In this document: positions 1 through 64,000 of the stretch, one piece after another
Layout: each line of letters opens with the position of its first letter
Numbering within the stretch: the first letter of the stretch is position 1
Assembly (NCBI RefSeq): GCF_001281025.1
Contig: NZ_CP012646.1
Coordinates: 1,765,001-1,829,000 of the forward strand
DNA length: 64,000 bases
Source of the DNA: Streptococcus mitis
GTDB lineage: Bacteria > Bacillota > Bacilli > Lactobacillales > Streptococcaceae
Direction: 5' to 3'
The notes under the pieces: model-generated
Told to the model about the DNA's origin: nothing
Databases searched by the model: none
What the model saw: the letters and a program-made list of their open reading frames with translations, nothing else
Translations under genes and position numbers: made by a program

Positions 1-286
1 TCGGACCGTGAAGAACTGGAAAGACCACTGCTCCCTCTTCATAGATAGCACTTGGTGCCACTTTCTTATCCCAATCAATGGTTTCATTGGTCATAAGACG
101 ATCCTCTTGACCGGGAGTCTGGCTAAATTCTTGCGTTTTAATAAAGTCACCTGACTGACTAATAAAGAAAGTCTTGACTGTGAAACGATCATAGTTGACC
201 GCACGCATGACACTCTCAGCTGAAAGGACAGAGACTTCACGCTCTGCACTACGCCCACCGTATAAAAGAATAATCGTTTGTTTCAT
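1..286 (-). CDS. ddl: D-alanine--D-alanine ligase, N-terminal part (partial)
   Basis: The gene runs off the left edge; only about 95 N-terminal residues are present. The start at 286 gives [19 protein letters not shown], the typical opening of Ddl with its glycine-rich [10 protein letters not shown] motif, and the visible part ends in FPVLHGP, another Ddl motif. The enzyme joins two D-alanines with ATP in the cytoplasm to make the dipeptide later added by MurF. It follows recR on the same strand, but a hairpin terminator at 394-412 lies between, so ddl probably has its own promoter in the 287-390 gap. Confidence 0.95.
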
Positions 287-393
287 ATTACTTGTCCTAA
301 TTCTAATAGAATACTCGCTCTTTAGTATATCATATTTGCTTCTTTTTTTGAAACTTGAACCTGATACTAGTCTTCAAGAAATCTAAAAAGAGA

Positions 394-412
394 CCGATAA
401 AACAAATATCGG
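394..412 (-). terminator. Hairpin terminator downstream of recR
   Basis: Arms CCGATA (394-399) and TATCGG (407-412), extendable on both sides, are followed on the minus strand by a T-rich run. The hairpin would end the pbp2b-recR transcript before ddl. Confidence 0.6.
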
Positions 413-462
413 CCTTCTTGATTTTTTGTATAAATGAATTGAGTGTGTTAATTTGTCTAGAC

Positions 463-1059
463 TTACAACTCTGTTCGATTTTCAATGGCTCGTAAGAGTG
501 TAACTTCGTCCGCATACTCGATATCTGCTCCCACAGCGAGACCTCGTGCTAGACGCGTAACCTTGATCCCAGCTGGCTTGAGCAAACGTGAAAGATACAT
601 GGATGTCGCTTCACCATCTGCCGTAGCATTTGTGGCCACAATCACTTCTGAAACCTCGCTATCCATCAGACGAGTCATGAGACTCTTGAGATTGATATCA
701 TCTGGACTGATACCATTCATGGGAGAAATAAGACCATGTAAGACATGATAGAGTCCATGGTATTCTTGGATGTTCTCCATGGCTGCCACATCACGACTAT
801 CCTCGAGGACTAAAATCGTTTTCTGGTCACGACTTGGATCGGTACAGATAGAACAAGGATCGTCATCAGTCAAACGACCACAGATGGAGCAATAGGTTAG
901 CTCTCTCTTAGCAGAAAGGAGATTTTTAGCAAATTCATTGACATCGTCATCAGACATTCCAATAGTATAGAAGGCCAGACGGGTAGCCGTCTTAATCCCG
1001 ATACCCGGTAACTTCGAATAACTGTCAATTAGCTTAGCAATAGGTGTTGGATAAAGCAT
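463..1059 (-). CDS. recR: Recombination mediator protein RecR
   Basis: The 198-residue product has the usual RecR length. A helix-hairpin-helix ([15 protein letters not shown], about 17-31) is followed by a zinc finger with Cys57, Cys60, Cys69 and Cys72, then a Toprim domain (about 80-175) containing VLEDSRD and [14 protein letters not shown]. RecR works with RecF and RecO to load RecA on gapped single-stranded DNA. It lies 10 bp downstream of pbp2b on the same strand, the usual streptococcal arrangement. Confidence 0.97.
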
Positions 1060-1069
1060 ATGTTCCTTT

Positions 1070-3112
1070 CTAATTCATTGGATGATGTTGGTTATAGAGG
1101 TTGATAATATCGCGCGCAATAGAAGGTCCGACACCATTTGTAAGGTTGGTGTTATGAGGGAAGACAACAGCTACAGCGATTTGAGGATTATCTGATGGTG
1201 CATAAGCCACAGCATTGGTATTGTTAGCTTTTTGACCTCCCTCAACATAACTTTCGGCAGTACCTGTTTTACCACTAATGGATACAGCTGCACCATTGGA
1301 AAAGGCACGACCTGTCGTCAGAGCACTCCCACCATGTGAAACTTGATAAAATCCTTGTTGGAGGATGGAAACATCAGACTCAGAAATATTAATTTTATTC
1401 ATTTCCTTGGTATCAATAGATTGGATTAAGTTCCCTAAGCCGCCTTGTTCATTATTTCCATAAATTCCCTCAACAATGTGAGGTGCAATTCGAACACCAT
1501 TGTTAGCAATGGTTCCAACGTACTGGGCCAATTGCATTGGGGTGTAGTTATCAAACTGACCAAATGCATTGGTAATGTAATTAGCGAAATTATACTCTTT
1601 TGGTATAAAACCAGTTGACTCATTTGGAAGGTCAATGCCTGTTGAGGCTCCAAGACCATATTCAGCAAATGTCGAACGAAGTTTCCCCATAGCGGATTCT
1701 AAATTGTTAGTTAAAACAAACATATTTGGTTGATAGGTCTGGCCCATGATTCCAAGAGCGGTTTGAACCACGTAAGCATTAGATGAATACTCCAAGGCTT
1801 CCACAGCTGTAATAGGAAAAGATCCATATGCCAATTTATACCAAGAATAAATTGGAGCTGAACCTTGGAAAACAATAGGCTGATCTGTTAAGGTTTGGTT
1901 TCCTGATAAAACACCATTTTCCCAACCTGAGCTGATGGTAGCGGCCTTAACAACCGAACCGGGTACAAAGACATTGGTCACAGTTCCCAAGGAATCCTGT
2001 GTTAACTCTCCCGTGTTCAGGTCATGTTTGATCCCTGACATGGATAACACAGCACCTGTTTTTGGATTTAGAGCAACTGCATACACACCCTCAGAATACT
2101 TGGCTCCACCATTTCCTAGCTCGGAATTGAAATAACTTTTAAGCAGATTGTCCACGCTATCTTGGAAGGCCAAATCGATGGTCAGTTTAATATTGTTCCC
2201 TTTGGTACCATCTTCGATATTTTCGACACTTTCCATATTGCCATACTTGTCTAGCTGGATTTCTTTCACCGAGCGTTTCCCTTGCAAGGTTTCTTCATAT
2301 TGTTTTTCTAGATAAGAGGTTCCAACACGGTCATTTAAAGAATAACCCTTTTTAATATAAGCATCTGCTTCCTCAGCTGGGAGACCCGCTTTTTCACTAG
2401 AAACACTTCCTACTATAGAAGAAAGTGAAGTTTCTAGAACTTTTCGATCCCAGGAAGTCGAAATACTGATACCAGGTAAATTCTTAGAAGCCGAAGCAAT
2501 CAAGGCAATCTGGGTATCTGTCAAGGAATCTGTCGCAACGATACCTGTCGCAAAATTTTCAACTGCATTGAGTTGGCTAAAGAGGTAAATTTCTTTCTTT
2601 TCGTCATCCGAGTAGGTCAATTGACTTGGATCTATGCTTTCTACTGTGTTATTGTAAAGCTCAGACTCAGATAATTGATTGCCATCAGAATTAAGGCGTT
2701 TCTCACGTGGTAAGCTTTCCACTGCCTTCTTATAGACATCTTGATCTGCTAGGTAGTAATCTGCCAACTGTCGATTAGTCAATGTTGGTGAAGAAACTCC
2801 CACATAGGCTAGCAACTTCTTTGCTGTTTCTTTCAAATCTGCAGCCGTCATTTTGTTGTTTCGAGTAAAGGAAACAACTTGTTTCACAGTATTTTCAACC
2901 AAAGGCTTGCCGCTAGCATCATAAATTTCGCCCCGAGCCGAACTAGTGGTCACCTTTGTTTTACTAGCAGATGCTAATTTTGTCTCATAAAAATCCTTAT
3001 TCAAAACCTGCATGTAAAGCAGGCGACCAATAATGGCCATAAAAAGCAAAATAACAATTGAAAACAATAAATTAAGCCGAATCGGAATCGAATGGCTATC
3101 AAATTTTCTCAT
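1070..3112 (-). CDS. pbp2b: Penicillin-binding protein 2B (class B transpeptidase), diverged allele
   Basis: The start at 3112 ([13 protein letters not shown]) gives 680 residues, the pneumococcal PBP2B length; an in-frame ATG 15 bp upstream lacks a better ribosome site. One membrane anchor (about 15-35) precedes the dimerisation domain and transpeptidase. The active-site motifs fall at the expected places: SVVK with Ser386, SSN at 443-445 and KTG at 615-617. Residue 446 after SSN is Ala, where susceptible pneumococci have Thr. Compared with my memory of R6 there are also Gly476 (for Glu), Ala489 (for Thr) and Ser490 (for Ala), plus many scattered changes. PBP2B is needed for peripheral peptidoglycan synthesis and is a primary beta-lactam target. 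Confidence 0.97.
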
Positions 3113-3316
3113 ACAAGTCAGTCTCATTTCTATTTAAAATCTTACTCTTCATTGTACCACAATTTGAGAAGAAAATTATGGAAAAGAAGTGAGCTTTTTT
3201 AATTTAGTTTCTGATGGTTTTTTTATTTAAACATAACTATTTTATATGATATAATATTTACAAAAGCTACAAAAAATAATTATCGATTAATAGCTAGACT
3301 CAAATAAAGGAGTATC

Positions 3317-4168
3317 ATGAACCCGCAAGATATCGCAAGCATTATTGATCTTCATTTTGAAGAAATGACAGACCTAGAGCAAGAAATCGCTCGCTATTTT
3401 TTGCAAGCTGAAACGATTACAGATGATTTATCTTCCCAACAGGTCACTCAAAAATTACATATCTCTCAGGCTGCACTAACTCGCTTTGCTAAAAAGTGTG
3501 GCTTTACTGGCTACCGAGAATTCATTTTCCAATACCAACATCAGGCAGAAAATCAAGCCAACCAAGTCTCCAAGCACAGTCCACTGACCAAACGAGTCCT
3601 CAGAAGCTATAGCAATATGAGGGAACAAACACAAGACTTGATTGACGAAGTCCAACTAGAACGAATTGCCCAGTTAATCGAAGATGCTGAGCGTGTCTAC
3701 TTCTTCGGAACAGGGAGTTCTGGCCTCGTTGCTCGCGAAATGAAATTACGCTTCATGCGTCTAGGTGTGGTCTGCGAGGCTTTGACCGATCAAGACGGCT
3801 TTGCTTGGACAACCAGTATTATGGACGAAAATTGTCTCGTACTTGGTTTCTCACTTTCTGGCACAACTCCTTCTATTTTAGATAGTCTATTAGACGCTAA
3901 GGAGATGGGGGCAAAGACTGTACTCTTTACAAGTGTTCCCAATAAAGATAGTCAGACCTATACAGAAAACGTTCTTGTTGCTAGCCACAGTCAGCCTTCC
4001 TACATTCAACGTATATCTGCTCAACTTCCTATGCTCTTCTTTATCGATTTGATTTATGCCTATTTTTTGGAAATCAATCGTGAAAGCAAGGAGAAAATCT
4101 TTAATAGCTATTGGGAAAATAAGAAACTCAATGGCTATCGTAGACAAAAACGTGTAAGAAAATCCTAG
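3317..4168 (+). CDS. nanR: RpiR/MurR-family regulator of the sialic-acid locus (NanR)
   Basis: The 283-residue protein has an N-terminal RpiR helix-turn-helix (about 1-77, including the LHISQAALTRFAKKCGF helix pair) and a SIS sugar-phosphate-binding domain (about 110-250, starting RVYFFGTGSSGLVAREMK). It lies next to the nan genes, as the pneumococcal NanR gene does. That NanR is reported to activate nan promoters when an amino-sugar intermediate is present. A good ribosome site (AAAGGAG) precedes the ATG, and a TATAAT at 3250-3255 may be its -10. The stop codon lies inside the hairpin at 4162-4190. Here an island of about 7.4 kb separates the gene from its presumed targets. Confidence 0.85.
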   Translation: MNPQDIASIIDLHFEEMTDLEQEIARYFLQAETITDDLSSQQVTQKLHISQAALTRFAKKCGFTGYREFIFQYQHQAENQANQVSKHSPLTKRVLRSYSNMREQTQDLIDEVQLERIAQLIEDAERVYFFGTGSSGLVAREMKLRFMRLGVVCEALTDQDGFAWTTSIMDENCLVLGFSLSGTTPSILDSLLDAKEMGAKTVLFTSVPNKDSQTYTENVLVASHSQPSYIQRISAQLPMLFFIDLIYAYFLEINRESKEKIFNSYWENKKLNGYRRQKRVRKS

Positions 4169-4190
4169 TTTGGCTGAGCCAAACTAGGAT
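4162..4190. terminator. Bidirectional hairpin terminator, left copy
   Basis: A 14-bp perfect stem (ATCCTAGTTTGGCT) with a one-base loop is followed by TTTTTA on the plus strand. The nanR stop codon TAG lies inside the left arm. A nearly identical hairpin lies at 11585-11613; the two differ by one compensatory base-pair change (GC to AT) at the stem tip. Confidence 0.85.
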
Positions 4191-4229
4191 TTTTATTCAT
4201 CACTAAACATACATCTTCTAGATTATGAA

Positions 4230-4580
4230 TTAGTCATATCTCGACTTAGTCTTGAATAATTTCATGTAATCACTTTTTGAAGGAAGTAAATAAGCAAGTC
4301 TGACGGTATCCTCAACAATTGTATATAATACAATATAATCCTTACTCAAGGCCAATCCTCGCGTTTGGTAGCGAGGGTCTAATTTCTTACCAAATTTTTC
4401 ATCGGCATCAAATCCAGCTTGGGGGAAAATTTCTAGACGATTAATATCTTTTCTGATACTCGCCACTTTTCGTCTCGCAGACTCTACAGAACCGATTTCC
4501 TCTGCTATATACTGATATATTTTATCCAAACTATCAATCACTCTAGGAGAATACAAAATCCTATATTTTTTATAATCCAT
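4230..4580 (-). CDS. RelE/ParE-superfamily toxin
   Basis: The 116-residue basic protein has the RelE/ParE layout: an N-terminal helical hairpin (SPRVIDSLDKIYQYIAEEIG) followed by beta strands (RYQTRGLALSKDYIVLYTI, then VRLAYLLPSKSDYMKLF). Such toxins cleave ribosome-bound mRNA or poison gyrase; which applies cannot be told here. It overlaps the upstream antitoxin gene by 11 bp, typical of translationally coupled toxin-antitoxin operons. It is the first gene of the island after the left terminator copy. Confidence 0.8.
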   Translation of the reverse strand: MDYKKYRILYSPRVIDSLDKIYQYIAEEIGSVESARRKVASIRKDINRLEIFPQAGFDADEKFGKKLDPRYQTRGLALSKDYIVLYTIVEDTVRLAYLLPSKSDYMKLFKTKSRYD

Positions 4581-4857
4581 AGCGTGTCACAACATCCTCA
4601 TCTGTCAAGTAATTCCCAGCCTCAATCTTAGCATAACTTTCTTGAACTTCTGCTTGTAATTGTCTAAATAAATACTCCTTCTCCAATTCCTCTTCACTAA
4701 GTAAATCTACTTCATTTGTTACGGCAACATTCTTTAAAAATAATCTAAGTGCCGATGAAAGAGAGAGATTTTTTTCTTTTAACACTTCCATGGCATCATT
4801 TACTAATTCTCTATTAGCTTGGAAGGTCACAATTTTACTTGAATTCGCTATAGCCAT
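4570..4857 (-). CDS. RelB/DinJ-like antitoxin
   Basis: This 95-residue protein precedes the toxin gene. Its N-terminus (IVTFQANRELVNDAMEVLKE followed by LSLSSALRLFLKNVAV) fits the ribbon-helix-helix of RelB/DinJ antitoxins. The acidic C-terminal half (LLSEEELEKEYLFRQLQ) would wrap the toxin. The AGGAGT ribosome site just upstream of 4857 supports the start. It is expected to bind and silence its partner and repress the operon. Confidence 0.8.
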   Translation of the reverse strand: MAIANSSKIVTFQANRELVNDAMEVLKEKNLSLSSALRLFLKNVAVTNEVDLLSEEELEKEYLFRQLQAEVQESYAKIEAGNYLTDEDVVTRYGL

Positions 4858-4973
4858 TTTATATAACTCCTTTATATATTTTACTTATTATCTCACAATT
4901 ATAAAGAAAGTCAAGGGAATTTGATTTGAAAGATGCTGGGAAAAATTTTTGTGTCACATATCTAATATACAAA

Positions 4974-5636
4974 CTAACTTCTAAAGAAAGCCAAATGATA
5001 TTCTCCATTCAATTTAACTGCTACTTTCTCATGGATAGACTGATTTTTTAAAGAACAAATTTCTCCATATTTCCAACTTTCATGCTCCCCTGATAATCTA
5101 GTGACAGACTTCACTTGATTATCTAAGTTAGCAACTGTAGCACTAAGCTCTTCTTTTGGAATAATTTCTTCAGTAATTGTAAATGATTGTTCCCCTATCT
5201 TCAACTCTCTGGCTTCTTGCTCATTGATAGCAAATCCTCCTACTAAGTGAACATAAAATAAGTCAGAAACTTTTAGGAGTTCTTCTTTAGAAATATTATC
5301 AAGTAGTCTACATTTATAGAAAGTACTATCAATTTTTATGGCAAATTCTCTATTCTTGGTCTGATATAAGTCACCCATCTCCAATAAATCATTCTTTATT
5401 TCATTATTGGAATCATCGTAAGATATTTCATAAATATCATCATGATTGCTTACTTTACTTTCAATATCTTCATATAAAATTAATTGATTAGTTACACCAT
5501 AATGCTCTCCTTTATAATCAAATCGATTATAACTTGAGTCGAGAAATTTAACATCATACTTCTCATATGTGCATCCAGTCAATCCAAGTAAACTTAAGAA
5601 AAAAATTACGGAAAGATAGATTTTTTTGAATTTCAT
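4974..5636 (-). CDS. Lipoprotein, probable lantibiotic immunity protein (LanI-type)
   Basis: The 220-residue protein begins with a lipoprotein signal peptide ending in the lipobox LTGC (Cys22), so it should be lipid-anchored outside the membrane. No family motif is recognised in the remainder. A strong ribosome site (AGGAGGAG) overlaps the end of an upstream fragment resembling a lantibiotic cyclase C-terminus (5647-5781). In the nisin locus the cyclase gene nisC is followed directly by the immunity lipoprotein gene nisI, so position suggests a NisI-like role. That role is an inference from context, not from sequence. Confidence 0.6.
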   Translation of the reverse strand: MKFKKIYLSVIFFLSLLGLTGCTYEKYDVKFLDSSYNRFDYKGEHYGVTNQLILYEDIESKVSNHDDIYEISYDDSNNEIKNDLLEMGDLYQTKNREFAIKIDSTFYKCRLLDNISKEELLKVSDLFYVHLVGGFAINEQEARELKIGEQSFTITEEIIPKEELSATVANLDNQVKSVTRLSGEHESWKYGEICSLKNQSIHEKVAVKLNGEYHLAFFRS

Positions 5637-5646
5637 AGTTCTCCTC

Positions 5647-5781
5647 CTAATTTTCTATAGTTAAATTATCAAAAATCAATAACGCCTCTCTCCAATATGT
5701 CTTTACAGACTTATTTTGGATATAAAGTAAAGTCAAAACAATTCCCAAACTTCCATCCAAAAATTTAACACTCCCTTCATT
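5647..5781 (-). pseudogene. C-terminal remnant of a LanC-like lantibiotic cyclase
   Basis: A 44-codon open stretch, too short for usual gene calling and with no start of its own, ends at a TAG directly before the ribosome site of the lipoprotein gene. It reads FLDGSLGIVLTLLYIQN followed by TYWREALLIFD. That pattern (L-x-G-x-x-G-I-x-L-x-L-L, then W-x-x-x-L-L-I) is characteristic of the last helices of LanC cyclases such as NisC and SpaC. The rest of the gene, including the zinc ligands, is missing, and an in-frame TGA lies just upstream. It is probably a scar of lost biosynthetic genes. Confidence 0.55.
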
Positions 5782-5798
5782 TCAATCATAGTATATAA

Positions 5799-6461
5799 TT
5801 AAACACCTTTTCTGCTTACAACTACTAAATTAGCAACAAACAATAATACAACATAAAAAGTTAAAGCTAATAAATTAGTTGTGCTTCTAAAATTATTTTC
5901 TAAAATTATATTAACTGGTAAAATTACTGGAATCCAAAAAATATTAAGAAAAACTTTATTTGTTGCAAATAATATAAATAAACTTTCTACAACAGCAATA
6001 AGTAAATTGCCACCTTTCGCAATAAACAATGTCAATAGCATGTGGAAATGATTTAGCAATATTAGTAATAACCAACTAACTATTCCTACGTAAAAATAAT
6101 ATGAAAAGTGTTCTAACTCTATACCTACAACTACCCATAAAGGAATAGTAAGTAAAGATAATAGTAAATCTAACACAAAAATTTTCGCTCCCCATATACT
6201 GGCTGTATTTCTCGAGCCTTTAATATTCTGATAATTATTAGCATTGATTTCTTGTTCAGATACTAATAAAGTGATTATCGTAGTTATCATACAATAGCCT
6301 AACATGGGTAAAAAGATAATATTTTCCAATACAATTGTGTTATTTACAGATAATATGTAAATTGGAATTGTCAATAGTTGTATAGTAGACAAAATCAAAA
6401 TAATGTATAGTTGATACGAACCTTTAAATTTAATCATTTCACTTTTTAGCAATTGGATCAT
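5799..6461 (-). CDS. Lantibiotic-immunity ABC permease (LanG/MutG-like)
   Basis: The 220-residue protein has about six hydrophobic segments and the N-terminal signature of small ABC-2 permeases in lantibiotic self-protection (MIQLLKSEMIKFKGSYQ), with the conserved SEQEINANNYQNIKGSRN stretch after the second helix. It overlaps the preceding permease gene by 23 bp, so both are translated from one message. With LanF and LanE it should expel the lantibiotic from the membrane. Confidence 0.82.
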   Translation of the reverse strand: MIQLLKSEMIKFKGSYQLYIILILSTIQLLTIPIYILSVNNTIVLENIIFLPMLGYCMITTIITLLVSEQEINANNYQNIKGSRNTASIWGAKIFVLDLLLSLLTIPLWVVVGIELEHFSYYFYVGIVSWLLLILLNHFHMLLTLFIAKGGNLLIAVVESLFILFATNKVFLNIFWIPVILPVNIILENNFRSTTNLLALTFYVVLLFVANLVVVSRKGV

Positions 6462-7179
6462 TACTTAACCTCCAATTTAACATTAACAAAGAAACAATAA
6501 ATAGAATCAATGATAGAAATACGGTAAATACTACCATTTTAACGTCTGTTACATGATTTGTTAAATCTAAATCTCCTGACGGTTTTATATACATAAGACT
6601 ATAAGCAATTTTATAATGATATGTAAAAGGAAAGAAGAACCAAAAGCTACTTTGAGCGATAAAAGGTGCAACCAAAAAACAAATCAAGGAGTTAATAGAT
6701 ACTAAGATATAGGGGTTGATCCGTTTCGAAAATAGATACAAGAGTGGCAATACCCATATGGATGTTATCGAAATAAGTACTAAACAAATTAAGTCACCAA
6801 TTATATTCAATGATATTAAGTCGCCATACAAAAAATTACTTGTAAATAATAATATAGCTAAAAACCATACGTTCGAAATGAGTAAATCTTTTAATTTTAA
6901 AAGTATCTTTACGATATATATTTTTATGCTATCATTTCGAAAGTATATATTCTGGAAGTTTCCTGCAGCTTCTTCTGCTTTATAATCATATAAAAATAAC
7001 AAGCCAATAAGCGTGTACAAAAAGACGGCTTCCCACCAATATATTGAAAAACTTTCTAGAATACTCGGTCCAACAAGTAATACCGCTATTAAAATCGACA
7101 ATCCAGGAGCTATTATCAAGAATTTTTTGGATGTATTTTTTCGCTGTTTTAACCATTCTGATTTAAATATTTTTATCAT
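6439..7179 (-). CDS. Lantibiotic-immunity ABC permease (LanE/MutE-like)
   Basis: A 246-residue membrane protein opening MIKIFKSEWLKQRKNTSKKFL, with six predicted membrane segments and a KAEEAAGNFQNIYFRND stretch equivalent to the one in LanG. It overlaps the ATPase gene by 4 bp at one end and the second permease by 23 bp at the other. The F-E-G order matches nisin-type immunity operons. Confidence 0.82.
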   Translation of the reverse strand: MIKIFKSEWLKQRKNTSKKFLIIAPGLSILIAVLLVGPSILESFSIYWWEAVFLYTLIGLLFLYDYKAEEAAGNFQNIYFRNDSIKIYIVKILLKLKDLLISNVWFLAILLFTSNFLYGDLISLNIIGDLICLVLISITSIWVLPLLYLFSKRINPYILVSINSLICFLVAPFIAQSSFWFFFPFTYHYKIAYSLMYIKPSGDLDLTNHVTDVKMVVFTVFLSLILFIVSLLMLNWRLSNDPIAKK

Positions 7180-7862
7180 ATTGCGTCACCTCCATGAACA
7201 ATTCTTATAAATAAAGATTCTAAATCATCACTTTGAACATTCGAACCATCGTAAAAAATTTGACCATCATGTAAAATAACAACTTTATCTGCCACTTTAC
7301 TAACTTCATACAGTTGATGGCTAGATAAAAGAATTGTCATTCCTGATTTCTTTAAAGAAATCATTAAATTCAACAATTCCTTTATACCATCTGGATCCAA
7401 TCCATTGGTAGGTTCATCTAAAATGAGCAAATCTGGACTAGTAATTATTGCCATACCTAATCCCAAACGTTGTTTCATACCTAAAGAAAAGCTCCCTGCT
7501 TTTTTCTTTCCCGTATTAGATAGCCCAATCAAGTTTAATACTTCATTAATTCGTTCGTCAGAAATGTCATATAACAATGCTCTTGTTTTTAAGTTATCAT
7601 AAGCAGATAAGTTCATGTAGATAGCTGGAGTTTCAATAAGCGCTCCAATCTCATATATACCCGCATTTTTTTTCCCATTAAAAATAACCGTACCACTATC
7701 AGCATTTTCAAGACCAAAAATAATCTTCATAATTGTTGATTTTCCTGCACCATTAATACCTAATAATCCACAAATACTCCCCTCTTTTATTTCAAAAGAA
7801 ATATTTTTCAGTACTTCTCTATCCTTATATGATTTTCTAAGTTTTTGAACTTGTATATTCAT
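7176..7862 (-). CDS. Lantibiotic-immunity ABC ATPase (LanF/BcrA-like)
   Basis: This 228-residue nucleotide-binding subunit has a Walker A motif (GINGAGKST, about 35-43), the signature SLGMKQRLGLGMA, Walker B (LLILDEPTNGLDP) and the switch His in LLSSHQLYEV. Length and order fit LanF, the energy-coupling subunit of LanFEG exporters. A GGAGGAATT ribosome site supports the start. The 170-bp gap upstream separates it from the sensor kinase gene and holds the terminator-like hairpin at 7946-7987, so it probably has its own promoter. Confidence 0.85.
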   Translation of the reverse strand: MNIQVQKLRKSYKDREVLKNISFEIKEGSICGLLGINGAGKSTIMKIIFGLENADSGTVIFNGKKNAGIYEIGALIETPAIYMNLSAYDNLKTRALLYDISDERINEVLNLIGLSNTGKKKAGSFSLGMKQRLGLGMAIITSPDLLILDEPTNGLDPDGIKELLNLMISLKKSGMTILLSSHQLYEVSKVADKVVILHDGQIFYDGSNVQSDDLESLFIRIVHGGDAI

Positions 7863-7945
7863 AACTATAATTCCTCCTTGTTTTATACTTGTATGTTATA
7901 CTTTATTTTTCAAAATTTGTTCAGAATTTCCAATTTTACAAAATT

Positions 7946-7987
7946 AAAAAAATAGACAGTCCTCAATTTAGAAAACCATCTATTTTT
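7946..7987 (-). terminator. Hairpin terminator downstream of the sensor kinase gene
   Basis: AAAAATAGA and TCTATTTTT form a stem with a long loop; on the minus strand it is followed by a run of seven T. It would separate the kinase/regulator transcript from the ABC transporter operon. Confidence 0.55.
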
Positions 7988-8032
7988 ATACATAACTATT
8001 ATATGGAAGCTATCTAATATATCCTTACAGAA

Positions 8033-9376
8033 TTATTTTTTAATAAGCAACGTCACTTGAGCGCCACCTCTATCTGGATTTGATAAAAACAATTCTCCTA
8101 AATGTCTAGTTGCAACTTGTTTAGCAAATGCTAACCCTAAACCATAGTGCTTATTATTCCTACCTTTATTCTCAGTATAAAATAACTTATCTGCATTTAA
8201 TAAGGACTGTTCAGTAAAAGGGAGACCATTGTTCCACACTCCAAAATTAATATACTCTGTTTCCTCAATGATAGTAAGAGTAACTTTTTTTTCTCCAGAA
8301 CTATATCTTGCTGCATTTGCTAAAATATTAATTAATGCCCTATTTAAATTAAAACGATTTCCCTTAAAAAACATTAATTTTGTAGTATTAATAATTTTGA
8401 AATCAACCTTTGCATTATTCATTACAGATTTCGCCTCTACTGACAGATCACTTAAAAAATCAGGTAAATATATCTGTTCCCCATAATCTTTATCTTCAAT
8501 TAGTAATCTTGAATAATCAATCATTGAACTAAAGTATCTTTCAAAAATCACTATACTGTTATTCATTGACTGAGTATATTCCTTCTGTTGATCAGTCAGG
8601 TTAGTTAATTCAAGCAACTCTAAATTTCCCTTTAGTACTGTTAAAGGAGTTTTTACATCATGAGCTAATGCACCAACTTGAAAAGATAAATCTTCCTTCT
8701 CCCTTCTCTCTGATTTGAGTAAATTAGTTAACTCGTCGTCCTTTTGATATAATACAGAGAGAATTTCATCGAACTCTTGTATTTGAGCGGGAATCTTTTT
8801 TTCTTTAAATGTTAACTGCCCCATGTTTAAAGCTTTTTTTTGTATGAGGAGAAAATTTTTTGAAAATTCTTTTATTAATCTAGTAAGTGACCAAATGAGT
8901 AAAATCGTTTCGAAAACGAAGAAAAATAAATAAGAAAATAGATTAAATGAAATGTGACGCAAATTCGGATTAACAAACTCAGGTATCATGGGTTGCCTGA
9001 CAGTAAGTACAATCTCTGAATTAGCATAATACACATAATACACCTCACTATTACTTACAGATTCATTTTTAGCAAAAACTTCTCGATAGGCAGGCAAATC
9101 CTTTTTTTGATAATTACCCGCTTCAATTGTACCTGTCTTGCGATTAAATACAACATAGTCAAATATAGAGTTATTCATTGCTTGAACTACATCACTTAAA
9201 TTGCTGGTATCACTCACTGAAATTTCAATTTTAGAGTCGTATACATTTAATTGTCCTGTAAAAACAAGTAAATAAGTAAATATAAAAAATAAAAGTATAC
9301 TCAGTAACGTACCTGTTACTAGTTCTAAAACAGTCCTTATTATACGTCCTCTAATTGTACTATTCTTCTTAATCAT
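8033..9376 (-). CDS. Sensor histidine kinase (LanK-type)
   Basis: The 447-residue kinase has two membrane segments (about 16-40 and 143-165) enclosing an extracellular sensor of about 100 residues. The H-box ALAHDVKTPLT places the phospho-acceptor at His239; the N-box NILANAARYS and the glycine-rich GLGLAFAKQV follow. This layout resembles NisK/SpaK more than the short BceS-type kinases. The gene overlaps the response regulator by 8 bp. In nisin-type loci the pair senses the lantibiotic and induces the immunity genes. Confidence 0.87.
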   Translation of the reverse strand: MIKKNSTIRGRIIRTVLELVTGTLLSILLFFIFTYLLVFTGQLNVYDSKIEISVSDTSNLSDVVQAMNNSIFDYVVFNRKTGTIEAGNYQKKDLPAYREVFAKNESVSNSEVYYVYYANSEIVLTVRQPMIPEFVNPNLRHISFNLFSYLFFFVFETILLIWSLTRLIKEFSKNFLLIQKKALNMGQLTFKEKKIPAQIQEFDEILSVLYQKDDELTNLLKSERREKEDLSFQVGALAHDVKTPLTVLKGNLELLELTNLTDQQKEYTQSMNNSIVIFERYFSSMIDYSRLLIEDKDYGEQIYLPDFLSDLSVEAKSVMNNAKVDFKIINTTKLMFFKGNRFNLNRALINILANAARYSSGEKKVTLTIIEETEYINFGVWNNGLPFTEQSLLNADKLFYTENKGRNNKHYGLGLAFAKQVATRHLGELFLSNPDRGGAQVTLLIKK

Positions 9377-10052
9377 GCCACTTGTATCCCATACCTCTAA
9401 CTGTTTTTATAGGATTAATTCCATAGGATGAGAATTTTAATCTTATTTGATAGATATACTCAGATATTGAACGAAAGAGGGTTTCAGCATCATCATCATA
9501 AACGTTTTCATATATATCTTGTACAGTAAAAATTTTTCTTGGATTGCTAGATAATAGCTCTATGATATCATATTCCCTACTTGTAAAGGCAAGACTATCT
9601 CCATTAATACAAACAATTTTTTCTTGTAAATAAATTGTTATTGGAGATAATTCTCGAACAATTTGATTACTTAATTCACCTTGTTTGTATCGTTCTTCTC
9701 GTTTGAGATTTGCAGCAACTTTAGCAATTAATTGATTGATGCTGAAAGGTTTTGTAATATAGTCATCTCCTCCTAAATTCAATCCTGATACTATATCTTC
9801 TTCGGTATCTTTTGCACTAACAAAAATAATAGGGGAGCTTACTTTATTTCTAATCTGCTTACAAATTTGCATACCATCTATATTAGGCATCATTACATCT
9901 AATAAAATCAAATCAAATCCTTTGAAATTATTAATATTGATTGGTACGGTCACTTCTTGATACGTCGTTACCTGATAGTTTTTCATCTCTAAAATAGTTC
10001 GCATCAATTTCAAAATTTCAAAATCATCATCTACAACTAATATCTTATACAT
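9369..10052 (-). CDS. OmpR-family response regulator (LanR-type)
   Basis: The 227-residue protein has a receiver domain with acidic pocket Asp8-Asp10, phospho-acceptor Asp52 (LILLDVMMPN) and Lys101 (DDYITKPF), then a winged-helix DNA-binding domain (LAFTSREYDIIELLSSNP to TVRGMGYKW). Its partner kinase overlaps the 3' end. It probably activates the LanFEG operon just downstream. Confidence 0.88.
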   Translation of the reverse strand: MYKILVVDDDFEILKLMRTILEMKNYQVTTYQEVTVPININNFKGFDLILLDVMMPNIDGMQICKQIRNKVSSPIIFVSAKDTEEDIVSGLNLGGDDYITKPFSINQLIAKVAANLKREERYKQGELSNQIVRELSPITIYLQEKIVCINGDSLAFTSREYDIIELLSSNPRKIFTVQDIYENVYDDDAETLFRSISEYIYQIRLKFSSYGINPIKTVRGMGYKWHD

Positions 10053-10180
10053 TCTATCACCTCAAAATATTTTAGAGAACTACCTGCAATGCTCCGTATT
10101 TTTGACAAAGAATAGTCTCAATACATCAGTTTGTAATATTTCTTATTTATTAAATTAAATTTTTAGAAACTAGTACAAAT

Positions 10181-10712
10181 CTATTTTACACTATCTTGAA
10201 CAAAATTCGTAATATTTAATAATCTAATTTGAGTGCCGTCAATGTCATTACCTATACAGCAATTATCATACAATAATTTAATTACCTCATCTGGTTGATC
10301 TTTCAAATGATATTTCTCAATGATTAACCCAAGTGCTGCTGAAACCTTTGGTGTTGAAATGGATGTCCCATAAGCATAAGTATATTTCCCTTCAAGTGTC
10401 GGTACAATAACCCATTCTTTTTCAAATGTTTTATCATTTGCCCACTGTTCATATCCAACTGTTGCTAGTTTATGACTTCCTCCTCCTGTTGCATATATAT
10501 CTATTACATTATTTCCTTTATTTGAAAAACTAGATACAAAATCGTTATCATTTACTGACCCTACTGTTACAACATTGTCTAATCCCGCAGGAATATCCAT
10601 AACTTTTCCATCTATATGTGAATAATCCTTCCCCTTAAGTTCTCCAAGGTAATGTTTCAATGATTCTTGATTATTTACTATCACCTACTGAAGAAACAAT
10701 TATTGAACATTG
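10181..10712 (-). pseudogene. C-terminal fragment of a subtilisin-like lantibiotic leader peptidase (LanP remnant)
   Basis: The last ~165 codons of a subtilase survive. The catalytic Ser motif GTSISTPKVSAALG and the PAGLDNVVTVGSV strand are clear, but the catalytic Asp and His regions are gone. Upstream, IIVSSVGDS is readable in another frame and breaks near 10680, showing a frameshift in addition to the truncation; a TGA then closes that frame. The position immediately upstream of R and K genes equals that of nisP. Leader peptidase function is therefore lost. Confidence 0.75.
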
Positions 10713-10872
10713 ACATTTGAGATTATATCAGAGAAAATTCAGATTTTATTCAGAGAAAAGATTGTCTATACAATAAAAACAGTAAGAATAGTTACTGTTG
10801 GAGTTTAAATTTAACAAAAATTATCTTTTAAAATTTTTATATTAATACTAGATTTGTTCGGCATCTTATTGA

Positions 10873-11364
10873 ATTTTTAACCAGCTAATCTTACTTCAAA
10901 TAGTATCGAACAAGTCTATTGACGAAACGGGAATCGGCCGCTATCTCTATCATCCTTATGCACGGACTCCTAGAGGCAAGAAAGTCTATGAAAAGATTAG
11001 AGGACGGCGTTTTGAGCGGAGTTCAATTGTTGCAGGACAAGTAGATGGAGAGTTTATAGCTCCCATGATTTACAAAGAAAGTATGACGAGCGACTTCTTT
11101 GTGAAATGGTTCAAAACGCAACTCCTACCTGCTTTGAAGACACCTCATATCATTGTCATGGGCAATGCTAGTTTTCATCCCAAGAACATTTTGGATGAAC
11201 TCTGCATCCAAGATAGACACTTTTTCTTACCTCTACCACCTTATTCACCAGATTTGAATCCTATTGAGCAAGCTTGGGCTATCTTAAAAAAGAAATTAAC
11301 GGATTTATTAAGGGAAGTCCCAAATATTTTTGAATGTTTAGATTGCTTTTTTAAAACTAAATGA
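10873..11364 (+). pseudogene. IS630-family transposase remnant
   Basis: The frame is open from 10873 to a stop at 11364, but no start is present and the N-terminal DNA-binding half is absent. Recognisable IS630 DDE motifs are IDETGIGRYLYHPYARTPRG (first Asp), IIVMGNASFHPKN and LPPYSPDLNPIEQAWA (last Glu). The second catalytic Asp, normally in M-D-N-A-x-F-H, is Gly here, so the enzyme would be dead even if complete. It marks the right part of the island. Confidence 0.85.
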
Positions 11365-11371
11365 CTATACT

Positions 11372-11577
11372 ATCACGTTCCTGTTCGTATAAACACGATT
11401 TCGCTATTCCTTCCTCTTCCGATTCTTATTTCCAGAATCAGACTTAAAACGGTTTATCCCCAAACCGTTTTAATCCGCTACCTCACAATAGTTAGGCTTG
11501 GAAATTGTTATTGACTTCACTGGTAGCAGGTGCCCACGGAGGACTTACACCTCAGATGAACTACATGCCCGTCGTAC
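11372..11577 (-). mobile_element. 5' remnant of a group II intron (group IIC-like), domain I only
   Basis: Read on the minus strand, the segment begins GTACGACGGGCATGT, close to the group II 5' consensus GTGYG. It continues with GAGGTGTAAGTCCTC, CCAAGCCTAAC, GTGAGGTAGCGGA, TCTGGAAATAAGA and GAACAGGAACGTGA, which resemble domain I of group IIC introns such as the Oceanobacillus iheyensis intron. The 5' end lies seven bases after a terminator hairpin, the known insertion preference of group IIC introns. The reverse transcriptase and domains V and VI are missing; the IS630 remnant follows directly. Confidence 0.65.
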
Positions 11578-11584
11578 CTAGAAA

Positions 11585-11613
11585 ATCCTAGTTTGGTTGA
11601 ACCAAACTAGGAT
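11585..11613. terminator. Bidirectional hairpin terminator, right copy
   Basis: A 14-bp perfect stem (ATCCTAGTTTGGTT) with a one-base loop. The stop codon of the kinase gene (minus strand) lies inside it, exactly as the nanR stop lies in the left copy at 4162-4190. On the minus strand it is followed by TTTCTAG and then the intron remnant. Confidence 0.8.
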
Positions 11614-12491
11614 TGTTTTGTTTTAAAATGATAATAGGCACCGAGCATCCCTGCCGTATTTTGGTGATGGGCAAATTCTAATCGTGTTTTTTCAGCTAGA
11701 CTTGGTACCAAGGCATCTTTCAAAGCTTTTCGAATTTTAGGCTTGAGGATAGCCTCTTGCCCCATGATACCGCCACCGAGAATGACCACTTCTGGATTAG
11801 CAACGTAACAAATATTTGCCAGACCTTTCCCAAGGTAATCTACCATACGGTCAATGCCAGCCATACAGATCTTGTTTCCTTCAGTGGCTTCCTTAAAGAT
11901 ACGTCGACCATTCCAATGGTCAACTGGATCTCCATGACCTGCTGCTACATACTCCACCAAGGCTGTTGTAGAGGCCAAGTCTTGGAAAGCTCCATCCTGC
12001 ATATGCATATAACCGACTTCACAGGCTGAATTACTAAAACCATGGAAGACTTTCCCATCCATAATCAAACAACCACCGATACCGGTTCCAATGGTTAAGC
12101 AAAGTGTCACACTCGCTCCCTTGCCTGAACCAGATACTGCCTCAGCCAAACCTGCACAGTTGACGTCATTTTCAATCTCGCAAGGGATTTCAAAGGTACT
12201 CTCAATTTCTTTTTTAAACTGAGTTCCAGCATAGTTAGGAATCTGAGGGCCAGCATAGAAAATTTCCCCCTTATCTGGATCCACCATCCCAGCAGAAGAA
12301 ATAGCAACTCCTGCTACTGGGCCTTTTTCTAAATAGCTGGCTACGATATCTTTGGTCTTTTGTAAGATATGAGGTCCACCTTTATGCGCCTCTGTTGGCA
12401 TTTCATGCGATTCAACAAGTTGGCCTTCTTGGTCGATCAAACCATATTTGATATTTGTTCCACCGATATCAATTGCAACGTAGTGTGTCAT
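11607..12491 (-). CDS. nanK: ROK-family N-acetylmannosamine kinase
   Basis: The 294-residue sugar kinase has the phosphate-binding loop AIDIGGTNIKYG near the N-terminus and GTGIGGCLIMDG in the middle; the adjacent ACEVGYMHM takes the place of the ROK active-site stretch. In this locus it should phosphorylate N-acetylmannosamine released by the sialic-acid lyase to ManNAc-6-phosphate, the NanE substrate. It lies 17 bp downstream of the lyase gene, so they form one transcript from the promoter at 13487-13515. Confidence 0.9.
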   Translation of the reverse strand: MTHYVAIDIGGTNIKYGLIDQEGQLVESHEMPTEAHKGGPHILQKTKDIVASYLEKGPVAGVAISSAGMVDPDKGEIFYAGPQIPNYAGTQFKKEIESTFEIPCEIENDVNCAGLAEAVSGSGKGASVTLCLTIGTGIGGCLIMDGKVFHGFSNSACEVGYMHMQDGAFQDLASTTALVEYVAAGHGDPVDHWNGRRIFKEATEGNKICMAGIDRMVDYLGKGLANICYVANPEVVILGGGIMGQEAILKPKIRKALKDALVPSLAEKTRLEFAHHQNTAGMLGAYYHFKTKQS

Positions 12492-12508
12492 AAATACCTC
12501 CTTATGGA

Positions 12509-13426
12509 TTAGAGGAAGCGCTCCTTGGTTTCACGAATCAAGGCTGCAGCTGCTTCTACAACTGGACGATCTTCTTCAGTCACTGGTGTCAATGGTGAAC
12601 GAACAGAGCCAATGTTCAGTCCTTCATTGATCTTCAAGACTTCCTTAATCACACCATACATATTTCCATGTGCAGAAGTGAGTTTACCAATGATAGCGTT
12701 GATAGCGTATTGTAATTCACGCGCTGTTTCCAAGTCTTTGTCAGCAATTAATTGGTTGAGTTTCAAGAAGAGTTCTGGCATCGCACCATATGTACCACCG
12801 ATACCAGCTTTAGCTCCCATGAGACGACCACCTAGGAACTGTTCATCTGGACCGTTAAAGACGATATGGTCTTCCCCACCAAGGCTCACAAAGGTTTGGA
12901 TATCTTGAACTGGCATAGAAGAGTTCTTAACACCGATAACACGTGGATTCTTCAACATTTCAGTGTAGAGACTTGGCGTCAAAGCAACACCAGCTAATTG
13001 AGGAATGTTGTAAATCACGTAGTCTGTTTTTGGAGCTGCAGAACTGATATCGTTCCAATATTTAGCAACTGAGTATTCTGGCAAGCGGAAGTAAATTGGT
13101 GGAATCGTTGCAATGGCATCTACACCCAAGCTTTCAGCATGACGAGCAAGTTCCATACTATCTTTGGTATTGTTGCAAGCAACGTGAGCAATGATGGTCA
13201 ATTTACCTTTGGCAACTGCCATGACTTCTTCCAAGATTAACTTGCGGTCTTCAACGCTTTGGTAGATACATTCACCAGAAGAACCATTGACATAAAGACC
13301 TTGAACACCTTTATCAATGAAGTATTGAACCAAGGCACGCGTACGCTCTGGACTTACTTCTCCTTGATCATCATAACATGCGTAGAAGGCTGGAATGACA
13401 CCTTCGTATTTTTTTAAATCTGACAT
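12509..13426 (-). CDS. N-acetylneuraminate lyase
   Basis: The 305-residue TIM-barrel enzyme belongs to the DapA/NAL family. It shows the GSSGE motif for the carboxylate of pyruvate, the Tyr of DYVIYNIPQLAG and the Schiff-base Lys in VIGVKNSS. It cleaves sialic acid to N-acetylmannosamine and pyruvate in the cytoplasm. An AGGAG ribosome site precedes the ATG. First gene of the lyase-kinase operon. Confidence 0.93.
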   Translation of the reverse strand: MSDLKKYEGVIPAFYACYDDQGEVSPERTRALVQYFIDKGVQGLYVNGSSGECIYQSVEDRKLILEEVMAVAKGKLTIIAHVACNNTKDSMELARHAESLGVDAIATIPPIYFRLPEYSVAKYWNDISSAAPKTDYVIYNIPQLAGVALTPSLYTEMLKNPRVIGVKNSSMPVQDIQTFVSLGGEDHIVFNGPDEQFLGGRLMGAKAGIGGTYGAMPELFLKLNQLIADKDLETARELQYAINAIIGKLTSAHGNMYGVIKEVLKINEGLNIGSVRSPLTPVTEEDRPVVEAAAALIRETKERFL

Positions 13427-13486
13427 AGATTTTCTCCTAAGATTTCTTTTTTTCTGCTAAAAGCAGGATTTATTCTTTACGTGTTT

Positions 13487-13585
13487 AGTATACACCTTAT
13501 GAAAAACGCTTTCAATATCTTGTGTACACTTAGATTTTAGTTTCGATATGAATTTTGAAATGTTTATGGCTTGAAAGTAGTTTCA
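13487..13585 (-). promoter_or_regulatory. Promoter of the lyase-kinase operon with cre-like site and NanR-type palindrome
   Basis: On the minus strand: -35 TTGAAA (13510-13515), 17-bp spacer, -10 TATACT (13487-13492). A cre-like sequence GAAAAACGCTTTCA (13501-13514) covers the -35 region. Upstream are TAGATTTTAGTTTC (13531-13544, plus-strand reading) and the palindrome TGAAAGTAGTTTCA (13572-13585), 57 bases from the -35. The nanE promoter repeats this spacing exactly, and nanA within one base, suggesting NanR activates from upstream while CcpA represses at the -35. Confidence 0.75.
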
Positions 13586-13598
13586 TAGACAAGCCATC

Positions 13599-14270
13599 CT
13601 ATTGGTATTTTGCGAAAATTTTCTCCATCAATCCAGTCTGGAGAAAGACCAAGAGCCCAAACCCAAAAAGCAGGAAGGCTGAACCACCTAAAAGTAAAGT
13701 GAAGGCGGACAGATAAAGAACCATCACAATAAGAAAGAGAATAGCTAACATGAGGAAGAACCAAGGAAAGTTAAAACTTGCCAAGATAAGTCCTTTTTGT
13801 AAGACTTCTTTCCAAGTCAAATCATAGCGTGCAGCGATGGGATAGCTAGCCAACATCACGATAGTGAGGAAGATAAGAACGCCTAGACAGATAGCTTTCA
13901 CCATTTGGAAAGGCATAGCTGTCTGACCCCAGAAGAGATAGAGGTCTAGAAGGCTTAATGAGACAATGCCCAACTCAAGCAGACCTAACTGAAGACCTAG
14001 TTTCAGATTTTGCTTGAAAGCTCTTAAATAGATTCTAAAGACAGGCACACGTCTACTCTTCTTAATCTCAAACATAGTCTCGTAGAGACTAATTTTAGCC
14101 ACTCCAATCGTCACGATGGGCAAACAAGAGACGACAAAAAGAAGATTGGCTGTCACGATATCCAAGACCTTCTCACTAAAACGCATGAGAAAGTTATCTG
14201 TATCAAATGCTGCCTTGATAAGGCTTACTCCTTTTTGTGCCATATTTGCTCCTCCTGATTTTTTAATCAA
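13599..14270 (-). CDS. DUF624 (YesL-like) membrane protein
   Basis: The 223-residue protein has about five membrane segments and the DUF624/YesL opening (FSEKVLDIVTANLLFVVSCLPIVTIG). Members often lie beside carbohydrate ABC transporters in Firmicutes; their exact role is unknown. It overlaps the YhcH-like gene by 8 bp and is the last gene of that transcript. It may assist sialic-acid uptake or sensing. Confidence 0.8.
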   Translation of the reverse strand: MIKKSGGANMAQKGVSLIKAAFDTDNFLMRFSEKVLDIVTANLLFVVSCLPIVTIGVAKISLYETMFEIKKSRRVPVFRIYLRAFKQNLKLGLQLGLLELGIVSLSLLDLYLFWGQTAMPFQMVKAICLGVLIFLTIVMLASYPIAARYDLTWKEVLQKGLILASFNFPWFFLMLAILFLIVMVLYLSAFTLLLGGSAFLLFGFGLLVFLQTGLMEKIFAKYQ

Positions 14271-14715
14271 TCAAAATTTTAAAGAGATATTTGCGAACCT
14301 TCTCTTCCATACCTGCATAGCCATTCGGCTGGTGCGGTTCTCCTGGGAAGAAAATCGCAAAATTGTGATAACCCAACAAGAGTGGGTAGTGTTCATGACA
14401 ATGAACAAAGCCAATGTCACTTGCTTCGTCGAATGCTACTGCTTCATCTTTGATACGTGAACCGTAGCTCGAATATTCATGTCCTTCTACCAGCAAATGC
14501 AAATCTGCATAGTTTTTATGATGCTCAAATTGATCATTTTCAGCTTGATTGAGGACATTTTCCTGAACAACTAGAAAGACTCTGTCCCCGTCAATCTCAT
14601 ACTTTCCTAACTCGAAAGAATCTTTACGATGTTGATAGAGATAGTCGATAGCCTTGTCTAGATTAGGATGAATCCCCTTGTAAAAGGTAATATTTTTCAA
14701 ATCGTCAAAAATCAT
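14263..14715 (-). CDS. YhcH/YjgK/YiaL family protein (possible sialic-acid anomerase)
   Basis: The 150-residue cupin-like protein shows the family features: NQAENDQFEHHKNYADLHLLVEGHE with clustered His, and PLLLGYHNFAIFFPGEPHQPNGY. E. coli relatives lie in nan loci, and one (NanQ) is reported to speed interconversion of sialic-acid anomers. Position in this nan locus supports such a role. It starts about 170 bp after satC, a gap in which no clear promoter was found. Confidence 0.8.
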   Translation of the reverse strand: MIFDDLKNITFYKGIHPNLDKAIDYLYQHRKDSFELGKYEIDGDRVFLVVQENVLNQAENDQFEHHKNYADLHLLVEGHEYSSYGSRIKDEAVAFDEASDIGFVHCHEHYPLLLGYHNFAIFFPGEPHQPNGYAGMEEKVRKYLFKILID

Positions 14716-14886
14716 ACTCTTTCCTTCGTTTCTGATAGTTAACTAAAATCATTCTTAAGTTGATAAGTGTCTAACAAAACTTCATAAAGTAACTGCATAC
14801 CCTCCATTTTGTAGACACTTATAACTCTATATTTCCATAGTATGCCAAGACTACTTCCGCCATCTTAACACACCAGTTTACTTTTC

Positions 14887-15726
14887 TTATCCTTTAACAG
14901 CTCCCATAGTAATACCCTGAGTGAAGGATTTTTGGAAGACTAGGAAGACTGTTACAATTGGCACAGCAGCAAGAGCTGCACCTGCCATAATCAAACCATA
15001 GTTGGTTGCCATTTCGGCCTGCATGGTTGCAACCCCAAGTGAGATGGTCAAGTTTTGACGTGAAGTCAACATAACCAACTGCATGAAGTAGTCGTTCCAT
15101 GTATTGATGAAGGTAAAGATTGCAAGGGCTGCAAATCCTGGTTTCACAATCGGGAAGGCTACGCTCCAGAAAGTACGAATCTCACCACAACCGTCGATTT
15201 TAGCTGACTCAAGCAACTCTGTAGGGATATTCTCACTGAACTGTTTCATGAGGAAGACCCCAAATGGCCATCCAATCAAAGGCAAGATAACTGCCCAAAG
15301 AGTGTCATGGATTCCCATGAAGTTGACGATACGTACCAATGGCACAAGGACAACTTGTTTTGGAAGTGCCATGGCAGCGATGAAGATGGCAAATAGAATA
15401 CGTTGACCATAGAAACGTTTTTTAGCCAAAACATAACCTGCTAGAGAAGAGGTTGCACAAACTAAGAACATGGTTACCAATGAGATAAACACAGAGTTCC
15501 ACATCCACTGCATAGCAGGGTTTTGCACCATAAGTTGTTGGAAGTTCTCCATAGTTGGCATTTTAGGGAACCATTGTGGTGGAATAACGATTGTATCCGG
15601 TTGTGATTTGAAGGCACCTGTCAAAATCCAGTAGAATGGAAAGATGAACAGCACGGTCAACAAGAGCAAGATAATAGTTGAAATAACAGTGAAAGCTGTT
15701 AAAGGTTTCTTTTGTGTAGATTGCAT
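14887..15726 (-). CDS. satC: Sialic-acid ABC transporter permease SatC
   Basis: The 279-residue inner-membrane protein is of the MalG type with six membrane segments. The EAA loop is ESAKIDGCGEIRTFWSVAFP, the contact site for a shared ATPase; no ATPase gene is present in the locus, in line with pneumococcal transporters using a common MsmK-type ATPase encoded elsewhere. It follows satB by 15 bp. Confidence 0.9.
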   Translation of the reverse strand: MQSTQKKPLTAFTVISTIILLLLTVLFIFPFYWILTGAFKSQPDTIVIPPQWFPKMPTMENFQQLMVQNPAMQWMWNSVFISLVTMFLVCATSSLAGYVLAKKRFYGQRILFAIFIAAMALPKQVVLVPLVRIVNFMGIHDTLWAVILPLIGWPFGVFLMKQFSENIPTELLESAKIDGCGEIRTFWSVAFPIVKPGFAALAIFTFINTWNDYFMQLVMLTSRQNLTISLGVATMQAEMATNYGLIMAGAALAAVPIVTVFLVFQKSFTQGITMGAVKG

Positions 15727-15741
15727 AGCTGTCTCCTTTCT

Positions 15742-16638
15742 TTAATATTCTACGTCGTTTCCAAGTACTTTAAATTGAACAAAGCTTACGATAGCGATCA
15801 TGACTGCCAAGAAGACGCCAATAGTGTTTGCATAACCGTATTCTGTCAATTGGAAGGCTTTTTCGTAAAGGTAGTACATAAGTGTACTTGTTGAATAGTT
15901 TGGACCACCAGATGTCAACAACTGAATCAAGGCGAAACACTGGAATGAGTTGATGGTTGTAATGATTGCAATGTAAAGAGTTGTTGGAAGAAGGCTAGGC
16001 CATTTAATCTTCCAGAACACTTGCAATTCAGTCGCACCATCAACACGCGCTGCTTCCACCAATGAATTGTCAATATTCCCCATAGCAGCGATATAAAGGA
16101 TAATCGGCTGACCAACAGATGTAGTCAAAAGGATAATCATAATCGCCATCAACGCCCAGTTTTTATCCCCCAACCAAGAAATGTTTTGGCTGATGATGTG
16201 GCTTGACTTAAGGACAAAGTTTAGAATCCCTGATAGTGGGTCATAGATCCATTTCCAAACAACTGTTACGGCAACACTACCTGTTACAACAGGAAGGAAG
16301 AAGACGAAACGGTAGAAGGATCTGGCAATGGCATTTTGATGATAGGTCTGAGATGCTACAAAGAGTGAGAATAGAACAACAACTGGTACAGATCCGATAA
16401 CCAGAATCACGGTATTGATCAAAGACTTCATAAAGACAGGATCTTTAAACATACGAATGTAGTTGTCCAAGCCCACAAACTCAAATTTCGTCATTGAGTA
16501 GTTAAAGAAACTTGTAATGAATCCCATAATCATAGGAGCCAATACAAAGATGACAAAGAAGAATAATACTGGTGCTAGGAAAGCGTAGGAAATCACTGTT
16601 TCCCGCATACGAATTTTATTGACTTTCACAGTCGGCAC
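15742..16638 (-). CDS. satB: Sialic-acid ABC transporter permease SatB
   Basis: The 298-residue MalF-type permease has six membrane segments and the EAA loop EAARVDGATELQVFWKIKWP. Together with SatC it forms the channel receiving sialic acid from SatA. A 190-bp gap to satA contains a GC-rich hairpin, so satBC are probably expressed at a lower level than the binding protein. Confidence 0.9.
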   Translation of the reverse strand: MPTVKVNKIRMRETVISYAFLAPVLFFFVIFVLAPMIMGFITSFFNYSMTKFEFVGLDNYIRMFKDPVFMKSLINTVILVIGSVPVVVLFSLFVASQTYHQNAIARSFYRFVFFLPVVTGSVAVTVVWKWIYDPLSGILNFVLKSSHIISQNISWLGDKNWALMAIMIILLTTSVGQPIILYIAAMGNIDNSLVEAARVDGATELQVFWKIKWPSLLPTTLYIAIITTINSFQCFALIQLLTSGGPNYSTSTLMYYLYEKAFQLTEYGYANTIGVFLAVMIAIVSFVQFKVLGNDVEY

Positions 16639-16766
16639 CTCTCTTTCAAATAGAATAATTTTTTGACTTTCTTGAACTGTTTTAAAATCAAAATGAAATT
16701 TTTTAAGATTCGCTTATGTAAGAACTTCATTTTAATTTCGTGACAGTTCCTTACATTTCAAACAAA

Positions 16767-16813
16767 ATCCTCCCTTTTCTTACATAGACTTTGCACAGGG
16801 AAAAGGGAGGGAT
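16767..16813 (-). terminator. Intercistronic hairpin between satA and satB
   Basis: CCTCCCTTTTC (16769-16779) pairs with GAAAAGGGAGG (16800-16810). On the minus strand the stem follows satA and is trailed by ATTTTGTTT. It probably acts as a partial terminator or RNA-stability hairpin that raises SatA over the permeases. Nothing else is seen in the rest of this 190-bp gap. Confidence 0.65.
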
Positions 16814-16829
16814 CAATCTGATTTAGTGC

Positions 16830-18230
<1,401 letters not shown>

Positions 18231-18272
18231 TCATCCGACGCATCCACCACTCTCCTCTGTTTTTAAATTGTG

Positions 18273-18971
18273 TTATTTAAGACCAGCAACGAAGCGTTCT
18301 GTAATCTCTTTTGGTCTAGTAATAGCGCCACCTACAACGATGCCTCGCACTCCATATCCCAGGATTTGTTTGGCTTGTTCTGGTGTATGAATTTTCCCTT
18401 CTGCAATGACATCTACACCGGCATCACATAGTTTTTTAATTAATTCAAAATCGGGACCATCCACTTTTGGACTGTAAGATGTGTATCCTGATAAGGTTGT
18501 TCCGACAAAGTCAATTCCTGCTTCAACAGCTGCCAATCCTTCTTCGAAAGTACTTGTATCAGCCATCAAGAGCTGGTTAGGATATTTCTCCTTAACCTGA
18601 CGAATAAACTCTTGGATCTCCAAACCATCATAGCGTTCACGCTTGGTACAATCTAGAGCAATCACCTCGATGTCCAGTTCTGCCAATTCATCAACTTCTT
18701 TCATCGTAGCCGTGATGAAGGGCTCTTGCGGTGGATAATCTCGTTTAATTATCCCAATGATTGGAAGGTTTGTAACCTCCTTGATTTCCTTGATATCGCG
18801 AACACTGTTTGCTCGGATACCGACTGCTCCACCTTGCTCAGCCGCTTTGACCAGCAAGGGAATGACTCCTCCCGCTTCTGTGTAAAGCGGTTCGTGAGGA
18901 AGAGCCTGACAAGAAACGATGATTCCATCTTTGATTTGTGCAATCAAGGCTTCTTTAGTAATCTGTGGCAT
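18273..18971 (-). CDS. nanE: N-acetylmannosamine-6-phosphate 2-epimerase
   Basis: The 232-residue TIM-barrel protein belongs to the NanE family: [17 protein letters not shown] at the start, [24 protein letters not shown] with the catalytic Lys, [13 protein letters not shown] and [14 protein letters not shown] at the end. It converts ManNAc-6-P to GlcNAc-6-P, which feeds NagA/NagB. It is the first gene behind the promoter at 19006-19104 and probably heads the nanE-satABC transcript. Confidence 0.95.
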
Positions 18972-19005
18972 CCTCTTTCCTCCTTTTCTTTGTTCTTATG
19001 GGTTT

Positions 19006-19104
19006 ATTATATATTATTTTTAAAGCGCTTTCAACACTTTGTAGTATAATAGATTTCAGTTTCAAAAGTACTTTATAGAACAGCAGTTTCTGAAAGTAGT
19101 TTCA
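19006..19104 (-). promoter_or_regulatory. nanE promoter with cre-like site and NanR-type palindrome
   Basis: On the minus strand: -35 TTGAAA (19029-19034), 17-bp spacer, -10 TATAAT (19006-19011). The cre core AAAGCGCTTTCA covers the -35. TAGATTTCAGTTTC starts at 19050, 16 bases from the -35, and the palindrome TGAAAGTAGTTTCA is at 19091-19104, 57 bases from the -35. A second palindrome-like AAAAGTACTTTA lies at 19064-19075. The layout matches the lyase promoter base for base in spacing. Confidence 0.78.
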
Positions 19105-19165
19105 GAGAGTTTGGGAATTGAGTTTTTACCAACATCTAAATATTTTCCATTCATTGCTATCAATT

Positions 19166-19212
19166 AAACCCGTCTAGAATTCCCATCTTTTTACTGAACT
19201 CTAGACTGGTTT
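19166..19212 (-). terminator. Terminator downstream of nanA
   Basis: Long arms at 19166-19182 and 19196-19212 (core TCTAGA, with two mismatches/GU pairs) form a hairpin beyond the nanA stop codon. The rest of the 19105-19248 stretch shows no gene. Confidence 0.5.
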
Positions 19213-19248
19213 ATTTTCTTTTTAAAAGTAATATCTATTATTTTATAA

Positions 19249-23178
<3,930 letters not shown>

Positions 23179-23295
23179 TTAATTAGTTGAAAAATTAAAA
23201 TAAGGAAGTAATATAATTAATGCAATTTATTATTCTCAATTAATACATAACTCCCTAAATAATTATTTTACTTCTTAAAATCTAGACTTTTCTTT

Positions 23296-23395
23296 ATTAT
23301 ATAATAAAATAATACATTTCTCTCTATGTTGATCTATAATAGATTCTATTTTTAGAAATATTTTGCTTTTCTGGCTTTTTTTGAAAGTACTTTCA
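23296..23395 (-). promoter_or_regulatory. nanA promoter with NanR-type palindrome
   Basis: On the minus strand: -10 TATAAT (23296-23301), 17-bp spacer and a very poor -35 GAGAGA (23319-23324). TAGATT begins at 23340, 16 bases from the -35, and the palindrome TGAAAGTACTTTCA is at 23382-23395, 58 bases from the -35. The near-identical phasing to the other two nan promoters, with a -35 unlikely to work alone, points to activator dependence. The leader between -10 and ATG is about 165 bp and contains no gene. Confidence 0.7.
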
Positions 23396-23411
23396 ACTCC
23401 CTTACACAAAA

Positions 23412-23431
23412 AGAGAGCTACTAGGCTCTCT
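23412..23431 (-). terminator. Terminator downstream of the CE7 esterase gene
   Basis: AGAGAGC and GCTCTCT form a stem followed on the minus strand by TTTTTGTG. It ends the esterase transcript just before the nanA regulatory region. Confidence 0.75.
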
Positions 23432-23437
23432 CATTCA

Positions 23438-24418
23438 TTATTTTACATACTTAAAAGGAATCTCACTGCCACAGAGCCAGTTGTAGACTTGGTCATTGAC
23501 AAAAACATTCATAGCTTCATGAGCATACTCAGGCATGATACGATAGGCCTTATCGCAGGTCAGCCGATTGTAAATCGCAAACTGGGTAATAGGATAGCAA
23601 ACATCATCGTCCAAGCCCGTAATCATCTTAACCTCACCCTTGATACGATGGGCAAGATTTTTCACATCGATATAAGCAAGGGTCGCCATGATCTCCTCCT
23701 CAGTTTCATGGAAGGGGTCATGAAACTTGAAATAACGAAAAAGTTCGTCGTAAGCCTCGCTAGTATTCCCAATCTCAAGCACCCGTCTGAAGTCTGACAA
23801 GAAAGGATAGATGGCAACAGTTTTCTCAATTCGAGGATTGAGAGCTGCCGCAACCAAGGCTAGAGCCCCTCCTTGTGAGGCACCATAGCTAGAAAGGCGC
23901 TTCTCATCTACCTGAGGCAGACTAGCAACAATTTCGATCAACTGGTAAATGTCCAGATAAACATCCTTATAAAAGAGCTGGTCTCGACCTTCAACGGCAC
24001 CACGGATAATGTGACCCTTGACCGTATTTCCTAGTGGAGAACGCAAGCCATCTTGTGAGTAACCCGACTGCCCCCGCACATCCATAGAAACAACACCATA
24101 ACCGGCTACGGTGAAGGCTAGCATGTCTGCCCAGTCCCAACCACGTCCCATATAACCATGGAAATGGAAGATTAGTGGAACCTTCTCCTCACTCTTTGGA
24201 AGAACGACGCGTGCATAAACCTTGCCTTCATTGGTTCCTTCAAACGTTAACTCATAGCACTTAACTTGAGGAATGTGGAAATTTCTTTCCTCCAACTGGT
24301 AGGCTGGAAGAGTTGAAACTTTTTTCACTTCCTCATCCCAGAAAGCATCAAAGTCTTCTGGAACCTCATCCCGTCCTCTATAAGTCTTGATTTCTTCTAA
24401 CAAAGCTAGATTTTTCAT
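23438..24418 (-). CDS. CE7-family acetyl (xylan) esterase / cephalosporin-C deacetylase
   Basis: The 326-residue alpha/beta hydrolase has the CE7 motifs RGQ (SMDVRGQSG), the nucleophile elbow SYGASQGGA and a C-terminal HE pair (EYAHEAMN). The enzymes remove acetyl groups from sugars or cephalosporins. Being upstream of nanA and bearing a cre-like site, it may strip O-acetyl groups from sialic acids or host sugars, but it has no signal peptide, so a cytoplasmic substrate is more likely. Confidence 0.88.
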   Translation of the reverse strand: MKNLALLEEIKTYRGRDEVPEDFDAFWDEEVKKVSTLPAYQLEERNFHIPQVKCYELTFEGTNEGKVYARVVLPKSEEKVPLIFHFHGYMGRGWDWADMLAFTVAGYGVVSMDVRGQSGYSQDGLRSPLGNTVKGHIIRGAVEGRDQLFYKDVYLDIYQLIEIVASLPQVDEKRLSSYGASQGGALALVAAALNPRIEKTVAIYPFLSDFRRVLEIGNTSEAYDELFRYFKFHDPFHETEEEIMATLAYIDVKNLAHRIKGEVKMITGLDDDVCYPITQFAIYNRLTCDKAYRIMPEYAHEAMNVFVNDQVYNWLCGSEIPFKYVK

Positions 24419-24436
24419 AACATGCTCCTTTTATTT

Positions 24437-24450
24437 TGTAATCGCTATCA
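24437..24450 (-). promoter_or_regulatory. cre-like CcpA site upstream of the CE7 esterase gene
   Basis: TGATAGCGATTACA on the minus strand fits the TGWNANCGNTNWCA consensus and lies about 20 bp before the start codon. The rest of the 283-bp gap to 24702 holds only an AT-rich inverted repeat (about 24569-24602). Confidence 0.55.
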
Positions 24451-24701
24451 CAACTGTAGCATATCTAGAAAAGCATTGCAAGAAAGAAGGGTAAATAGAA
24501 AGTGAATTTAGCTTTCCTTTCTTCAAACCTACTGACAGAAAGTATAATCAATTGAATCTAGAATAGTACCAATTAACTTCTAAAGTATTTTTAGAAATTA
24601 ATGTGAATGTCCCAGTTGATTTGTCTACAGCTTATCTCGATATACTATAGTTTCAATGGCGATTGGACAGAGAATCATTTATCAGAAAGCGAGGTAACAT
24701 C

Positions 24702-25253
24702 ATGAAAGCAATCGGTACGCAAATGTTACAGACAGAACGTTTGATTTTGAGAAGATTTGTGGAGAGTGATGCAGAAGCTATGTTTCAAAATTGGGCTTCG
24801 TCTGCTGAGAATCTAACCTACGTCACCTGGGATCCGCATCCTGATGTTGAGGTCACTCGAAACTCGATTCGTAATTGGGTTGCTTCCTATGCCAATCCCA
24901 ACTATTACAAATGGGCCATTTACCTCAAAGAAAACCCAGAACAAGTGATAGGAGATATCAGCATCGTTGAAATGCACGAGGAAGATTTAAGTTGTGAAAT
25001 TGGCTATGTTTTAGGAAAAAACTATTGGGGTCGTGGTCTTATGACAGAGGCCTTAAAAGCTGTGTTGGACTTTTGTTTTACTCAAGCAGGATTTCAAAAA
25101 GTCAAAGCTCGATATGCCAGTCTCAACCTAGCTTCAGGCCGTGTCATGGAGAAGGCTGGAATGTTCTATCTAAAGACTGTAGCAAATGGGGTAGAGAGAA
25201 AAGGCTATATTGCGGACCTTATTTATTATCAGATAAGCGGAGAAGACATATAA
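24702..25253 (+). CDS. GNAT acetyltransferase, RimJ/RimL type
   Basis: The 183-residue protein opens LQTERLILRRFVESDAEAMF, the RimJ/L hallmark, with the acetyl-CoA loop in LGKNYWGRGLMTEALKAVLD. Related enzymes acetylate N-terminal amines of ribosomal proteins or other amines; the substrate here is unknown. The start at 24702 is preferred over an upstream ATG at 24663 because GAGG lies at a good distance before it. It is the first plus-strand gene after the nan locus. Confidence 0.88.
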   Translation: MKAIGTQMLQTERLILRRFVESDAEAMFQNWASSAENLTYVTWDPHPDVEVTRNSIRNWVASYANPNYYKWAIYLKENPEQVIGDISIVEMHEEDLSCEIGYVLGKNYWGRGLMTEALKAVLDFCFTQAGFQKVKARYASLNLASGRVMEKAGMFYLKTVANGVERKGYIADLIYYQISGEDI

Positions 25254-25394
25254 GCTTAAAATTTATTGCTTATCCGCTGTTCTTATTTTTTATTTACTAT
25301 TTCATTTATCCTCTTTTTTCCGAATAAATAGATAGAACCATCGAATCTAGCAAAATTAGATTTTAAAATATGGTATAATAGAAGGAGGGAATGG

Positions 25395-26282
25395 ATGATT
25401 CTCAGACATCCGGGCATCAGTCCAACCAATGACTTGGTTGCTAAGAAAATCTTTAGCAATCCAGAAATCACTTGTCAATTTATTCGCGATATGCTGGACT
25501 TGCCAGCAAAAAATGTGACGATTTTGGAGGGAAGTAACATTCACGTCTTACCTTCCCTGCCGTACTCAGCACAGGATTTTTATACCAGTATAGATGTTTT
25601 GGCGGAGTTGGACAATGGCACTCAAGTAATTATTGAGATTCAGGTACATCATCAGAATTTTTTCATCAATCGCCTGTGGGCTTACCTGTGCAGTCAGGTC
25701 AATCAAAATCTAGAAAAAATTCGTCAGCGAGAAGGTGATACACACCAGAGTTACAAACATATCGCACCAGTTTATGCTATTGCTATCGTGGATAGCAATT
25801 ACTTCTCAGATGATTTGGCTTTTCATAGCTTTAGTATGCGCGAAGACACGACAGGTGAGGTCTTAACCATCACAAACAATGGACAAGAAAATCATCTAGT
25901 CAAGATGGCGTTCTTGGAACTAAAAAAATACAAAGAAACCAGCAAGGATAGCGTTCGCAAACCGTGGTTGGAGTTTTTTGGGAATAAACCCTTTACTCAG
26001 GAACCCGAGCGAGCCATCAGCCAGGCAGACCAACTGCTAGACTACAAGAGCTGGTCCGAGGAGGACAGGAAAATGTTTAGTCAACTACGTATGCGTGAAG
26101 AACAAGCCTTGTTAGCACAGGACTATGCCTTGGAAACTGCTAGGGCAGAAGGGATTGAACAGGGACTGGAGCGTGGGAAAGTCTTTACCTTTCTAGATTT
26201 AGTACGCCAACATGTTTTAACTTCCGAATTTGCGAGTGAGCAATTGGGCATGACTGTCGCTGAGTTTGAGGCATTGTTATAA
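25395..26282 (+). CDS. Rpn-family recombination-promoting nuclease (PD-(D/E)XK)
   Basis: The 295-residue protein begins HPGISPTNDLVAKKIFSNP, typical of Rpn/transposase_31 proteins, and contains the nuclease core YTSIDVLAELDNGTQVIIEIQV, giving the D...ExQ metal-binding pattern. A charged coiled segment (EEQALLAQDYALETARAEG) precedes the C-terminus. Rpn proteins are DNA endonucleases tied to horizontal transfer and sometimes phage defence. A strong AAGGAGGG ribosome site precedes the start. A fragment of a second copy follows. Confidence 0.85.
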   Translation: MILRHPGISPTNDLVAKKIFSNPEITCQFIRDMLDLPAKNVTILEGSNIHVLPSLPYSAQDFYTSIDVLAELDNGTQVIIEIQVHHQNFFINRLWAYLCSQVNQNLEKIRQREGDTHQSYKHIAPVYAIAIVDSNYFSDDLAFHSFSMREDTTGEVLTITNNGQENHLVKMAFLELKKYKETSKDSVRKPWLEFFGNKPFTQEPERAISQADQLLDYKSWSEEDRKMFSQLRMREEQALLAQDYALETARAEGIEQGLERGKVFTFLDLVRQHVLTSEFASEQLGMTVAEFEALL

Positions 26283-26301
26283 GACCAGCACTAACTGTCA
26301 A

Positions 26302-26396
26302 GAACATCATCTAGTCAAGATGGCATTTTTGGAATTAAAAAATGTAGAGGAACCAGCAAAGACGAGGTTCGCAAGCCTTGGTTGGAGTTTTTGTAA
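26302..26396 (+). pseudogene. Fragment of a second Rpn-family gene
   Basis: About 95 bp repeat, with roughly 85 percent identity by eye, the part of the neighbouring rpn gene that encodes HLVKMAFLELKK and RKPWLEFF (25885-25980). A small deletion shifts the frame and a stop follows, so no protein is expected. It is a relic of tandem duplication or of a decayed paralogue. Confidence 0.8.
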
Positions 26397-26584
26397 ATCA
26401 TTTAATCAATGACAGATTTTTCCGTAATAGATGGAAGAATCTGCTTTTTTAGTTATGCTAGATGTGGGCTCTGAAATAGTAAGATATGGTGTATTGAAAT
26501 AAGATATGAACAAAGAAATTAGGAAAGTCAAATTATAATCAAATGAAATAAAAACTGAACAAATTGATTACGGAATTCAAGCTA

Positions 26585-26696
26585 ATTTCTAGCAAGGTTT
26601 TAGAAAACTCGGTGGACTATTTCGGATTCAATCTACTATAATTTCTAGAAATTTTTTAGAATCCGCAGTGTGCTATTTTAGATTCAATAAATTGTG
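26585..26696. repeat. Degenerate tandem repeat, two 56-bp units
   Basis: Units start at 26585 and 26641. Both run ATTTCTAG, then TTTTAGAA, then GACTATTT or TGCTATTT, then GGATTCAATC or AGATTCAATA. No gene is seen between 26397 and 26704. The origin is unknown; it may be a relic of an intergenic repeat element. Confidence 0.6.
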
Positions 26697-26704
26697 CTTT
26701 TAGG

Positions 26705-26731
26705 AACAAAAAAAGAGCATTTCCGCTCTTT
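26705..26731 (-). terminator. Intrinsic terminator (minus strand)
   Basis: AAAGAGC (26712-26718) and GCTCTTT (26725-26731) with a 6-base loop, followed on the minus strand by a run of seven T. It ends either the recG operon or the short unit at 26748-26810. Confidence 0.85.
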
Positions 26732-26747
26732 CTTCCTTCTATTTATA

Positions 26748-26810
26748 TCAGTTTGTCGCTTCTTTCTTTTGGAAAGTGGTTTGGTAATTTACTTTGATCG
26801 TTACTGTCAT
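26748..26810 (-). CDS. Possible small protein, 20 residues
   Basis: A short frame reads MTVTIKVNYQTTFQKKEATN and stops 17 bp before the terminator at 26705-26731. A GAGGA ribosome site precedes the ATG, and a TATACT -10-like hexamer lies about 35 bp upstream, after the recG stop. Nothing is recognised by homology. It may be a genuine small peptide or the 3' untranslated tail of recG. The evidence is only signal layout. Confidence 0.4.
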   Translation of the reverse strand: MTVTIKVNYQTTFQKKEATN

Positions 26811-26891
26811 GTGAGAGTCCTCGTTTCTTTTTGATGACTCTAGTATAAGGGCCAAACCTGAAAGCTAGCTTAAGATTTCCTTAGAAAAAGC

Positions 26892-28907
26892 TTAATCTAG
26901 ATGTTCTTTCTTCTGCAAATGAAGGGCAATCATGCGCCATTCTGGATCCTCTTGCCAAGCTTCTATCGAACTAATGTAACTAGCAACCTTTCTGGCTTCT
27001 TCTAAAATCGGAAAATCTTCAATAATATCAGCCACTTGGAATTCTGGGAGTCCTGACTGTCTGGTTCCAAAAATTTCACCTGAACCACGCATTTTCAAAT
27101 CTTCCTCAGCAAGGACAAATCCATTGGTGGTTTCTGTCATGATGCGCATGCGGTCTTTCCCAGAATCCGTCTTAGGATTGGCAACGAGAACTGCATAAGA
27201 CTGCTTATCTCCCCGACCCACACGACCTCTGAGCTGGTGAAGCTGGCTTAGCCCGAAGCGATCCGCATCCATGATAATCATGACGGTCGCATTGGGAACG
27301 TTGACCCCGACCTCGATAACCGTTGTCGAAACTAGAATATCCGTTTTTTGCTCTTTGAACTCCTGCATAATCTGGTCTTTTTCATCACTCTTCATCTTAC
27401 CATGTAGAAGAGCCACTTCTGCCTTACCTGCAAAATGAGCTGTCAGCTCCTCTGATAAAGCAATGGCATTTTTCAGATCCAGAGCTTCTGATTCTTCAAT
27501 CAAGGGAGAGATGATATAGGCTTGAGAACCTTTTTGGATTTCCCCCTCTAACCAAGTCAAGACCTGAGCTAGTTGCTCATGTTTGATCCAACGTGTCACA
27601 ATAGGCTTCCGCCCTGCTGGCATCTGGTCAATAATGGACACATCCATGTCGCCAAAGGCTGTGATAGCAAGCGTCCGTGGGATAGGAGTCGCCGTCATCA
27701 TGAGGACATCTGGGTTGTCGCCTTTTTCCCGTAAAATACGCCTTTGCCCCACACCAAAGCGGTGCTGCTCATCGATGATAATCAAGCCCAGACGAGCATA
27801 ATCCACTCCATCTTGTATCAGAGCGTGGGTTCCGATAATCAAATCAGCCTCACCCTTGGCAATAGTCTCCAAAACTTCCCTCTTTTCTGCAGCTTTCAAG
27901 GAACCTGTCAAGAGAGCAAGTTTTAGGTCTGGGAAGAGACTCTGTAGACTCTCAAAATGTTGCTCTGCGAGAATTTCTGTTGGCACCATGAGGGCTGCCT
28001 GATAGCCAGCTGTCACCGCCGCAAACATGGCCAAGCCAGCGACGACTGTTTTTCCACTCCCCACATCTCCTTGCAAGAGACGATTCATGTGGTGGTCCGA
28101 CTTCATGTCGGTCAAAATTTCCTGCAAACTCTTTTCTTGAGCTGGAGTCAGGGCAAAAGGCAGGTTTTCTTTGACAGCTGTCACCTTTTCCTGAGACCAA
28201 TCCAGAACCAGACCGCTTCCCTGAACTCTATTTTCAGACTTAAGCATCTGCAATTGCATTTGGAAATAAAAGAGTTCCTCAAACTTGATACGGCGAAGGG
28301 CCTGCTTGTATTCTGCCAAATCCTTGGGGAAATGCATGGCACGAACGGCCTGACAACGGGACATGAGTTTGTATTTGTCCAGCAAAGACTGGGGAAGATT
28401 TTCCTCAATCAAGAGGTCCAGTCCCTGATCAAAAGCCGTCTTGATGACCTTGACCAGACTGGCCTGACTGATTCCTTGAGCCAAACGATAGACAGGCTGG
28501 AGGTCATCTTCCACCTGAGCCAGGACCTTCATCCCTGTCAGACTAGCCTTGGCACGGTCCCATTTTCCAAAGACGGCAAGAGTTGCTCCCAACTCTATCT
28601 TATCAGCCAGATAGGGCTGGTTAAAGAAATTAACCGCAAAAACGACTTCTCCCTGCTTGAGGCTAAAACGCAGGCGATTGCGCTTGAAACCATAATACTG
28701 GACACTGGCAGGAGTCACAACTTGACCAGAAAGAACCGCCTTTTCACCATCCTCCAATTCAAGCACCTGCTTAGTCTTAAAGTCTTCATAACGGAAAGGA
28801 AAGTAGAACAAGAGGTCTTGCAAATTTTCAATTCCTAGTTTGGCGTATTTTTCTGCTGACTTTGGTCCCACACCAGGTAAGACATGCAAGGGTTGATGTA
28901 GATTCAT
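26892..28907 (-). CDS. recG: ATP-dependent DNA helicase RecG
   Basis: The 671-residue helicase has an N-terminal wedge/OB domain, Walker A GDVGSGKTVV, DEQH (IIDEQHRFGVGQR), motif III TATPIPRTLA and the C-terminal helicase domain with QLRGRVGRG. RecG reverses stalled forks and branch-migrates Holliday junctions. It is 18 bp downstream of alr on the same strand. Confidence 0.97.
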   Translation of the reverse strand: MNLHQPLHVLPGVGPKSAEKYAKLGIENLQDLLFYFPFRYEDFKTKQVLELEDGEKAVLSGQVVTPASVQYYGFKRNRLRFSLKQGEVVFAVNFFNQPYLADKIELGATLAVFGKWDRAKASLTGMKVLAQVEDDLQPVYRLAQGISQASLVKVIKTAFDQGLDLLIEENLPQSLLDKYKLMSRCQAVRAMHFPKDLAEYKQALRRIKFEELFYFQMQLQMLKSENRVQGSGLVLDWSQEKVTAVKENLPFALTPAQEKSLQEILTDMKSDHHMNRLLQGDVGSGKTVVAGLAMFAAVTAGYQAALMVPTEILAEQHFESLQSLFPDLKLALLTGSLKAAEKREVLETIAKGEADLIIGTHALIQDGVDYARLGLIIIDEQHRFGVGQRRILREKGDNPDVLMMTATPIPRTLAITAFGDMDVSIIDQMPAGRKPIVTRWIKHEQLAQVLTWLEGEIQKGSQAYIISPLIEESEALDLKNAIALSEELTAHFAGKAEVALLHGKMKSDEKDQIMQEFKEQKTDILVSTTVIEVGVNVPNATVMIIMDADRFGLSQLHQLRGRVGRGDKQSYAVLVANPKTDSGKDRMRIMTETTNGFVLAEEDLKMRGSGEIFGTRQSGLPEFQVADIIEDFPILEEARKVASYISSIEAWQEDPEWRMIALHLQKKEHLD

Positions 28908-28925
28908 GCTCCACTCCTTTCTTTT

Positions 28926-30029
28926 CTAATAATATTCTCTCGGAATGCGGTCGCTGAGAAGACAAACCACCTCATAGTTAATAGTCCCACGGTAGGTCGC
29001 TACCTGAGTAGCTGTGATTTCCTTGTTCCCGTTAGAACCAATGAGGGTGACTTTTGTTCCTAAGGGATAAAGCTTAGGCAGACGAATGGTGATTTGGTCC
29101 ATCGAAACCCGCCCAACGATTGGGCAAGCTTGGCCATCTACCAAGACAGTAAAATTCTGCATGTCTCGTGTCCAACCATCCGCATAGCCGATTGGTACCG
29201 TCGCGATGACTTGCTCGCTATCCGCCTGATAAGTAGCTCCATAGCCCATGCAAGCTCCAGCTGGAACTGTCTTAACATGAACTAAAGCAGACTCCAAGGT
29301 CAAGGCTGGTTTCAAGTCATAGGGTAAGTCCAAAACCTCTCCGCTAGGATTAAGACCATACATGGCATCTCCCATACGGATCGCATTAAAAATAGTCTCT
29401 GCATGCCAAAGAGTCGTTGCCGAATTACTGGCATGAACCAGCTCTGGAACTTCCTTCATACTAGCCAAAATAGTTTTAAACCGTTCTAACTGGGCATTAA
29501 AGTAGTCATCTGATTCCTCGTCTGCAGTAGCAAAGTGGGTAAAAATTCCTTCAACACGAGCACCGTGTTGTTGGAGCAAAACTTGAGCCTGCTCAGCCTC
29601 ACCGGCCTCTCGAAAACCAATCCGTCCCATTCCTGAGTCAATCTTAAGGTGGACTGTCAATCCAGTTAGGTCCGCTTCCTTATCTAAGAGTGCTTGAATC
29701 CACTCCAGTCCAGCCACAGTCAAGGTGATATCGTATTCTTTAGCAAGAGAAACAGCTTCTAGATCAGAAACTCCTAAAATGAGGATTTTCTTCCTGAGTC
29801 CAGCTTGTCTGAGTTCAATGGCTTCATCAATATTCGAAACGCAAAAGCCATCAACATCATCTTGAATAGCCGTCGCAACAGCAACAGCCCCATGACCATA
29901 GGCATTAGCCTTGACTACTGCAAATTTGAGCGTTCCTTGAGGGATATGAGCCCCCATTTGCTGAATATTTTGTCGAATAGCTCCCAGATGAATCAGAGCC
30001 TTGGTTGGTCTATGTGGACTAGCTTTCAT
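28926..30029 (-). CDS. alr: Alanine racemase
   Basis: The start at 30029 ([16 protein letters not shown]) gives 367 residues and has a GGAGG ribosome site; the upstream in-frame ATG would extend the protein by 7 residues. The PLP lysine is in [12 protein letters not shown], and the catalytic Tyr in MGYGATYQ. It makes D-alanine for peptidoglycan and teichoic acids. It overlaps acpS by 11 bp. Confidence 0.96.
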
Positions 30030-30381
30030 GATTTTCCTCCAAAATGACACTGGCTGTCACAAACTGATCGGTATGGCTGATAGACAGCCAAATCTTTCCT
30101 GGAAATGGTGACTGACTAAAATAAGGCGCCCCGCGTTCATTGTTCAAGACTTCTAAATCCTGAAAACCGAGCTTGCCAATACCAGTTCCCATGGCCTTAG
30201 AAAAGGCCTCCTTAGCCGACCAACGACCAGCCAAATATTCGATTTGTCTGCGCCCTTTAAGACTGTTAAACCGCTCCATTTCCTTAGCGGTCAGCACGCG
30301 CTTAGCAAAACCTTCATGTCGTGTAACTGCGCTTTCTATCGAAGCCAATTCTTCGATGTCAATTCCGTGTCCAACTATCAT
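30019..30381 (-). CDS. acpS: Holo-[acyl-carrier-protein] synthase
   Basis: The 120-residue protein from the start [12 protein letters not shown] has the usual AcpS length. The Mg-binding Asp lies in GIDIEEL and the Glu in [26 protein letters not shown] closes the fold. It transfers 4'-phosphopantetheine from CoA to ACP. The ORF is open further upstream, but only this start matches the family. It overlaps alr, indicating coupling. Confidence 0.95.
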
Positions 30382-30425
30382 TCTCATCAAAAGGAGTTGA
30401 GATTCCCCAACTCCATCCTTTTCAC

Positions 30426-31457
30426 TTATTTTGTCAAGGTAGCATAGATTTCTTCTACCAAGGCCTCTGTATTTTCCCAACCTAGGCAAGGGTCAGTAAT
30501 AGAGCAACCAAAGACCTCTGGTTGATTTTGACGACCATCTGCTAGGTAAGATTCAATCATAAAGCCTCGAACTGTCTTTTTAATCTTCTCATTCCAATCA
30601 CGATTCTGCAAAGTCTGGCGAACAATTCGAATCTGTTCCATATATTGCTTGCCTGAGTTATCATGGTTGGTATCAATGAGGATAAAGGGATTTTCAAGTC
30701 CCATGGTTTCATAGCGTTCAATGGCATTTAGCAAAGTTTCATAGTAAAAGTTAGGCTCATTTTTCCCATATTCATTAACTGCGCCACGAAGGATGACGTG
30801 AGCCAAGGGATTTCCTGAAGTCTCAACTTCTTGGCCATGAAAGAGGAAGGTCTGTTTGTTCTGAGCAGCATAGATACCGTTAAACATAACCCCAAGATTC
30901 CCAGAGGTTGGATTTTTCATCCCCACTGGTGCATCAATCCCTGAAGCCACAAAGCGGTGCTCTTGGTCTTCCACAGAACGAGCCCCAACAGCATGGTAGC
31001 TGACCAAATCATCTACCAAGACCAGATTTGACGGATAAAGCATCTCATCTGCCGTTGTCAAACCAGTCTCTGTAATCACGCGGTAGTGTAACTGGCGCAC
31101 AGCCTGCAAGCCGTTAATCAGACTTGGAGCCTTAGAGGTATCTGGTTGGTGAACCAAACCTTTATAGCCGTCTCCGTTGGTGCGAGGTTTAGCTGTATAA
31201 ACACGCATAACCATGAAAATCTTGTCCGCCACCTTCTTTTGCAAGGCGGATAAACGGCGGGCATATTCCAAGACAGCCTCTTCATTGTCAGACGAGCAAG
31301 GACCAATCACCAAAAGGATCCGGTCATCTTCTCCTGAAATGATGTCTGCCATTTCTCTATCACGACGCTCCTTTAATCGCAAGGCTTCCGCAGACAATTG
31401 AGTTTCTGCTTTGATTGCTTCAATATCGATTTCTTGACCTTTTTCAATAAATGCCAT
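30426..31457 (-). CDS. aroG: 3-deoxy-7-phosphoheptulonate (DAHP) synthase, copy 2
   Basis: The 343-residue class I (AroFGH-type) enzyme has the PEP-binding [30 protein letters not shown] and the metal-binding DTNHDNSGK. It starts the shikimate pathway from PEP and erythrose-4-phosphate. It lies one base after a near-identical paralogue, so the pair is one operon, possibly with acpS and alr. The two copies may differ in feedback control. Confidence 0.92.
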
Positions 31458-31458
31458 C

Positions 31459-32490
31459 TTATTCTCCTAGCGTTTGGTAGATTTCTCTGACGAGGGCTTC
31501 CGTATTTTCCCAGCCAAGGCAAGGGTCTGTGATAGACTTGCCAAATACTTCCGGTTCGTTTTGACGGCCGTCTTCTAGATAAGATTCAATCATAAAGCCA
31601 CGAACGTACTGCTTGATTTTTTCATTCCAATCACGGTTAATCAAGGTCTGGCGGACAATTCGAATCTGGTCCATGTATTGCTTACCAGAATTGTCATGAT
31701 TGGTGTCCACAATGATAAAAGGATTTTCCAAGCCCATTTTCTCATATTGGGCAATGGTATCCATCAAATTATCATAGTAGTAGTTAGGAATATTCTTACC
31801 ATACTCATTGATTGCTCCACGAAGAATAGCGTGCGAAAGCGGGTTCCCAGTTGTTTCCACTTCTTTCCCTAGGAAAAGGAAACTTTGTTTGTTTTGAGCA
31901 GCATAAATCCCATTAAACATAACATTGAGATTTCCAGATGTTGGATTTTTAAACCCAGTCGCGAAATCTGCTCCACTTGCCACAAAGCGGTGTTGCTGGT
32001 CTTCAACTGAACGGGCACCAACCGCCATGTAAGAAATCAAATCATCTACAAGCGGAAGATTTTCAGGATAAAGCATTTCATCAGCTGTCGTCATACCTGT
32101 TTCTGTGATAACACGATAGTGAAGATGGCGAACAGCTTTGATTCCGTTGATAAGACTAGGTGCTTCTGTCGCATTAGGCTGGTGAATCAAGCCCTTATAG
32201 CCATCTCCGTTAGTACGAGGTTTGGCAGTGTAAACACGCATAACCATAAAGATACGGTCTGCCACTTCTTCTTGCAAAGCTGCCAAACGCTTAGCGTATT
32301 CAAGAACAGCTTCTTCATTGTCAGATGAGCATGGCCCGATTACCAAGAGAATTCGCTGGTCTTCTCCACGTATAATGGCTTCTAGCTCTTGATCGCGCTG
32401 AGATTTTCTCTCCAAAGCTTGACCTTCTAATTTTGATAAGGCACGAACTTCTTCAATATTAATTTTAGGACTTTTTGCTGTAAATACCAT
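31459..32490 (-). CDS. aroG: 3-deoxy-7-phosphoheptulonate (DAHP) synthase, copy 1
   Basis: Also 343 residues with the same motifs ([33 protein letters not shown]), about 75 percent identical to the next gene by eye. It is the first of the tandem pair. An AAGGAG ribosome site precedes the ATG. Differences cluster near the N-terminus and in the region around residues 120-180. Confidence 0.92.
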   Translation of the reverse strand: MVFTAKSPKINIEEVRALSKLEGQALERKSQRDQELEAIIRGEDQRILLVIGPCSSDNEEAVLEYAKRLAALQEEVADRIFMVMRVYTAKPRTNGDGYKGLIHQPNATEAPSLINGIKAVRHLHYRVITETGMTTADEMLYPENLPLVDDLISYMAVGARSVEDQQHRFVASGADFATGFKNPTSGNLNVMFNGIYAAQNKQSFLFLGKEVETTGNPLSHAILRGAINEYGKNIPNYYYDNLMDTIAQYEKMGLENPFIIVDTNHDNSGKQYMDQIRIVRQTLINRDWNEKIKQYVRGFMIESYLEDGRQNEPEVFGKSITDPCLGWENTEALVREIYQTLGE

Positions 32491-32513
32491 AACTCATCTC
32501 CTTATAAATCAAA

Positions 32514-32552
32514 CGGATACCAAGTAAAAATTTACTTTTCACAAGGTATCCG
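32514..32552 (-). terminator. Hairpin between secA and the DAHP synthase genes
   Basis: CGGATACC (32514-32521) pairs with GGTATCCG (32545-32552), with an inner AAGTAAA/TTTACTT stem. No clean T-run follows on the minus strand, so it may be a weak terminator or attenuator before the aromatic pathway genes. Confidence 0.5.
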
Positions 32553-32570
32553 CCTCTAAACTATCTCATT

Positions 32571-35084
<2,514 letters not shown>

Positions 35085-35186
35085 GTTTTTCCTTACTTTA
35101 AATTCCGAATATTTTAGAATGTTCTTTTAATTTTAGCACAATTACTGATTATTTTCAAGGAAGAATCCCCATTTTGAAAAGGAAAA

Positions 35187-35212
35187 AGAGGCTAGTTTCC
35201 AAGCTAACCTCT
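35187..35212 (-). terminator. Terminator upstream of secA
   Basis: AGAGGCTAG and CTAACCTCT (one GU pair) form a stem followed on the minus strand by TTTTTC. It closes the transcript of the small membrane protein gene at 35230-35520, so secA starts its own unit. Confidence 0.75.
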
Positions 35213-35229
35213 CTGACTTTTATGATGAT

Positions 35230-35520
35230 TTAATTGCCAACAAAAATCGGCAAAATCGCAAATAGGATAAATAGATTTATCCAAAAAGAAAGACAACAGA
35301 TAAGTCCAAAAACAAAAAGACTGACTTTCTTGGATAACAAGGCCATCAAAATGGACAGAATTCCAAAAACTAGCAAGATTTTCTGCATGATTAAGAGATT
35401 GATAGATATTCCCAGAACTGGTTTATCCCAAGGAACAAAGAAGAAAGCAAGCCAGATAAGCAGAACTAACCCAATATAAATCTTGGAATAGCGTGTAATA
35501 AATGATTTTAGATGTGCCAT
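35230..35520 (-). CDS. Small membrane protein of unknown function
   Basis: A 96-residue protein with three hydrophobic segments (about 14-30, 38-62 and 66-92) and a basic N-terminus. No family was recognised. An AGGAGG-like ribosome site lies just upstream. It is followed by a terminator and preceded on the same strand by two related membrane-protein genes. Confidence 0.65.
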   Translation of the reverse strand: MAHLKSFITRYSKIYIGLVLLIWLAFFFVPWDKPVLGISINLLIMQKILLVFGILSILMALLSKKVSLFVFGLICCLSFWINLFILFAILPIFVGN

Positions 35521-35552
35521 AAGCTACCTCCTATCAATAAAAACCATATAAA

Positions 35553-35900
35553 TCAATGCCTTTCGCCTTTAGATTGTCCTAGTTCCCGTCTCAAGCGAAA
35601 CATGTTTTTGAAAAAGATATAGTCTAACCAGTCACTGCCTAGAGATAAGACTATCAAAAGCAACCAAACACCCCAAGTACTAGCATCTGATTCATGATTT
35701 AGAACAAAAGGGAAAAATAAGAATGAAAAAATTGTCATATCCAAGCTAAACAGAGCTAAAAGGGAAATATAAATCCAGTAGAAATAGTAGATAATGGGGA
35801 AAAACTTACTGTTTCTATCAGCATTGTCTATCCAATAGAAAAAATAAAAACAAGGAAATAAGAGTATTAAATGAAACCAATTAAACGACAGTTTCATCAT
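35553..35900 (-). CDS. Membrane protein of unknown function, paralogue A
   Basis: About 115 residues from an ATG preceded by GGAGG; an alternative GTG lies two codons upstream. Three to four hydrophobic segments lead to a basic tail FRLRRELGQSKGERH. It closely resembles the next gene, sharing NRSKFFPIIYYFYWIYI-like and NMFRLRRELG stretches, so the two arose by tandem duplication. Function unknown. Confidence 0.65.
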   Translation of the reverse strand: MMKLSFNWFHLILLFPCFYFFYWIDNADRNSKFFPIIYYFYWIYISLLALFSLDMTIFSFLFFPFVLNHESDASTWGVWLLLIVLSLGSDWLDYIFFKNMFRLRRELGQSKGERH

Positions 35901-35965
35901 CGACACCTCCTCTTTAAAATTGTTTTCTTTAGTTTCGTTCTATTAAGTGTTATTACCAATATAAA

Positions 35966-36304
35966 TCAATGCCTTCCACCTTTAGACTTCCCTAGTTCCC
36001 GTCTCAAGCGAAACATTTTTTTGAAACAGGAATAAGTTAACCAATTCAGACCAATAGCTAGCAGAATAAAAAGAAACCAAATGACCCAAAACTTGATATC
36101 TGTCACATTTCTCAAGACGATATTGAAAAACAGAACTGAAACAACTGTCCAAGCAAGGCTAAAAAGAGAATAGAGGGGGATGTAAACCCAGTAAAAATAG
36201 TAAAAAATTGGGAAAAATTTACTATTTCTGTTGGCCTTTTCAATCCAGTTATCAAAATAAAAGTAAGGTGCTAAAAGTAAGAATTTAAACAAATGTTCCA
36301 TCAT
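35966..36304 (-). CDS. Membrane protein of unknown function, paralogue B
   Basis: About 112 residues with the same membrane layout and C-terminal FRLRRELGKSKGGRH as the downstream copy. A GAGG ribosome site precedes the ATG at 36304. It lies after the Der terminator and so should have its own promoter. No function can be assigned. Confidence 0.65.
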   Translation of the reverse strand: MMEHLFKFLLLAPYFYFDNWIEKANRNSKFFPIFYYFYWVYIPLYSLFSLAWTVVSVLFFNIVLRNVTDIKFWVIWFLFILLAIGLNWLTYSCFKKMFRLRRELGKSKGGRH

Positions 36305-36346
36305 CGACACCTCTTTTTGATAGCGTTTTCTTCAACTTCATTCTAT

Positions 36347-36376
36347 CAAAAAAATCTGGAAATGTCATTCCAGATT
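36347..36376 (-). terminator. Terminator downstream of der
   Basis: AATCTGGAA (36353-36361) pairs perfectly with TTCCAGATT (36368-36376) and is followed on the minus strand by seven T. Confidence 0.88.
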
Positions 36377-36384
36377 CTACTTTT

Positions 36385-37695
36385 TTATTTACGTTTTCTT
36401 GCGATGAGATGGATTGGTGTTCCTTCAAAGACAAAGGCCTTGCGGATTTGATTTTCCAAGAAACGCAGGTAAGAAAAGTGCATGAGTTCTTCTTCGTTGA
36501 CAAAGATAACAAAGGTTGGTGGTTTGGTTGCCACTTGGGTCGCATAGAAAATCTTGAGGCGTTTCCCTTTGTCTGTCGGTGTTGGGTTGATGGCAATAGC
36601 ATCCATAATCACATCGTTCAAGACAGCTGATGGAATACGTGTGTTTTGACTTTCGCTGATTTGCTTGATCATCTCAGGAAGTTTGTGGAGACGTTGCTTG
36701 GTCAAAGCGGATACAAAGATAATCGGGGCGTAAGGCAGGTATTGGAACTGCTCACGGATATCTTCTTCCCAGTTTTTCATAGTGTGGTTGTCTTTTTCAA
36801 GCGTATCCCACTTGTTGACTACGATAATCATCCCTTTACCAGCTTCATGGGCAAATCCTGCGATACGCTTGTCGTATTCACGGATACCCTCTTCCGCATT
36901 GATGACCATTAAGACCACATCTGAACGGTCAATAGCACGCATGGCACGCATGACAGAATATTTCTCGGTATTTTCATAAACCTTACCAGACTTACGCATA
37001 CCAGCCGTATCAATCATGGTAAACTCTTGACCATCTGTATCTGTAAAGTGGGTATCAATGGCGTCACGCGTTGTTCCAGCAACTGGACTAGCAATGACAC
37101 GGTCTTCTCCCAAGATAGCATTGATCAAGCTTGATTTTCCGACGTTAGGACGACCAATCAAGCTAAACTTAATCACATCTGGATTTTCTTCTTCATATTC
37201 ATTTGGAAGATTTTCTACGATGGCATCTAGCACATCCCCTGTACCGATACCATGGACAGATGAGATAGGCAATGGTTCACCCAAACCAAGAGCATAGAAA
37301 TCATAGATATCATTTCGCATCTCAGGGTTGTCCACCTTGTTAACTGCGAGGATAACTGGTTTATGGGTCTTATAAAGCTTACGGGCTACGTATTCGTCTG
37401 CATCGGTAATTCCTTCCTTACCAGATACGACAAAGACGATAACATCTGCTTCTTCCATGGCAATTTCTGCCTGGTGCTTGATTTGTTCCATGAAAGGAGC
37501 ATCGACATCATCGATTCCTCCTGTATCAATCATGCTAAACGAACGATTGAGCCACTCACCCGTTGCATAGATACGGTCACGTGTCACTCCTTCGACATCC
37601 TCTACAATGGAGATTCGCTCACCAGCGATCCGATTAAATAGGGTTGATTTCCCAACATTGGGACGTCCTACAATGGCAATAGTTGGTAGGGCCAT
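36385..37695 (-). CDS. der: Ribosome-assembly GTPase Der (EngA)
   Basis: The 436-residue protein has the two tandem G domains unique to Der: GRPNVGKST with DTGG and NKVD, then [10 protein letters not shown] with DTAGM and NKWD. A KH-like C-terminal domain ends in IHLIARKRK. It is essential for 50S subunit assembly. Confidence 0.97.
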
Positions 37696-37708
37696 AATTT
37701 CTCACTTT

Positions 37709-38422
37709 CTACAATAACTTCTTCTGTTCAAGATTTTTTCTAGTTGAGTTTGGTTCTGCTTGACCAAACTGTTCTGCTAGGCGCTGACTCCAGCTTGTGG
37801 TCGCACGCGCTCCAGCATAGTCCGCCTGTACACGGTCATAAGCTTCGATTGCATCAGTTGACTGTTCTCGGTATTCTTCCTCAAACACCACTTGATGCAA
37901 TGGCAAGCGAGGTTTGACTTCATGTTCTTCATTTGGAAGACCCAGTGCCATCCCAAAGACAGGATAGGTGTAGTCAGGCAAATTAAAGAGTTCTGCTACT
38001 TCTTCTGACTTGTATCGCACCAAGCCAATAATGACACCACCATAGCCCAAGCTTTCAGCTGCCAGCAAGGCATTTTGACCAGCAAGGGCCGCATCGACCG
38101 AACTAATCAAGAGACCTTCTACACCTTGGGGTTGGAAGGTATCCCTATGGAGTCGTGCTCCCTTTTCTGCTCGGTTCAAATCTCCGACAAAGAGAAGGAA
38201 AACAGCAGACTGGCGAATTGCTTCTTGAGGCACCAATTCATACAAGGCATCTTTCTTCTCTTGACTTTTTACAACAATCACAGAGTATGATTGGAAATTC
38301 TTCCAAGACGAAGCCATTTGTGCAGATTTCAAAATCTCATTTAAGTCTGCTTGAGGAATCTCTTGCTCTTTAAACCTGCGCACTGAAGTATGAGCCTTCA
38401 TTAATTTGATTATTTCTGTCAT
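37709..38422 (-). CDS. NADPH-dependent flavin oxidoreductase (nitroreductase family)
   Basis: The 237-residue protein opens IIKLMKAHTSVRRFKEQEIP, with SWKNFQSYSVIVV and the GGVIIGLVRYKSEEVAELFNLP substrate/FMN stretch typical of NfsA/NfrA-like enzymes. It should use FMN to reduce quinones or nitro compounds. Its ATG overlaps the dnaI stop by 4 bp, giving translational coupling, although the functions look unrelated. Confidence 0.87.
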   Translation of the reverse strand: MTEIIKLMKAHTSVRRFKEQEIPQADLNEILKSAQMASSWKNFQSYSVIVVKSQEKKDALYELVPQEAIRQSAVFLLFVGDLNRAEKGARLHRDTFQPQGVEGLLISSVDAALAGQNALLAAESLGYGGVIIGLVRYKSEEVAELFNLPDYTYPVFGMALGLPNEEHEVKPRLPLHQVVFEEEYREQSTDAIEAYDRVQADYAGARATTSWSQRLAEQFGQAEPNSTRKNLEQKKLL

Positions 38423-39315
38423 CGACGGTTCACTCCTTCTAAACGAGTCTCCTCGGCCAAATAACGGATGCGTTCCATGACCCGTCTGGCTTCCCAGGTT
38501 TCGTCATTTCCATTTTTCCCTTTAGCGAAATGCAGCTCCAATTCTTCAAAGTTGAAGTTGGAGGTGAAAAAGGTCGGTAAATCTTCCTGCATCCGATATT
38601 GGAGAATGACCTGCAGGATTTCGTCACGCACCCAAGGTGTTGATTGCTCGGCGCCAATATCATCTAAAATCAGGACTTCAGAAAGCTTAATCTCATCCAC
38701 CAAGGTCTTGACATTGCCATCACCGATAGCATTTTTGACATCGATGACAAAGCTAGGATAGTGGAGGAGAGTGGATGAAACACCACGTTTTTCTGATAAA
38801 TCATGAGCTAAGGCCGCCACCATAAAACTTTTACCCACACCAAAGTCTCCATATAGGTAAAGTCCTTTTCGAATAGCTGGATATTGCTCCACGAAGGCTA
38901 ATAGCTTTTCAAAAACTGGCAAGCGCCCCAAATCATCCAAGTCTACTTGAGCCAAACTAGCTTTCCTGAGACTAGCTGGCAGATTGATTAACTTGAGGCG
39001 GTTCTTAATAGCCGCTTCTTTTTCCGCCGCGATTAGTTCAGGAGTTTCTTCATATGAAACGTCCGCATAGCCATGATTCATGACTAGTATAGGCTTGTAG
39101 CCTTTGGCAATATAATCTGTATCTCCTCGGAGAAACTTGTCACGCTCGGTAATGTACTGATTAAATTTGGAGATACTGCGATTCAATTCCTCTGGAGTAA
39201 GGGATTCTTGCTGGATAAAGGCCGCAACATCAGGATCCTTCATGATTTTCTGGACCAAATCTTGATAATGAAAACGGCTAGGTTGACGTTTGAGTACGTC
39301 TCCGACACTTTCCAT
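38419..39315 (-). CDS. dnaI: Primosomal protein DnaI (helicase loader)
   Basis: The 298-residue AAA+ protein has an N-terminal helicase-binding domain and a C-terminal ATPase with Walker A (YGDFGVGKSFM) and Walker B (VLILDDIGAEQ). It loads the replicative helicase with DnaB. It lies directly after dnaB. Confidence 0.94.
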   Translation of the reverse strand: MESVGDVLKRQPSRFHYQDLVQKIMKDPDVAAFIQQESLTPEELNRSISKFNQYITERDKFLRGDTDYIAKGYKPILVMNHGYADVSYEETPELIAAEKEAAIKNRLKLINLPASLRKASLAQVDLDDLGRLPVFEKLLAFVEQYPAIRKGLYLYGDFGVGKSFMVAALAHDLSEKRGVSSTLLHYPSFVIDVKNAIGDGNVKTLVDEIKLSEVLILDDIGAEQSTPWVRDEILQVILQYRMQEDLPTFFTSNFNFEELELHFAKGKNGNDETWEARRVMERIRYLAEETRLEGVNRR

Positions 39316-40485
39316 CTAATCTCCTCCTTTTTCTAATCTAGCTAATAGTTCTTGTTTCTTACGTTCTAGTTCCAGACGAGTTTCCTCGCTGGTTTCATTC
39401 TTATAATCTGGATTGCTCCACTTGGGTACATTGGACTTGGTAGGACTGGGTTTACTGCTTTTTTGAGCCTGACTCTTTTGCCCATGTTCACGGATGCGCA
39501 AGACTGCCTCTTCTGCCGAATGAATCTTTTGGTATGCATAATCATTGGCTACCTTCATGGCATATTTCTCATTGATGTTTGCCGAATCTACCTTATTAAA
39601 GGTCAATAAGAGAATAATATTGATGACTTCGTCCAGCAAGCCCAACCCAGCCATCTGTTGCAAAAGTTCTCTTTCTGTTTGGGTAATACTTGCCTTACGT
39701 GTTTGCTTGATTTCTGCCAAGAACTGCAAGGCCGTTTTACTTTTGGCTTCCTTGATAATGGTTGCTTCCTTAGGACTAAAGTCAGAGGAAACAGGTTTTT
39801 GAGCAATTTTTTCCCGCATGCGTTTGGTTGAAATAACCTGGGAAACAGCTGTTGACTTGGCCAATTGATAGGTCTCAAACCAGGTCCATTTCTTTTCCTC
39901 GGCAATGGCAAAGAGGTTCAAGACATCGGACTGCTCATCCGCAAAACAAAGCCCATCTCGAGCCATAAGCTGACGAAAATGGTCTAAGTCAAAATCGTTG
40001 GCCACTTTCTTCTTGAGACCAAAGTCTTCTTGACTTCCCAGTTCTGCCAAGTCTGGAAAGACTTGATTGAGTGAGACAGGTATTTCTTCTCCCTCAGCAC
40101 TCTCAACTTTCAAATCCTCCACAGCTGCATCACCAATCTTTTTCTCTAAAAGTCTACGATAAACAGGATGTTCCAAGAAATCTTGACTTGAAAGAGGAGC
40201 ATGGAGGGCTAGCTGATAGGTATCCCCATTTTGATAGAGGGTTAAGAGATTGAAAGCAGATAGGATTTTCAAGGATTTTAAGAGTCTGTCCATCCCAAAG
40301 TTGAGATGGTTAAGAATGCTTGAAAAAAGATATTCCTTTCTGCCGTTATCCCAAAAACTGATTGTATAAAGATAAAGGCTCAGTGCCTCCTGACCGATAA
40401 TCGGGAGGTAGCACTGTACCAGAGATGAGGTATCTTGCGACACCCGATTATTCTTTAGATAAGAAAAACGGTCAATTGGCTTCAT
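39316..40485 (-). CDS. dnaB: Replication initiation/membrane attachment protein DnaB
   Basis: The 389-residue protein is the Gram-positive DnaB (not the helicase). It opens RFSYLKNNRVSQDTSSLVQCYLPIIGQEALSLYLY and has a C-terminal DnaB_2 domain (about 210-330) followed by a charged linker. It abuts nrdR and dnaI with no gap, the conserved nrdR-dnaB-dnaI order of streptococci. Confidence 0.93.
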   Translation of the reverse strand: MKPIDRFSYLKNNRVSQDTSSLVQCYLPIIGQEALSLYLYTISFWDNGRKEYLFSSILNHLNFGMDRLLKSLKILSAFNLLTLYQNGDTYQLALHAPLSSQDFLEHPVYRRLLEKKIGDAAVEDLKVESAEGEEIPVSLNQVFPDLAELGSQEDFGLKKKVANDFDLDHFRQLMARDGLCFADEQSDVLNLFAIAEEKKWTWFETYQLAKSTAVSQVISTKRMREKIAQKPVSSDFSPKEATIIKEAKSKTALQFLAEIKQTRKASITQTERELLQQMAGLGLLDEVINIILLLTFNKVDSANINEKYAMKVANDYAYQKIHSAEEAVLRIREHGQKSQAQKSSKPSPTKSNVPKWSNPDYKNETSEETRLELERKKQELLARLEKGGD

Positions 40486-40959
40486 TTATCTTTCCTTTTT
40501 CTTTTTAGAGGACTGGGTGATTTGTTGGAGCAAGCTCTCTAACTCACTCACATCCTTAAAACTACGATAGACACTGGCAAAACGTACATAGGTAATCTCA
40601 TCCAACTCAGCCAACTCCTCCATGACGAGTGAACCAATGTCCTCACTTTGAATTTCATTTTCATTTCGACCACGGAGTTTCTGTTCGATACGATTGACTA
40701 CCATGTTGATTTCATCACTTGACACAGGACGTTTCTGGGCTGAGCGGATAATCCCATTAAAGATTTTATCTCTGGAGAATTGTTCCCGTGTGCCATCTTT
40801 TTTAACAACCACTAAGGTTCTTTCTTCTACTCGTTCGTAGGTTGTAAAACGGTGTTGGCATTCGTCGCACTCACGTCTTCTACGAATAGTGTTCCCTTCT
40901 TCTGCTTGGCGACTATCGATAACACTTGACTTGGTAGCCCCACATTTTGGACAACGCAT
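40486..40959 (-). CDS. nrdR: Transcriptional repressor NrdR
   Basis: The start [18 protein letters not shown] at 40959 gives 157 residues, the family length; an upstream ATG would add 20 unusual residues. A zinc ribbon (Cys3, Cys6, and the CDEC pair) precedes an ATP-cone ([18 protein letters not shown]). NrdR senses nucleotides and represses ribonucleotide reductase genes. Confidence 0.95.
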
Positions 40960-41032
40960 CCTTTCCCTCCTTATCGTTTTCTTTTCATTATACCATTTTT
41001 TAAGCGATTCCCAAAACAATTCTTCTTTTTGC

Positions 41033-41061
41033 TTGACAAGTTTTTTGTTTTGTTGTATTAT
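41033..41061 (+). promoter_or_regulatory. Promoter of the GntR-ABC operon
   Basis: TTGACA (41033-41038), 17-bp spacer, TATTAT (41056-41061). TTAATTAAG immediately downstream could be an operator for the autoregulating GntR protein. Confidence 0.7.
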
Positions 41062-41098
41062 TTAATTAAGACAAAGAGATAAAAGAAAGGAGACCAAG

Positions 41099-41464
41099 AT
41101 GTCCTGGACATTTGACAACAAAAAACCCATCTATTTACAGATTATGGAGAAAATCAAGCTTCAGATTGTTTCCCATACACTGGAACCCAATCAACAACTT
41201 CCAACCGTGAGAGAGCTAGCTAGCGAGGCCGGTGTCAATCCCAACACCATCCAAAGAGCCTTGTCAGACCTTGAACGAGAAGGATTTGTCTACAGCAAGC
41301 GAACAACTGGACGATTTGTGACTGAGGATAAGGAACTGATCGCCCAATCGCGCAAACAATTATCGGAAGAAGAATTGGAACACTTCGTTTCCTCCATGAC
41401 CCATTTTGGCTATGAAAAAGAAGAACTACCATGCGTAGTCAGCGATTATATTAAAGGAGTTTAA
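41099..41464 (+). CDS. GntR-family regulator, YtrA subfamily
   Basis: The 121-residue protein has only the winged helix (YLQIMEKIKLQIVSHTLEPN, LPTVRELASEAGVNPNTIQRALSDLEREGFVYS) and a short dimerisation tail, as in YtrA-type regulators that control ABC exporters next to them. AAAGGAG precedes the ATG. It is the first gene of a three-gene operon. Confidence 0.9.
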   Translation: MSWTFDNKKPIYLQIMEKIKLQIVSHTLEPNQQLPTVRELASEAGVNPNTIQRALSDLEREGFVYSKRTTGRFVTEDKELIAQSRKQLSEEELEHFVSSMTHFGYEKEELPCVVSDYIKGV

Positions 41465-41468
41465 GCCT

Positions 41469-42164
41469 ATGTCATTACTAGCATTTGAAAATGTATCCAA
41501 ATCTTATGGAGCAACACCAGCCCTTGAAAATGTTTCTCTTGACATCCCAGCTGGAAAAATTGTTGGTCTCCTTGGGCCAAATGGCTCAGGAAAAACAACC
41601 CTGATTAAACTAATCAATGGCCTCTTACAACCAGATCAAGGACGTGTCCTTATCAACGACATGGACCCAAGCCCAGCAACCAAGGCTATCGTAGCTTATT
41701 TGCCGGATACGACCTATCTCAATGAACAAATGAAGGTCAAAGAAGCCCTAACCTACTTCAAGACCTTCTATAAAGATTTCAATCTTGAACGCGCCCATCA
41801 TCTACTTGCAGACCTCGGCATTGATGAAAATAGTCGTCTCAAGAAACTATCAAAAGGAAACAAGGAAAAGGTACAACTGATTTTGGTTATGAGCCGTGAT
41901 GCCCGCCTCTATGTTTTGGACGAACCTATTGGTGGAGTGGACCCAGCAGCCCGTGAGTATATCCTCAATACTATTATCAACAACTACTCCCCAACTTCTA
42001 CCGTTTTGATTTCTACCCACTTGATTTCTGATATCGAGCCAATCTTGGATGAAATTGTCTTCCTTAAGGACGGAAAAGTCGTCCGTCAAGGAAATGTAGA
42101 TGATATTCGCTATGAGTCTGGTGAATCCATTGACCAGCTCTTCCGTCAGGAATTTAAGGCCTAA
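41469..42164 (+). CDS. ABC transporter ATP-binding protein
   Basis: The 231-residue ATPase has Walker A GPNGSGKTTL, a signature LSKGNKEKVQL and Walker B LYVLDEPIGGVDP (Ile replacing the usual Thr-Ser). It starts 5 bp after the regulator stop. With the following permease it should form an exporter, perhaps for an antimicrobial peptide or cell-envelope stressor, as seen for YtrA-controlled systems. Confidence 0.9.
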   Translation: MSLLAFENVSKSYGATPALENVSLDIPAGKIVGLLGPNGSGKTTLIKLINGLLQPDQGRVLINDMDPSPATKAIVAYLPDTTYLNEQMKVKEALTYFKTFYKDFNLERAHHLLADLGIDENSRLKKLSKGNKEKVQLILVMSRDARLYVLDEPIGGVDPAAREYILNTIINNYSPTSTVLISTHLISDIEPILDEIVFLKDGKVVRQGNVDDIRYESGESIDQLFRQEFKA

Positions 42165-42179
42165 GCAAAGGAGATTATT

Positions 42180-42944
42180 ATGTTTTGGAATTTAGTTCGC
42201 TACGAATTTAAAAATGTTAACAAGTGGTATTTAGCTCTTTATGGTGCTGTTCTCTTCCTCTCTGTTCTTATTGGAATTCAGACACAATCCTTAATCAAAC
42301 TACCTGAAAAAAATCTATCTGTTCTACTTTTTTTTCTATCTACTGTCTTTGGTGGTTTGATGGTTACACTTGTGATTTCAACTATCTTCTTGATTATTAA
42401 ACGATTCAAAGGAAGTGTCTATGACCGACAAGGCTATCTGACTTTAACCTTGCCAGTTTCTGAACACCATATCATCACAGCCAAACTAATCGGTGCCTTT
42501 ATCTGGTCGTTGATTAGCACTGCTGTCTTACTCCTATGTATCTATATTATCTTATTGTCAACAAATTCTGATGAAGTTCAACTTTCTACTCTTCTGTCAT
42601 TTGTTGCAGAACATTTTACCGGCTTTGGTCTTACTGTCTTATCCTTCCTACTAAATACCATTTCTGGAATCCTCTGCATCTACTTGGCTATTTCCATCGG
42701 ACAACTTTTCAATGAATACCGTACAGCACTCGCTGTTGCAGCCTACATCGGTATCCAAATCGTCATTGGATTTATTGAAGTTTTCTTCAATACCAGTACT
42801 AACTTCTATATTAATTCACTTGCAGGATTCAATGATAATTTCTATATGGGAGCAAGCGTAGGCATTGTTGAAGAACTCATATTCATAGCTATCTTTTACC
42901 TCGGAACCTACTATATTTTGAAAAACAAGGTTAATTTGCAATAG
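42180..42944 (+). CDS. ABC-2-type permease
   Basis: The 254-residue protein has six predicted membrane segments and the cytoplasmic loop YDRQGYLTLTLPVSEHHIITAKL, typical of ABC-2 permeases. AAAGGAG lies before the ATG. It is the last gene of the operon; a 17-bp inverted repeat follows at 43008-43054. Confidence 0.85.
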   Translation: MFWNLVRYEFKNVNKWYLALYGAVLFLSVLIGIQTQSLIKLPEKNLSVLLFFLSTVFGGLMVTLVISTIFLIIKRFKGSVYDRQGYLTLTLPVSEHHIITAKLIGAFIWSLISTAVLLLCIYIILLSTNSDEVQLSTLLSFVAEHFTGFGLTVLSFLLNTISGILCIYLAISIGQLFNEYRTALAVAAYIGIQIVIGFIEVFFNTSTNFYINSLAGFNDNFYMGASVGIVEELIFIAIFYLGTYYILKNKVNLQ

Positions 42945-43007
42945 TTTTTAAATAATTTTTACCTAGATATATAACATACTCATAGGACAAAAAGTCTTTA
43001 AAATCAG

Positions 43008-43054
43008 AAAACGCATAATATCAAGTGTTAAAAATCTTTGATATTATGCGTTTT
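43008..43054 (+). terminator. Long perfect hairpin after the GntR-ABC operon
   Basis: 17-bp arms (43008-43024 and 43038-43054, core ACGCATAATATCAA) pair perfectly around a 13-base loop, ending in TTTT. It separates the plus-strand operon from the minus-strand bacteriocin cluster and may work on both strands. Confidence 0.75.
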
Positions 43055-43149
43055 ATTGTTAGAAAATTTGCTTTATTTTCTCCTCTAATTGAGTTTTTGC
43101 CCAGCCTCAAAACACCAACTTCATTTTACCTACCAAGCACAGTCATTCG

Positions 43150-43314
43150 TCATTTATTTTTTCCAATATTATCTACGAACTTTGATAAAAAGAGAGGTAC
43201 CATAGCTATAAAAACTTGCCCTCTTTCTCCCCATGCAAATAAAACGACTGCAAGAACAGCTGAAAAGATTGCTAAACATATAGATATTAGACGACATATT
43301 TTCTTATTATTCAT
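43150..43314 (-). CDS. 54-residue membrane peptide, candidate circular-bacteriocin immunity protein
   Basis: A short gene with a good AGGAG ribosome site starts 12 bp downstream of the permease stop. The product opens MNNKKICRLISICLAIFSAV and has two hydrophobic segments (about 9-27 and 34-47), a basic N-terminus and a lysine-rich end (DNIGKNK). Circular-bacteriocin loci usually encode a basic, hydrophobic immunity protein of 50-60 residues beside the transporter, so size, charge and place fit. The assignment is by context; no sequence motif defines this group. Confidence 0.65.
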   Translation of the reverse strand: MNNKKICRLISICLAIFSAVLAVVLFAWGERGQVFIAMVPLFLSKFVDNIGKNK

Positions 43315-43326
43315 AGCACTGCTCCT

Positions 43327-43980
43327 TTACTTAATAAATATTTTACAATAGATTTTAGTTGAAAGTATAAAAGAAACCCCAATCATGATACTGGCCAAAA
43401 TTATGATACTTATAACTAGAAGGAAATGATTAGCTGAACTAATCCAGTTAATGAAAATCATGCCGAAAGTCGTTTTCTGAAGACCATACACTAATCCCAT
43501 AACTAACGATAGTACCAGTATATTGACAATCGTATTTCCAAAAGCACCAAAGGCATATACGGAAGGAAGCAATAAGGCTACATACATGATTCCAAAGATT
43601 ATTCCAATCAATGCCATAATTAAATGTAGATTGAGACTGTATTGATTAAACATGACATGGGTAGCAAGACTTAAACTCAATACTATAGAACTTACCAAAA
43701 GAATAAAAGAAATACAAGAGAGATACCTCGCTAAAATTATCTTAGATTTTGAAATTGGAAAAACTCCTACAAATTGATTCCAACCATTCTCACTATCTGA
43801 TACAACTAAAGCTGTGGGAAGAGAAGCTAAACTTATTGGTAACACTATTAGTAAAAAAATTGTCCCCGATTCTCTTGCAAAGATTGTAATTAAGAATAAG
43901 GCTAAGGCAATAAATATTCTATTAATTATCTTTACTTTATTTAAAATAAGTTGCGCATCTTTATATAGTAGTCCTTTCAT
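43327..43980 (-). CDS. ABC-2 permease of the circular-bacteriocin cluster
   Basis: The 217-residue protein has six hydrophobic segments and the ABC-2 motif MKGLLYKDAQLILNK with SDSENGWNQFVGVFPISKSKIILARYL. Its start overlaps the ATPase gene by 20 bp. In gassericin A and plantaricyclin clusters an ATPase plus a permease of this size export the peptide or add to immunity. Confidence 0.85.
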   Translation of the reverse strand: MKGLLYKDAQLILNKVKIINRIFIALALFLITIFARESGTIFLLIVLPISLASLPTALVVSDSENGWNQFVGVFPISKSKIILARYLSCISFILLVSSIVLSLSLATHVMFNQYSLNLHLIMALIGIIFGIMYVALLLPSVYAFGAFGNTIVNILVLSLVMGLVYGLQKTTFGMIFINWISSANHFLLVISIIILASIMIGVSFILSTKIYCKIFIK

Positions 43981-44821
43981 TTATTCGTTCTCCTTTGACT
44001 AAAAATAATAAAATTTCCCAAAGCGTTGCATAATTACTCTCGTCCTTACTCTTGTCAGATACAACTACTAAATATCGAACACTATCACCCTCTTCTAATT
44101 TATAATAAATGTCTACTTGATCCATATTGTTCTTTATTTCTGTTTTAATCATAAATCGGTTCAGTAAATTTTCTCTGTCTCCCTCTAGAAGAATCTCCCC
44201 ATTATGGATAAAAATAAAATAATCTGCCGCCTGTTCTAAGTCACTCAAAATATGTGAAGATAAGATTACGGTCATATTCTCTTTTTTAACATACTCTTCT
44301 AAAATAGATAAGATCTCTCGCCTAACAATAGGATCCAAGCCACTTGTGGCCTCATCTGCAATTAATAGTCTCGGGCGATGAGCGAGTGCAGACGCAAAAT
44401 TAAGTTTCACCACCATTCCTCTGGAAAATTCTTTCATCTGTTTTTGAGATGGTAAGTTAAACTTTTGAATAAAAGTGTAAAATAACTTTTTATCCCAACT
44501 AGGATAAATCATGCTCATCATTCTTTCAACTTGCTCCACCGAAAATGAAACTGGAAAAAAGTTTTGTTCTAAGACAACCCCTAGTTTCGATTTAATATCT
44601 TGCTCATGCTCTGAATAAGTTTGTTCAAAAACCCTTATACTATCCTTCTCAATCTGTAGTTGATTTAAAATCAGATTCAGTAAAGTAGATTTACCAGCTC
44701 CGTTTTCACCAATCAGTCCAATAACCTTACCTTCCGGAATCTCTAAGTTACGGACTTGCAATTGAAAATCCCCATACTGCTTGGTTAAATTTTTTATATT
44801 AACTATTGATCTGGCTCTCAT
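43961..44821 (-). CDS. ABC ATPase of the circular-bacteriocin cluster
   Basis: The 286-residue protein has Walker A GENGAGKSTLLN, signature FSRGMVVKLNFA and Walker B LLIADEATSGLDP. It carries about 70 extra C-terminal residues compared with a minimal ATPase, with no recognised domain. It lies 18 bp after the membrane-protein gene at 44840-45346 and overlaps the permease gene. Confidence 0.85.
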   Translation of the reverse strand: MRARSIVNIKNLTKQYGDFQLQVRNLEIPEGKVIGLIGENGAGKSTLLNLILNQLQIEKDSIRVFEQTYSEHEQDIKSKLGVVLEQNFFPVSFSVEQVERMMSMIYPSWDKKLFYTFIQKFNLPSQKQMKEFSRGMVVKLNFASALAHRPRLLIADEATSGLDPIVRREILSILEEYVKKENMTVILSSHILSDLEQAADYFIFIHNGEILLEGDRENLLNRFMIKTEIKNNMDQVDIYYKLEEGDSVRYLVVVSDKSKDESNYATLWEILLFLVKGERINERTTI

Positions 44822-44839
44822 GTTAACACCTCATCTAAA

Positions 44840-45346
44840 TTATAACATCATGTATAAAATCGTTAAGCTATTCCCTAAAAAAATAAGACTCGCCAATAAA
44901 ATATTAACTTTATTTGGCACATTAAGTTTTTTTAATTCCAGTAACAACAGCAAAGAAACTAGAACATAGTTAATAACACTAATAAATATAAAATACTGGT
45001 CAGTTATTTTCGTTCCTAATCCTAATATTATTAACACAAAATTAGCAATAGAATAAGCGGATATATATGTATAGTAAAGTGAATTTTTTAAATATGATCT
45101 ACTTACATTAATATCGCAAAATTTATTTAACAATTTACTGATTACATAATAATTTATATGGATATTTAATATAAAAACACCTATAGTTATTATTAGTGAT
45201 ATCACAATAAAAATGAACATGGTATAAACATTAAACTCAAACCGAAATTTATCTTGAAGTATATCTTTTGAAATCAAAATATATCTAACAACAAATATAA
45301 ATACTGCAAATATACTCAATACAAATAATTTAATATTTTTTATCAT
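44840..45346 (-). CDS. Multi-pass membrane protein of the circular-bacteriocin cluster
   Basis: The 168-residue protein has five predicted membrane segments and no recognised motif. Circular-bacteriocin clusters of the gassericin type contain a membrane protein of about 170 residues of unknown role (GaaB/PlcB-like), needed for maturation or export; size and position fit. The start codon is 11 bp after the SpoIIM-like gene. The region is strongly AT-rich. Confidence 0.6.
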   Translation of the reverse strand: MIKNIKLFVLSIFAVFIFVVRYILISKDILQDKFRFEFNVYTMFIFIVISLIITIGVFILNIHINYYVISKLLNKFCDINVSRSYLKNSLYYTYISAYSIANFVLIILGLGTKITDQYFIFISVINYVLVSLLLLLELKKLNVPNKVNILLASLIFLGNSLTILYMML

Positions 45347-45357
45347 ATATTCACTCC

Positions 45358-45822
45358 TTACTCAATAAAATTAATCATTAAGGGTGTAATAAATGCTTCA
45401 ATTCCTGCCCCAAGTATTAATAGCAAAAAGGATATCTTTAAACGTTTAATAAAATCCTGTTTATCGTAACATCCTTTTCGATGATTGATTATCGTATCAG
45501 ATAGATAAATATAAGAAAAAACCTCAATAACACCATGTGGTATTACTAATAATAAATAGAACATATTTGGGAAAGAGGAAAGCAACGCTCCTAAAACAAT
45601 ACCATTAGTGATGAAAAAAATATATATAATCATATCCCCCAATAGATAAGCTGAAAGTAGCCATATACTTGCGACAGTATTTTTTAACAAGATTTGTATA
45701 AAATCATCAAAGCCGAAAACTACACTTGCATTTGTTATAAATTGCTTTTCAGATGAAAGAGAAAAACACAGCATAATTATAGCACTACAAAGATAGATTG
45801 AAAACATATACTTTTTGACCAT
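45358..45822 (-). CDS. SpoIIM-like (DUF95) membrane protein of the circular-bacteriocin cluster
   Basis: The 154-residue protein has four to five membrane segments. ITNGIVLGALLSSFP, VIPHGVIEVFSYIYL and GAGIEAFITPLMI match the SpoIIM/DUF95 pattern, which is found in nearly every circular-bacteriocin cluster and is implicated in ligation or secretion of the peptide. It follows the precursor gene after a strong hairpin (45852-45898). Confidence 0.75.
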   Translation of the reverse strand: MVKKYMFSIYLCSAIIMLCFSLSSEKQFITNASVVFGFDDFIQILLKNTVASIWLLSAYLLGDMIIYIFFITNGIVLGALLSSFPNMFYLLLVIPHGVIEVFSYIYLSDTIINHRKGCYDKQDFIKRLKISFLLLILGAGIEAFITPLMINFIE

Positions 45823-45851
45823 TATTTGCCCTCATCAATTTCGTATAGAAA

Positions 45852-45898
45852 ATTTTGAAAAATTGAGGAAGTTAGTGTCTTCCCCAATTTTTCAAAAT
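45852..45898 (-). terminator. Hairpin between the bacteriocin precursor gene and downstream genes
   Basis: 20-base arms (45852-45871 and 45879-45898) pair with one mismatch around a 7-base loop. It lies 5 bp after the precursor stop codon. Partial termination or protection of the 3' end would give more precursor than machinery, as is usual in bacteriocin operons. Confidence 0.75.
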
Positions 45899-45902
45899 AT
45901 TA

Positions 45903-46184
45903 TTATGCACTTGCAAGACCAAAAGCAGCCAAAATAGGACCTACCCAAGCAGGAAGTGTAACACCAGCAACAGCTGCAAACGCCTCTACAATTGTCCCTC
46001 CCGAGGAAACAAAGTCCACAATATCTTGATACCATCCTGGTGCTAATTCGATTCCGAATTTTCCGCAAACCCAGTAGATATTACCTACAGCGACAATAGT
46101 TACTACAGATACTAACAAACTAAATAGAAATGCTTTCTCAATTTTATTAAGACCGAATTCTGATGCCATGATACTATTGTTCAT
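45903..46184 (-). CDS. Circular bacteriocin precursor (gassericin A/acidocin B type)
   Basis: The 93-residue product contains GLNKIEKAFLF in the leader, then GNIYWVCGKFGIELA, and AFAAVAGVTLPAWVG near the end, finishing in LASA. Gassericin A has GLNKVE, NIYWIADQFGIHLA, AFAAILGVTLPAWA and ends in ALGATAA. Cutting at the equivalent Asn35|Ile36 leaves a mature part of exactly 58 residues, the gassericin A length, joined Ile to Ala. The leader (35 residues) is hydrophobic. Odd points are a single Cys (Cys40) and a net acidic charge, with few Lys. AGGAGG lies 9 bp before the ATG. The ring is predicted to form pores in Gram-positive membranes. Confidence 0.88.
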   Translation of the reverse strand: MNNSIMASEFGLNKIEKAFLFSLLVSVVTIVAVGNIYWVCGKFGIELAPGWYQDIVDFVSSGGTIVEAFAAVAGVTLPAWVGPILAAFGLASA

Positions 46185-46408
46185 TTTATTTACCTCCTTG
46201 TTAATAAACTCCGTTACAATAAATGATCATATTATCAAAATAATAAAATTACTAGCACATTGGAATCACTCCTTCTCTTAAAATTATATTAAACAAGATA
46301 TTTTCAAGATGTACTTTATCTCTCTTTCTAGATATAAGACACATCTGTCATTACGCGAATTTTCTATCTGCAAAAAACATGAAAATCTTAATTATTAGCA
46401 TAAACTTA
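46185..46408 (-). promoter_or_regulatory. Upstream region of the bacteriocin operon
   Basis: This 224-bp gap after the Phr-like peptide gene contains TATAAT (46283-46288 on the minus strand) without a good -35, as expected for an activator-dependent or read-through promoter. About 20 bp downstream, AAGGAG precedes a three-codon frame ATG TGC TAG. A weak AT-rich stem (about 46390-46415) overlaps the end of the peptide gene. No other gene is seen. Confidence 0.45.
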
Positions 46409-46582
46409 CTAATCTGCTTTGCCAACATCAAGACCTGTAGATTTATTTTGTACTTGAATCCTCACTTCGTGGAATTTACCATCTTGTATAACTTGTCGAT
46501 ATGGGAAAATAGCACTAACTGAAATTATGCCTAATAATAAAAATGATAACAATCTTTTAATTCCATAAACTTTCTTCATCAT
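46409..46582 (-). CDS. Secreted signalling peptide precursor, PhrA-like
   Basis: The 57-residue product from MMKKVYGIKRLL has a basic start, a hydrophobic export segment (LLSFLLLGIISVSAIF) and a polar tail ending in STGLDVGKAD. The pneumococcal PhrA signal that works with TprA ends SNGLDVGKAD, with LDVGKAD as active heptapeptide, so the last eight residues are the same. Phr precursors are exported, trimmed and re-imported by an oligopeptide permease. AAAGGGG precedes the ATG. A TTGACA/TAGAAT promoter lies upstream, and a TprA-type regulator gene is divergent from it. The signal should relieve repression by that regulator and induce the bacteriocin genes. Confidence 0.85.
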   Translation of the reverse strand: MMKKVYGIKRLLSFLLLGIISVSAIFPYRQVIQDGKFHEVRIQVQNKSTGLDVGKAD

Positions 46583-46611
46583 TTTGAATCCCCTTTCCTT
46601 TTTATAATCTA

Positions 46612-46640
46612 ATTCTATCAAATTATATATGATTTGTCAA
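46612..46640 (-). promoter_or_regulatory. Promoter of the PhrA-like peptide gene
   Basis: On the minus strand TTGACA (46635-46640), 17-bp spacer and TAGAAT (46612-46617); a near-consensus promoter 30 bp before the start codon. A strong promoter fits a repressor-controlled gene. Confidence 0.8.
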
Positions 46641-46661
46641 TGATTTTATAACATTTTGTAC

Positions 46662-46676
46662 TTTTTTTTTTTTTTT
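46662..46676 (+). repeat. Run of 15 T between divergent promoters
   Basis: An uninterrupted T15 (A15 on the minus strand) begins 22 bp upstream of the PhrA-like gene's -35 element. It can act as a curved UP-like element for that promoter and is prone to slippage. No gene is present in the 46583-46772 gap. Confidence 0.9.
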
Positions 46677-46707
46677 ATTCTTATATAGCATATCTTGCTT
46701 TTAAAAT

Positions 46708-46736
46708 TTGCTAATAAAGTCTAAAAGTCGTATACT
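46708..46736 (+). promoter_or_regulatory. Promoter of the TprA-like regulator gene
   Basis: TTGCTA (46708-46713), 17-bp spacer and TATACT (46731-46736), ending 36 bp before the start codon. Confidence 0.65.
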
Positions 46737-46772
46737 ATTAAGTAGTACAATTACTGAAAGGACATATTTTTT

Positions 46773-47636
46773 ATGAATACACTCGCCGAAAAACTTAGGT
46801 TAAAGCGAAAGGAACTTGGTCTCTCCCAACAAACTCTTGCAGAAGGAATTTGTGAACAAAGTCAGATTAGTAAAATTGAAAGAGGTCATTTTATTCCCTC
46901 CGCAGACTTGTTATTCAAACTCTCTCAACGACTTGAAGTGCCATTAGATTATTTTTTTAATGAACAAATTGAAATTAAATCTAACCTCTCTAATTTCAAG
47001 CAATTATCTGCTCGACTATTAGATGATAGAAATTATGACGATTTGGAATATATTTATAGAATAGAGATTGAACGAAGTACTTTTCTAACACTAGAAGACC
47101 GAACTTACCTTGAATGGATTAAAGCTATTATTGATTTCTATCAATATGACAGTAAGTGTGAGGCAATTTCTTCATTGGAAAATATATTATTAAAAGTCTC
47201 CTCAAATACTCTGATTTATTTAAAGGCGTTGAATACTCTAGCTAATTTCTATTCCTTAGTGGGTCGTGAACAAGAATATGAGGCAAACTACTCTCATTTG
47301 ATGGAGTTATATCAGACAAAAAATTTTGAGCATCAAGAGTTTTTATTTGGCTACATCAGAGTTCGTTACAACTACGCTCACTACCTAGTATCAAAGGAAA
47401 AATATAATGAAGCCATCCAAGAAGCTCTTGAGACGATTGAACTCTGTAAACAAAGACAGACAAGCTACCAACTGGCTCCTCTACTTATTCTTGTAGGAAA
47501 TGCTGGAGCCAAATTTCTAGACAAAGAACAAGTCAAAAATTATTATATAGAAGCAAGAGAGTTATGTAAGATTTATAACAATCCTTTAATGTTGATGAAG
47601 ATAGAAAATTATTTGAAGGAATTAGATACTGTTTAA
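46773..47636 (+). CDS. TprA/PlcR-type peptide-responsive regulator (RRNPP family)
   Basis: The 287-residue protein has an N-terminal Xre helix-turn-helix (LRLKRKELGLSQQTLAEGIC, QSQISKIERGHFIPSADLLFKL; about 5-60) and a helical TPR-like remainder (about 75-285). This is the architecture of PlcR and TprA, cytoplasmic receptors for short peptides. Its divergent neighbour encodes a precursor ending in LDVGKAD, so it is probably the receptor for that signal. In pneumococcus TprA represses its targets until PhrA binds. GAAAGGA lies before the ATG. Confidence 0.88.
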   Translation: MNTLAEKLRLKRKELGLSQQTLAEGICEQSQISKIERGHFIPSADLLFKLSQRLEVPLDYFFNEQIEIKSNLSNFKQLSARLLDDRNYDDLEYIYRIEIERSTFLTLEDRTYLEWIKAIIDFYQYDSKCEAISSLENILLKVSSNTLIYLKALNTLANFYSLVGREQEYEANYSHLMELYQTKNFEHQEFLFGYIRVRYNYAHYLVSKEKYNEAIQEALETIELCKQRQTSYQLAPLLILVGNAGAKFLDKEQVKNYYIEARELCKIYNNPLMLMKIENYLKELDTV

Positions 47637-47804
47637 TTTATCCTATCATTAGAATTCTTCTTAAACTTTGAATAACCCCTAAAGCTAATAACCAGCTTGA
47701 TTCAAATTCACTTCATAAATTAGTGGTATTTTGAGGTTTTATTTTATCAAGTATGTTGGCAAATTTCTCTAATCTTCTAACTTCATTATAGAACTTTCGG
47801 TATC

Positions 47805-47970
47805 AAAAGAGGCTGGGACAAAAGTCTAACCTTAAATATAAAAAGCGAACAAAACGAGTTATCTGAAACTTAGAATTCTGTTTTGTTCGCTTTTTTATCT
47901 AATCTATCGATTTTAAAATTTTATAATAAAGAATTCCTAAAATCAAAATCTTTTTGTCCCAGCCTCTTTT
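47805..47970. mobile_element. MITE-like element, copy 1 (166 bp)
   Basis: Nineteen-base perfect terminal inverted repeats, AAAAGAGGCTGGGACAAAA and its complement, bound 166 bp without a gene. Inside, AAAAAGCGAACAAAAC and GTTTTGTTCGCTTTTT form a 16-bp hairpin. A second, inverted copy lies at 56597-56756 with a near-identical interior. It sits between the convergent tprA-like and lrgB genes, its right end overlapping the lrgB stop, and may serve as a terminator for both. The stretch 47637-47804 shows no other feature. Confidence 0.8.
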
Positions 47971-48665
47971 TAACTCAATATCAAACTGGCTACGATAGGG
48001 CTAACAAAGACATAGAGAATACCGGTGACACCGATAGCCAAGCCACCCATGGCTCCTGCTACAGAGCCATATCGAAAGGCTGTCCCTGTTCCGACTGCAT
48101 GGCCTGTTCCTCCAAGGGAAAGACCAACAGCTACTGGGTCATCAATTTTCAACCACTTCAAGAGGGTTGGGCCGATGACACTGGTTAAAATCCCAGTCGC
48201 CACTACAACCACCAAGGTCACGGTCGTCAGACCTTGCAATTTTTCTGTAATTCCCACTGCCATGGCGGTTGTCACTGACTTCGGAAAGAGAGAAATGGCT
48301 AGGAAAAAGTCCATTCCAAAAATCTTAGCTACAAGGGCTGTGAAAGAAGTATTGACAACTACTGCTAACAGACTACCAAAGAGAATACTCCGTGCATGGT
48401 GCTTCATCAAGTGAAAACTCTTATAAAGCGGAATCCCTAGAGCCACGGTCGATGGGACAATCAAGTTGTTTAGATAAACCCCACCCTGGTAGTAATCTTG
48501 GTAAGAAATACCCGTTACTTTTAGAATGATAATAATAAAAACAGCTGACAAAAGCAAGGGCGTTGTCAAAGGATGGGGAAAACGTCTGTAAATCAGCATT
48601 CCCACTAGATAAGCTAGGATAGACAGGGCAAGCCCAAACAGGGGATTGGAAACAAATTCACTCAT
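47970..48665 (-). CDS. lrgB: LrgB-family antiholin-like protein
   Basis: The 231-residue membrane protein has about seven segments and the LrgB motifs FLAISLFPKSVTTAMAVGITEKLQG and LSLGGTGHAVGTGTAF. LrgAB is linked to murein hydrolase control and, in several Firmicutes, to pyruvate uptake. It overlaps lrgA by 4 bp. Confidence 0.92.
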   Translation of the reverse strand: MSEFVSNPLFGLALSILAYLVGMLIYRRFPHPLTTPLLLSAVFIIIILKVTGISYQDYYQGGVYLNNLIVPSTVALGIPLYKSFHLMKHHARSILFGSLLAVVVNTSFTALVAKIFGMDFFLAISLFPKSVTTAMAVGITEKLQGLTTVTLVVVVATGILTSVIGPTLLKWLKIDDPVAVGLSLGGTGHAVGTGTAFRYGSVAGAMGGLAIGVTGILYVFVSPIVASLILS

Positions 48666-49036
48666 TTGGCATCTCCTTTCTCATAATCTCCCTCAAACCG
48701 TCGTTTGATAAACTGAACCACCAATGCTATGAGGATAATATTGATGACTGCTGCAAAAAAGACAATCAAAACAATTGGCAAAAGATAGGGAGCAATCACA
48801 TCAAACTTCTCCATTATTCCCACTGCTGGCGGCAAAAAGAGAATGGTCATATTGGCCAGCAAGAAATTCCCCACCATGTTGACATGCCTAGTTCTCAGCC
48901 ACTTGAATTGTAGGGCTAGAAAGAGAATGATCAAGCCGATAATACTGCCTGGGATGGGCAAATGAAAGAAACTAGAAATCCCCTCTCCGATTAGAGAAAT
49001 CACAAAGAGAATCATTAATTGAACATATAATTTCAT
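48662..49036 (-). CDS. lrgA: LrgA/CidA-family holin-like protein
   Basis: The start MKLYVQLMILFVISLIGEG at 49036 has GGAG 7 bp upstream and gives 124 residues with four membrane segments; the ORF is open 10 codons further. HLPIPGSIIGLIILFLALQ and TILFLPPAVGIME are LrgA/CidA signatures. Works with LrgB. Confidence 0.9.
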   Translation of the reverse strand: MKLYVQLMILFVISLIGEGISSFFHLPIPGSIIGLIILFLALQFKWLRTRHVNMVGNFLLANMTILFLPPAVGIMEKFDVIAPYLLPIVLIVFFAAVINIILIALVVQFIKRRFEGDYEKGDAK

Positions 49037-49202
49037 CCTATACTCCACGAAATAGACTTCTTGCATACCAGTTTACTCTTTTTTCAGAAAATTTCAAGGA
49101 AATACACAAGGGATAATGAAAATTAGAAAGGAAAGGGGATACAAACAATTCTTGACTTGTGAAAACAGGCATGATTTAGGATAAAATATTCCAGCGTCCT
49201 TC

Positions 49203-49249
49203 TTGTCAGTATTCTTGAAAAGTAGTATAATTATTGCATGCGCAATCAT
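49203..49249 (+). promoter_or_regulatory. Promoter and operator of the MarR-type gene
   Basis: TTGTCA (49203-49208), 17-bp spacer, TATAAT (49226-49231), followed at once by TTGCATGCGCAATCAT (49234-49249), which overlaps the expected transcription start. The same motif recurs at 49718, so it is probably the binding site of the MarR-type protein, here acting as a self-repressor. Confidence 0.7.
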
Positions 49250-49318
49250 CTTGTGATGCAGAGACTGTCCGTGAATGGACCTTCTTCTATCTATAACTCT
49301 AAAAAGAAAGGAGATACT

Positions 49319-49699
49319 ATGACCTATTTGGAAAAATGGTTTGACTTCAATCGTCGTCAGAAAGAAATTGAAAGTCTCTTGGAAGAGACTATTGCCCAGC
49401 AGAGCGAGCAAAGTCTGACCTTGAAAGAGTTCTACCTGCTCTACTATCTGAACTTGGCTCAAGAAAAATCTCTACGCCAGATTGACCTGCCAGATAAGCT
49501 TCATCTGAGCCCGAGCGCTGTTTCTCGGATGGTGGCTCGCTTGGAAGCCAAAAATTGCGGTCTACTTAGTCGCAGGTGTTGTGATCAAGATAGGCGTTCT
49601 AGCTTTATCTGCCTGACAAGTGATGGGCAAAAGACACTGGCCTCTCTACAAAAGGCTGTCGAATCAAGCTTGGAAACTAGTTTGGATTTCTTGATTTAA
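49319..49699 (+). CDS. MarR-family transcriptional regulator
   Basis: The start at 49319 (MTYLEKWFDF) has AAAGGAG upstream and gives 126 residues. The winged helix is evident: SLRQIDLPDKLHLSPSAVSRMVARLEAK, followed by the DQDRRSSFICLTSDGQ wing. Two Cys (RRCCDQD) sit in the recognition wing and could be redox-sensitive, attractive beside a thioredoxin gene, though this is speculative. Confidence 0.85.
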   Translation: MTYLEKWFDFNRRQKEIESLLEETIAQQSEQSLTLKEFYLLYYLNLAQEKSLRQIDLPDKLHLSPSAVSRMVARLEAKNCGLLSRRCCDQDRRSSFICLTSDGQKTLASLQKAVESSLETSLDFLI

Positions 49700-49717
49700 G
49701 ATGATTTTAGAAAAAAG

Positions 49718-49767
49718 TTGCGTGCGCAATCATTTTTCTTGACATTCTCTTTTACAAGGAGTAAAAT
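49718..49767 (+). promoter_or_regulatory. Operator and promoter of the small protein-thioredoxin operon
   Basis: TTGCGTGCGCAATCAT (49718-49733) matches the site at 49234 in 15 of 16 bases. TTGACA (49739-49744), 17-bp spacer and TAAAAT (49762-49767) follow. The MarR-type gene just upstream probably controls this operon. Confidence 0.68.
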
Positions 49768-49798
49768 AAAGTCATCATTAAACAAAGGAGTTTTAAAC

Positions 49799-50020
49799 AT
49801 GATTGAAATTACCTATCTAGATGCCAGCAAGAACGAAAGAACTGTAACCTTCGATTCTTATGAAGACTTTGATCGTTCACAACAAGCTTGCCTTATCGGC
49901 GTCGCAGACTACTACCCTGTCCAAAAATTAACTTACAACGGTCATGATTTGGACTACCATGGGACTTATGGAGATGTCTTCTTCTATCTCATGAAACAAG
50001 ATTTAAGCCAATATAACTAA
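49799..50020 (+). CDS. Small conserved protein (DUF4649-like)
   Basis: The 73-residue soluble protein opens MIEITYLDASKNERTVTF and is acidic. It resembles streptococcal DUF4649 proteins of unknown function found upstream of thioredoxin. AAAGGAG precedes the ATG; the thioredoxin gene starts 15 bp downstream. Confidence 0.75.
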   Translation: MIEITYLDASKNERTVTFDSYEDFDRSQQACLIGVADYYPVQKLTYNGHDLDYHGTYGDVFFYLMKQDLSQYN

Positions 50021-50035
50021 AAAAGGAGAAATACA

Positions 50036-50350
50036 ATGGCAAAAGCAATTACAGATGCAACATTCGAACAAGAAACAAAAGACGGTTTGGTCTTGGTAGA
50101 CTTCTGGGCGACTTGGTGTGGTCCATGTCGTATGCAAGGTCCAATCTTGGATAAATTGTCTGAAGAACTTTCAGAAGATGTTTTGAAAATCGTTAAAATG
50201 GACGTTGATGAAAATCCAAACACAGCTCGTGCTTTTGGAATCATGTCTATCCCAACTCTTCTCTTCAAAAAAGACGGCCAAGTGGTGAAACAAGTTGCTG
50301 GTGTTCACACAGCAGAACAAATCAAGGCCATCGTTGCTGAATTGAGCTAA
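50036..50350 (+). CDS. trx: Thioredoxin
   Basis: The 104-residue protein has the active site WCGPCR after LVDFWATW, the cis-Pro in MSIPTLLFKKDG and standard thioredoxin length. It reduces protein disulfides using thioredoxin reductase. Probably regulated through the operator at 49718. Confidence 0.96.
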   Translation: MAKAITDATFEQETKDGLVLVDFWATWCGPCRMQGPILDKLSEELSEDVLKIVKMDVDENPNTARAFGIMSIPTLLFKKDGQVVKQVAGVHTAEQIKAIVAELS

Positions 50351-50357
50351 TCACATT

Positions 50358-50390
50358 AGAGACCAAGTACTTTCTTTGGTCTCTTTTTTC
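50358..50390 (+). terminator. Terminator after the thioredoxin gene
   Basis: AGAGACCAA and TTGGTCTCT with a 9-base loop, followed by six T. Confidence 0.92.
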
Positions 50391-50397
50391 TTGCCCT

Positions 50398-50426
50398 TTG
50401 CCATTTTTCAAAAAATATGCTAGACT
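50398..50426 (+). promoter_or_regulatory. Promoter of the queCDEF operon
   Basis: TTGCCA (50398-50403), 17-bp spacer, TAGACT (50421-50426), 16 bp upstream of the riboswitch aptamer. Confidence 0.65.
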
Positions 50427-50441
50427 ATAAGTAGAATATTA

Positions 50442-50514
50442 CGATGTTTGGGACATGCCATCGCTAAAAAAAACCTCTACTTGGTATTTTTTAGCTCCCT
50501 CAAGGGAGCTTTTT
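50442..50514 (+). promoter_or_regulatory. preQ1-I riboswitch with antiterminator and terminator
   Basis: The aptamer (50442-50477) has stem CGATG/CATCG, a 12-base loop containing GGG, and an A-rich tail CTAAAAAAAACCTC that can pair back to the loop (pseudoknot), the preQ1-I layout of B. subtilis queC. The tail can instead pair with GGTATTTTTTAG (50483-50494), one mismatch, which overlaps the 5' arm of the terminator AGCTCCC/GGGAGCT plus TTTTT (50493-50514). Bound preQ1 would trap the tail, let the terminator form and switch queCDEF off. Confidence 0.78.
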
Positions 50515-50551
50515 GCGTGTTCTGAACATTTCCCATTTTGGAAGGAGTACT

Positions 50552-51205
50552 ATGAAACGTCAATCAGCCTTGGTCGTCTTTAGCGGCGGTCAAGATTCTA
50601 CAACCTGCCTCTTTTGGGCTAAAGAACACTATGAAACGGTCGAAGCCGTTACCTTTGCCTACGGTCAACGCCATTATCTCGAAATTCAAGTTGCTAGAGA
50701 AATCGCTAAGGAACAGGGGATTCGTCATCACATCCTAGATATGTCTCTGCTGGGGCAAATCACTGAAAATGCCTTGACTTCTGATCTAGAGATTGAGCAA
50801 AAAGAGGGGGAGATTCCCAATACCTTCGTTGACGGTCGCAACCACCTCTTTCTGTCCTTTGCGGCAGTTCTTGCCAAGCAACGAGGTATTAAAGATATCG
50901 TGACAGGTGTCTGCGAGACAGACTTCTCAGGCTACCCCGATTGTCGAGATGTCTTTGTCAAATCTCTTAATGTTACCCTCAACCTTGCTATGGATTACGA
51001 CTTTGTTATCCAAACACCTCTCATGTGGCTAGACAAGGCTGAAACTTGGGAATTAGCCGACCAACTCGGTGCCTTTGACTATGTTCGTGAAAAGACCTTA
51101 ACCTGCTACAACGGGATTATCGGAAGTGGCTGTGGAGATTGCCCAGCCTGCCACCTACGTCAACATGGTTTAGATGTTTATCTCTCACAGAAAGGAGAGG
51201 CCTAA
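50552..51205 (+). CDS. queC: 7-cyano-7-deazaguanine synthase QueC
   Basis: The start at 50552 has GGAAGGAG upstream and gives 217 residues; the ORF is open 13 codons earlier. ATP-pyrophosphatase P-loop [11 protein letters not shown], then [12 protein letters not shown], and the zinc-binding Cys cluster [10 protein letters not shown]. It makes preQ0 from 7-carboxy-7-deazaguanine. Its stop overlaps the queD start. Confidence 0.96.
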
Positions 51206-51648
51206 TGTTTTTTGCACCCAAAGAAATCAAACAGGAAACTGGAGAGTCTCTGGTCTACAATCCTCACAGAACCTTGGTATCAAAAGAATTTACCTTTGAT
51301 GCTGCCCACCACCTCTTTCACTATGAGGGAAAATGCAAATCCCTTCATGGTCACACCTATCATCTGCAGATTGCTGTCAGTGGATTTTTAGATGAACGTG
51401 GAATGACCTACGATTTCGGAGACATCAAAGCGATCTACAAGAACTACTTAGAACCCCACTTGGATCATCGCTATCTCAATGAAACTTTGCCTTATATGAA
51501 CACGACTGCTGAAAATATGGTTTACTGGATTTTCCAAACCATGAACCAAGAGTTGCCAGACGAACGTGGTCTCCGTTTGGAATACGTTCGCCTCTATGAG
51601 ACTCCGACTGCCTTTGCGGAGTTTAGACGGGAGTGGTTAGATGACTAG
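51205..51648 (+). CDS. queD: 6-carboxytetrahydropterin synthase QueD
   Basis: The start at 51205 shares a base with the queC stop (TAATG) and gives 147 residues. Zinc-binding His are in TFDAAHHL and SLHGHTYHL; the Cys before it (GKCKSLHGH) is the catalytic one. It converts dihydroneopterin triphosphate to 6-carboxytetrahydropterin. Confidence 0.95.
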   Translation: MFFAPKEIKQETGESLVYNPHRTLVSKEFTFDAAHHLFHYEGKCKSLHGHTYHLQIAVSGFLDERGMTYDFGDIKAIYKNYLEPHLDHRYLNETLPYMNTTAENMVYWIFQTMNQELPDERGLRLEYVRLYETPTAFAEFRREWLDD

Positions 51649-52357
51649 GGAACGAATCCTCAAACTACCAGTTCTGGAAATTTTTGGCCCAACCTTTCAA
51701 GGCGAAGGCCGTGCAATCGGGCAGAAAACCATGTTTGTCCGCACTGCAGGTTGCGACTACCACTGCGACTGGTGCGATTCTGCCTTTACTTGGGATGGCT
51801 CTGAAAAGCCAACTCGTATGACTGCTGACGAAGTCATTGCTGAGTTGGATAAATTAGGGAACTACGACTATGTAACCCTATCTGGAGGAAATCCTGCTAT
51901 CCTAGCAGCCAACATGGCTGAATTGGTCACCAAGCTCAAGGAACGTGGTGTCACTCTAGCTGTTGAGACCCAAGGCTCCCGCTGGCAAAATTGGTTGAAA
52001 GACATCGACCAGGTCACTCTGAGCCCAAAACCTCCTTCATCCAAGATGGAAGTCAACTTTGAGACCTTGGACTTTATCGTTTCCCAACTGGATCCAGACA
52101 AGGTCACCTTTAAAATACCTGTCTTTGATGATGCAGATTTAGCCTTTGCTAAAGGAATACAAGAACGCTACCAACCAGATGTCCTTTTCTTATCTGCTGG
52201 AAATCCTGAACCCAAGGCTACAGGAAATATTATCCAAGATCAACTGGACCGTCTCAAAGAACTCTGGGAACGCATCGCTGCCGACGATAGCTGGGGCAAT
52301 GTCCGAGTCCTTCCTCAACTCCATACCCTCCTCTACGATAACCAACGTGGAGTTTAA
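51641..52357 (+). CDS. queE: 7-carboxy-7-deazaguanine synthase QueE
   Basis: The 238-residue radical-SAM enzyme has the cluster motif CDYHCDWCDSAF (CX3CX2C), the GPTFQGEGRAIG opening and the SGGNPA glycine-rich motif. It contracts the pterin ring to the deazaguanine. It overlaps queD by 8 bp. Confidence 0.95.
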   Translation: MTRERILKLPVLEIFGPTFQGEGRAIGQKTMFVRTAGCDYHCDWCDSAFTWDGSEKPTRMTADEVIAELDKLGNYDYVTLSGGNPAILAANMAELVTKLKERGVTLAVETQGSRWQNWLKDIDQVTLSPKPPSSKMEVNFETLDFIVSQLDPDKVTFKIPVFDDADLAFAKGIQERYQPDVLFLSAGNPEPKATGNIIQDQLDRLKELWERIAADDSWGNVRVLPQLHTLLYDNQRGV

Positions 52358-52375
52358 GATTAGAAAGAAAAAATC

Positions 52376-52867
52376 ATGTCACAACAAGAAGAAATGAAAA
52401 ACCTCAGCCTCCTCGGCAACAAAGAAACTAACTACATTTTCGAGTATCAACCAGAAGTCCTCGAATCCTTTGACAATCGTCATGTGGAAAATGACTATTT
52501 TATCAAATTTAACTGTCCTGAATTTACCTCACTTTGCCCAATCACTGCTCAGCCAGACTTTGCAACTATCTATATTTCCTACATCCCTGACAAGCTCTGT
52601 GTCGAATCAAAATCCCTCAAACTCTACCTTTTTAGCTACCGAAATCACGGAGATTTCCACGAAAACTGTATCAACACCATTGGGAAAGACTTGGTCAACT
52701 TGCTAGATCCTCGCTATTTAGAAGTCTGGGGAAAATTCACTCCGCGCGGTGGCATCTCAATTGATCCCTACTACAACTACGGTAAGCCAGGAACTAAGTA
52801 TGAAGGCTTGGCAGAACAACGCCTCTTCCAACACGATCTCTATCCAGAAAAAATTGACAACCGTTAA
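52376..52867 (+). CDS. queF: NADPH-dependent 7-cyano-7-deazaguanine reductase QueF
   Basis: The 163-residue monodomain enzyme has the nucleophilic Cys in [14 protein letters not shown] and the QueF signature [11 protein letters not shown]. It reduces preQ0 to preQ1, the effector of the riboswitch upstream, so the operon is shut by its own end product. Confidence 0.96.
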
Positions 52868-52870
52868 ACT

Positions 52871-53070
52871 CATACTCAATGAAAATCAAAAAGCAAACTA
52901 GGAAACTAGCCACAGGCTGCTCAAAGCACTGCTTTGAGGTTGTAGATAAGATTGACGAAGTCAGCTCAAAACACTGTTTTGAGGTTGCAGATAGAACTGA
53001 CGAAGTCAGTAACATATACCTACGGCAAGGTGAAGCTGACGTGGTTTGAAGAGATTTTCGAAGAGTATAA
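52871..53070 (-). repeat. BOX element (boxA, two boxB, boxC)
   Basis: The 200-bp segment begins CATACTCAATGAAAATCAAA (boxA), contains two copies of a unit with CTGxTTTGAGGTTG and GACGAAGTCAG (boxB), and ends TTTCGAAGAGTATAA (boxC). BOX elements are scattered intergenic repeats of pneumococcus and relatives. It lies between convergent queF and the aquaporin gene. Confidence 0.92.
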
Positions 53071-53074
53071 TACG

Positions 53075-53113
53075 AAAAAGCCCTGTTCCTCGAGATGAGG
53101 AGCAAGGCTTTTT
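53075..53113 (-). terminator. Terminator downstream of the aquaporin gene
   Basis: AAAAAGCC and TTCCTC pair with GAGGA and GGCTTTTT in an interrupted hairpin; the A/T flanks make it work on both strands, for queF and the aquaporin gene. Confidence 0.75.
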
Positions 53114-53122
53114 GAGTTTCAA

Positions 53123-53791
53123 TTATTCTTCTGTTCCAAGGAAGTTTTTAGCAACGAGGGCTGCAAGAACCCCACCAACGATTGGCGCAAGGATGAAAAT
53201 CCATACTTGTTGAAGGGCTGCGCCACCTACCAAAACAGCTGGTGCCAAGCTACGGGCTGGATTTACTGAAAGTCCAGTAATGTTCAATCCCACAAGAATC
53301 ATCGCCATCAAGGACAAACCAATCACCAAACCAGCAATCGCACCATTGCCCTTGCTTTCTGAAGTCACTGTCATGATAACCACAACAAACAAGAAGGTTG
53401 CGATGACTTCAAACAAGAAACCACCAAAGACAGTGACACCATTTGCCAAGGCATTTTCACCAAGACTAGCAGTTGACATACCTGAATTCGCCAAGAGGAA
53501 GAAGACAGCGCCAGAAGCGATGAAGGCTCCAACCACTTGTCCAAGGATGTAGTTTACAAGCTCTGAAGATGACAAACGTTTGTTAACAAACATAGCGATA
53601 GAAACAGCTGGGTTCAAGTGAGCACCTGAAACAGTTCCGATTGAGAAAGCTGCGACTACGATTGCCAAACCAAAGGCAAAAGCAATTCCAAGGTGTCCAA
53701 GTCCCTCAACACCATTCCCAAAAACAACAGCTCCTGTTCCGATGAACACAAGCATGAACGTACCGATTAACTCAGCGACAAATTTTTTCAT
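53123..53791 (-). CDS. Aquaporin (MIP-family channel)
   Basis: The 222-residue protein has six membrane segments and the two pore loops HLNPAVSIAMF and SVNPARSLAPA. Residues beside the second NPA-like motif resemble water channels of the AqpZ type more than glycerol facilitators (no NPARD). The pneumococcal equivalent has been linked to water and peroxide movement. AAGGAG precedes the ATG. Confidence 0.88.
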   Translation of the reverse strand: MKKFVAELIGTFMLVFIGTGAVVFGNGVEGLGHLGIAFAFGLAIVVAAFSIGTVSGAHLNPAVSIAMFVNKRLSSSELVNYILGQVVGAFIASGAVFFLLANSGMSTASLGENALANGVTVFGGFLFEVIATFLFVVVIMTVTSESKGNGAIAGLVIGLSLMAMILVGLNITGLSVNPARSLAPAVLVGGAALQQVWIFILAPIVGGVLAALVAKNFLGTEE

Positions 53792-54046
53792 TTTCTTTCT
53801 CCTTTTTTTAAAAACTAGATACTAGTCTATCAAAAGTAGGAAAGGGTTTCAAGAAAATTGATTGGAAATTTTCAGGCTAGAATCCTGTAAAAACGGTAGT
53901 GTTTATTTGAAACATTTTTTCTAAAGGTATATAATGTCAATATAGTTCTAATAAGTTATTTATTCCCTAATTTGAACTAATTTTTACAACTTTGCTGTTC
54001 TTTTATGAACGTTTGAATGGTATCGTGGATACCAAGGAGGAATCAT

Positions 54047-54811
54047 ATGTCTAAAGTTGCTATTGTCACAGGTGCAGGTCAAGGAATCGGTTTTGCAATC
54101 GCAAAACGATTGGTTCAAGATGGCTTTAAGGTAGGTGTCTTAGACTACAATCCCGAAACAGCTGAAAAAGCTGTTGCTGAATTATCAGCTGAAAATGCCT
54201 TTGCTGTCGTGGCCGATGTTTCGAAACAGGCCGAAGTTGCACAAGCATTTCAAAAAGTTGTTGACCATTTTGGTGATTTGAATGTTGTCGTAAATAACGC
54301 TGGTGTTGCTCCCACTACTCCTCTTGATACAATTACTGAGGAACAATTTACACGCACTTTCGGTATCAACGTTGGTGGTGTCATTTGGGGTTCACAAGCT
54401 GCACAAGCGCAATTTAAAGCACTTGGCCACGGAGGTAAAATTATCAACGCAACCTCTCAAGCCGGTGTAGTGGGCAATCCAAACTTGACTGTTTATGGTG
54501 GTACAAAATTCGCTGTTCGTGGTATTACTCAAACATTGGCGCGTGATTTAGCAGACTCAGGCATCACTGTTAACGCCTACGCACCAGGTATCGTGAAAAC
54601 ACCAATGATGTACGACATCGCTCATGAAGTTGGTAAAAATGCAGGAAAAGATGACGAGTGGGGTATGCAGACATTTGCAAAAGATATTACCCTAAAACGT
54701 CTATCTGAACCAGAAGATGTGGCTGCTGCTGTCAGCTTCCTTGCAGGACCAGATTCAAACTACATTACAGGACAAACCATTATCGTTGATGGTGGTATGC
54801 AATTCCATTAA
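54047..54811 (+). CDS. butA: Diacetyl/acetoin reductase (short-chain dehydrogenase)
   Basis: The start at 54047 has AAGGAGG upstream and gives 254 residues. NAD-binding [12 protein letters not shown], active-site Ser (ATSQAGV) and YGGTK are present; the C-terminal [13 protein letters not shown] matches the family. It reduces diacetyl and acetoin to butanediol. The ORF extends 10 codons further upstream without a good site. Confidence 0.92.
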
Positions 54812-54819
54812 GATACACA

Positions 54820-54854
54820 AAAAGAGGTTGGAAAATGATTCAACCTCTTTTATT
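54820..54854 (+). terminator. Terminator after butA
   Basis: AAAAGAGGTTG (54820-54830) pairs perfectly with CAACCTCTTTT (54841-54851), ending in TATT. Confidence 0.85.
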
Positions 54855-54918
54855 AGTTTTCATTATTAGTTAGGAGGACACAATAGAAACTCTTTCAATA
54901 AGTAATATTAGCTTATCC

Positions 54919-55710
54919 CTAGTATTGAAAAGACTGGATAGCTTCTTTCAAGTCATCTTGTAAACTATTTCTCTGGTCAAGTTGGACATAGACTTCCAAC
55001 AGACAGGATCTGAAGTTGGAAAATTTATAAAAATCTTCCCTTTCTTCTATCGGAAAGTCAACAGCTTTTATCCAAGAAGCTACTTGCTCTTGCTCCAACT
55101 TCCCTTGTAAAATAGGTTCATAGATCACTCTTGCTAAACGCCAATCCTCATCATCTGTAAAGCGAATCGAAACTCTTTTAAATAGTTGGCCAAGTATATC
55201 AAATACTTCATGAACTCTGTTTTTAGGAAAGTCTGGATGACAAACCACCTCTGTCAGTAAATCGGCTCCATGTGCAAAAGCATGAACCCAACCATACTGA
55301 CTTGAAAAACCAGTCGTATCCTTTTCTTTTGAAAGATAATACAAACCATGATTTAAAAGGACATTGCGAATTTCTGCTTTTAATCCCTGATAAAAAACCG
55401 ATTGCTGGTTGGCATCCGCAAACAAGAGGTTTGCATAAACAAGTGCCCTAAAAGAACGTTCAAGTGTTGGCAGACCTACCTTATCAATCTCTTTATCTAG
55501 TCCTCCATCAGCTGAGACCACCTCAGCAATGAAATAAAATTGTTCCTGTGTAAATAGCTCTTCCTGAATCCCTCTAGCAAAGCTTGTAAAAACAAGGTCA
55601 TCGCGAATTTCTGGAGAAGGATCTCCCAAATGGTCAAGCAACCACTGGATTTCCTCCTGATGATAACTTGGTTTTTCAACTGCTATTTTTCTTAGTAACT
55701 CTTGATACAT
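54919..55710 (-). CDS. DUF2785 family protein
   Basis: From the ATG at 55710 (MYQELLRKIAVEKPSYH) the product has 263 residues and looks all-helical and soluble. SRSFRALVYANLLFADANQ-like and QYGWVHAFAHGADLLTEVV stretches fit DUF2785, of unknown function. GAGG lies before the start; the ORF is open upstream into the regulator gene. It follows the HxlR gene by 11 bp and is probably co-transcribed. Confidence 0.8.
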   Translation of the reverse strand: MYQELLRKIAVEKPSYHQEEIQWLLDHLGDPSPEIRDDLVFTSFARGIQEELFTQEQFYFIAEVVSADGGLDKEIDKVGLPTLERSFRALVYANLLFADANQQSVFYQGLKAEIRNVLLNHGLYYLSKEKDTTGFSSQYGWVHAFAHGADLLTEVVCHPDFPKNRVHEVFDILGQLFKRVSIRFTDDEDWRLARVIYEPILQGKLEQEQVASWIKAVDFPIEEREDFYKFSNFRSCLLEVYVQLDQRNSLQDDLKEAIQSFQY

Positions 55711-55721
55711 GGGCAATACCT

Positions 55722-56054
55722 CTACATTTCTAGCAACTTGATATAATCTAGACCCCATTTCTCGACAGCATCTAAAACAACTCTAAATTCCTGCCCCATT
55801 TCAGTTAAGCTGTACTCAACTCGTGGTGGAACTTCGGCATAGACCTTTCGTTGAACAATCTTATCCTTTTCTAATTGACGGAGATGACGGGTCAAAATAG
55901 TTTGAGTAATCCCAGGCAATAATCTTTGCAATTCTTTAAATCGTTTGGTACCCGTACTCAACTGATAAATGATTACCAGTGCCCATTTCCCCGTTAAAAC
56001 CCTCTGCGTTGTCGCAAATGGACAAATACCATACTCACTCACTTTATTTGTCAT
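55722..56054 (-). CDS. HxlR-family transcriptional regulator
   Basis: The 110-residue winged-helix protein has the HxlR hallmarks CPFATTQRVLTGKWALVIIYQL (with Cys11, the usual redox or ligand-sensing Cys) and RFKELQRLLPGITQTILTRHLRQLE. It is divergent from the SnoaL-like gene; the palindrome between them (56094-56125) is the likely operator. Confidence 0.92.
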   Translation of the reverse strand: MTNKVSEYGICPFATTQRVLTGKWALVIIYQLSTGTKRFKELQRLLPGITQTILTRHLRQLEKDKIVQRKVYAEVPPRVEYSLTEMGQEFRVVLDAVEKWGLDYIKLLEM

Positions 56055-56093
56055 AAAATATCCTCTTTCTATTTTTTAAAAAAATTTATCTTT

Positions 56094-56125
56094 TAGTATC
56101 AATAATAGTACTACTTTTGATACTA
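56094..56125. promoter_or_regulatory. Palindromic operator between HxlR and SnoaL-like genes
   Basis: TAGTATCAA (56094-56102) and TTGATACTA (56117-56125) form a perfect 9-bp inverted repeat with a 14-bp centre. HxlR dimers bind such sites. Confidence 0.7.
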
Positions 56126-56203
56126 GCTATCGAAAAAGTGTCTACTTGTTTTTTTGTTTGTAACTGTTACAATTATATCATAAAAAAGAAATGGAGAATA
56201 GAT

Positions 56204-56593
56204 ATGTCAACAAACTTAGAAATTTTCAACGCTTATAACCAAGCTTTAATTGCTGGTGACTTTCCTGGTGTCTTTAAAACGATGGCAGACGATATTATCT
56301 GGCATCAACCTGGTACTCATAGTATATCTGGTACAGTTGTTGGTAAGGACAAGCTAGGGCCTCACCTGGCTACATTTGCTGAGAAAACTAATGGAACCTT
56401 TAAGGTGATAACAAATTGGGTTTCTGACAATAAGGATTTAATCGCAGCCAATGTTACTTTTCTTGGAACACGGGCTGATGGTACTGAACTCAATATGAAC
56501 GGGATTGACCTCTTCCGTATTGAAGACGGAAAAATCAAAGAAGTTTGGCTCTTCTCTTCAGATCAAGCTGAAGAAGATAGCTTTTGGGGATAA
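56204..56593 (+). CDS. SnoaL-like (NTF2-fold) protein
   Basis: The start at 56204 with GGAG upstream gives 129 residues. NAYNQALIAGDFPGVFKTMADDIIWHQPG and DLFRIEDGKIKEVWLFSSDQ are typical of SnoaL-like/ketosteroid-isomerase-fold proteins. The function is unknown; control by an adjacent HxlR regulator suggests a stress response to reactive small molecules. Confidence 0.85.
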   Translation: MSTNLEIFNAYNQALIAGDFPGVFKTMADDIIWHQPGTHSISGTVVGKDKLGPHLATFAEKTNGTFKVITNWVSDNKDLIAANVTFLGTRADGTELNMNGIDLFRIEDGKIKEVWLFSSDQAEEDSFWG

Positions 56594-56596
56594 TTT

Positions 56597-56756
56597 AAGA
56601 GGCCAGAACAAAAAATTTTGATTTTAGAATTCTTTATTATAAATTTTTAAAATCGATAGATTAGAAAAAAAGCGAACAAGACAGAATTCTGAGTGTCAGA
56701 TAACTCGTTTTGTTCGTTTTTTATATTTAAGGTTAGACTTTTATCCCAGACTCTTT
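56597..56756. mobile_element. MITE-like element, copy 2 (inverted, degenerate ends)
   Basis: Its reverse complement matches copy 1 (47805-47970) over nearly the whole interior, including the GAACAAAACGAGTTATCTGA stretch and the hairpin arms. The terminal repeats have decayed (GAGGCCAGAACAAAA, and GAGTCTGGGATAAAA on the other strand). It fills the gap between convergent SnoaL-like and pepF genes. Confidence 0.8.
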
Positions 56757-56760
56757 TAAT

Positions 56761-58557
56761 TTACTCTCCCAACTGGGCACTGTAAGCGATAATCTGATTA
56801 ACCGTATCAGACAAGAATTGGATGGTATCACGGAGTGGTTTGTCTGTTGAAATATCTGCTCCGATAATCATAGCTGACTCAAGCGGTGTCTTGCTACCAC
56901 CTGATTTGAGAAGTTTGAGCCAGTCTTCAGCTCCAGTTTCTGAATTTTTTAGATGAAGGTAACCAGCAGTCGAGATAACTAGTCCTGCTGAGTAAGTGTA
57001 ACTATACAAGCCCATATAGTAGTGAGCTTGGCGCATCCAAGTCAGTGCCGCATCGTCATCAATTTCAATAGCATCTCCCCAGAAATCTGTCAAAACTTCC
57101 TTCATAATGCTGTTGAGTTTGCTTGCTCCAAAGGTTTCCCCTTCTTCAATCAATGTATATACCTTACGCTGGAAGGCTGCTTCCAAGAGGTGGGTGATGA
57201 AATTATGGAAGTAGGTGTCTGTCAAGCGATGGGCAAGAGCGAAGCGTTTTTGACGTGGGTCATCAGACTGGTGTTCCAAGTAATCACTGAGAAGCAATTC
57301 ATTGAAGGTTGATGGGGCCTCAACATAGTAGGTTGACATGTGGGCGTTGAAGTAACTTTGGTGATTATCTGAAAAGATGAATTGACCAGAATGCCCAATT
57401 TCATGAATCAAGGTATAGACATCGCTCAAACGGCCTGTCCAGCTCATGAGGACATAAGGGTGCACACGATATGGATCCGCCGCATAACCGCCAGAATCCT
57501 TGCCACTATTAGCTGCAAAGTCCACCCAGCGCTCTTCTTGATAGCGCGCAACTTCCTGACAATATTCTTGCCCCAAAGGTTCTACTGACTTCATGACCAA
57601 ATCATAGGCGTCATCAATAGTCACTTCAGGATTGAGGGCACTGTCCAAGTCCAATTTCCAGTCTGCAAAGGTCATCTTTTCAAGACCATTCACCTTGGCA
57701 ACATGCTTGAGGTATCTCTGAGCAACTGGCGCAAAGTCCTTCATGATGAGGTCAATCTGACGGTCAAACATGGCACGGTCCACTTCTTGCTCAGCTAGGA
57801 GATAATCAAAGACTGAGTCGTAGCCCTTCATATCTGCCAAGAGTTTTTCAGACTTTACCTGAGCTAGATAGGCTGCTGCAGCTGTATTTTGGTGCTTACG
57901 AAGTCCCTCTGAGAAGGAGCGGAAAGATTTCTCACGAACCTCAGCGTCCTCGTGGTTTTGGTAGAAATTCTCATAAGTAACAAAGCTGTTTTTGTAGGTC
58001 TTGCCATGGGCTTCAAAGTCAGCCATCTCAAAGTCCCCAGCTCGCATCTTGGTGTAGATATCCTGTGGACTGTAGAAAACTTCGCCAAGATTAGTCAAAG
58101 CCTTCTCCACATCCGCACCTAGGTAGTGCGCTTTTTTGATTTTGGCCTGACGAATGGCTGCCGTCAAGTGTGGCAGCTCACCCAAACGGTCCAAGACCTC
58201 CTCATCTGCAGCCACCAAGGCGTCGTCAAAGAAGGTCAAGGCTACGCTGGCGTCTGTTTCAAATTCCATCCCAGCTTGGGCGATATTAGCAAAATCTTCA
58301 TTGCTATAGTCTGTCGTCTGAGGCATAAAGGCATAATTGCCAATATGACTCATCTGGATATAGATTTGCTCCAATTCCGCAAAGGCCTTCTCAAAATCCT
58401 CAAAAGTGTGAAGCTTGCCCTTGTAGTCACGGCTAAATTGATTGATGTCTTCGCGCGTTTTCTCAATTGCACGCAAGAAATCCTCACGGTCTTGGTATAG
58501 GGCTGTTAAGTCCCAAAGTTCCTTCTCTGGAAATTCTGAACGGTGTTTTTGTTCCAT
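56761..58557 (-). CDS. pepF: Oligoendopeptidase F (M3B metallopeptidase)
   Basis: The 598-residue cytoplasmic peptidase has the zinc motif LIHEIGHSGQ, with the third ligand Glu in EAPSTFNELLL. It trims oligopeptides taken up by Ami/Opp-type permeases; lactococcal and pneumococcal homologues are the same length. It lies 10 bp upstream of nothing else on its strand except rsmE before it. Confidence 0.95.
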   Translation of the reverse strand: MEQKHRSEFPEKELWDLTALYQDREDFLRAIEKTREDINQFSRDYKGKLHTFEDFEKAFAELEQIYIQMSHIGNYAFMPQTTDYSNEDFANIAQAGMEFETDASVALTFFDDALVAADEEVLDRLGELPHLTAAIRQAKIKKAHYLGADVEKALTNLGEVFYSPQDIYTKMRAGDFEMADFEAHGKTYKNSFVTYENFYQNHEDAEVREKSFRSFSEGLRKHQNTAAAAYLAQVKSEKLLADMKGYDSVFDYLLAEQEVDRAMFDRQIDLIMKDFAPVAQRYLKHVAKVNGLEKMTFADWKLDLDSALNPEVTIDDAYDLVMKSVEPLGQEYCQEVARYQEERWVDFAANSGKDSGGYAADPYRVHPYVLMSWTGRLSDVYTLIHEIGHSGQFIFSDNHQSYFNAHMSTYYVEAPSTFNELLLSDYLEHQSDDPRQKRFALAHRLTDTYFHNFITHLLEAAFQRKVYTLIEEGETFGASKLNSIMKEVLTDFWGDAIEIDDDAALTWMRQAHYYMGLYSYTYSAGLVISTAGYLHLKNSETGAEDWLKLLKSGGSKTPLESAMIIGADISTDKPLRDTIQFLSDTVNQIIAYSAQLGE

Positions 58558-58567
58558 TTTCTTCCTC

Positions 58568-59311
58568 TTATTTCTCTAATTCTACTAAAACACTAAGGGC
58601 TGATAAGGCGTAAAGTGGTGCTGTCTCTGCTCTCAAGATGCGAGGTCCTAGGCCTGCCAAGACTGCTCCTTTAGCTTCAAAACTTTCAATTTCTGCTGGT
58701 GAGAGACCGCCTTCTGGACCAAAGATAAAGAGCAGTTTGGCTCCTTTTTCAAGACCAGCGACTGCTTGGATAAACGCAGCGGTTTCTCCTTCTTTAGCCG
58801 ACTCTTCGTAGGCCACGATGATAGAGTCAAACTGGTCCAGCTGCGCTAGAAAATCTGCTTTTTTCTCAAAAAGTTTTACACTCGGCACCAGATTACGCTT
58901 GCTTTGCTCGGCTGCTCCAAGGGCAATTTTTTCAAGTTTTTCAACCTTTTTGCCTAGTTTCTTGCCGTCCCATTTGGCAACTGACCAATCGGCAGGGAAG
59001 GCCCAGATTTGACTAGCTCCTAGTTCTGTTACTTTCTGAGTAATAAACTCCAGCTTGTCTCCCTTGGGAAAGCCGGATGCGATGGTTACTTGAACGGGCA
59101 GTTCCACATTGTCAACTAATTCTTCAACCAATTTAAACTGACGATTTTCCACATCCAAGACGCGCGCCAAGCGCTTGATACCATCATCAAAGACCAAGCT
59201 CACCTCATCATCTTCTTTCAAGCGCATGACCTGAAACATATGCTTGCTGGTTTCCTTGTCCTCAATAGTGACAGGAGAGACTGCACAGCCCTTGACAAAA
59301 TACTGCTGCAT
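58568..59311 (-). CDS. rsmE: 16S rRNA m3U1498 methyltransferase RsmE
   Basis: The start MQQYFVKG at 59311 gives 247 residues. SPOUT-fold motifs are clear: an N-terminal PUA-like domain, then FIFGPEGGLSPAEIESFEAKG and LGPRILRAETAPLYALS forming the SAM knot. It follows prmA with a one-base gap, a conserved pairing. Confidence 0.95.
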   Translation of the reverse strand: MQQYFVKGCAVSPVTIEDKETSKHMFQVMRLKEDDEVSLVFDDGIKRLARVLDVENRQFKLVEELVDNVELPVQVTIASGFPKGDKLEFITQKVTELGASQIWAFPADWSVAKWDGKKLGKKVEKLEKIALGAAEQSKRNLVPSVKLFEKKADFLAQLDQFDSIIVAYEESAKEGETAAFIQAVAGLEKGAKLLFIFGPEGGLSPAEIESFEAKGAVLAGLGPRILRAETAPLYALSALSVLVELEK

Positions 59312-59312
59312 G

Positions 59313-60263
59313 CTAGCCTCCAATCACACCTGAAATATCCTTAGTCTTCTTAAAGACACAGGCATTCCATTCCCCTTGAATCATATGGGTTTCAAGGAAA
59401 AATCCAGCTGACTCAGCCGACTCGCGCACCATGTCCCACTTGTCCTTGATAATGCCACTCATGATGAGGTAGCCTTCATCCTTGACCAAGCGATAAGCAT
59501 CCTCTGTCAGATGAATGAGAATATCCGCCAGGATATTAGCTACAATCACATCTGCCTCAATCTCCACACCCTTAAGCAAATCTCCTGCCGCTACATGAAT
59601 ATTTTCCATACCAGGGTTGAGCTCAATATTTTCCTGAGCAACACGAACCGCTACATCATCCAGGTCATAGGCGAAAATTTCCTTAGCGCCAAGAAGTGAG
59701 CTGGCAATGGAGAGAACACCTGAACCAGTCCCCACATCTAGCACCGTTTCGCCACCACGAAGAACCTGCTCCAAGGCAAAAAGGCTCATCTTGGTCGTTG
59801 GATGAGTACCCGTACCAAAGGCCATACCAGGATCCAGCTTGATAATCTTTTCTCCCGTAGTCGCCTCATAGTCCGTCCAAGACGGCACAATGGTCAAATC
59901 ATGAGTGATGCGGGCTGGCTCATAGTATTTCTTCCAGTTGTCCGCCCAGTCTTCCTCAGCCAAGGCAGTCGTCCCCATCTTGACTTCTCCTAAGTCCATA
60001 AAATCTGCCAATTCTGCCAGACGTGCCTGCAAGTCTGCCTCAACTGCCGCTACATCAACCGTTTCGGGATAATAGGCTGTCACCACGATTTCTTCTTGCT
60101 GCTCGACCTCTGGGAAAATCTCACCGAAGCGATCCACATTTCCCACATAATCCATGCTGTCTTCGATCGCAACACCTTGCGCCCCCAGCTCAATCAGGAG
60201 GTTGGAAACCAATTCCTCTCCCTCACGCTTAACCGTTACTTTTAACTCTTGCCATGTTTCCAT
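59313..60263 (-). CDS. prmA: Ribosomal protein L11 methyltransferase PrmA
   Basis: The start [17 protein letters not shown] at 60263 gives 316 residues. [16 protein letters not shown] and [14 protein letters not shown] are PrmA/SAM motifs, and [12 protein letters not shown] is the NxxA-like catalytic loop. It methylates L11. The open frame upstream (9 codons) lacks a ribosome site. Confidence 0.95.
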
Positions 60264-60366
60264 AATTAAGATACCAAGCCCATAAAACACAAAGCCAAAA
60301 TAGGAAATTCTCTGAAGACGCTTGAGTCTAAAAGAAGTTTATCTTTTTGGCACAGTGTTTAGGGCA

Positions 60367-60393
60367 AGTTCAGTTTAGAAATGTAACTGAACT
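60367..60393 (-). terminator. Hairpin downstream of the GNAT gene
   Basis: AGTTCAGTT and AACTGAACT pair perfectly around a 9-base loop, just past the stop of the gene at 60401. No T-run follows, so termination is uncertain. The remainder of 60264-60366 shows no gene. Confidence 0.5.
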
Positions 60394-60400
60394 ATCCTTT

Positions 60401-60874
60401 CTATTTCTCTATGCATTTTTTCATGTATACCATATCCATGCCTTCTTTTTCAGGTTCAATATGGGTTTGATGGTAGCCGTTCTTCTCATAGAAAGCAACC
60501 ATACCTTCATCCTGTAATACCGTACACAAATCCCACTGTTTAATAGTCGAAAATTCCTTTTCCAGTAATCTCAATCCCTCAGAACCATAACCTTTTCCTT
60601 GATATTGGGGTAAAATCGCTGCCGTTCCCAACCAAGCCTCCGTCAACTCTTCATTGGTCTGAACTCGTAAAAATCCTATATTTTCGTCCTTTTCTTTCAA
60701 AAAGTAGTAATAACTATTGGCACGCTCAACCAATTTCCACTTGATTCGTTCACGGTCCTCTAGGTAGGGATCATACTCATCTTGATATTTCTCATAGACC
60801 GCCTTAAAACTGGCTCTTTGAATCGCAATAATCGTTTCTAAATCCTCTGCTCCTGCTCGTTCTAGTCTAATCAT
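60401..60874 (-). CDS. GNAT-family acetyltransferase
   Basis: The 157-residue protein has the acetyl-CoA loop LPQYQGKGYGSEGL and the C-terminal FYEKNGYHQ. The substrate is unknown. It overlaps the Nudix gene by 8 bp, so the two are translated together. Confidence 0.88.
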   Translation of the reverse strand: MIRLERAGAEDLETIIAIQRASFKAVYEKYQDEYDPYLEDRERIKWKLVERANSYYYFLKEKDENIGFLRVQTNEELTEAWLGTAAILPQYQGKGYGSEGLRLLEKEFSTIKQWDLCTVLQDEGMVAFYEKNGYHQTHIEPEKEGMDMVYMKKCIEK

Positions 60875-61304
60875 AGTTACTCTCCATATAATCCTTCACC
60901 CTGTCCTGCAACTGGGGTACAACCCTATCTGATCCAAGAAACTCATTAATGCTCATCAGTTTATAGCCCTGCCCTTCATCGCCAAAGACGATACTATCAA
61001 ACTGTTCCTGCCTTAACTTGCCAACTAGAAAGACGGAATCCTTCCCCTCAAAAAGCATACTTGGATAAACCTTACTCCAAAGCAGGCAATCCTCAGTCAA
61101 ATGAATGCCCAGCTCTTCATAAACTTCACGCGCCGCGCACTCAAAAGGACTTTCATTCCCCTCACGGCCACCACCTGGTAACTCCCACATATTGGGCCAA
61201 GGAATGCTGGGCTTGTCATCGCGTAAGATAGTTAAAATCCTATCCTCACAAAAGAGGGCAATTTTACAGCCTGTGAAATTAATTCTTTTATTCAATAATT
61301 CCAT
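60867..61304 (-). CDS. Nudix hydrolase
   Basis: The 145-residue protein contains a full Nudix box, GGGREGNESPFECAAREVYEEL-like (residues about 43-65, GX5EX7REXXEE), that binds Mg and hydrolyses nucleoside diphosphate derivatives. The substrate cannot be deduced. Upstream partner of the GNAT gene. Confidence 0.9.
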   Translation of the reverse strand: MELLNKRINFTGCKIALFCEDRILTILRDDKPSIPWPNMWELPGGGREGNESPFECAAREVYEELGIHLTEDCLLWSKVYPSMLFEGKDSVFLVGKLRQEQFDSIVFGDEGQGYKLMSINEFLGSDRVVPQLQDRVKDYMESNYD

Positions 61305-61357
61305 GATTAAGTCTCTTCCTATGATAACAAACTGCTCTATGCTAGCATTCTACTTAG

Positions 61358-61897
61358 CTATTCTTGAATCAATTTTTGACAATCTAGATCCCAATATGCC
61401 TGCCATCTCCCCTGATTCTTACTAAAATAAACCGTAAACTCATCGTTTACATTATCTGCAACATAGCGAAGACTAGGTGGAGCCTCCTCGCAACTCAGTA
61501 TCCATGGATGAAAATAAAAATATTTCTCTCGCCTCTCTCGACTATTGTTCAACTTTTTCTTGTTCTGAGGAATGGAGTTTTGAAACTCCCTTTCCAAACT
61601 GGACTGGATGGCATTATCAAAGTCGTTTAAAGAAGCTATCAACTGCTCAAACTGTTTCTCTTCACCAGTCTTAAAGTAAATCAAAAACTCAAATTCTCCA
61701 AAGCCTTCAGAAAACTCAAGTTCCATGATTTTTGCGCTCTCGTCATAAAGTCCCCCTTCATTAAAAAATCGGCGGCTTTCACACTTCAACACTCTCTCAA
61801 AATCTAAATTTTCAAATCGATTGCGTGGTAGAGAAATCCCATACTCTTGCGAGTTTGGGCTTATTTTCCTAAATAGCTGCTTGAAAATATGAAACAT
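61358..61897 (-). CDS. Hypothetical protein
   Basis: From the ATG at 61897, with GAGG upstream, 179 residues follow (opening MFHIFKQLFRKISPNS). It looks soluble, mixed alpha/beta and charged, with no signal peptide or membrane segment. FYFHPWILSCEEAPPSLRYV and FTVYFSKNQGRWQAYWDL resemble small streptococcal proteins of unknown function. The family was not recognised. Confidence 0.6.
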   Translation of the reverse strand: MFHIFKQLFRKISPNSQEYGISLPRNRFENLDFERVLKCESRRFFNEGGLYDESAKIMELEFSEGFGEFEFLIYFKTGEEKQFEQLIASLNDFDNAIQSSLEREFQNSIPQNKKKLNNSRERREKYFYFHPWILSCEEAPPSLRYVADNVNDEFTVYFSKNQGRWQAYWDLDCQKLIQE

Positions 61898-61999
61898 TTT
61901 TACCTCTTTTCTAGACTTCAAACCCTCTTCAGAAACACCAGTTAGATCCCCTTCTCATTTATATCAAGCAATCAAGCCGATTGAAACAAACCTAGCTTG

Positions 62000-63079
62000 T
62001 CAGCTTACAACAGAGTTTTCTTCATGGATTTCCTTCTCCAGCTCCTCTAACCAGTTTTGATAATAGCTTTTCTCATCCCGTAACATCCGACTGCTATTCA
62101 TTTTCTGTCTAGCAATCTTCATAGCCTTGTGAGTTTGAACTACATCTTTCTTTACCTTAAATTGATACCAAGCTTGAATGACCTGCATATCTGCTGTTTT
62201 TAGAGATAAAAAGGATTTGACTCCTCGAATACTTGCATATTCTTCCGCCTTCTTATTATCTCCTTCCATCAGAGCAACTTGAAGAAGGTATAATTGAGAA
62301 CTAGTTTTAGACATTGGATTGTCTGTTTTATCTAACACAGACTGAAACTGTTGCTTTGCAAGTTCTATATTATCATCCAATATGAATACCAACCCCTGAA
62401 GAGTCTGAACACTTTCTGCAAAACTCCCTCTCACCTCCTCATCAACAGGCATGATAAAGTCTTTTAAATCATATTCTTGAGGAGCTAGCAAGGTCTGGGC
62501 AGAATGCCTCAACATCAGGTAGGCGTATTTCGTATTTTCAGGGTGTTGTAGCAATTCCCAAATTTTTGCTCCATCGGTGATGCCGACTGGCAAAATGTTA
62601 TTTAGGAAGAAAGACAAATTAAGAAAAATCCAAGTCCCTGCAAAATACCAGCTTCTTGTCAAAAATCCAAACACTATCGCCAATAATATCAAGCTGAGAT
62701 GAACCATCAAGCCTCCTGAAAGCATCAGGATGATTCTTTGATCACTTTCATCCTCTTTTAAACCAATGTATTGAGCACCAACATTTTTCAGAATGGCTGT
62801 TCTACTAAGATGAAACCTGCCTAACTTTTTGGTCAAAATAAAATGTCCTAACCCAAAAGCCACCAGACGATAGCCTGTCAGATAACCACAAAATGCATGA
62901 CCAAGCTCATGAAGAATCAAGATTACATACATGCTTAGAAAAGCAAAAGCATAACCAAAACTAAAAACTAATAATGCAGAATAGCCCAACTCTGCAAATG
63001 CGATGGTTCCACAAGCAAAAGCTAGCATAATAAAGACAACAGCTAGCACATAAACCAAATAAATCCCAATTTTCTTCAT
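62000..63079 (-). CDS. M50-like membrane metalloprotease
   Basis: From MKKIGIYLVYVLAV (63079) the product has 359 residues. Several N-terminal membrane segments contain the zinc motif ILHELGHAFCG, and a second conserved element NNILPVGITDGAKI supplies the acidic ligand, as in site-2-type proteases. The C-terminal half (about 200-350) is soluble and helical, TPR-like. The substrate is unknown. It is 18 bp after the DUF3013 gene. Confidence 0.85.
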   Translation of the reverse strand: MKKIGIYLVYVLAVVFIMLAFACGTIAFAELGYSALLVFSFGYAFAFLSMYVILILHELGHAFCGYLTGYRLVAFGLGHFILTKKLGRFHLSRTAILKNVGAQYIGLKEDESDQRIILMLSGGLMVHLSLILLAIVFGFLTRSWYFAGTWIFLNLSFFLNNILPVGITDGAKIWELLQHPENTKYAYLMLRHSAQTLLAPQEYDLKDFIMPVDEEVRGSFAESVQTLQGLVFILDDNIELAKQQFQSVLDKTDNPMSKTSSQLYLLQVALMEGDNKKAEEYASIRGVKSFLSLKTADMQVIQAWYQFKVKKDVVQTHKAMKIARQKMNSSRMLRDEKSYYQNWLEELEKEIHEENSVVS

Positions 63080-63097
63080 AAAATCTCCAACCAACTC

Positions 63098-63568
63098 CTA
63101 ATATCTCGGATAAGGATAAAATTCTCCCTCTTCCAAGCCAACTTTTCCTTCTTCAAAGACTTCTTGGTTCCATTCCATGACGAATTCTTCTGCTTCTGGG
63201 TCTTCCAAAAAGTCCATGAGGGCATCTAGTCCAACCTCGGCAGTGTCTTTAAGGAATAGAGCAAAATAAGCTAAAAATTCACGAGAAAAACCTTTTTTAG
63301 GTAGGTAAGGAATAACCGTCAAATAGTCTTCCTCATTGACTGTTGATTTGGCAGGATTGTAAAAAAGCACTGCTTCCTCAAAGAGAATGTCATCTGACGA
63401 AACCTCTCCGTCTTCATCTACCATCTCCACACCTGCAGCGTTTTGCGCTTCCAATAGAAAACTCACTTCAACCGCGTGGTTACGCTTGTCCCAACTAATC
63501 TCAAAGTCAAAGGGAAAATTCTTCTCCAACTCTTCCTCTAAAACATCTAAAAATCCGTATGTTGCCAT
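63098..63568 (-). CDS. DUF3013 family protein
   Basis: The 156-residue, very acidic protein (YGFLDVLEEELEKNFPFDFEISWDKRNHAVEVSF) matches the streptococcal DUF3013 family, of unknown role, commonly adjacent to rarA. It is divergent from rarA, with about 115 bp between them. Confidence 0.85.
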   Translation of the reverse strand: MATYGFLDVLEEELEKNFPFDFEISWDKRNHAVEVSFLLEAQNAAGVEMVDEDGEVSSDDILFEEAVLFYNPAKSTVNEEDYLTVIPYLPKKGFSREFLAYFALFLKDTAEVGLDALMDFLEDPEAEEFVMEWNQEVFEEGKVGLEEGEFYPYPRY

Positions 63569-63683
63569 TTTGTCCTCTTTCTATGCGACTCTTTAATCGC
63601 CCCGATTGCTCGGAAATATGCTAAAATAGATACTACCATCTTACCACATATACATCAGAAAATCCACGTTAGAAAGGACTGCT

Positions 63684-64000
63684 ATGCCAGACAATCTCGC
63701 ACTTCGCATGCGCCCTAAAACCATCGATCAGGTCATCGGTCAGGAACATCTGGTCGGACAAGGAAAAATCATCCGTCGCATGGTGGAAGCCAACCGCCTG
63801 TCCTCCATGATTCTATATGGACCTCCTGGAATCGGCAAGACCAGTATTGCTTCAGCCATCGCTGGGACTACTAAGTATGCCTTTCGAACTTTCAATGCGA
63901 CAGTTGATAGTAAAAAGCGACTGCAAGAAATTGCGGAAGAGGCTAAATTTTCAGGTGGACTTGTACTACTCCTTGACGAGATTCATAGACTAGATAAAAC
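63684..64000 (+). CDS. rarA: Replication-associated recombination protein RarA (MgsA), partial
   Basis: The gene runs off the right edge; the first 105 residues are present. LRMRPKTIDQVIGQEHLVG, Walker A YGPPGIGKTSIA and Walker B LVLLLDEIHRLDK are those of the AAA+ RarA/MgsA/WRNIP1 family. AAAGGA lies before the ATG at 63684. Confidence 0.95.
   Translation, partial: MPDNLALRMRPKTIDQVIGQEHLVGQGKIIRRMVEANRLSSMILYGPPGIGKTSIASAIAGTTKYAFRTFNATVDSKKRLQEIAEEAKFSGGLVLLLDEIHRLDK

Follow-up and report, generated by a model that had tools for sequence, protein, structure and literature searches.

A low-GC insert of about 5 kb occupies a variable slot in the Streptococcus mitis chromosome: which product does it encode, what switches it on, and how is its carrier protected? 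The window analysed here is a stretch of 64,000 nucleotides of contig NZ_CP012646.1, in which a first-pass annotation had proposed a gassericin A-type circular bacteriocin cluster of six minus-strand genes at 43150–46184. All six open reading frames (here A, D, X, T, E and I) are present, and the tight array described behind the precursor (SpoIIM-like protein, multi-pass membrane protein, ATPase, permease and 54-residue peptide) is upheld by the reading frames, with the SpoIIM, ATPase and permease proteins all scoring above their Pfam cut-offs. The interval itself was drawn too narrowly, as it left out phrA and tprA (46409–47636), which lie in the same insert (Table 1). Reading the evidence jointly, we consider it probable that the insert is a TprA/PhrA-gated cassette for a family-ii circular bacteriocin, with T, E and I mainly protecting the producer.

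Table 1. Features of the insert, in window coordinates
Feature	Position	Strand	Support
Whole insert, between ABC permease gene and lrgB	42948..47965	.	Similarity edges and GC
I, 54-aa basic hydrophobic peptide, candidate immunity peptide	43150..43314	-	Homologues in relatives
E, ABC-2 permease	43327..43980	-	PF13346, 81.5 bits; 20-base overlap with T
T, ABC transporter ATPase	43961..44821	-	PF00005, 84 bits
X, 168-aa protein, five hydrophobic segments	44840..45346	-	Simple hydropathy count
D, SpoIIM-family membrane protein	45358..45822	-	PF01944, 43.4 bits (cut-off 26.9)
Hairpin, 20-bp stem, between A and D	45852..45898	-	Fold -23.4 kcal/mol, z -8.5
A, precursor of family-ii circular bacteriocin, 93 aa	45903..46184	-	PF12173, 89.4 bits
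phrA, 57-aa exported signal precursor ending LDVGKAD	46409..46582	-	NCBIfam NF040904, 82.7 bits (cut-off 40)
phrA promoter, TTGACA-17-TAGAAT, TG before -10	46612..46640	-	Promoter-like site scoring and aligned loci
tprA promoter-like site, TTGCTA-17-TATACT, 9/12	46708..46736	+	Promoter-like site search, aligned loci
tprA, HTH and TPR/RNPP-type regulator, divergent from phrA	46773..47636	+	PF01381, 53.8 bits

Boundaries of the insert

On the right, similarity to five flank-matched relatives restarts at 47966–47970; on the left, it stops at 42943–42947 in three of the five and at 42775–42798, in diverged sequence, in the other two. The flanks are near-identical in a related streptococcal genome, in keeping with the Mitis-group host first proposed. 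The 500-bp windows have a GC content of 22–33% inside the insert compared to 34–49% in the flanks. The insert was presumably acquired. Direct repeats of at least 20 bases bounding it were not found, and we see no phage link, as a scan of viral contigs for relatives of the precursor returned no match. In genome contigs, the single precursor sequence found no relative, and an alignment of ten precursors (A1) found five loci: one in Gemella, three in Alkalibacterium and one in Lactiplantibacillus.

The precursor and its predicted ring

The product of A matches the Pfam family of gassericin A-like circular bacteriocins (E value 1.9e-25, cut-off 27 bits), in agreement with the family first proposed for it, and it carries the gassericin-type motifs GLNK.E, NIYW...FGI.LA and AFAA..GVTLPAW and the terminal Ala that had been pointed out. 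Cleavage at Asn35|Ile36, as originally suggested, divides it into a 35-residue leader and a predicted core of exactly 58 residues; across the ten aligned precursors Asn35 is nearly invariant and Ala93 invariant. From its first residue, the core aligns with two solved rings, acidocin B (PDB 2mwr; 55 residues, E value 2.8e-11) and plantacyclin B21AG (PDB 6wi6; 54 residues, E value 4.2e-6), whereas the circularin A/uberolysin model TIGR03651 reaches 14.2 bits, below its cut-off of 30.7. The peptide adds a member to an already known family of circular bacteriocins.

It is very improbable that A instead encodes a non-circular peptide, such as a leaderless bacteriocin, a holin-like or a signal peptide. 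The precursor is short, hydrophobic and predicted to be helical (residues 14–43, 51–61, 65–72 and 81–87), and the circularising enzyme of such clusters is not known according to excerpts of PMC8659200; against this stand the PF12173 score, the matches to two solved rings, the conserved Asn35 and Ala93, and the SpoIIM gene alongside. The helices, looked at with the four-helix saposin-like fold of the family in mind, come from a poor model of the linear precursor (pLDDT 67), whose fold search gave no significant match in the PDB, and a second model built with five relatives is also poor (pLDDT 59). An antibacterial peptide in the form of a ring is very probably the product of the cassette. Its predicted average ring mass, computed from the core, is 5955.8 Da (5952.07 Da monoisotopic), compared to 5973.8 Da for the linear form. 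Applied to characterised peptides, this calculation yields 5653.5 (gassericin A), 5667.6 (plantacyclin) and 5906.8 (paracyclicin); the table in PMC7132975 lists 5653.6, 5668 and 5905.75, respectively.

With one K or R, four D or E and a single Cys, the core has a net charge of -3 and lacks a polybasic region. Such a region occurs in 111 of the 119 circular bacteriocins surveyed in the accessible portion of PMC7132975, which also gives two confirmed family-ii peptides without one. As paracyclicin and butyrivibriocin AR10 (as far as the sources at hand describe them) also have none, its absence is not disqualifying. The acidity and single Cys had been singled out as making the ring unusual, and both traits are indeed present and uncommon; by the survey counts in that portion of PMC7132975 (a single Cys in 10 of 119), they are not unique.

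The TprA/PhrA module and transcription signals

LDVGKAD, the predicted signal, matches residue for residue the PhrA heptapeptide that is active in pneumococcus according to excerpts of PMC5436883, while the remainder of PhrA has diverged, with about half of its residues matching the common allele. The same heptapeptide ends PhrA in 34 of the 37 other PhrA loci read, and a full-length TprA, 96–99% identical, accompanies 25 of these 37. The RNPP_C model scores 24.4 bits against TprA, slightly below its cut-off of 26.5.

The numbers of promoter-like sites (33 in 42900–48000, with 28.4 expected by chance) and terminator-like sites (3, with 1.8 expected) are close to chance across the region. The phrA promoter has the highest score of all the promoter-like sites, and on visual inspection its hexamers can be made out in the majority of 20 loci aligned. 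The hairpin between A and D is likely a partial terminator; an 18-bp hairpin (z -4.6) lies at the same place in a sister cluster from another genome (L009). No Rfam family matched, and no cre site with fewer than two mismatches lies in the tprA–phrA interval, whereas one is reported for the pneumococcal locus in the excerpts available to us. We searched upstream of A for a second TprA operator, using repeats and an A-rich element that is conserved ahead of phrA, and found the element at phrA only; 11 of its bases recur exactly inside phrA (46445–46455), which we take as chance.

Could the cluster lie beside tprA and phrA by chance and be expressed from its own promoter? The 224 bases that part phrA from A leave room for one, weak 9/12 sites occur at 46425–46397 and 46204–46176, and the L009 sister cluster adjoins a different regulator, a split Rgg, rather than TprA/PhrA. 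We nevertheless regard this as unlikely: A is on the strand of phrA, the site search of the region found no terminator-like site between them, and the top-scoring promoter is that of phrA. Moreover, among the 20 other PhrA neighbourhoods that we looked at, 10 contain recognised types of bacteriocin or lanthipeptide genes, and two more contain remnants of the window's cluster. These arrangements suggest that the cassette is probably induced by the LDVGKAD signal.

The other genes and their relatives

The sister cluster in L009 has the same A-D-X-T-E-I order, with proteins 45–72% identical to those of the window, including homologues of D (64%, same position), X (45%) and I (45%, same place). 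Against it, dN/dS is 0.18–0.45 in five of the six genes, those for which it was computable. D is probably needed for maturation or export. X has no Pfam or NCBIfam match; it is matched in 5 of 284 genomes of the genus, three of these holding a C-terminal remnant only, and weakly matches a 162-aa Gemella protein (E value 0.002). Its homology to the 165-aa protein of the paracyclicin cluster was considered and found unsupported (E value 0.044 over 22 residues). I also has no family above cut-off in Pfam or NCBIfam.

T, E and I occur without a precursor match anywhere in the genome in 3 of the 284. Two of these, L094 and L096, occupy the window's slot and keep tprA, a phrA frame, T, E and I (I being 100% identical), while the precursor, the SpoIIM gene and most of X are gone; in L117 the trio stands at another site. 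With a nucleotide identity of 99.5–99.8%, the losses at the window's slot appear to be recent, so that retention there carries little weight on its own. In L117, dN/dS relative to the window is 0.23 for T and 0.32 for E; the orphan copy of I, 83% identical, has 0.86, on 12 differences. A short open reading frame in the L094 gap was considered as lactococcin 972-like and dropped, its L092 relative having no Pfam match.

This distribution fits T-E-I as an immunity module. That T and E are instead the bacteriocin exporter, akin to exporters of phenol-soluble modulins (PSMs), and not chiefly an immunity device is a rather doubtful alternative. In its favour, the best NCBIfam match of T is the peptide exporter PmtA (224 bits, yet below the cut-off of 350), and the part of PMC7132975 at hand finds ABC transporters in every confirmed circular bacteriocin cluster and in 95 of the 99 putative ones. 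An exporter devoid of cargo would not explain the trio in three genomes that lack the precursor. Export and immunity roles of T-E are not mutually exclusive.

Those three genomes, together with a precursor above cut-off in just 2 of the 284, could also be taken to mean that the cluster is silent or decaying. We think this quite improbable, given that all eight genes (A, D, X, T, E, I, phrA and tprA) are open, plausible ribosome-binding sites precede the seven on the minus strand, and dN/dS against L009 stays below 0.5 in five of six genes.

Comparison with known systems

The likeness to gassericin A and acidocin B first noted holds at the level of the family, whereas the closest characterised peptide is paracyclicin of Lacticaseibacillus paracasei (plasmid pLBPC-1), with 36 of 58 core residues identical compared to 26 for gassericin A and 20 for plantacyclin. 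Paracyclicin and the window peptide have in common the LAPGWYQD motif, cleavage at Asn, a 58-residue core, a SpoIIM gene and few charges, although the paracyclicin core has net charge 0 and no Cys. Its cluster, unlike ours, is plasmid-borne and runs in the order A, 165-aa protein and SpoIIM, followed by transporter genes on the opposite strand; its gene table, possibly incomplete, contains neither a small immunity gene nor PhrA/TprA.

With gassericin A/acidocin B and plantacyclin B21AG, the window shares a PF12173-type precursor, the LNK.E leader motif, a 58-residue ring (predicted for the window) and genes for SpoIIM, ABC ATPase and permease. Their 53–54-aa peptide, presumably the known immunity peptide, is encoded between SpoIIM and the ATPase, whereas the 54-aa gene of the window ends the array. 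Relatedness of I to these peptides was not established, as 33 of 1,000 shuffles score as high for gassericin A and 358 of 1,000 for plantacyclin.

Among streptococci, the pneumocyclicin/streptocyclicin cluster of pneumococcus, as described in excerpts of PMC4517551, likewise combines a circular bacteriocin with a DUF95 (SpoIIM) protein, an ATPase and an adjacent regulator (XRE-type), but its peptide is basic and of the circularin A/uberolysin family, and the cluster lies upstream of comAB. The S. pneumoniae D39 TprA/PhrA locus, in the parts of PMC5436883 and PMC7595303 available, resembles the window in its divergent tprA–phrA pair, PhrA family, LDVGKAD and downstream bacteriocin genes; the cargo behind phrA is a lantibiotic in D39 and a circular bacteriocin here. 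Excerpts of PMC7132975 name a family-ii 'streptocyclin' subfamily with S. mitis KCOM 1350 among its putative carriers, and those of PMC8659200 place uncharacterised family-ii members from S. pneumoniae in group 4; the window precursor is likened to both by their description. Those excerpts carry no mention of TprA/PhrA beside these streptococcal precursors, and in the portions of the literature available to us we found no pairing of a family-ii cluster with TprA/PhrA.

Proposed mechanism and implications

In the mechanism that we propose, PhrA would be exported, trimmed to LDVGKAD and re-imported, whereupon the peptide would lift TprA repression of the phrA promoter and transcription would read on into A, with the strong hairpin behind A letting less transcript into D-X-T-E-I. 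D would serve maturation and export with X as a five-TM helper; the leader would be cut off after Asn35 and Ile36 joined to Ala93. The ring would then permeabilise the membranes of related bacteria, while T, E and I would mainly shield the producer.

The predicted product is a ring of the paracyclicin/gassericin type made by an oral commensal, and its acidic, single-Cys core would be a test of the need for positive charge in the activity of the family. Natural deletions single out T-E-I as a candidate self-protection module, and the identity of the signal with the pneumococcal heptapeptide suggests that the commensal and the pathogen may respond to each other's signals in the throat. More tentatively, and with the balance against it, LDVGKAD may be a shared signal across S. 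mitis-like streptococci, each strain coupling it to an exchangeable peptide weapon, which is circular in the window; strains with only T-E-I would have lost the weapon and kept tprA and the shield beside the phrA promoter, raising immunity on the signal of producers (an eavesdropping immunity), with the shield also standing alone elsewhere.

A gassericin A-type precursor and its gene array

The first-transcribed of six minus-strand ORFs within 43150–46184 encodes a protein (A) that matches Pfam family PF12173 at 89.4 bits against a cut-off of 27, with residues 9–93 covered, which bears out the first-pass annotation of a 93-residue gassericin A-type precursor. The cut proposed there at Asn35 is supported as well: the core downstream of it has 58 residues and its alignments with two rings of solved structure, acidocin B (E 2.8e-11) and plantacyclin B21AG (E 4.2e-6), both begin at core residue 1. 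The predicted ring has, as described, a single Cys and an acidic character (net charge −3); the homologue in G269, another genome of the genus, retains the Cys at a net charge of −1. We infer that the product of A forms a ring and is antibacterial; no reliable structure model was obtained for the linear precursor.

Behind A lie, in order, genes for SpoIIM (D), a 168-residue protein with five hydrophobic segments (X), an ABC ATPase (T), an ABC-2 permease (E) and a hydrophobic 54-residue peptide (I), in the tight array claimed for them, with gaps of 11 (D–X), 18 (X–T) and 12 (E–I) bases and a 20-base overlap of T and E. Comparison did not establish kinship between I and the gassericin A-cluster peptide. 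Directly 3′ of A there is a hairpin with a 20-bp stem (z −8.5), with a counterpart at the equivalent place in G269 (z −4.6). Such a hairpin after the precursor gene is a usual means of making precursor exceed helper protein.

Positions of features in the window and of loci in other sequences (prefixed by locus or genome)
Feature	Position	Strand	Remarks
A, bacteriocin precursor	45903-46184	-	93 residues; AAGGAGG ribosome-binding site upstream
phrA	46409-46582	-	57 residues; NCBIfam PhrA_Strep 82.7 bits, cut-off 40
tprA	46773-47636	+	regulator gene, divergent from phrA
TprA-like regulator (L002)	G000:C1:1144620-1145465		window's genome; 43% identical
TprA-like regulator (L003)	G000:C1:489850-490689		window's genome; 38% identical
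Sister cluster and neighbours	L009:541-4742		G269
Family-ii cluster	L118:5908-7389		Gemella cuniculi
Other cargo in the window's slot	L079:2527-9684		G103
TprA/PhrA neighbourhood	L100:5975-8497		G031
phrA frame	L096:8661-8825		G088
phrA frame	L094:8390-8560		G098

Distribution of the precursor and cluster

Among 284 genus genomes, sampled at one per species, the precursor scores above cut-off in two, G269 and that of the window itself, and weakly, below cut-off, in one more; in an order-wide sample it does so in 7 of 395 genomes, the window's genome counted. Eight of 72,556 plasmid records match it. Three are plasmids of paracyclicin type (50% identity), one has gassericin A (39.7%), one plantacyclin (37.5%), and the remaining three match at 35–37.5%. 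Core identities are 45/58 to the G269 precursor, 36/58 to paracyclicin, 28/58 to a Gemella cuniculi precursor, 26/58 to gassericin A and 20/58 to plantacyclin.

The sister cluster in G269 repeats all six genes in unchanged order, with proteins 45–72% identical to those of the window. Next to it are an excisionase-like protein (HTH_17) and one with Rep_trans/Rol_Rep_N, neighbours that suggest a mobile element. The regulator of this cluster, an Rgg, is divided between two ORFs. In Gemella cuniculi, the precursor is followed by SpoIIM-like (sub-cut-off), 162-residue transmembrane and 50-residue genes and preceded by ORFs that, by eye, resemble serine recombinases; visual inspection of the listed ORFs revealed neither an ATPase nor a permease.

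A TprA/PhrA module upstream of the precursor

Upstream of A, outside the interval first annotated and unnoticed there, lie phrA and tprA. The window's PhrA ends in LDVGKAD, identical to a synthetic heptapeptide with PhrA activity in pneumococcus (PMC5436883). In that species, PhrA presumably leaves the cell through Sec; it re-enters through Ami and lifts repression by TprA (PMC7595303). The best-scoring promoter-like site in the region (11/12, with TG preceding the −10) is upstream of phrA, although such sites show no overall excess (33 against 28.4 expected by chance); even so, an alignment of 20 loci shows the promoter elements of both phrA and tprA in most of them. The region scan found no terminator-like site between phrA and A, and the tprA–phrA interval holds no cre site with fewer than two mismatches. 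We infer that TprA controls the cluster. The window's phrA is the one PhrA-family match above cut-off in its genome, which has two more TprA-like regulators.

PhrA matches occur in 57 of the 284 genus genomes (51 above cut-off). LDVGKAD is found in 34 of 37 PhrA loci read besides the window, some of these genes having an in-frame stop; the others have LDLGKAD, LDIGKSD or an alignment one residue short (one each). A full-length TprA with 96–99% identity to the window's accompanies 25 of the 37; two loci have a partial or split copy at more than 97%, nine have one at 62–90%, and one has none, while PhrA identity is only 30–57%. A mosaic separates the window from L094 and L096, relatives in the same slot in G098 and G088: DNA identity is 94–100% over 46930–47636 and 48–78% over 46431–46829, which comprises the tprA start, the tprA–phrA interval and most of phrA. 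These sequences suggest that the signal precursor was exchanged and that receptor and signal stayed unchanged.

We surveyed the surroundings of phrA in 20 of the 57 genomes, one neighbourhood each. A membrane protein of lactococcin 972 type is present in six (in four with its precursor), LanM in three, a RamC/LanC-like protein in one, a 733-residue membrane protein without family in two, a sub-cut-off SagC-like protein in one, remnants of the present cluster in two and mobile-element genes in two; three have no assigned class. In this set, tprA was not found in one neighbourhood (L095) and is split in another (L098). In G031, TprA/PhrA adjoins a protein with a C39-like peptidase domain and a beta-propeller (PQQ_2) protein, and the cargo could be assigned to no class.

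A variable slot and T-E-I without the precursor

Cluster and module lie between an ABC permease gene and lrgB in a presumably acquired insert (GC 22–33% in 500-bp windows, against 34–49% outside). We compared its flanks with seven stretches, five with both flanks and two with the lrgAB side only. In the five, similarity ends at 42943–42947 (three) or, in two more diverged, at 42775–42798, and resumes at 47966–47970. The slot is empty in two, with about 75–100 bases between the flanking genes, and holds other cargo in three, among them G103 with an Rgg regulator and a choline-binding protein. The latter carries a caspase (Peptidase_C14) domain, and two more choline-binding-like proteins and an ABC transporter were seen by eye in that slot. 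Bacteriocin switching beside TprA and Rgg has been reported in pneumococcus (PMC6120550).

L094 and L096 keep tprA, a phrA frame, T, E and I, but A, D and the greater part of X are missing. Downstream they are 99.5% and 99.8% identical to the window in nucleotides; in L096, 1,301 window bases are gone without replacement, and the gap of L094 holds 436 other bases with a short broken ORF. G254 has T-E-I at another site (L117), with proteins 83–90% identical, a 26-residue X fragment and dN/dS against the window of 0.23 (T), 0.32 (E) and, on few changes, 0.86 (I). Its 17-kb stretch has no tprA or phrA match, nor is G254 among the genomes with PhrA matches, and no precursor match at E 0.001 was found anywhere in G098, G088 or G254.

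Streptococcal family-ii precursors have been mined earlier (PMC7132975; PMC8659200, S. pneumoniae included), so the window peptide may be listed in a supplement of that work. In the parts covered of the literature on TprA, PhrA, streptocyclin and circular bacteriocins, we found neither a circular bacteriocin paired with TprA/PhrA nor, in print, an orphan T-E-I module.

A permease search matched six of the 284 genus genomes, one at just 24%. Because the other five have the full cluster (two) or T-E-I alone (three) and never a precursor without T-E-I, we read T-E-I, on these small numbers, as a probable immunity module; the same cheater pattern is reported for pneumococcal streptococcins (PMC6120550). 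By eye, the usual phrA start codon is apparently lost in L096 and out of frame in L094, and these bacteriocin-less strains may therefore be listening without signalling.
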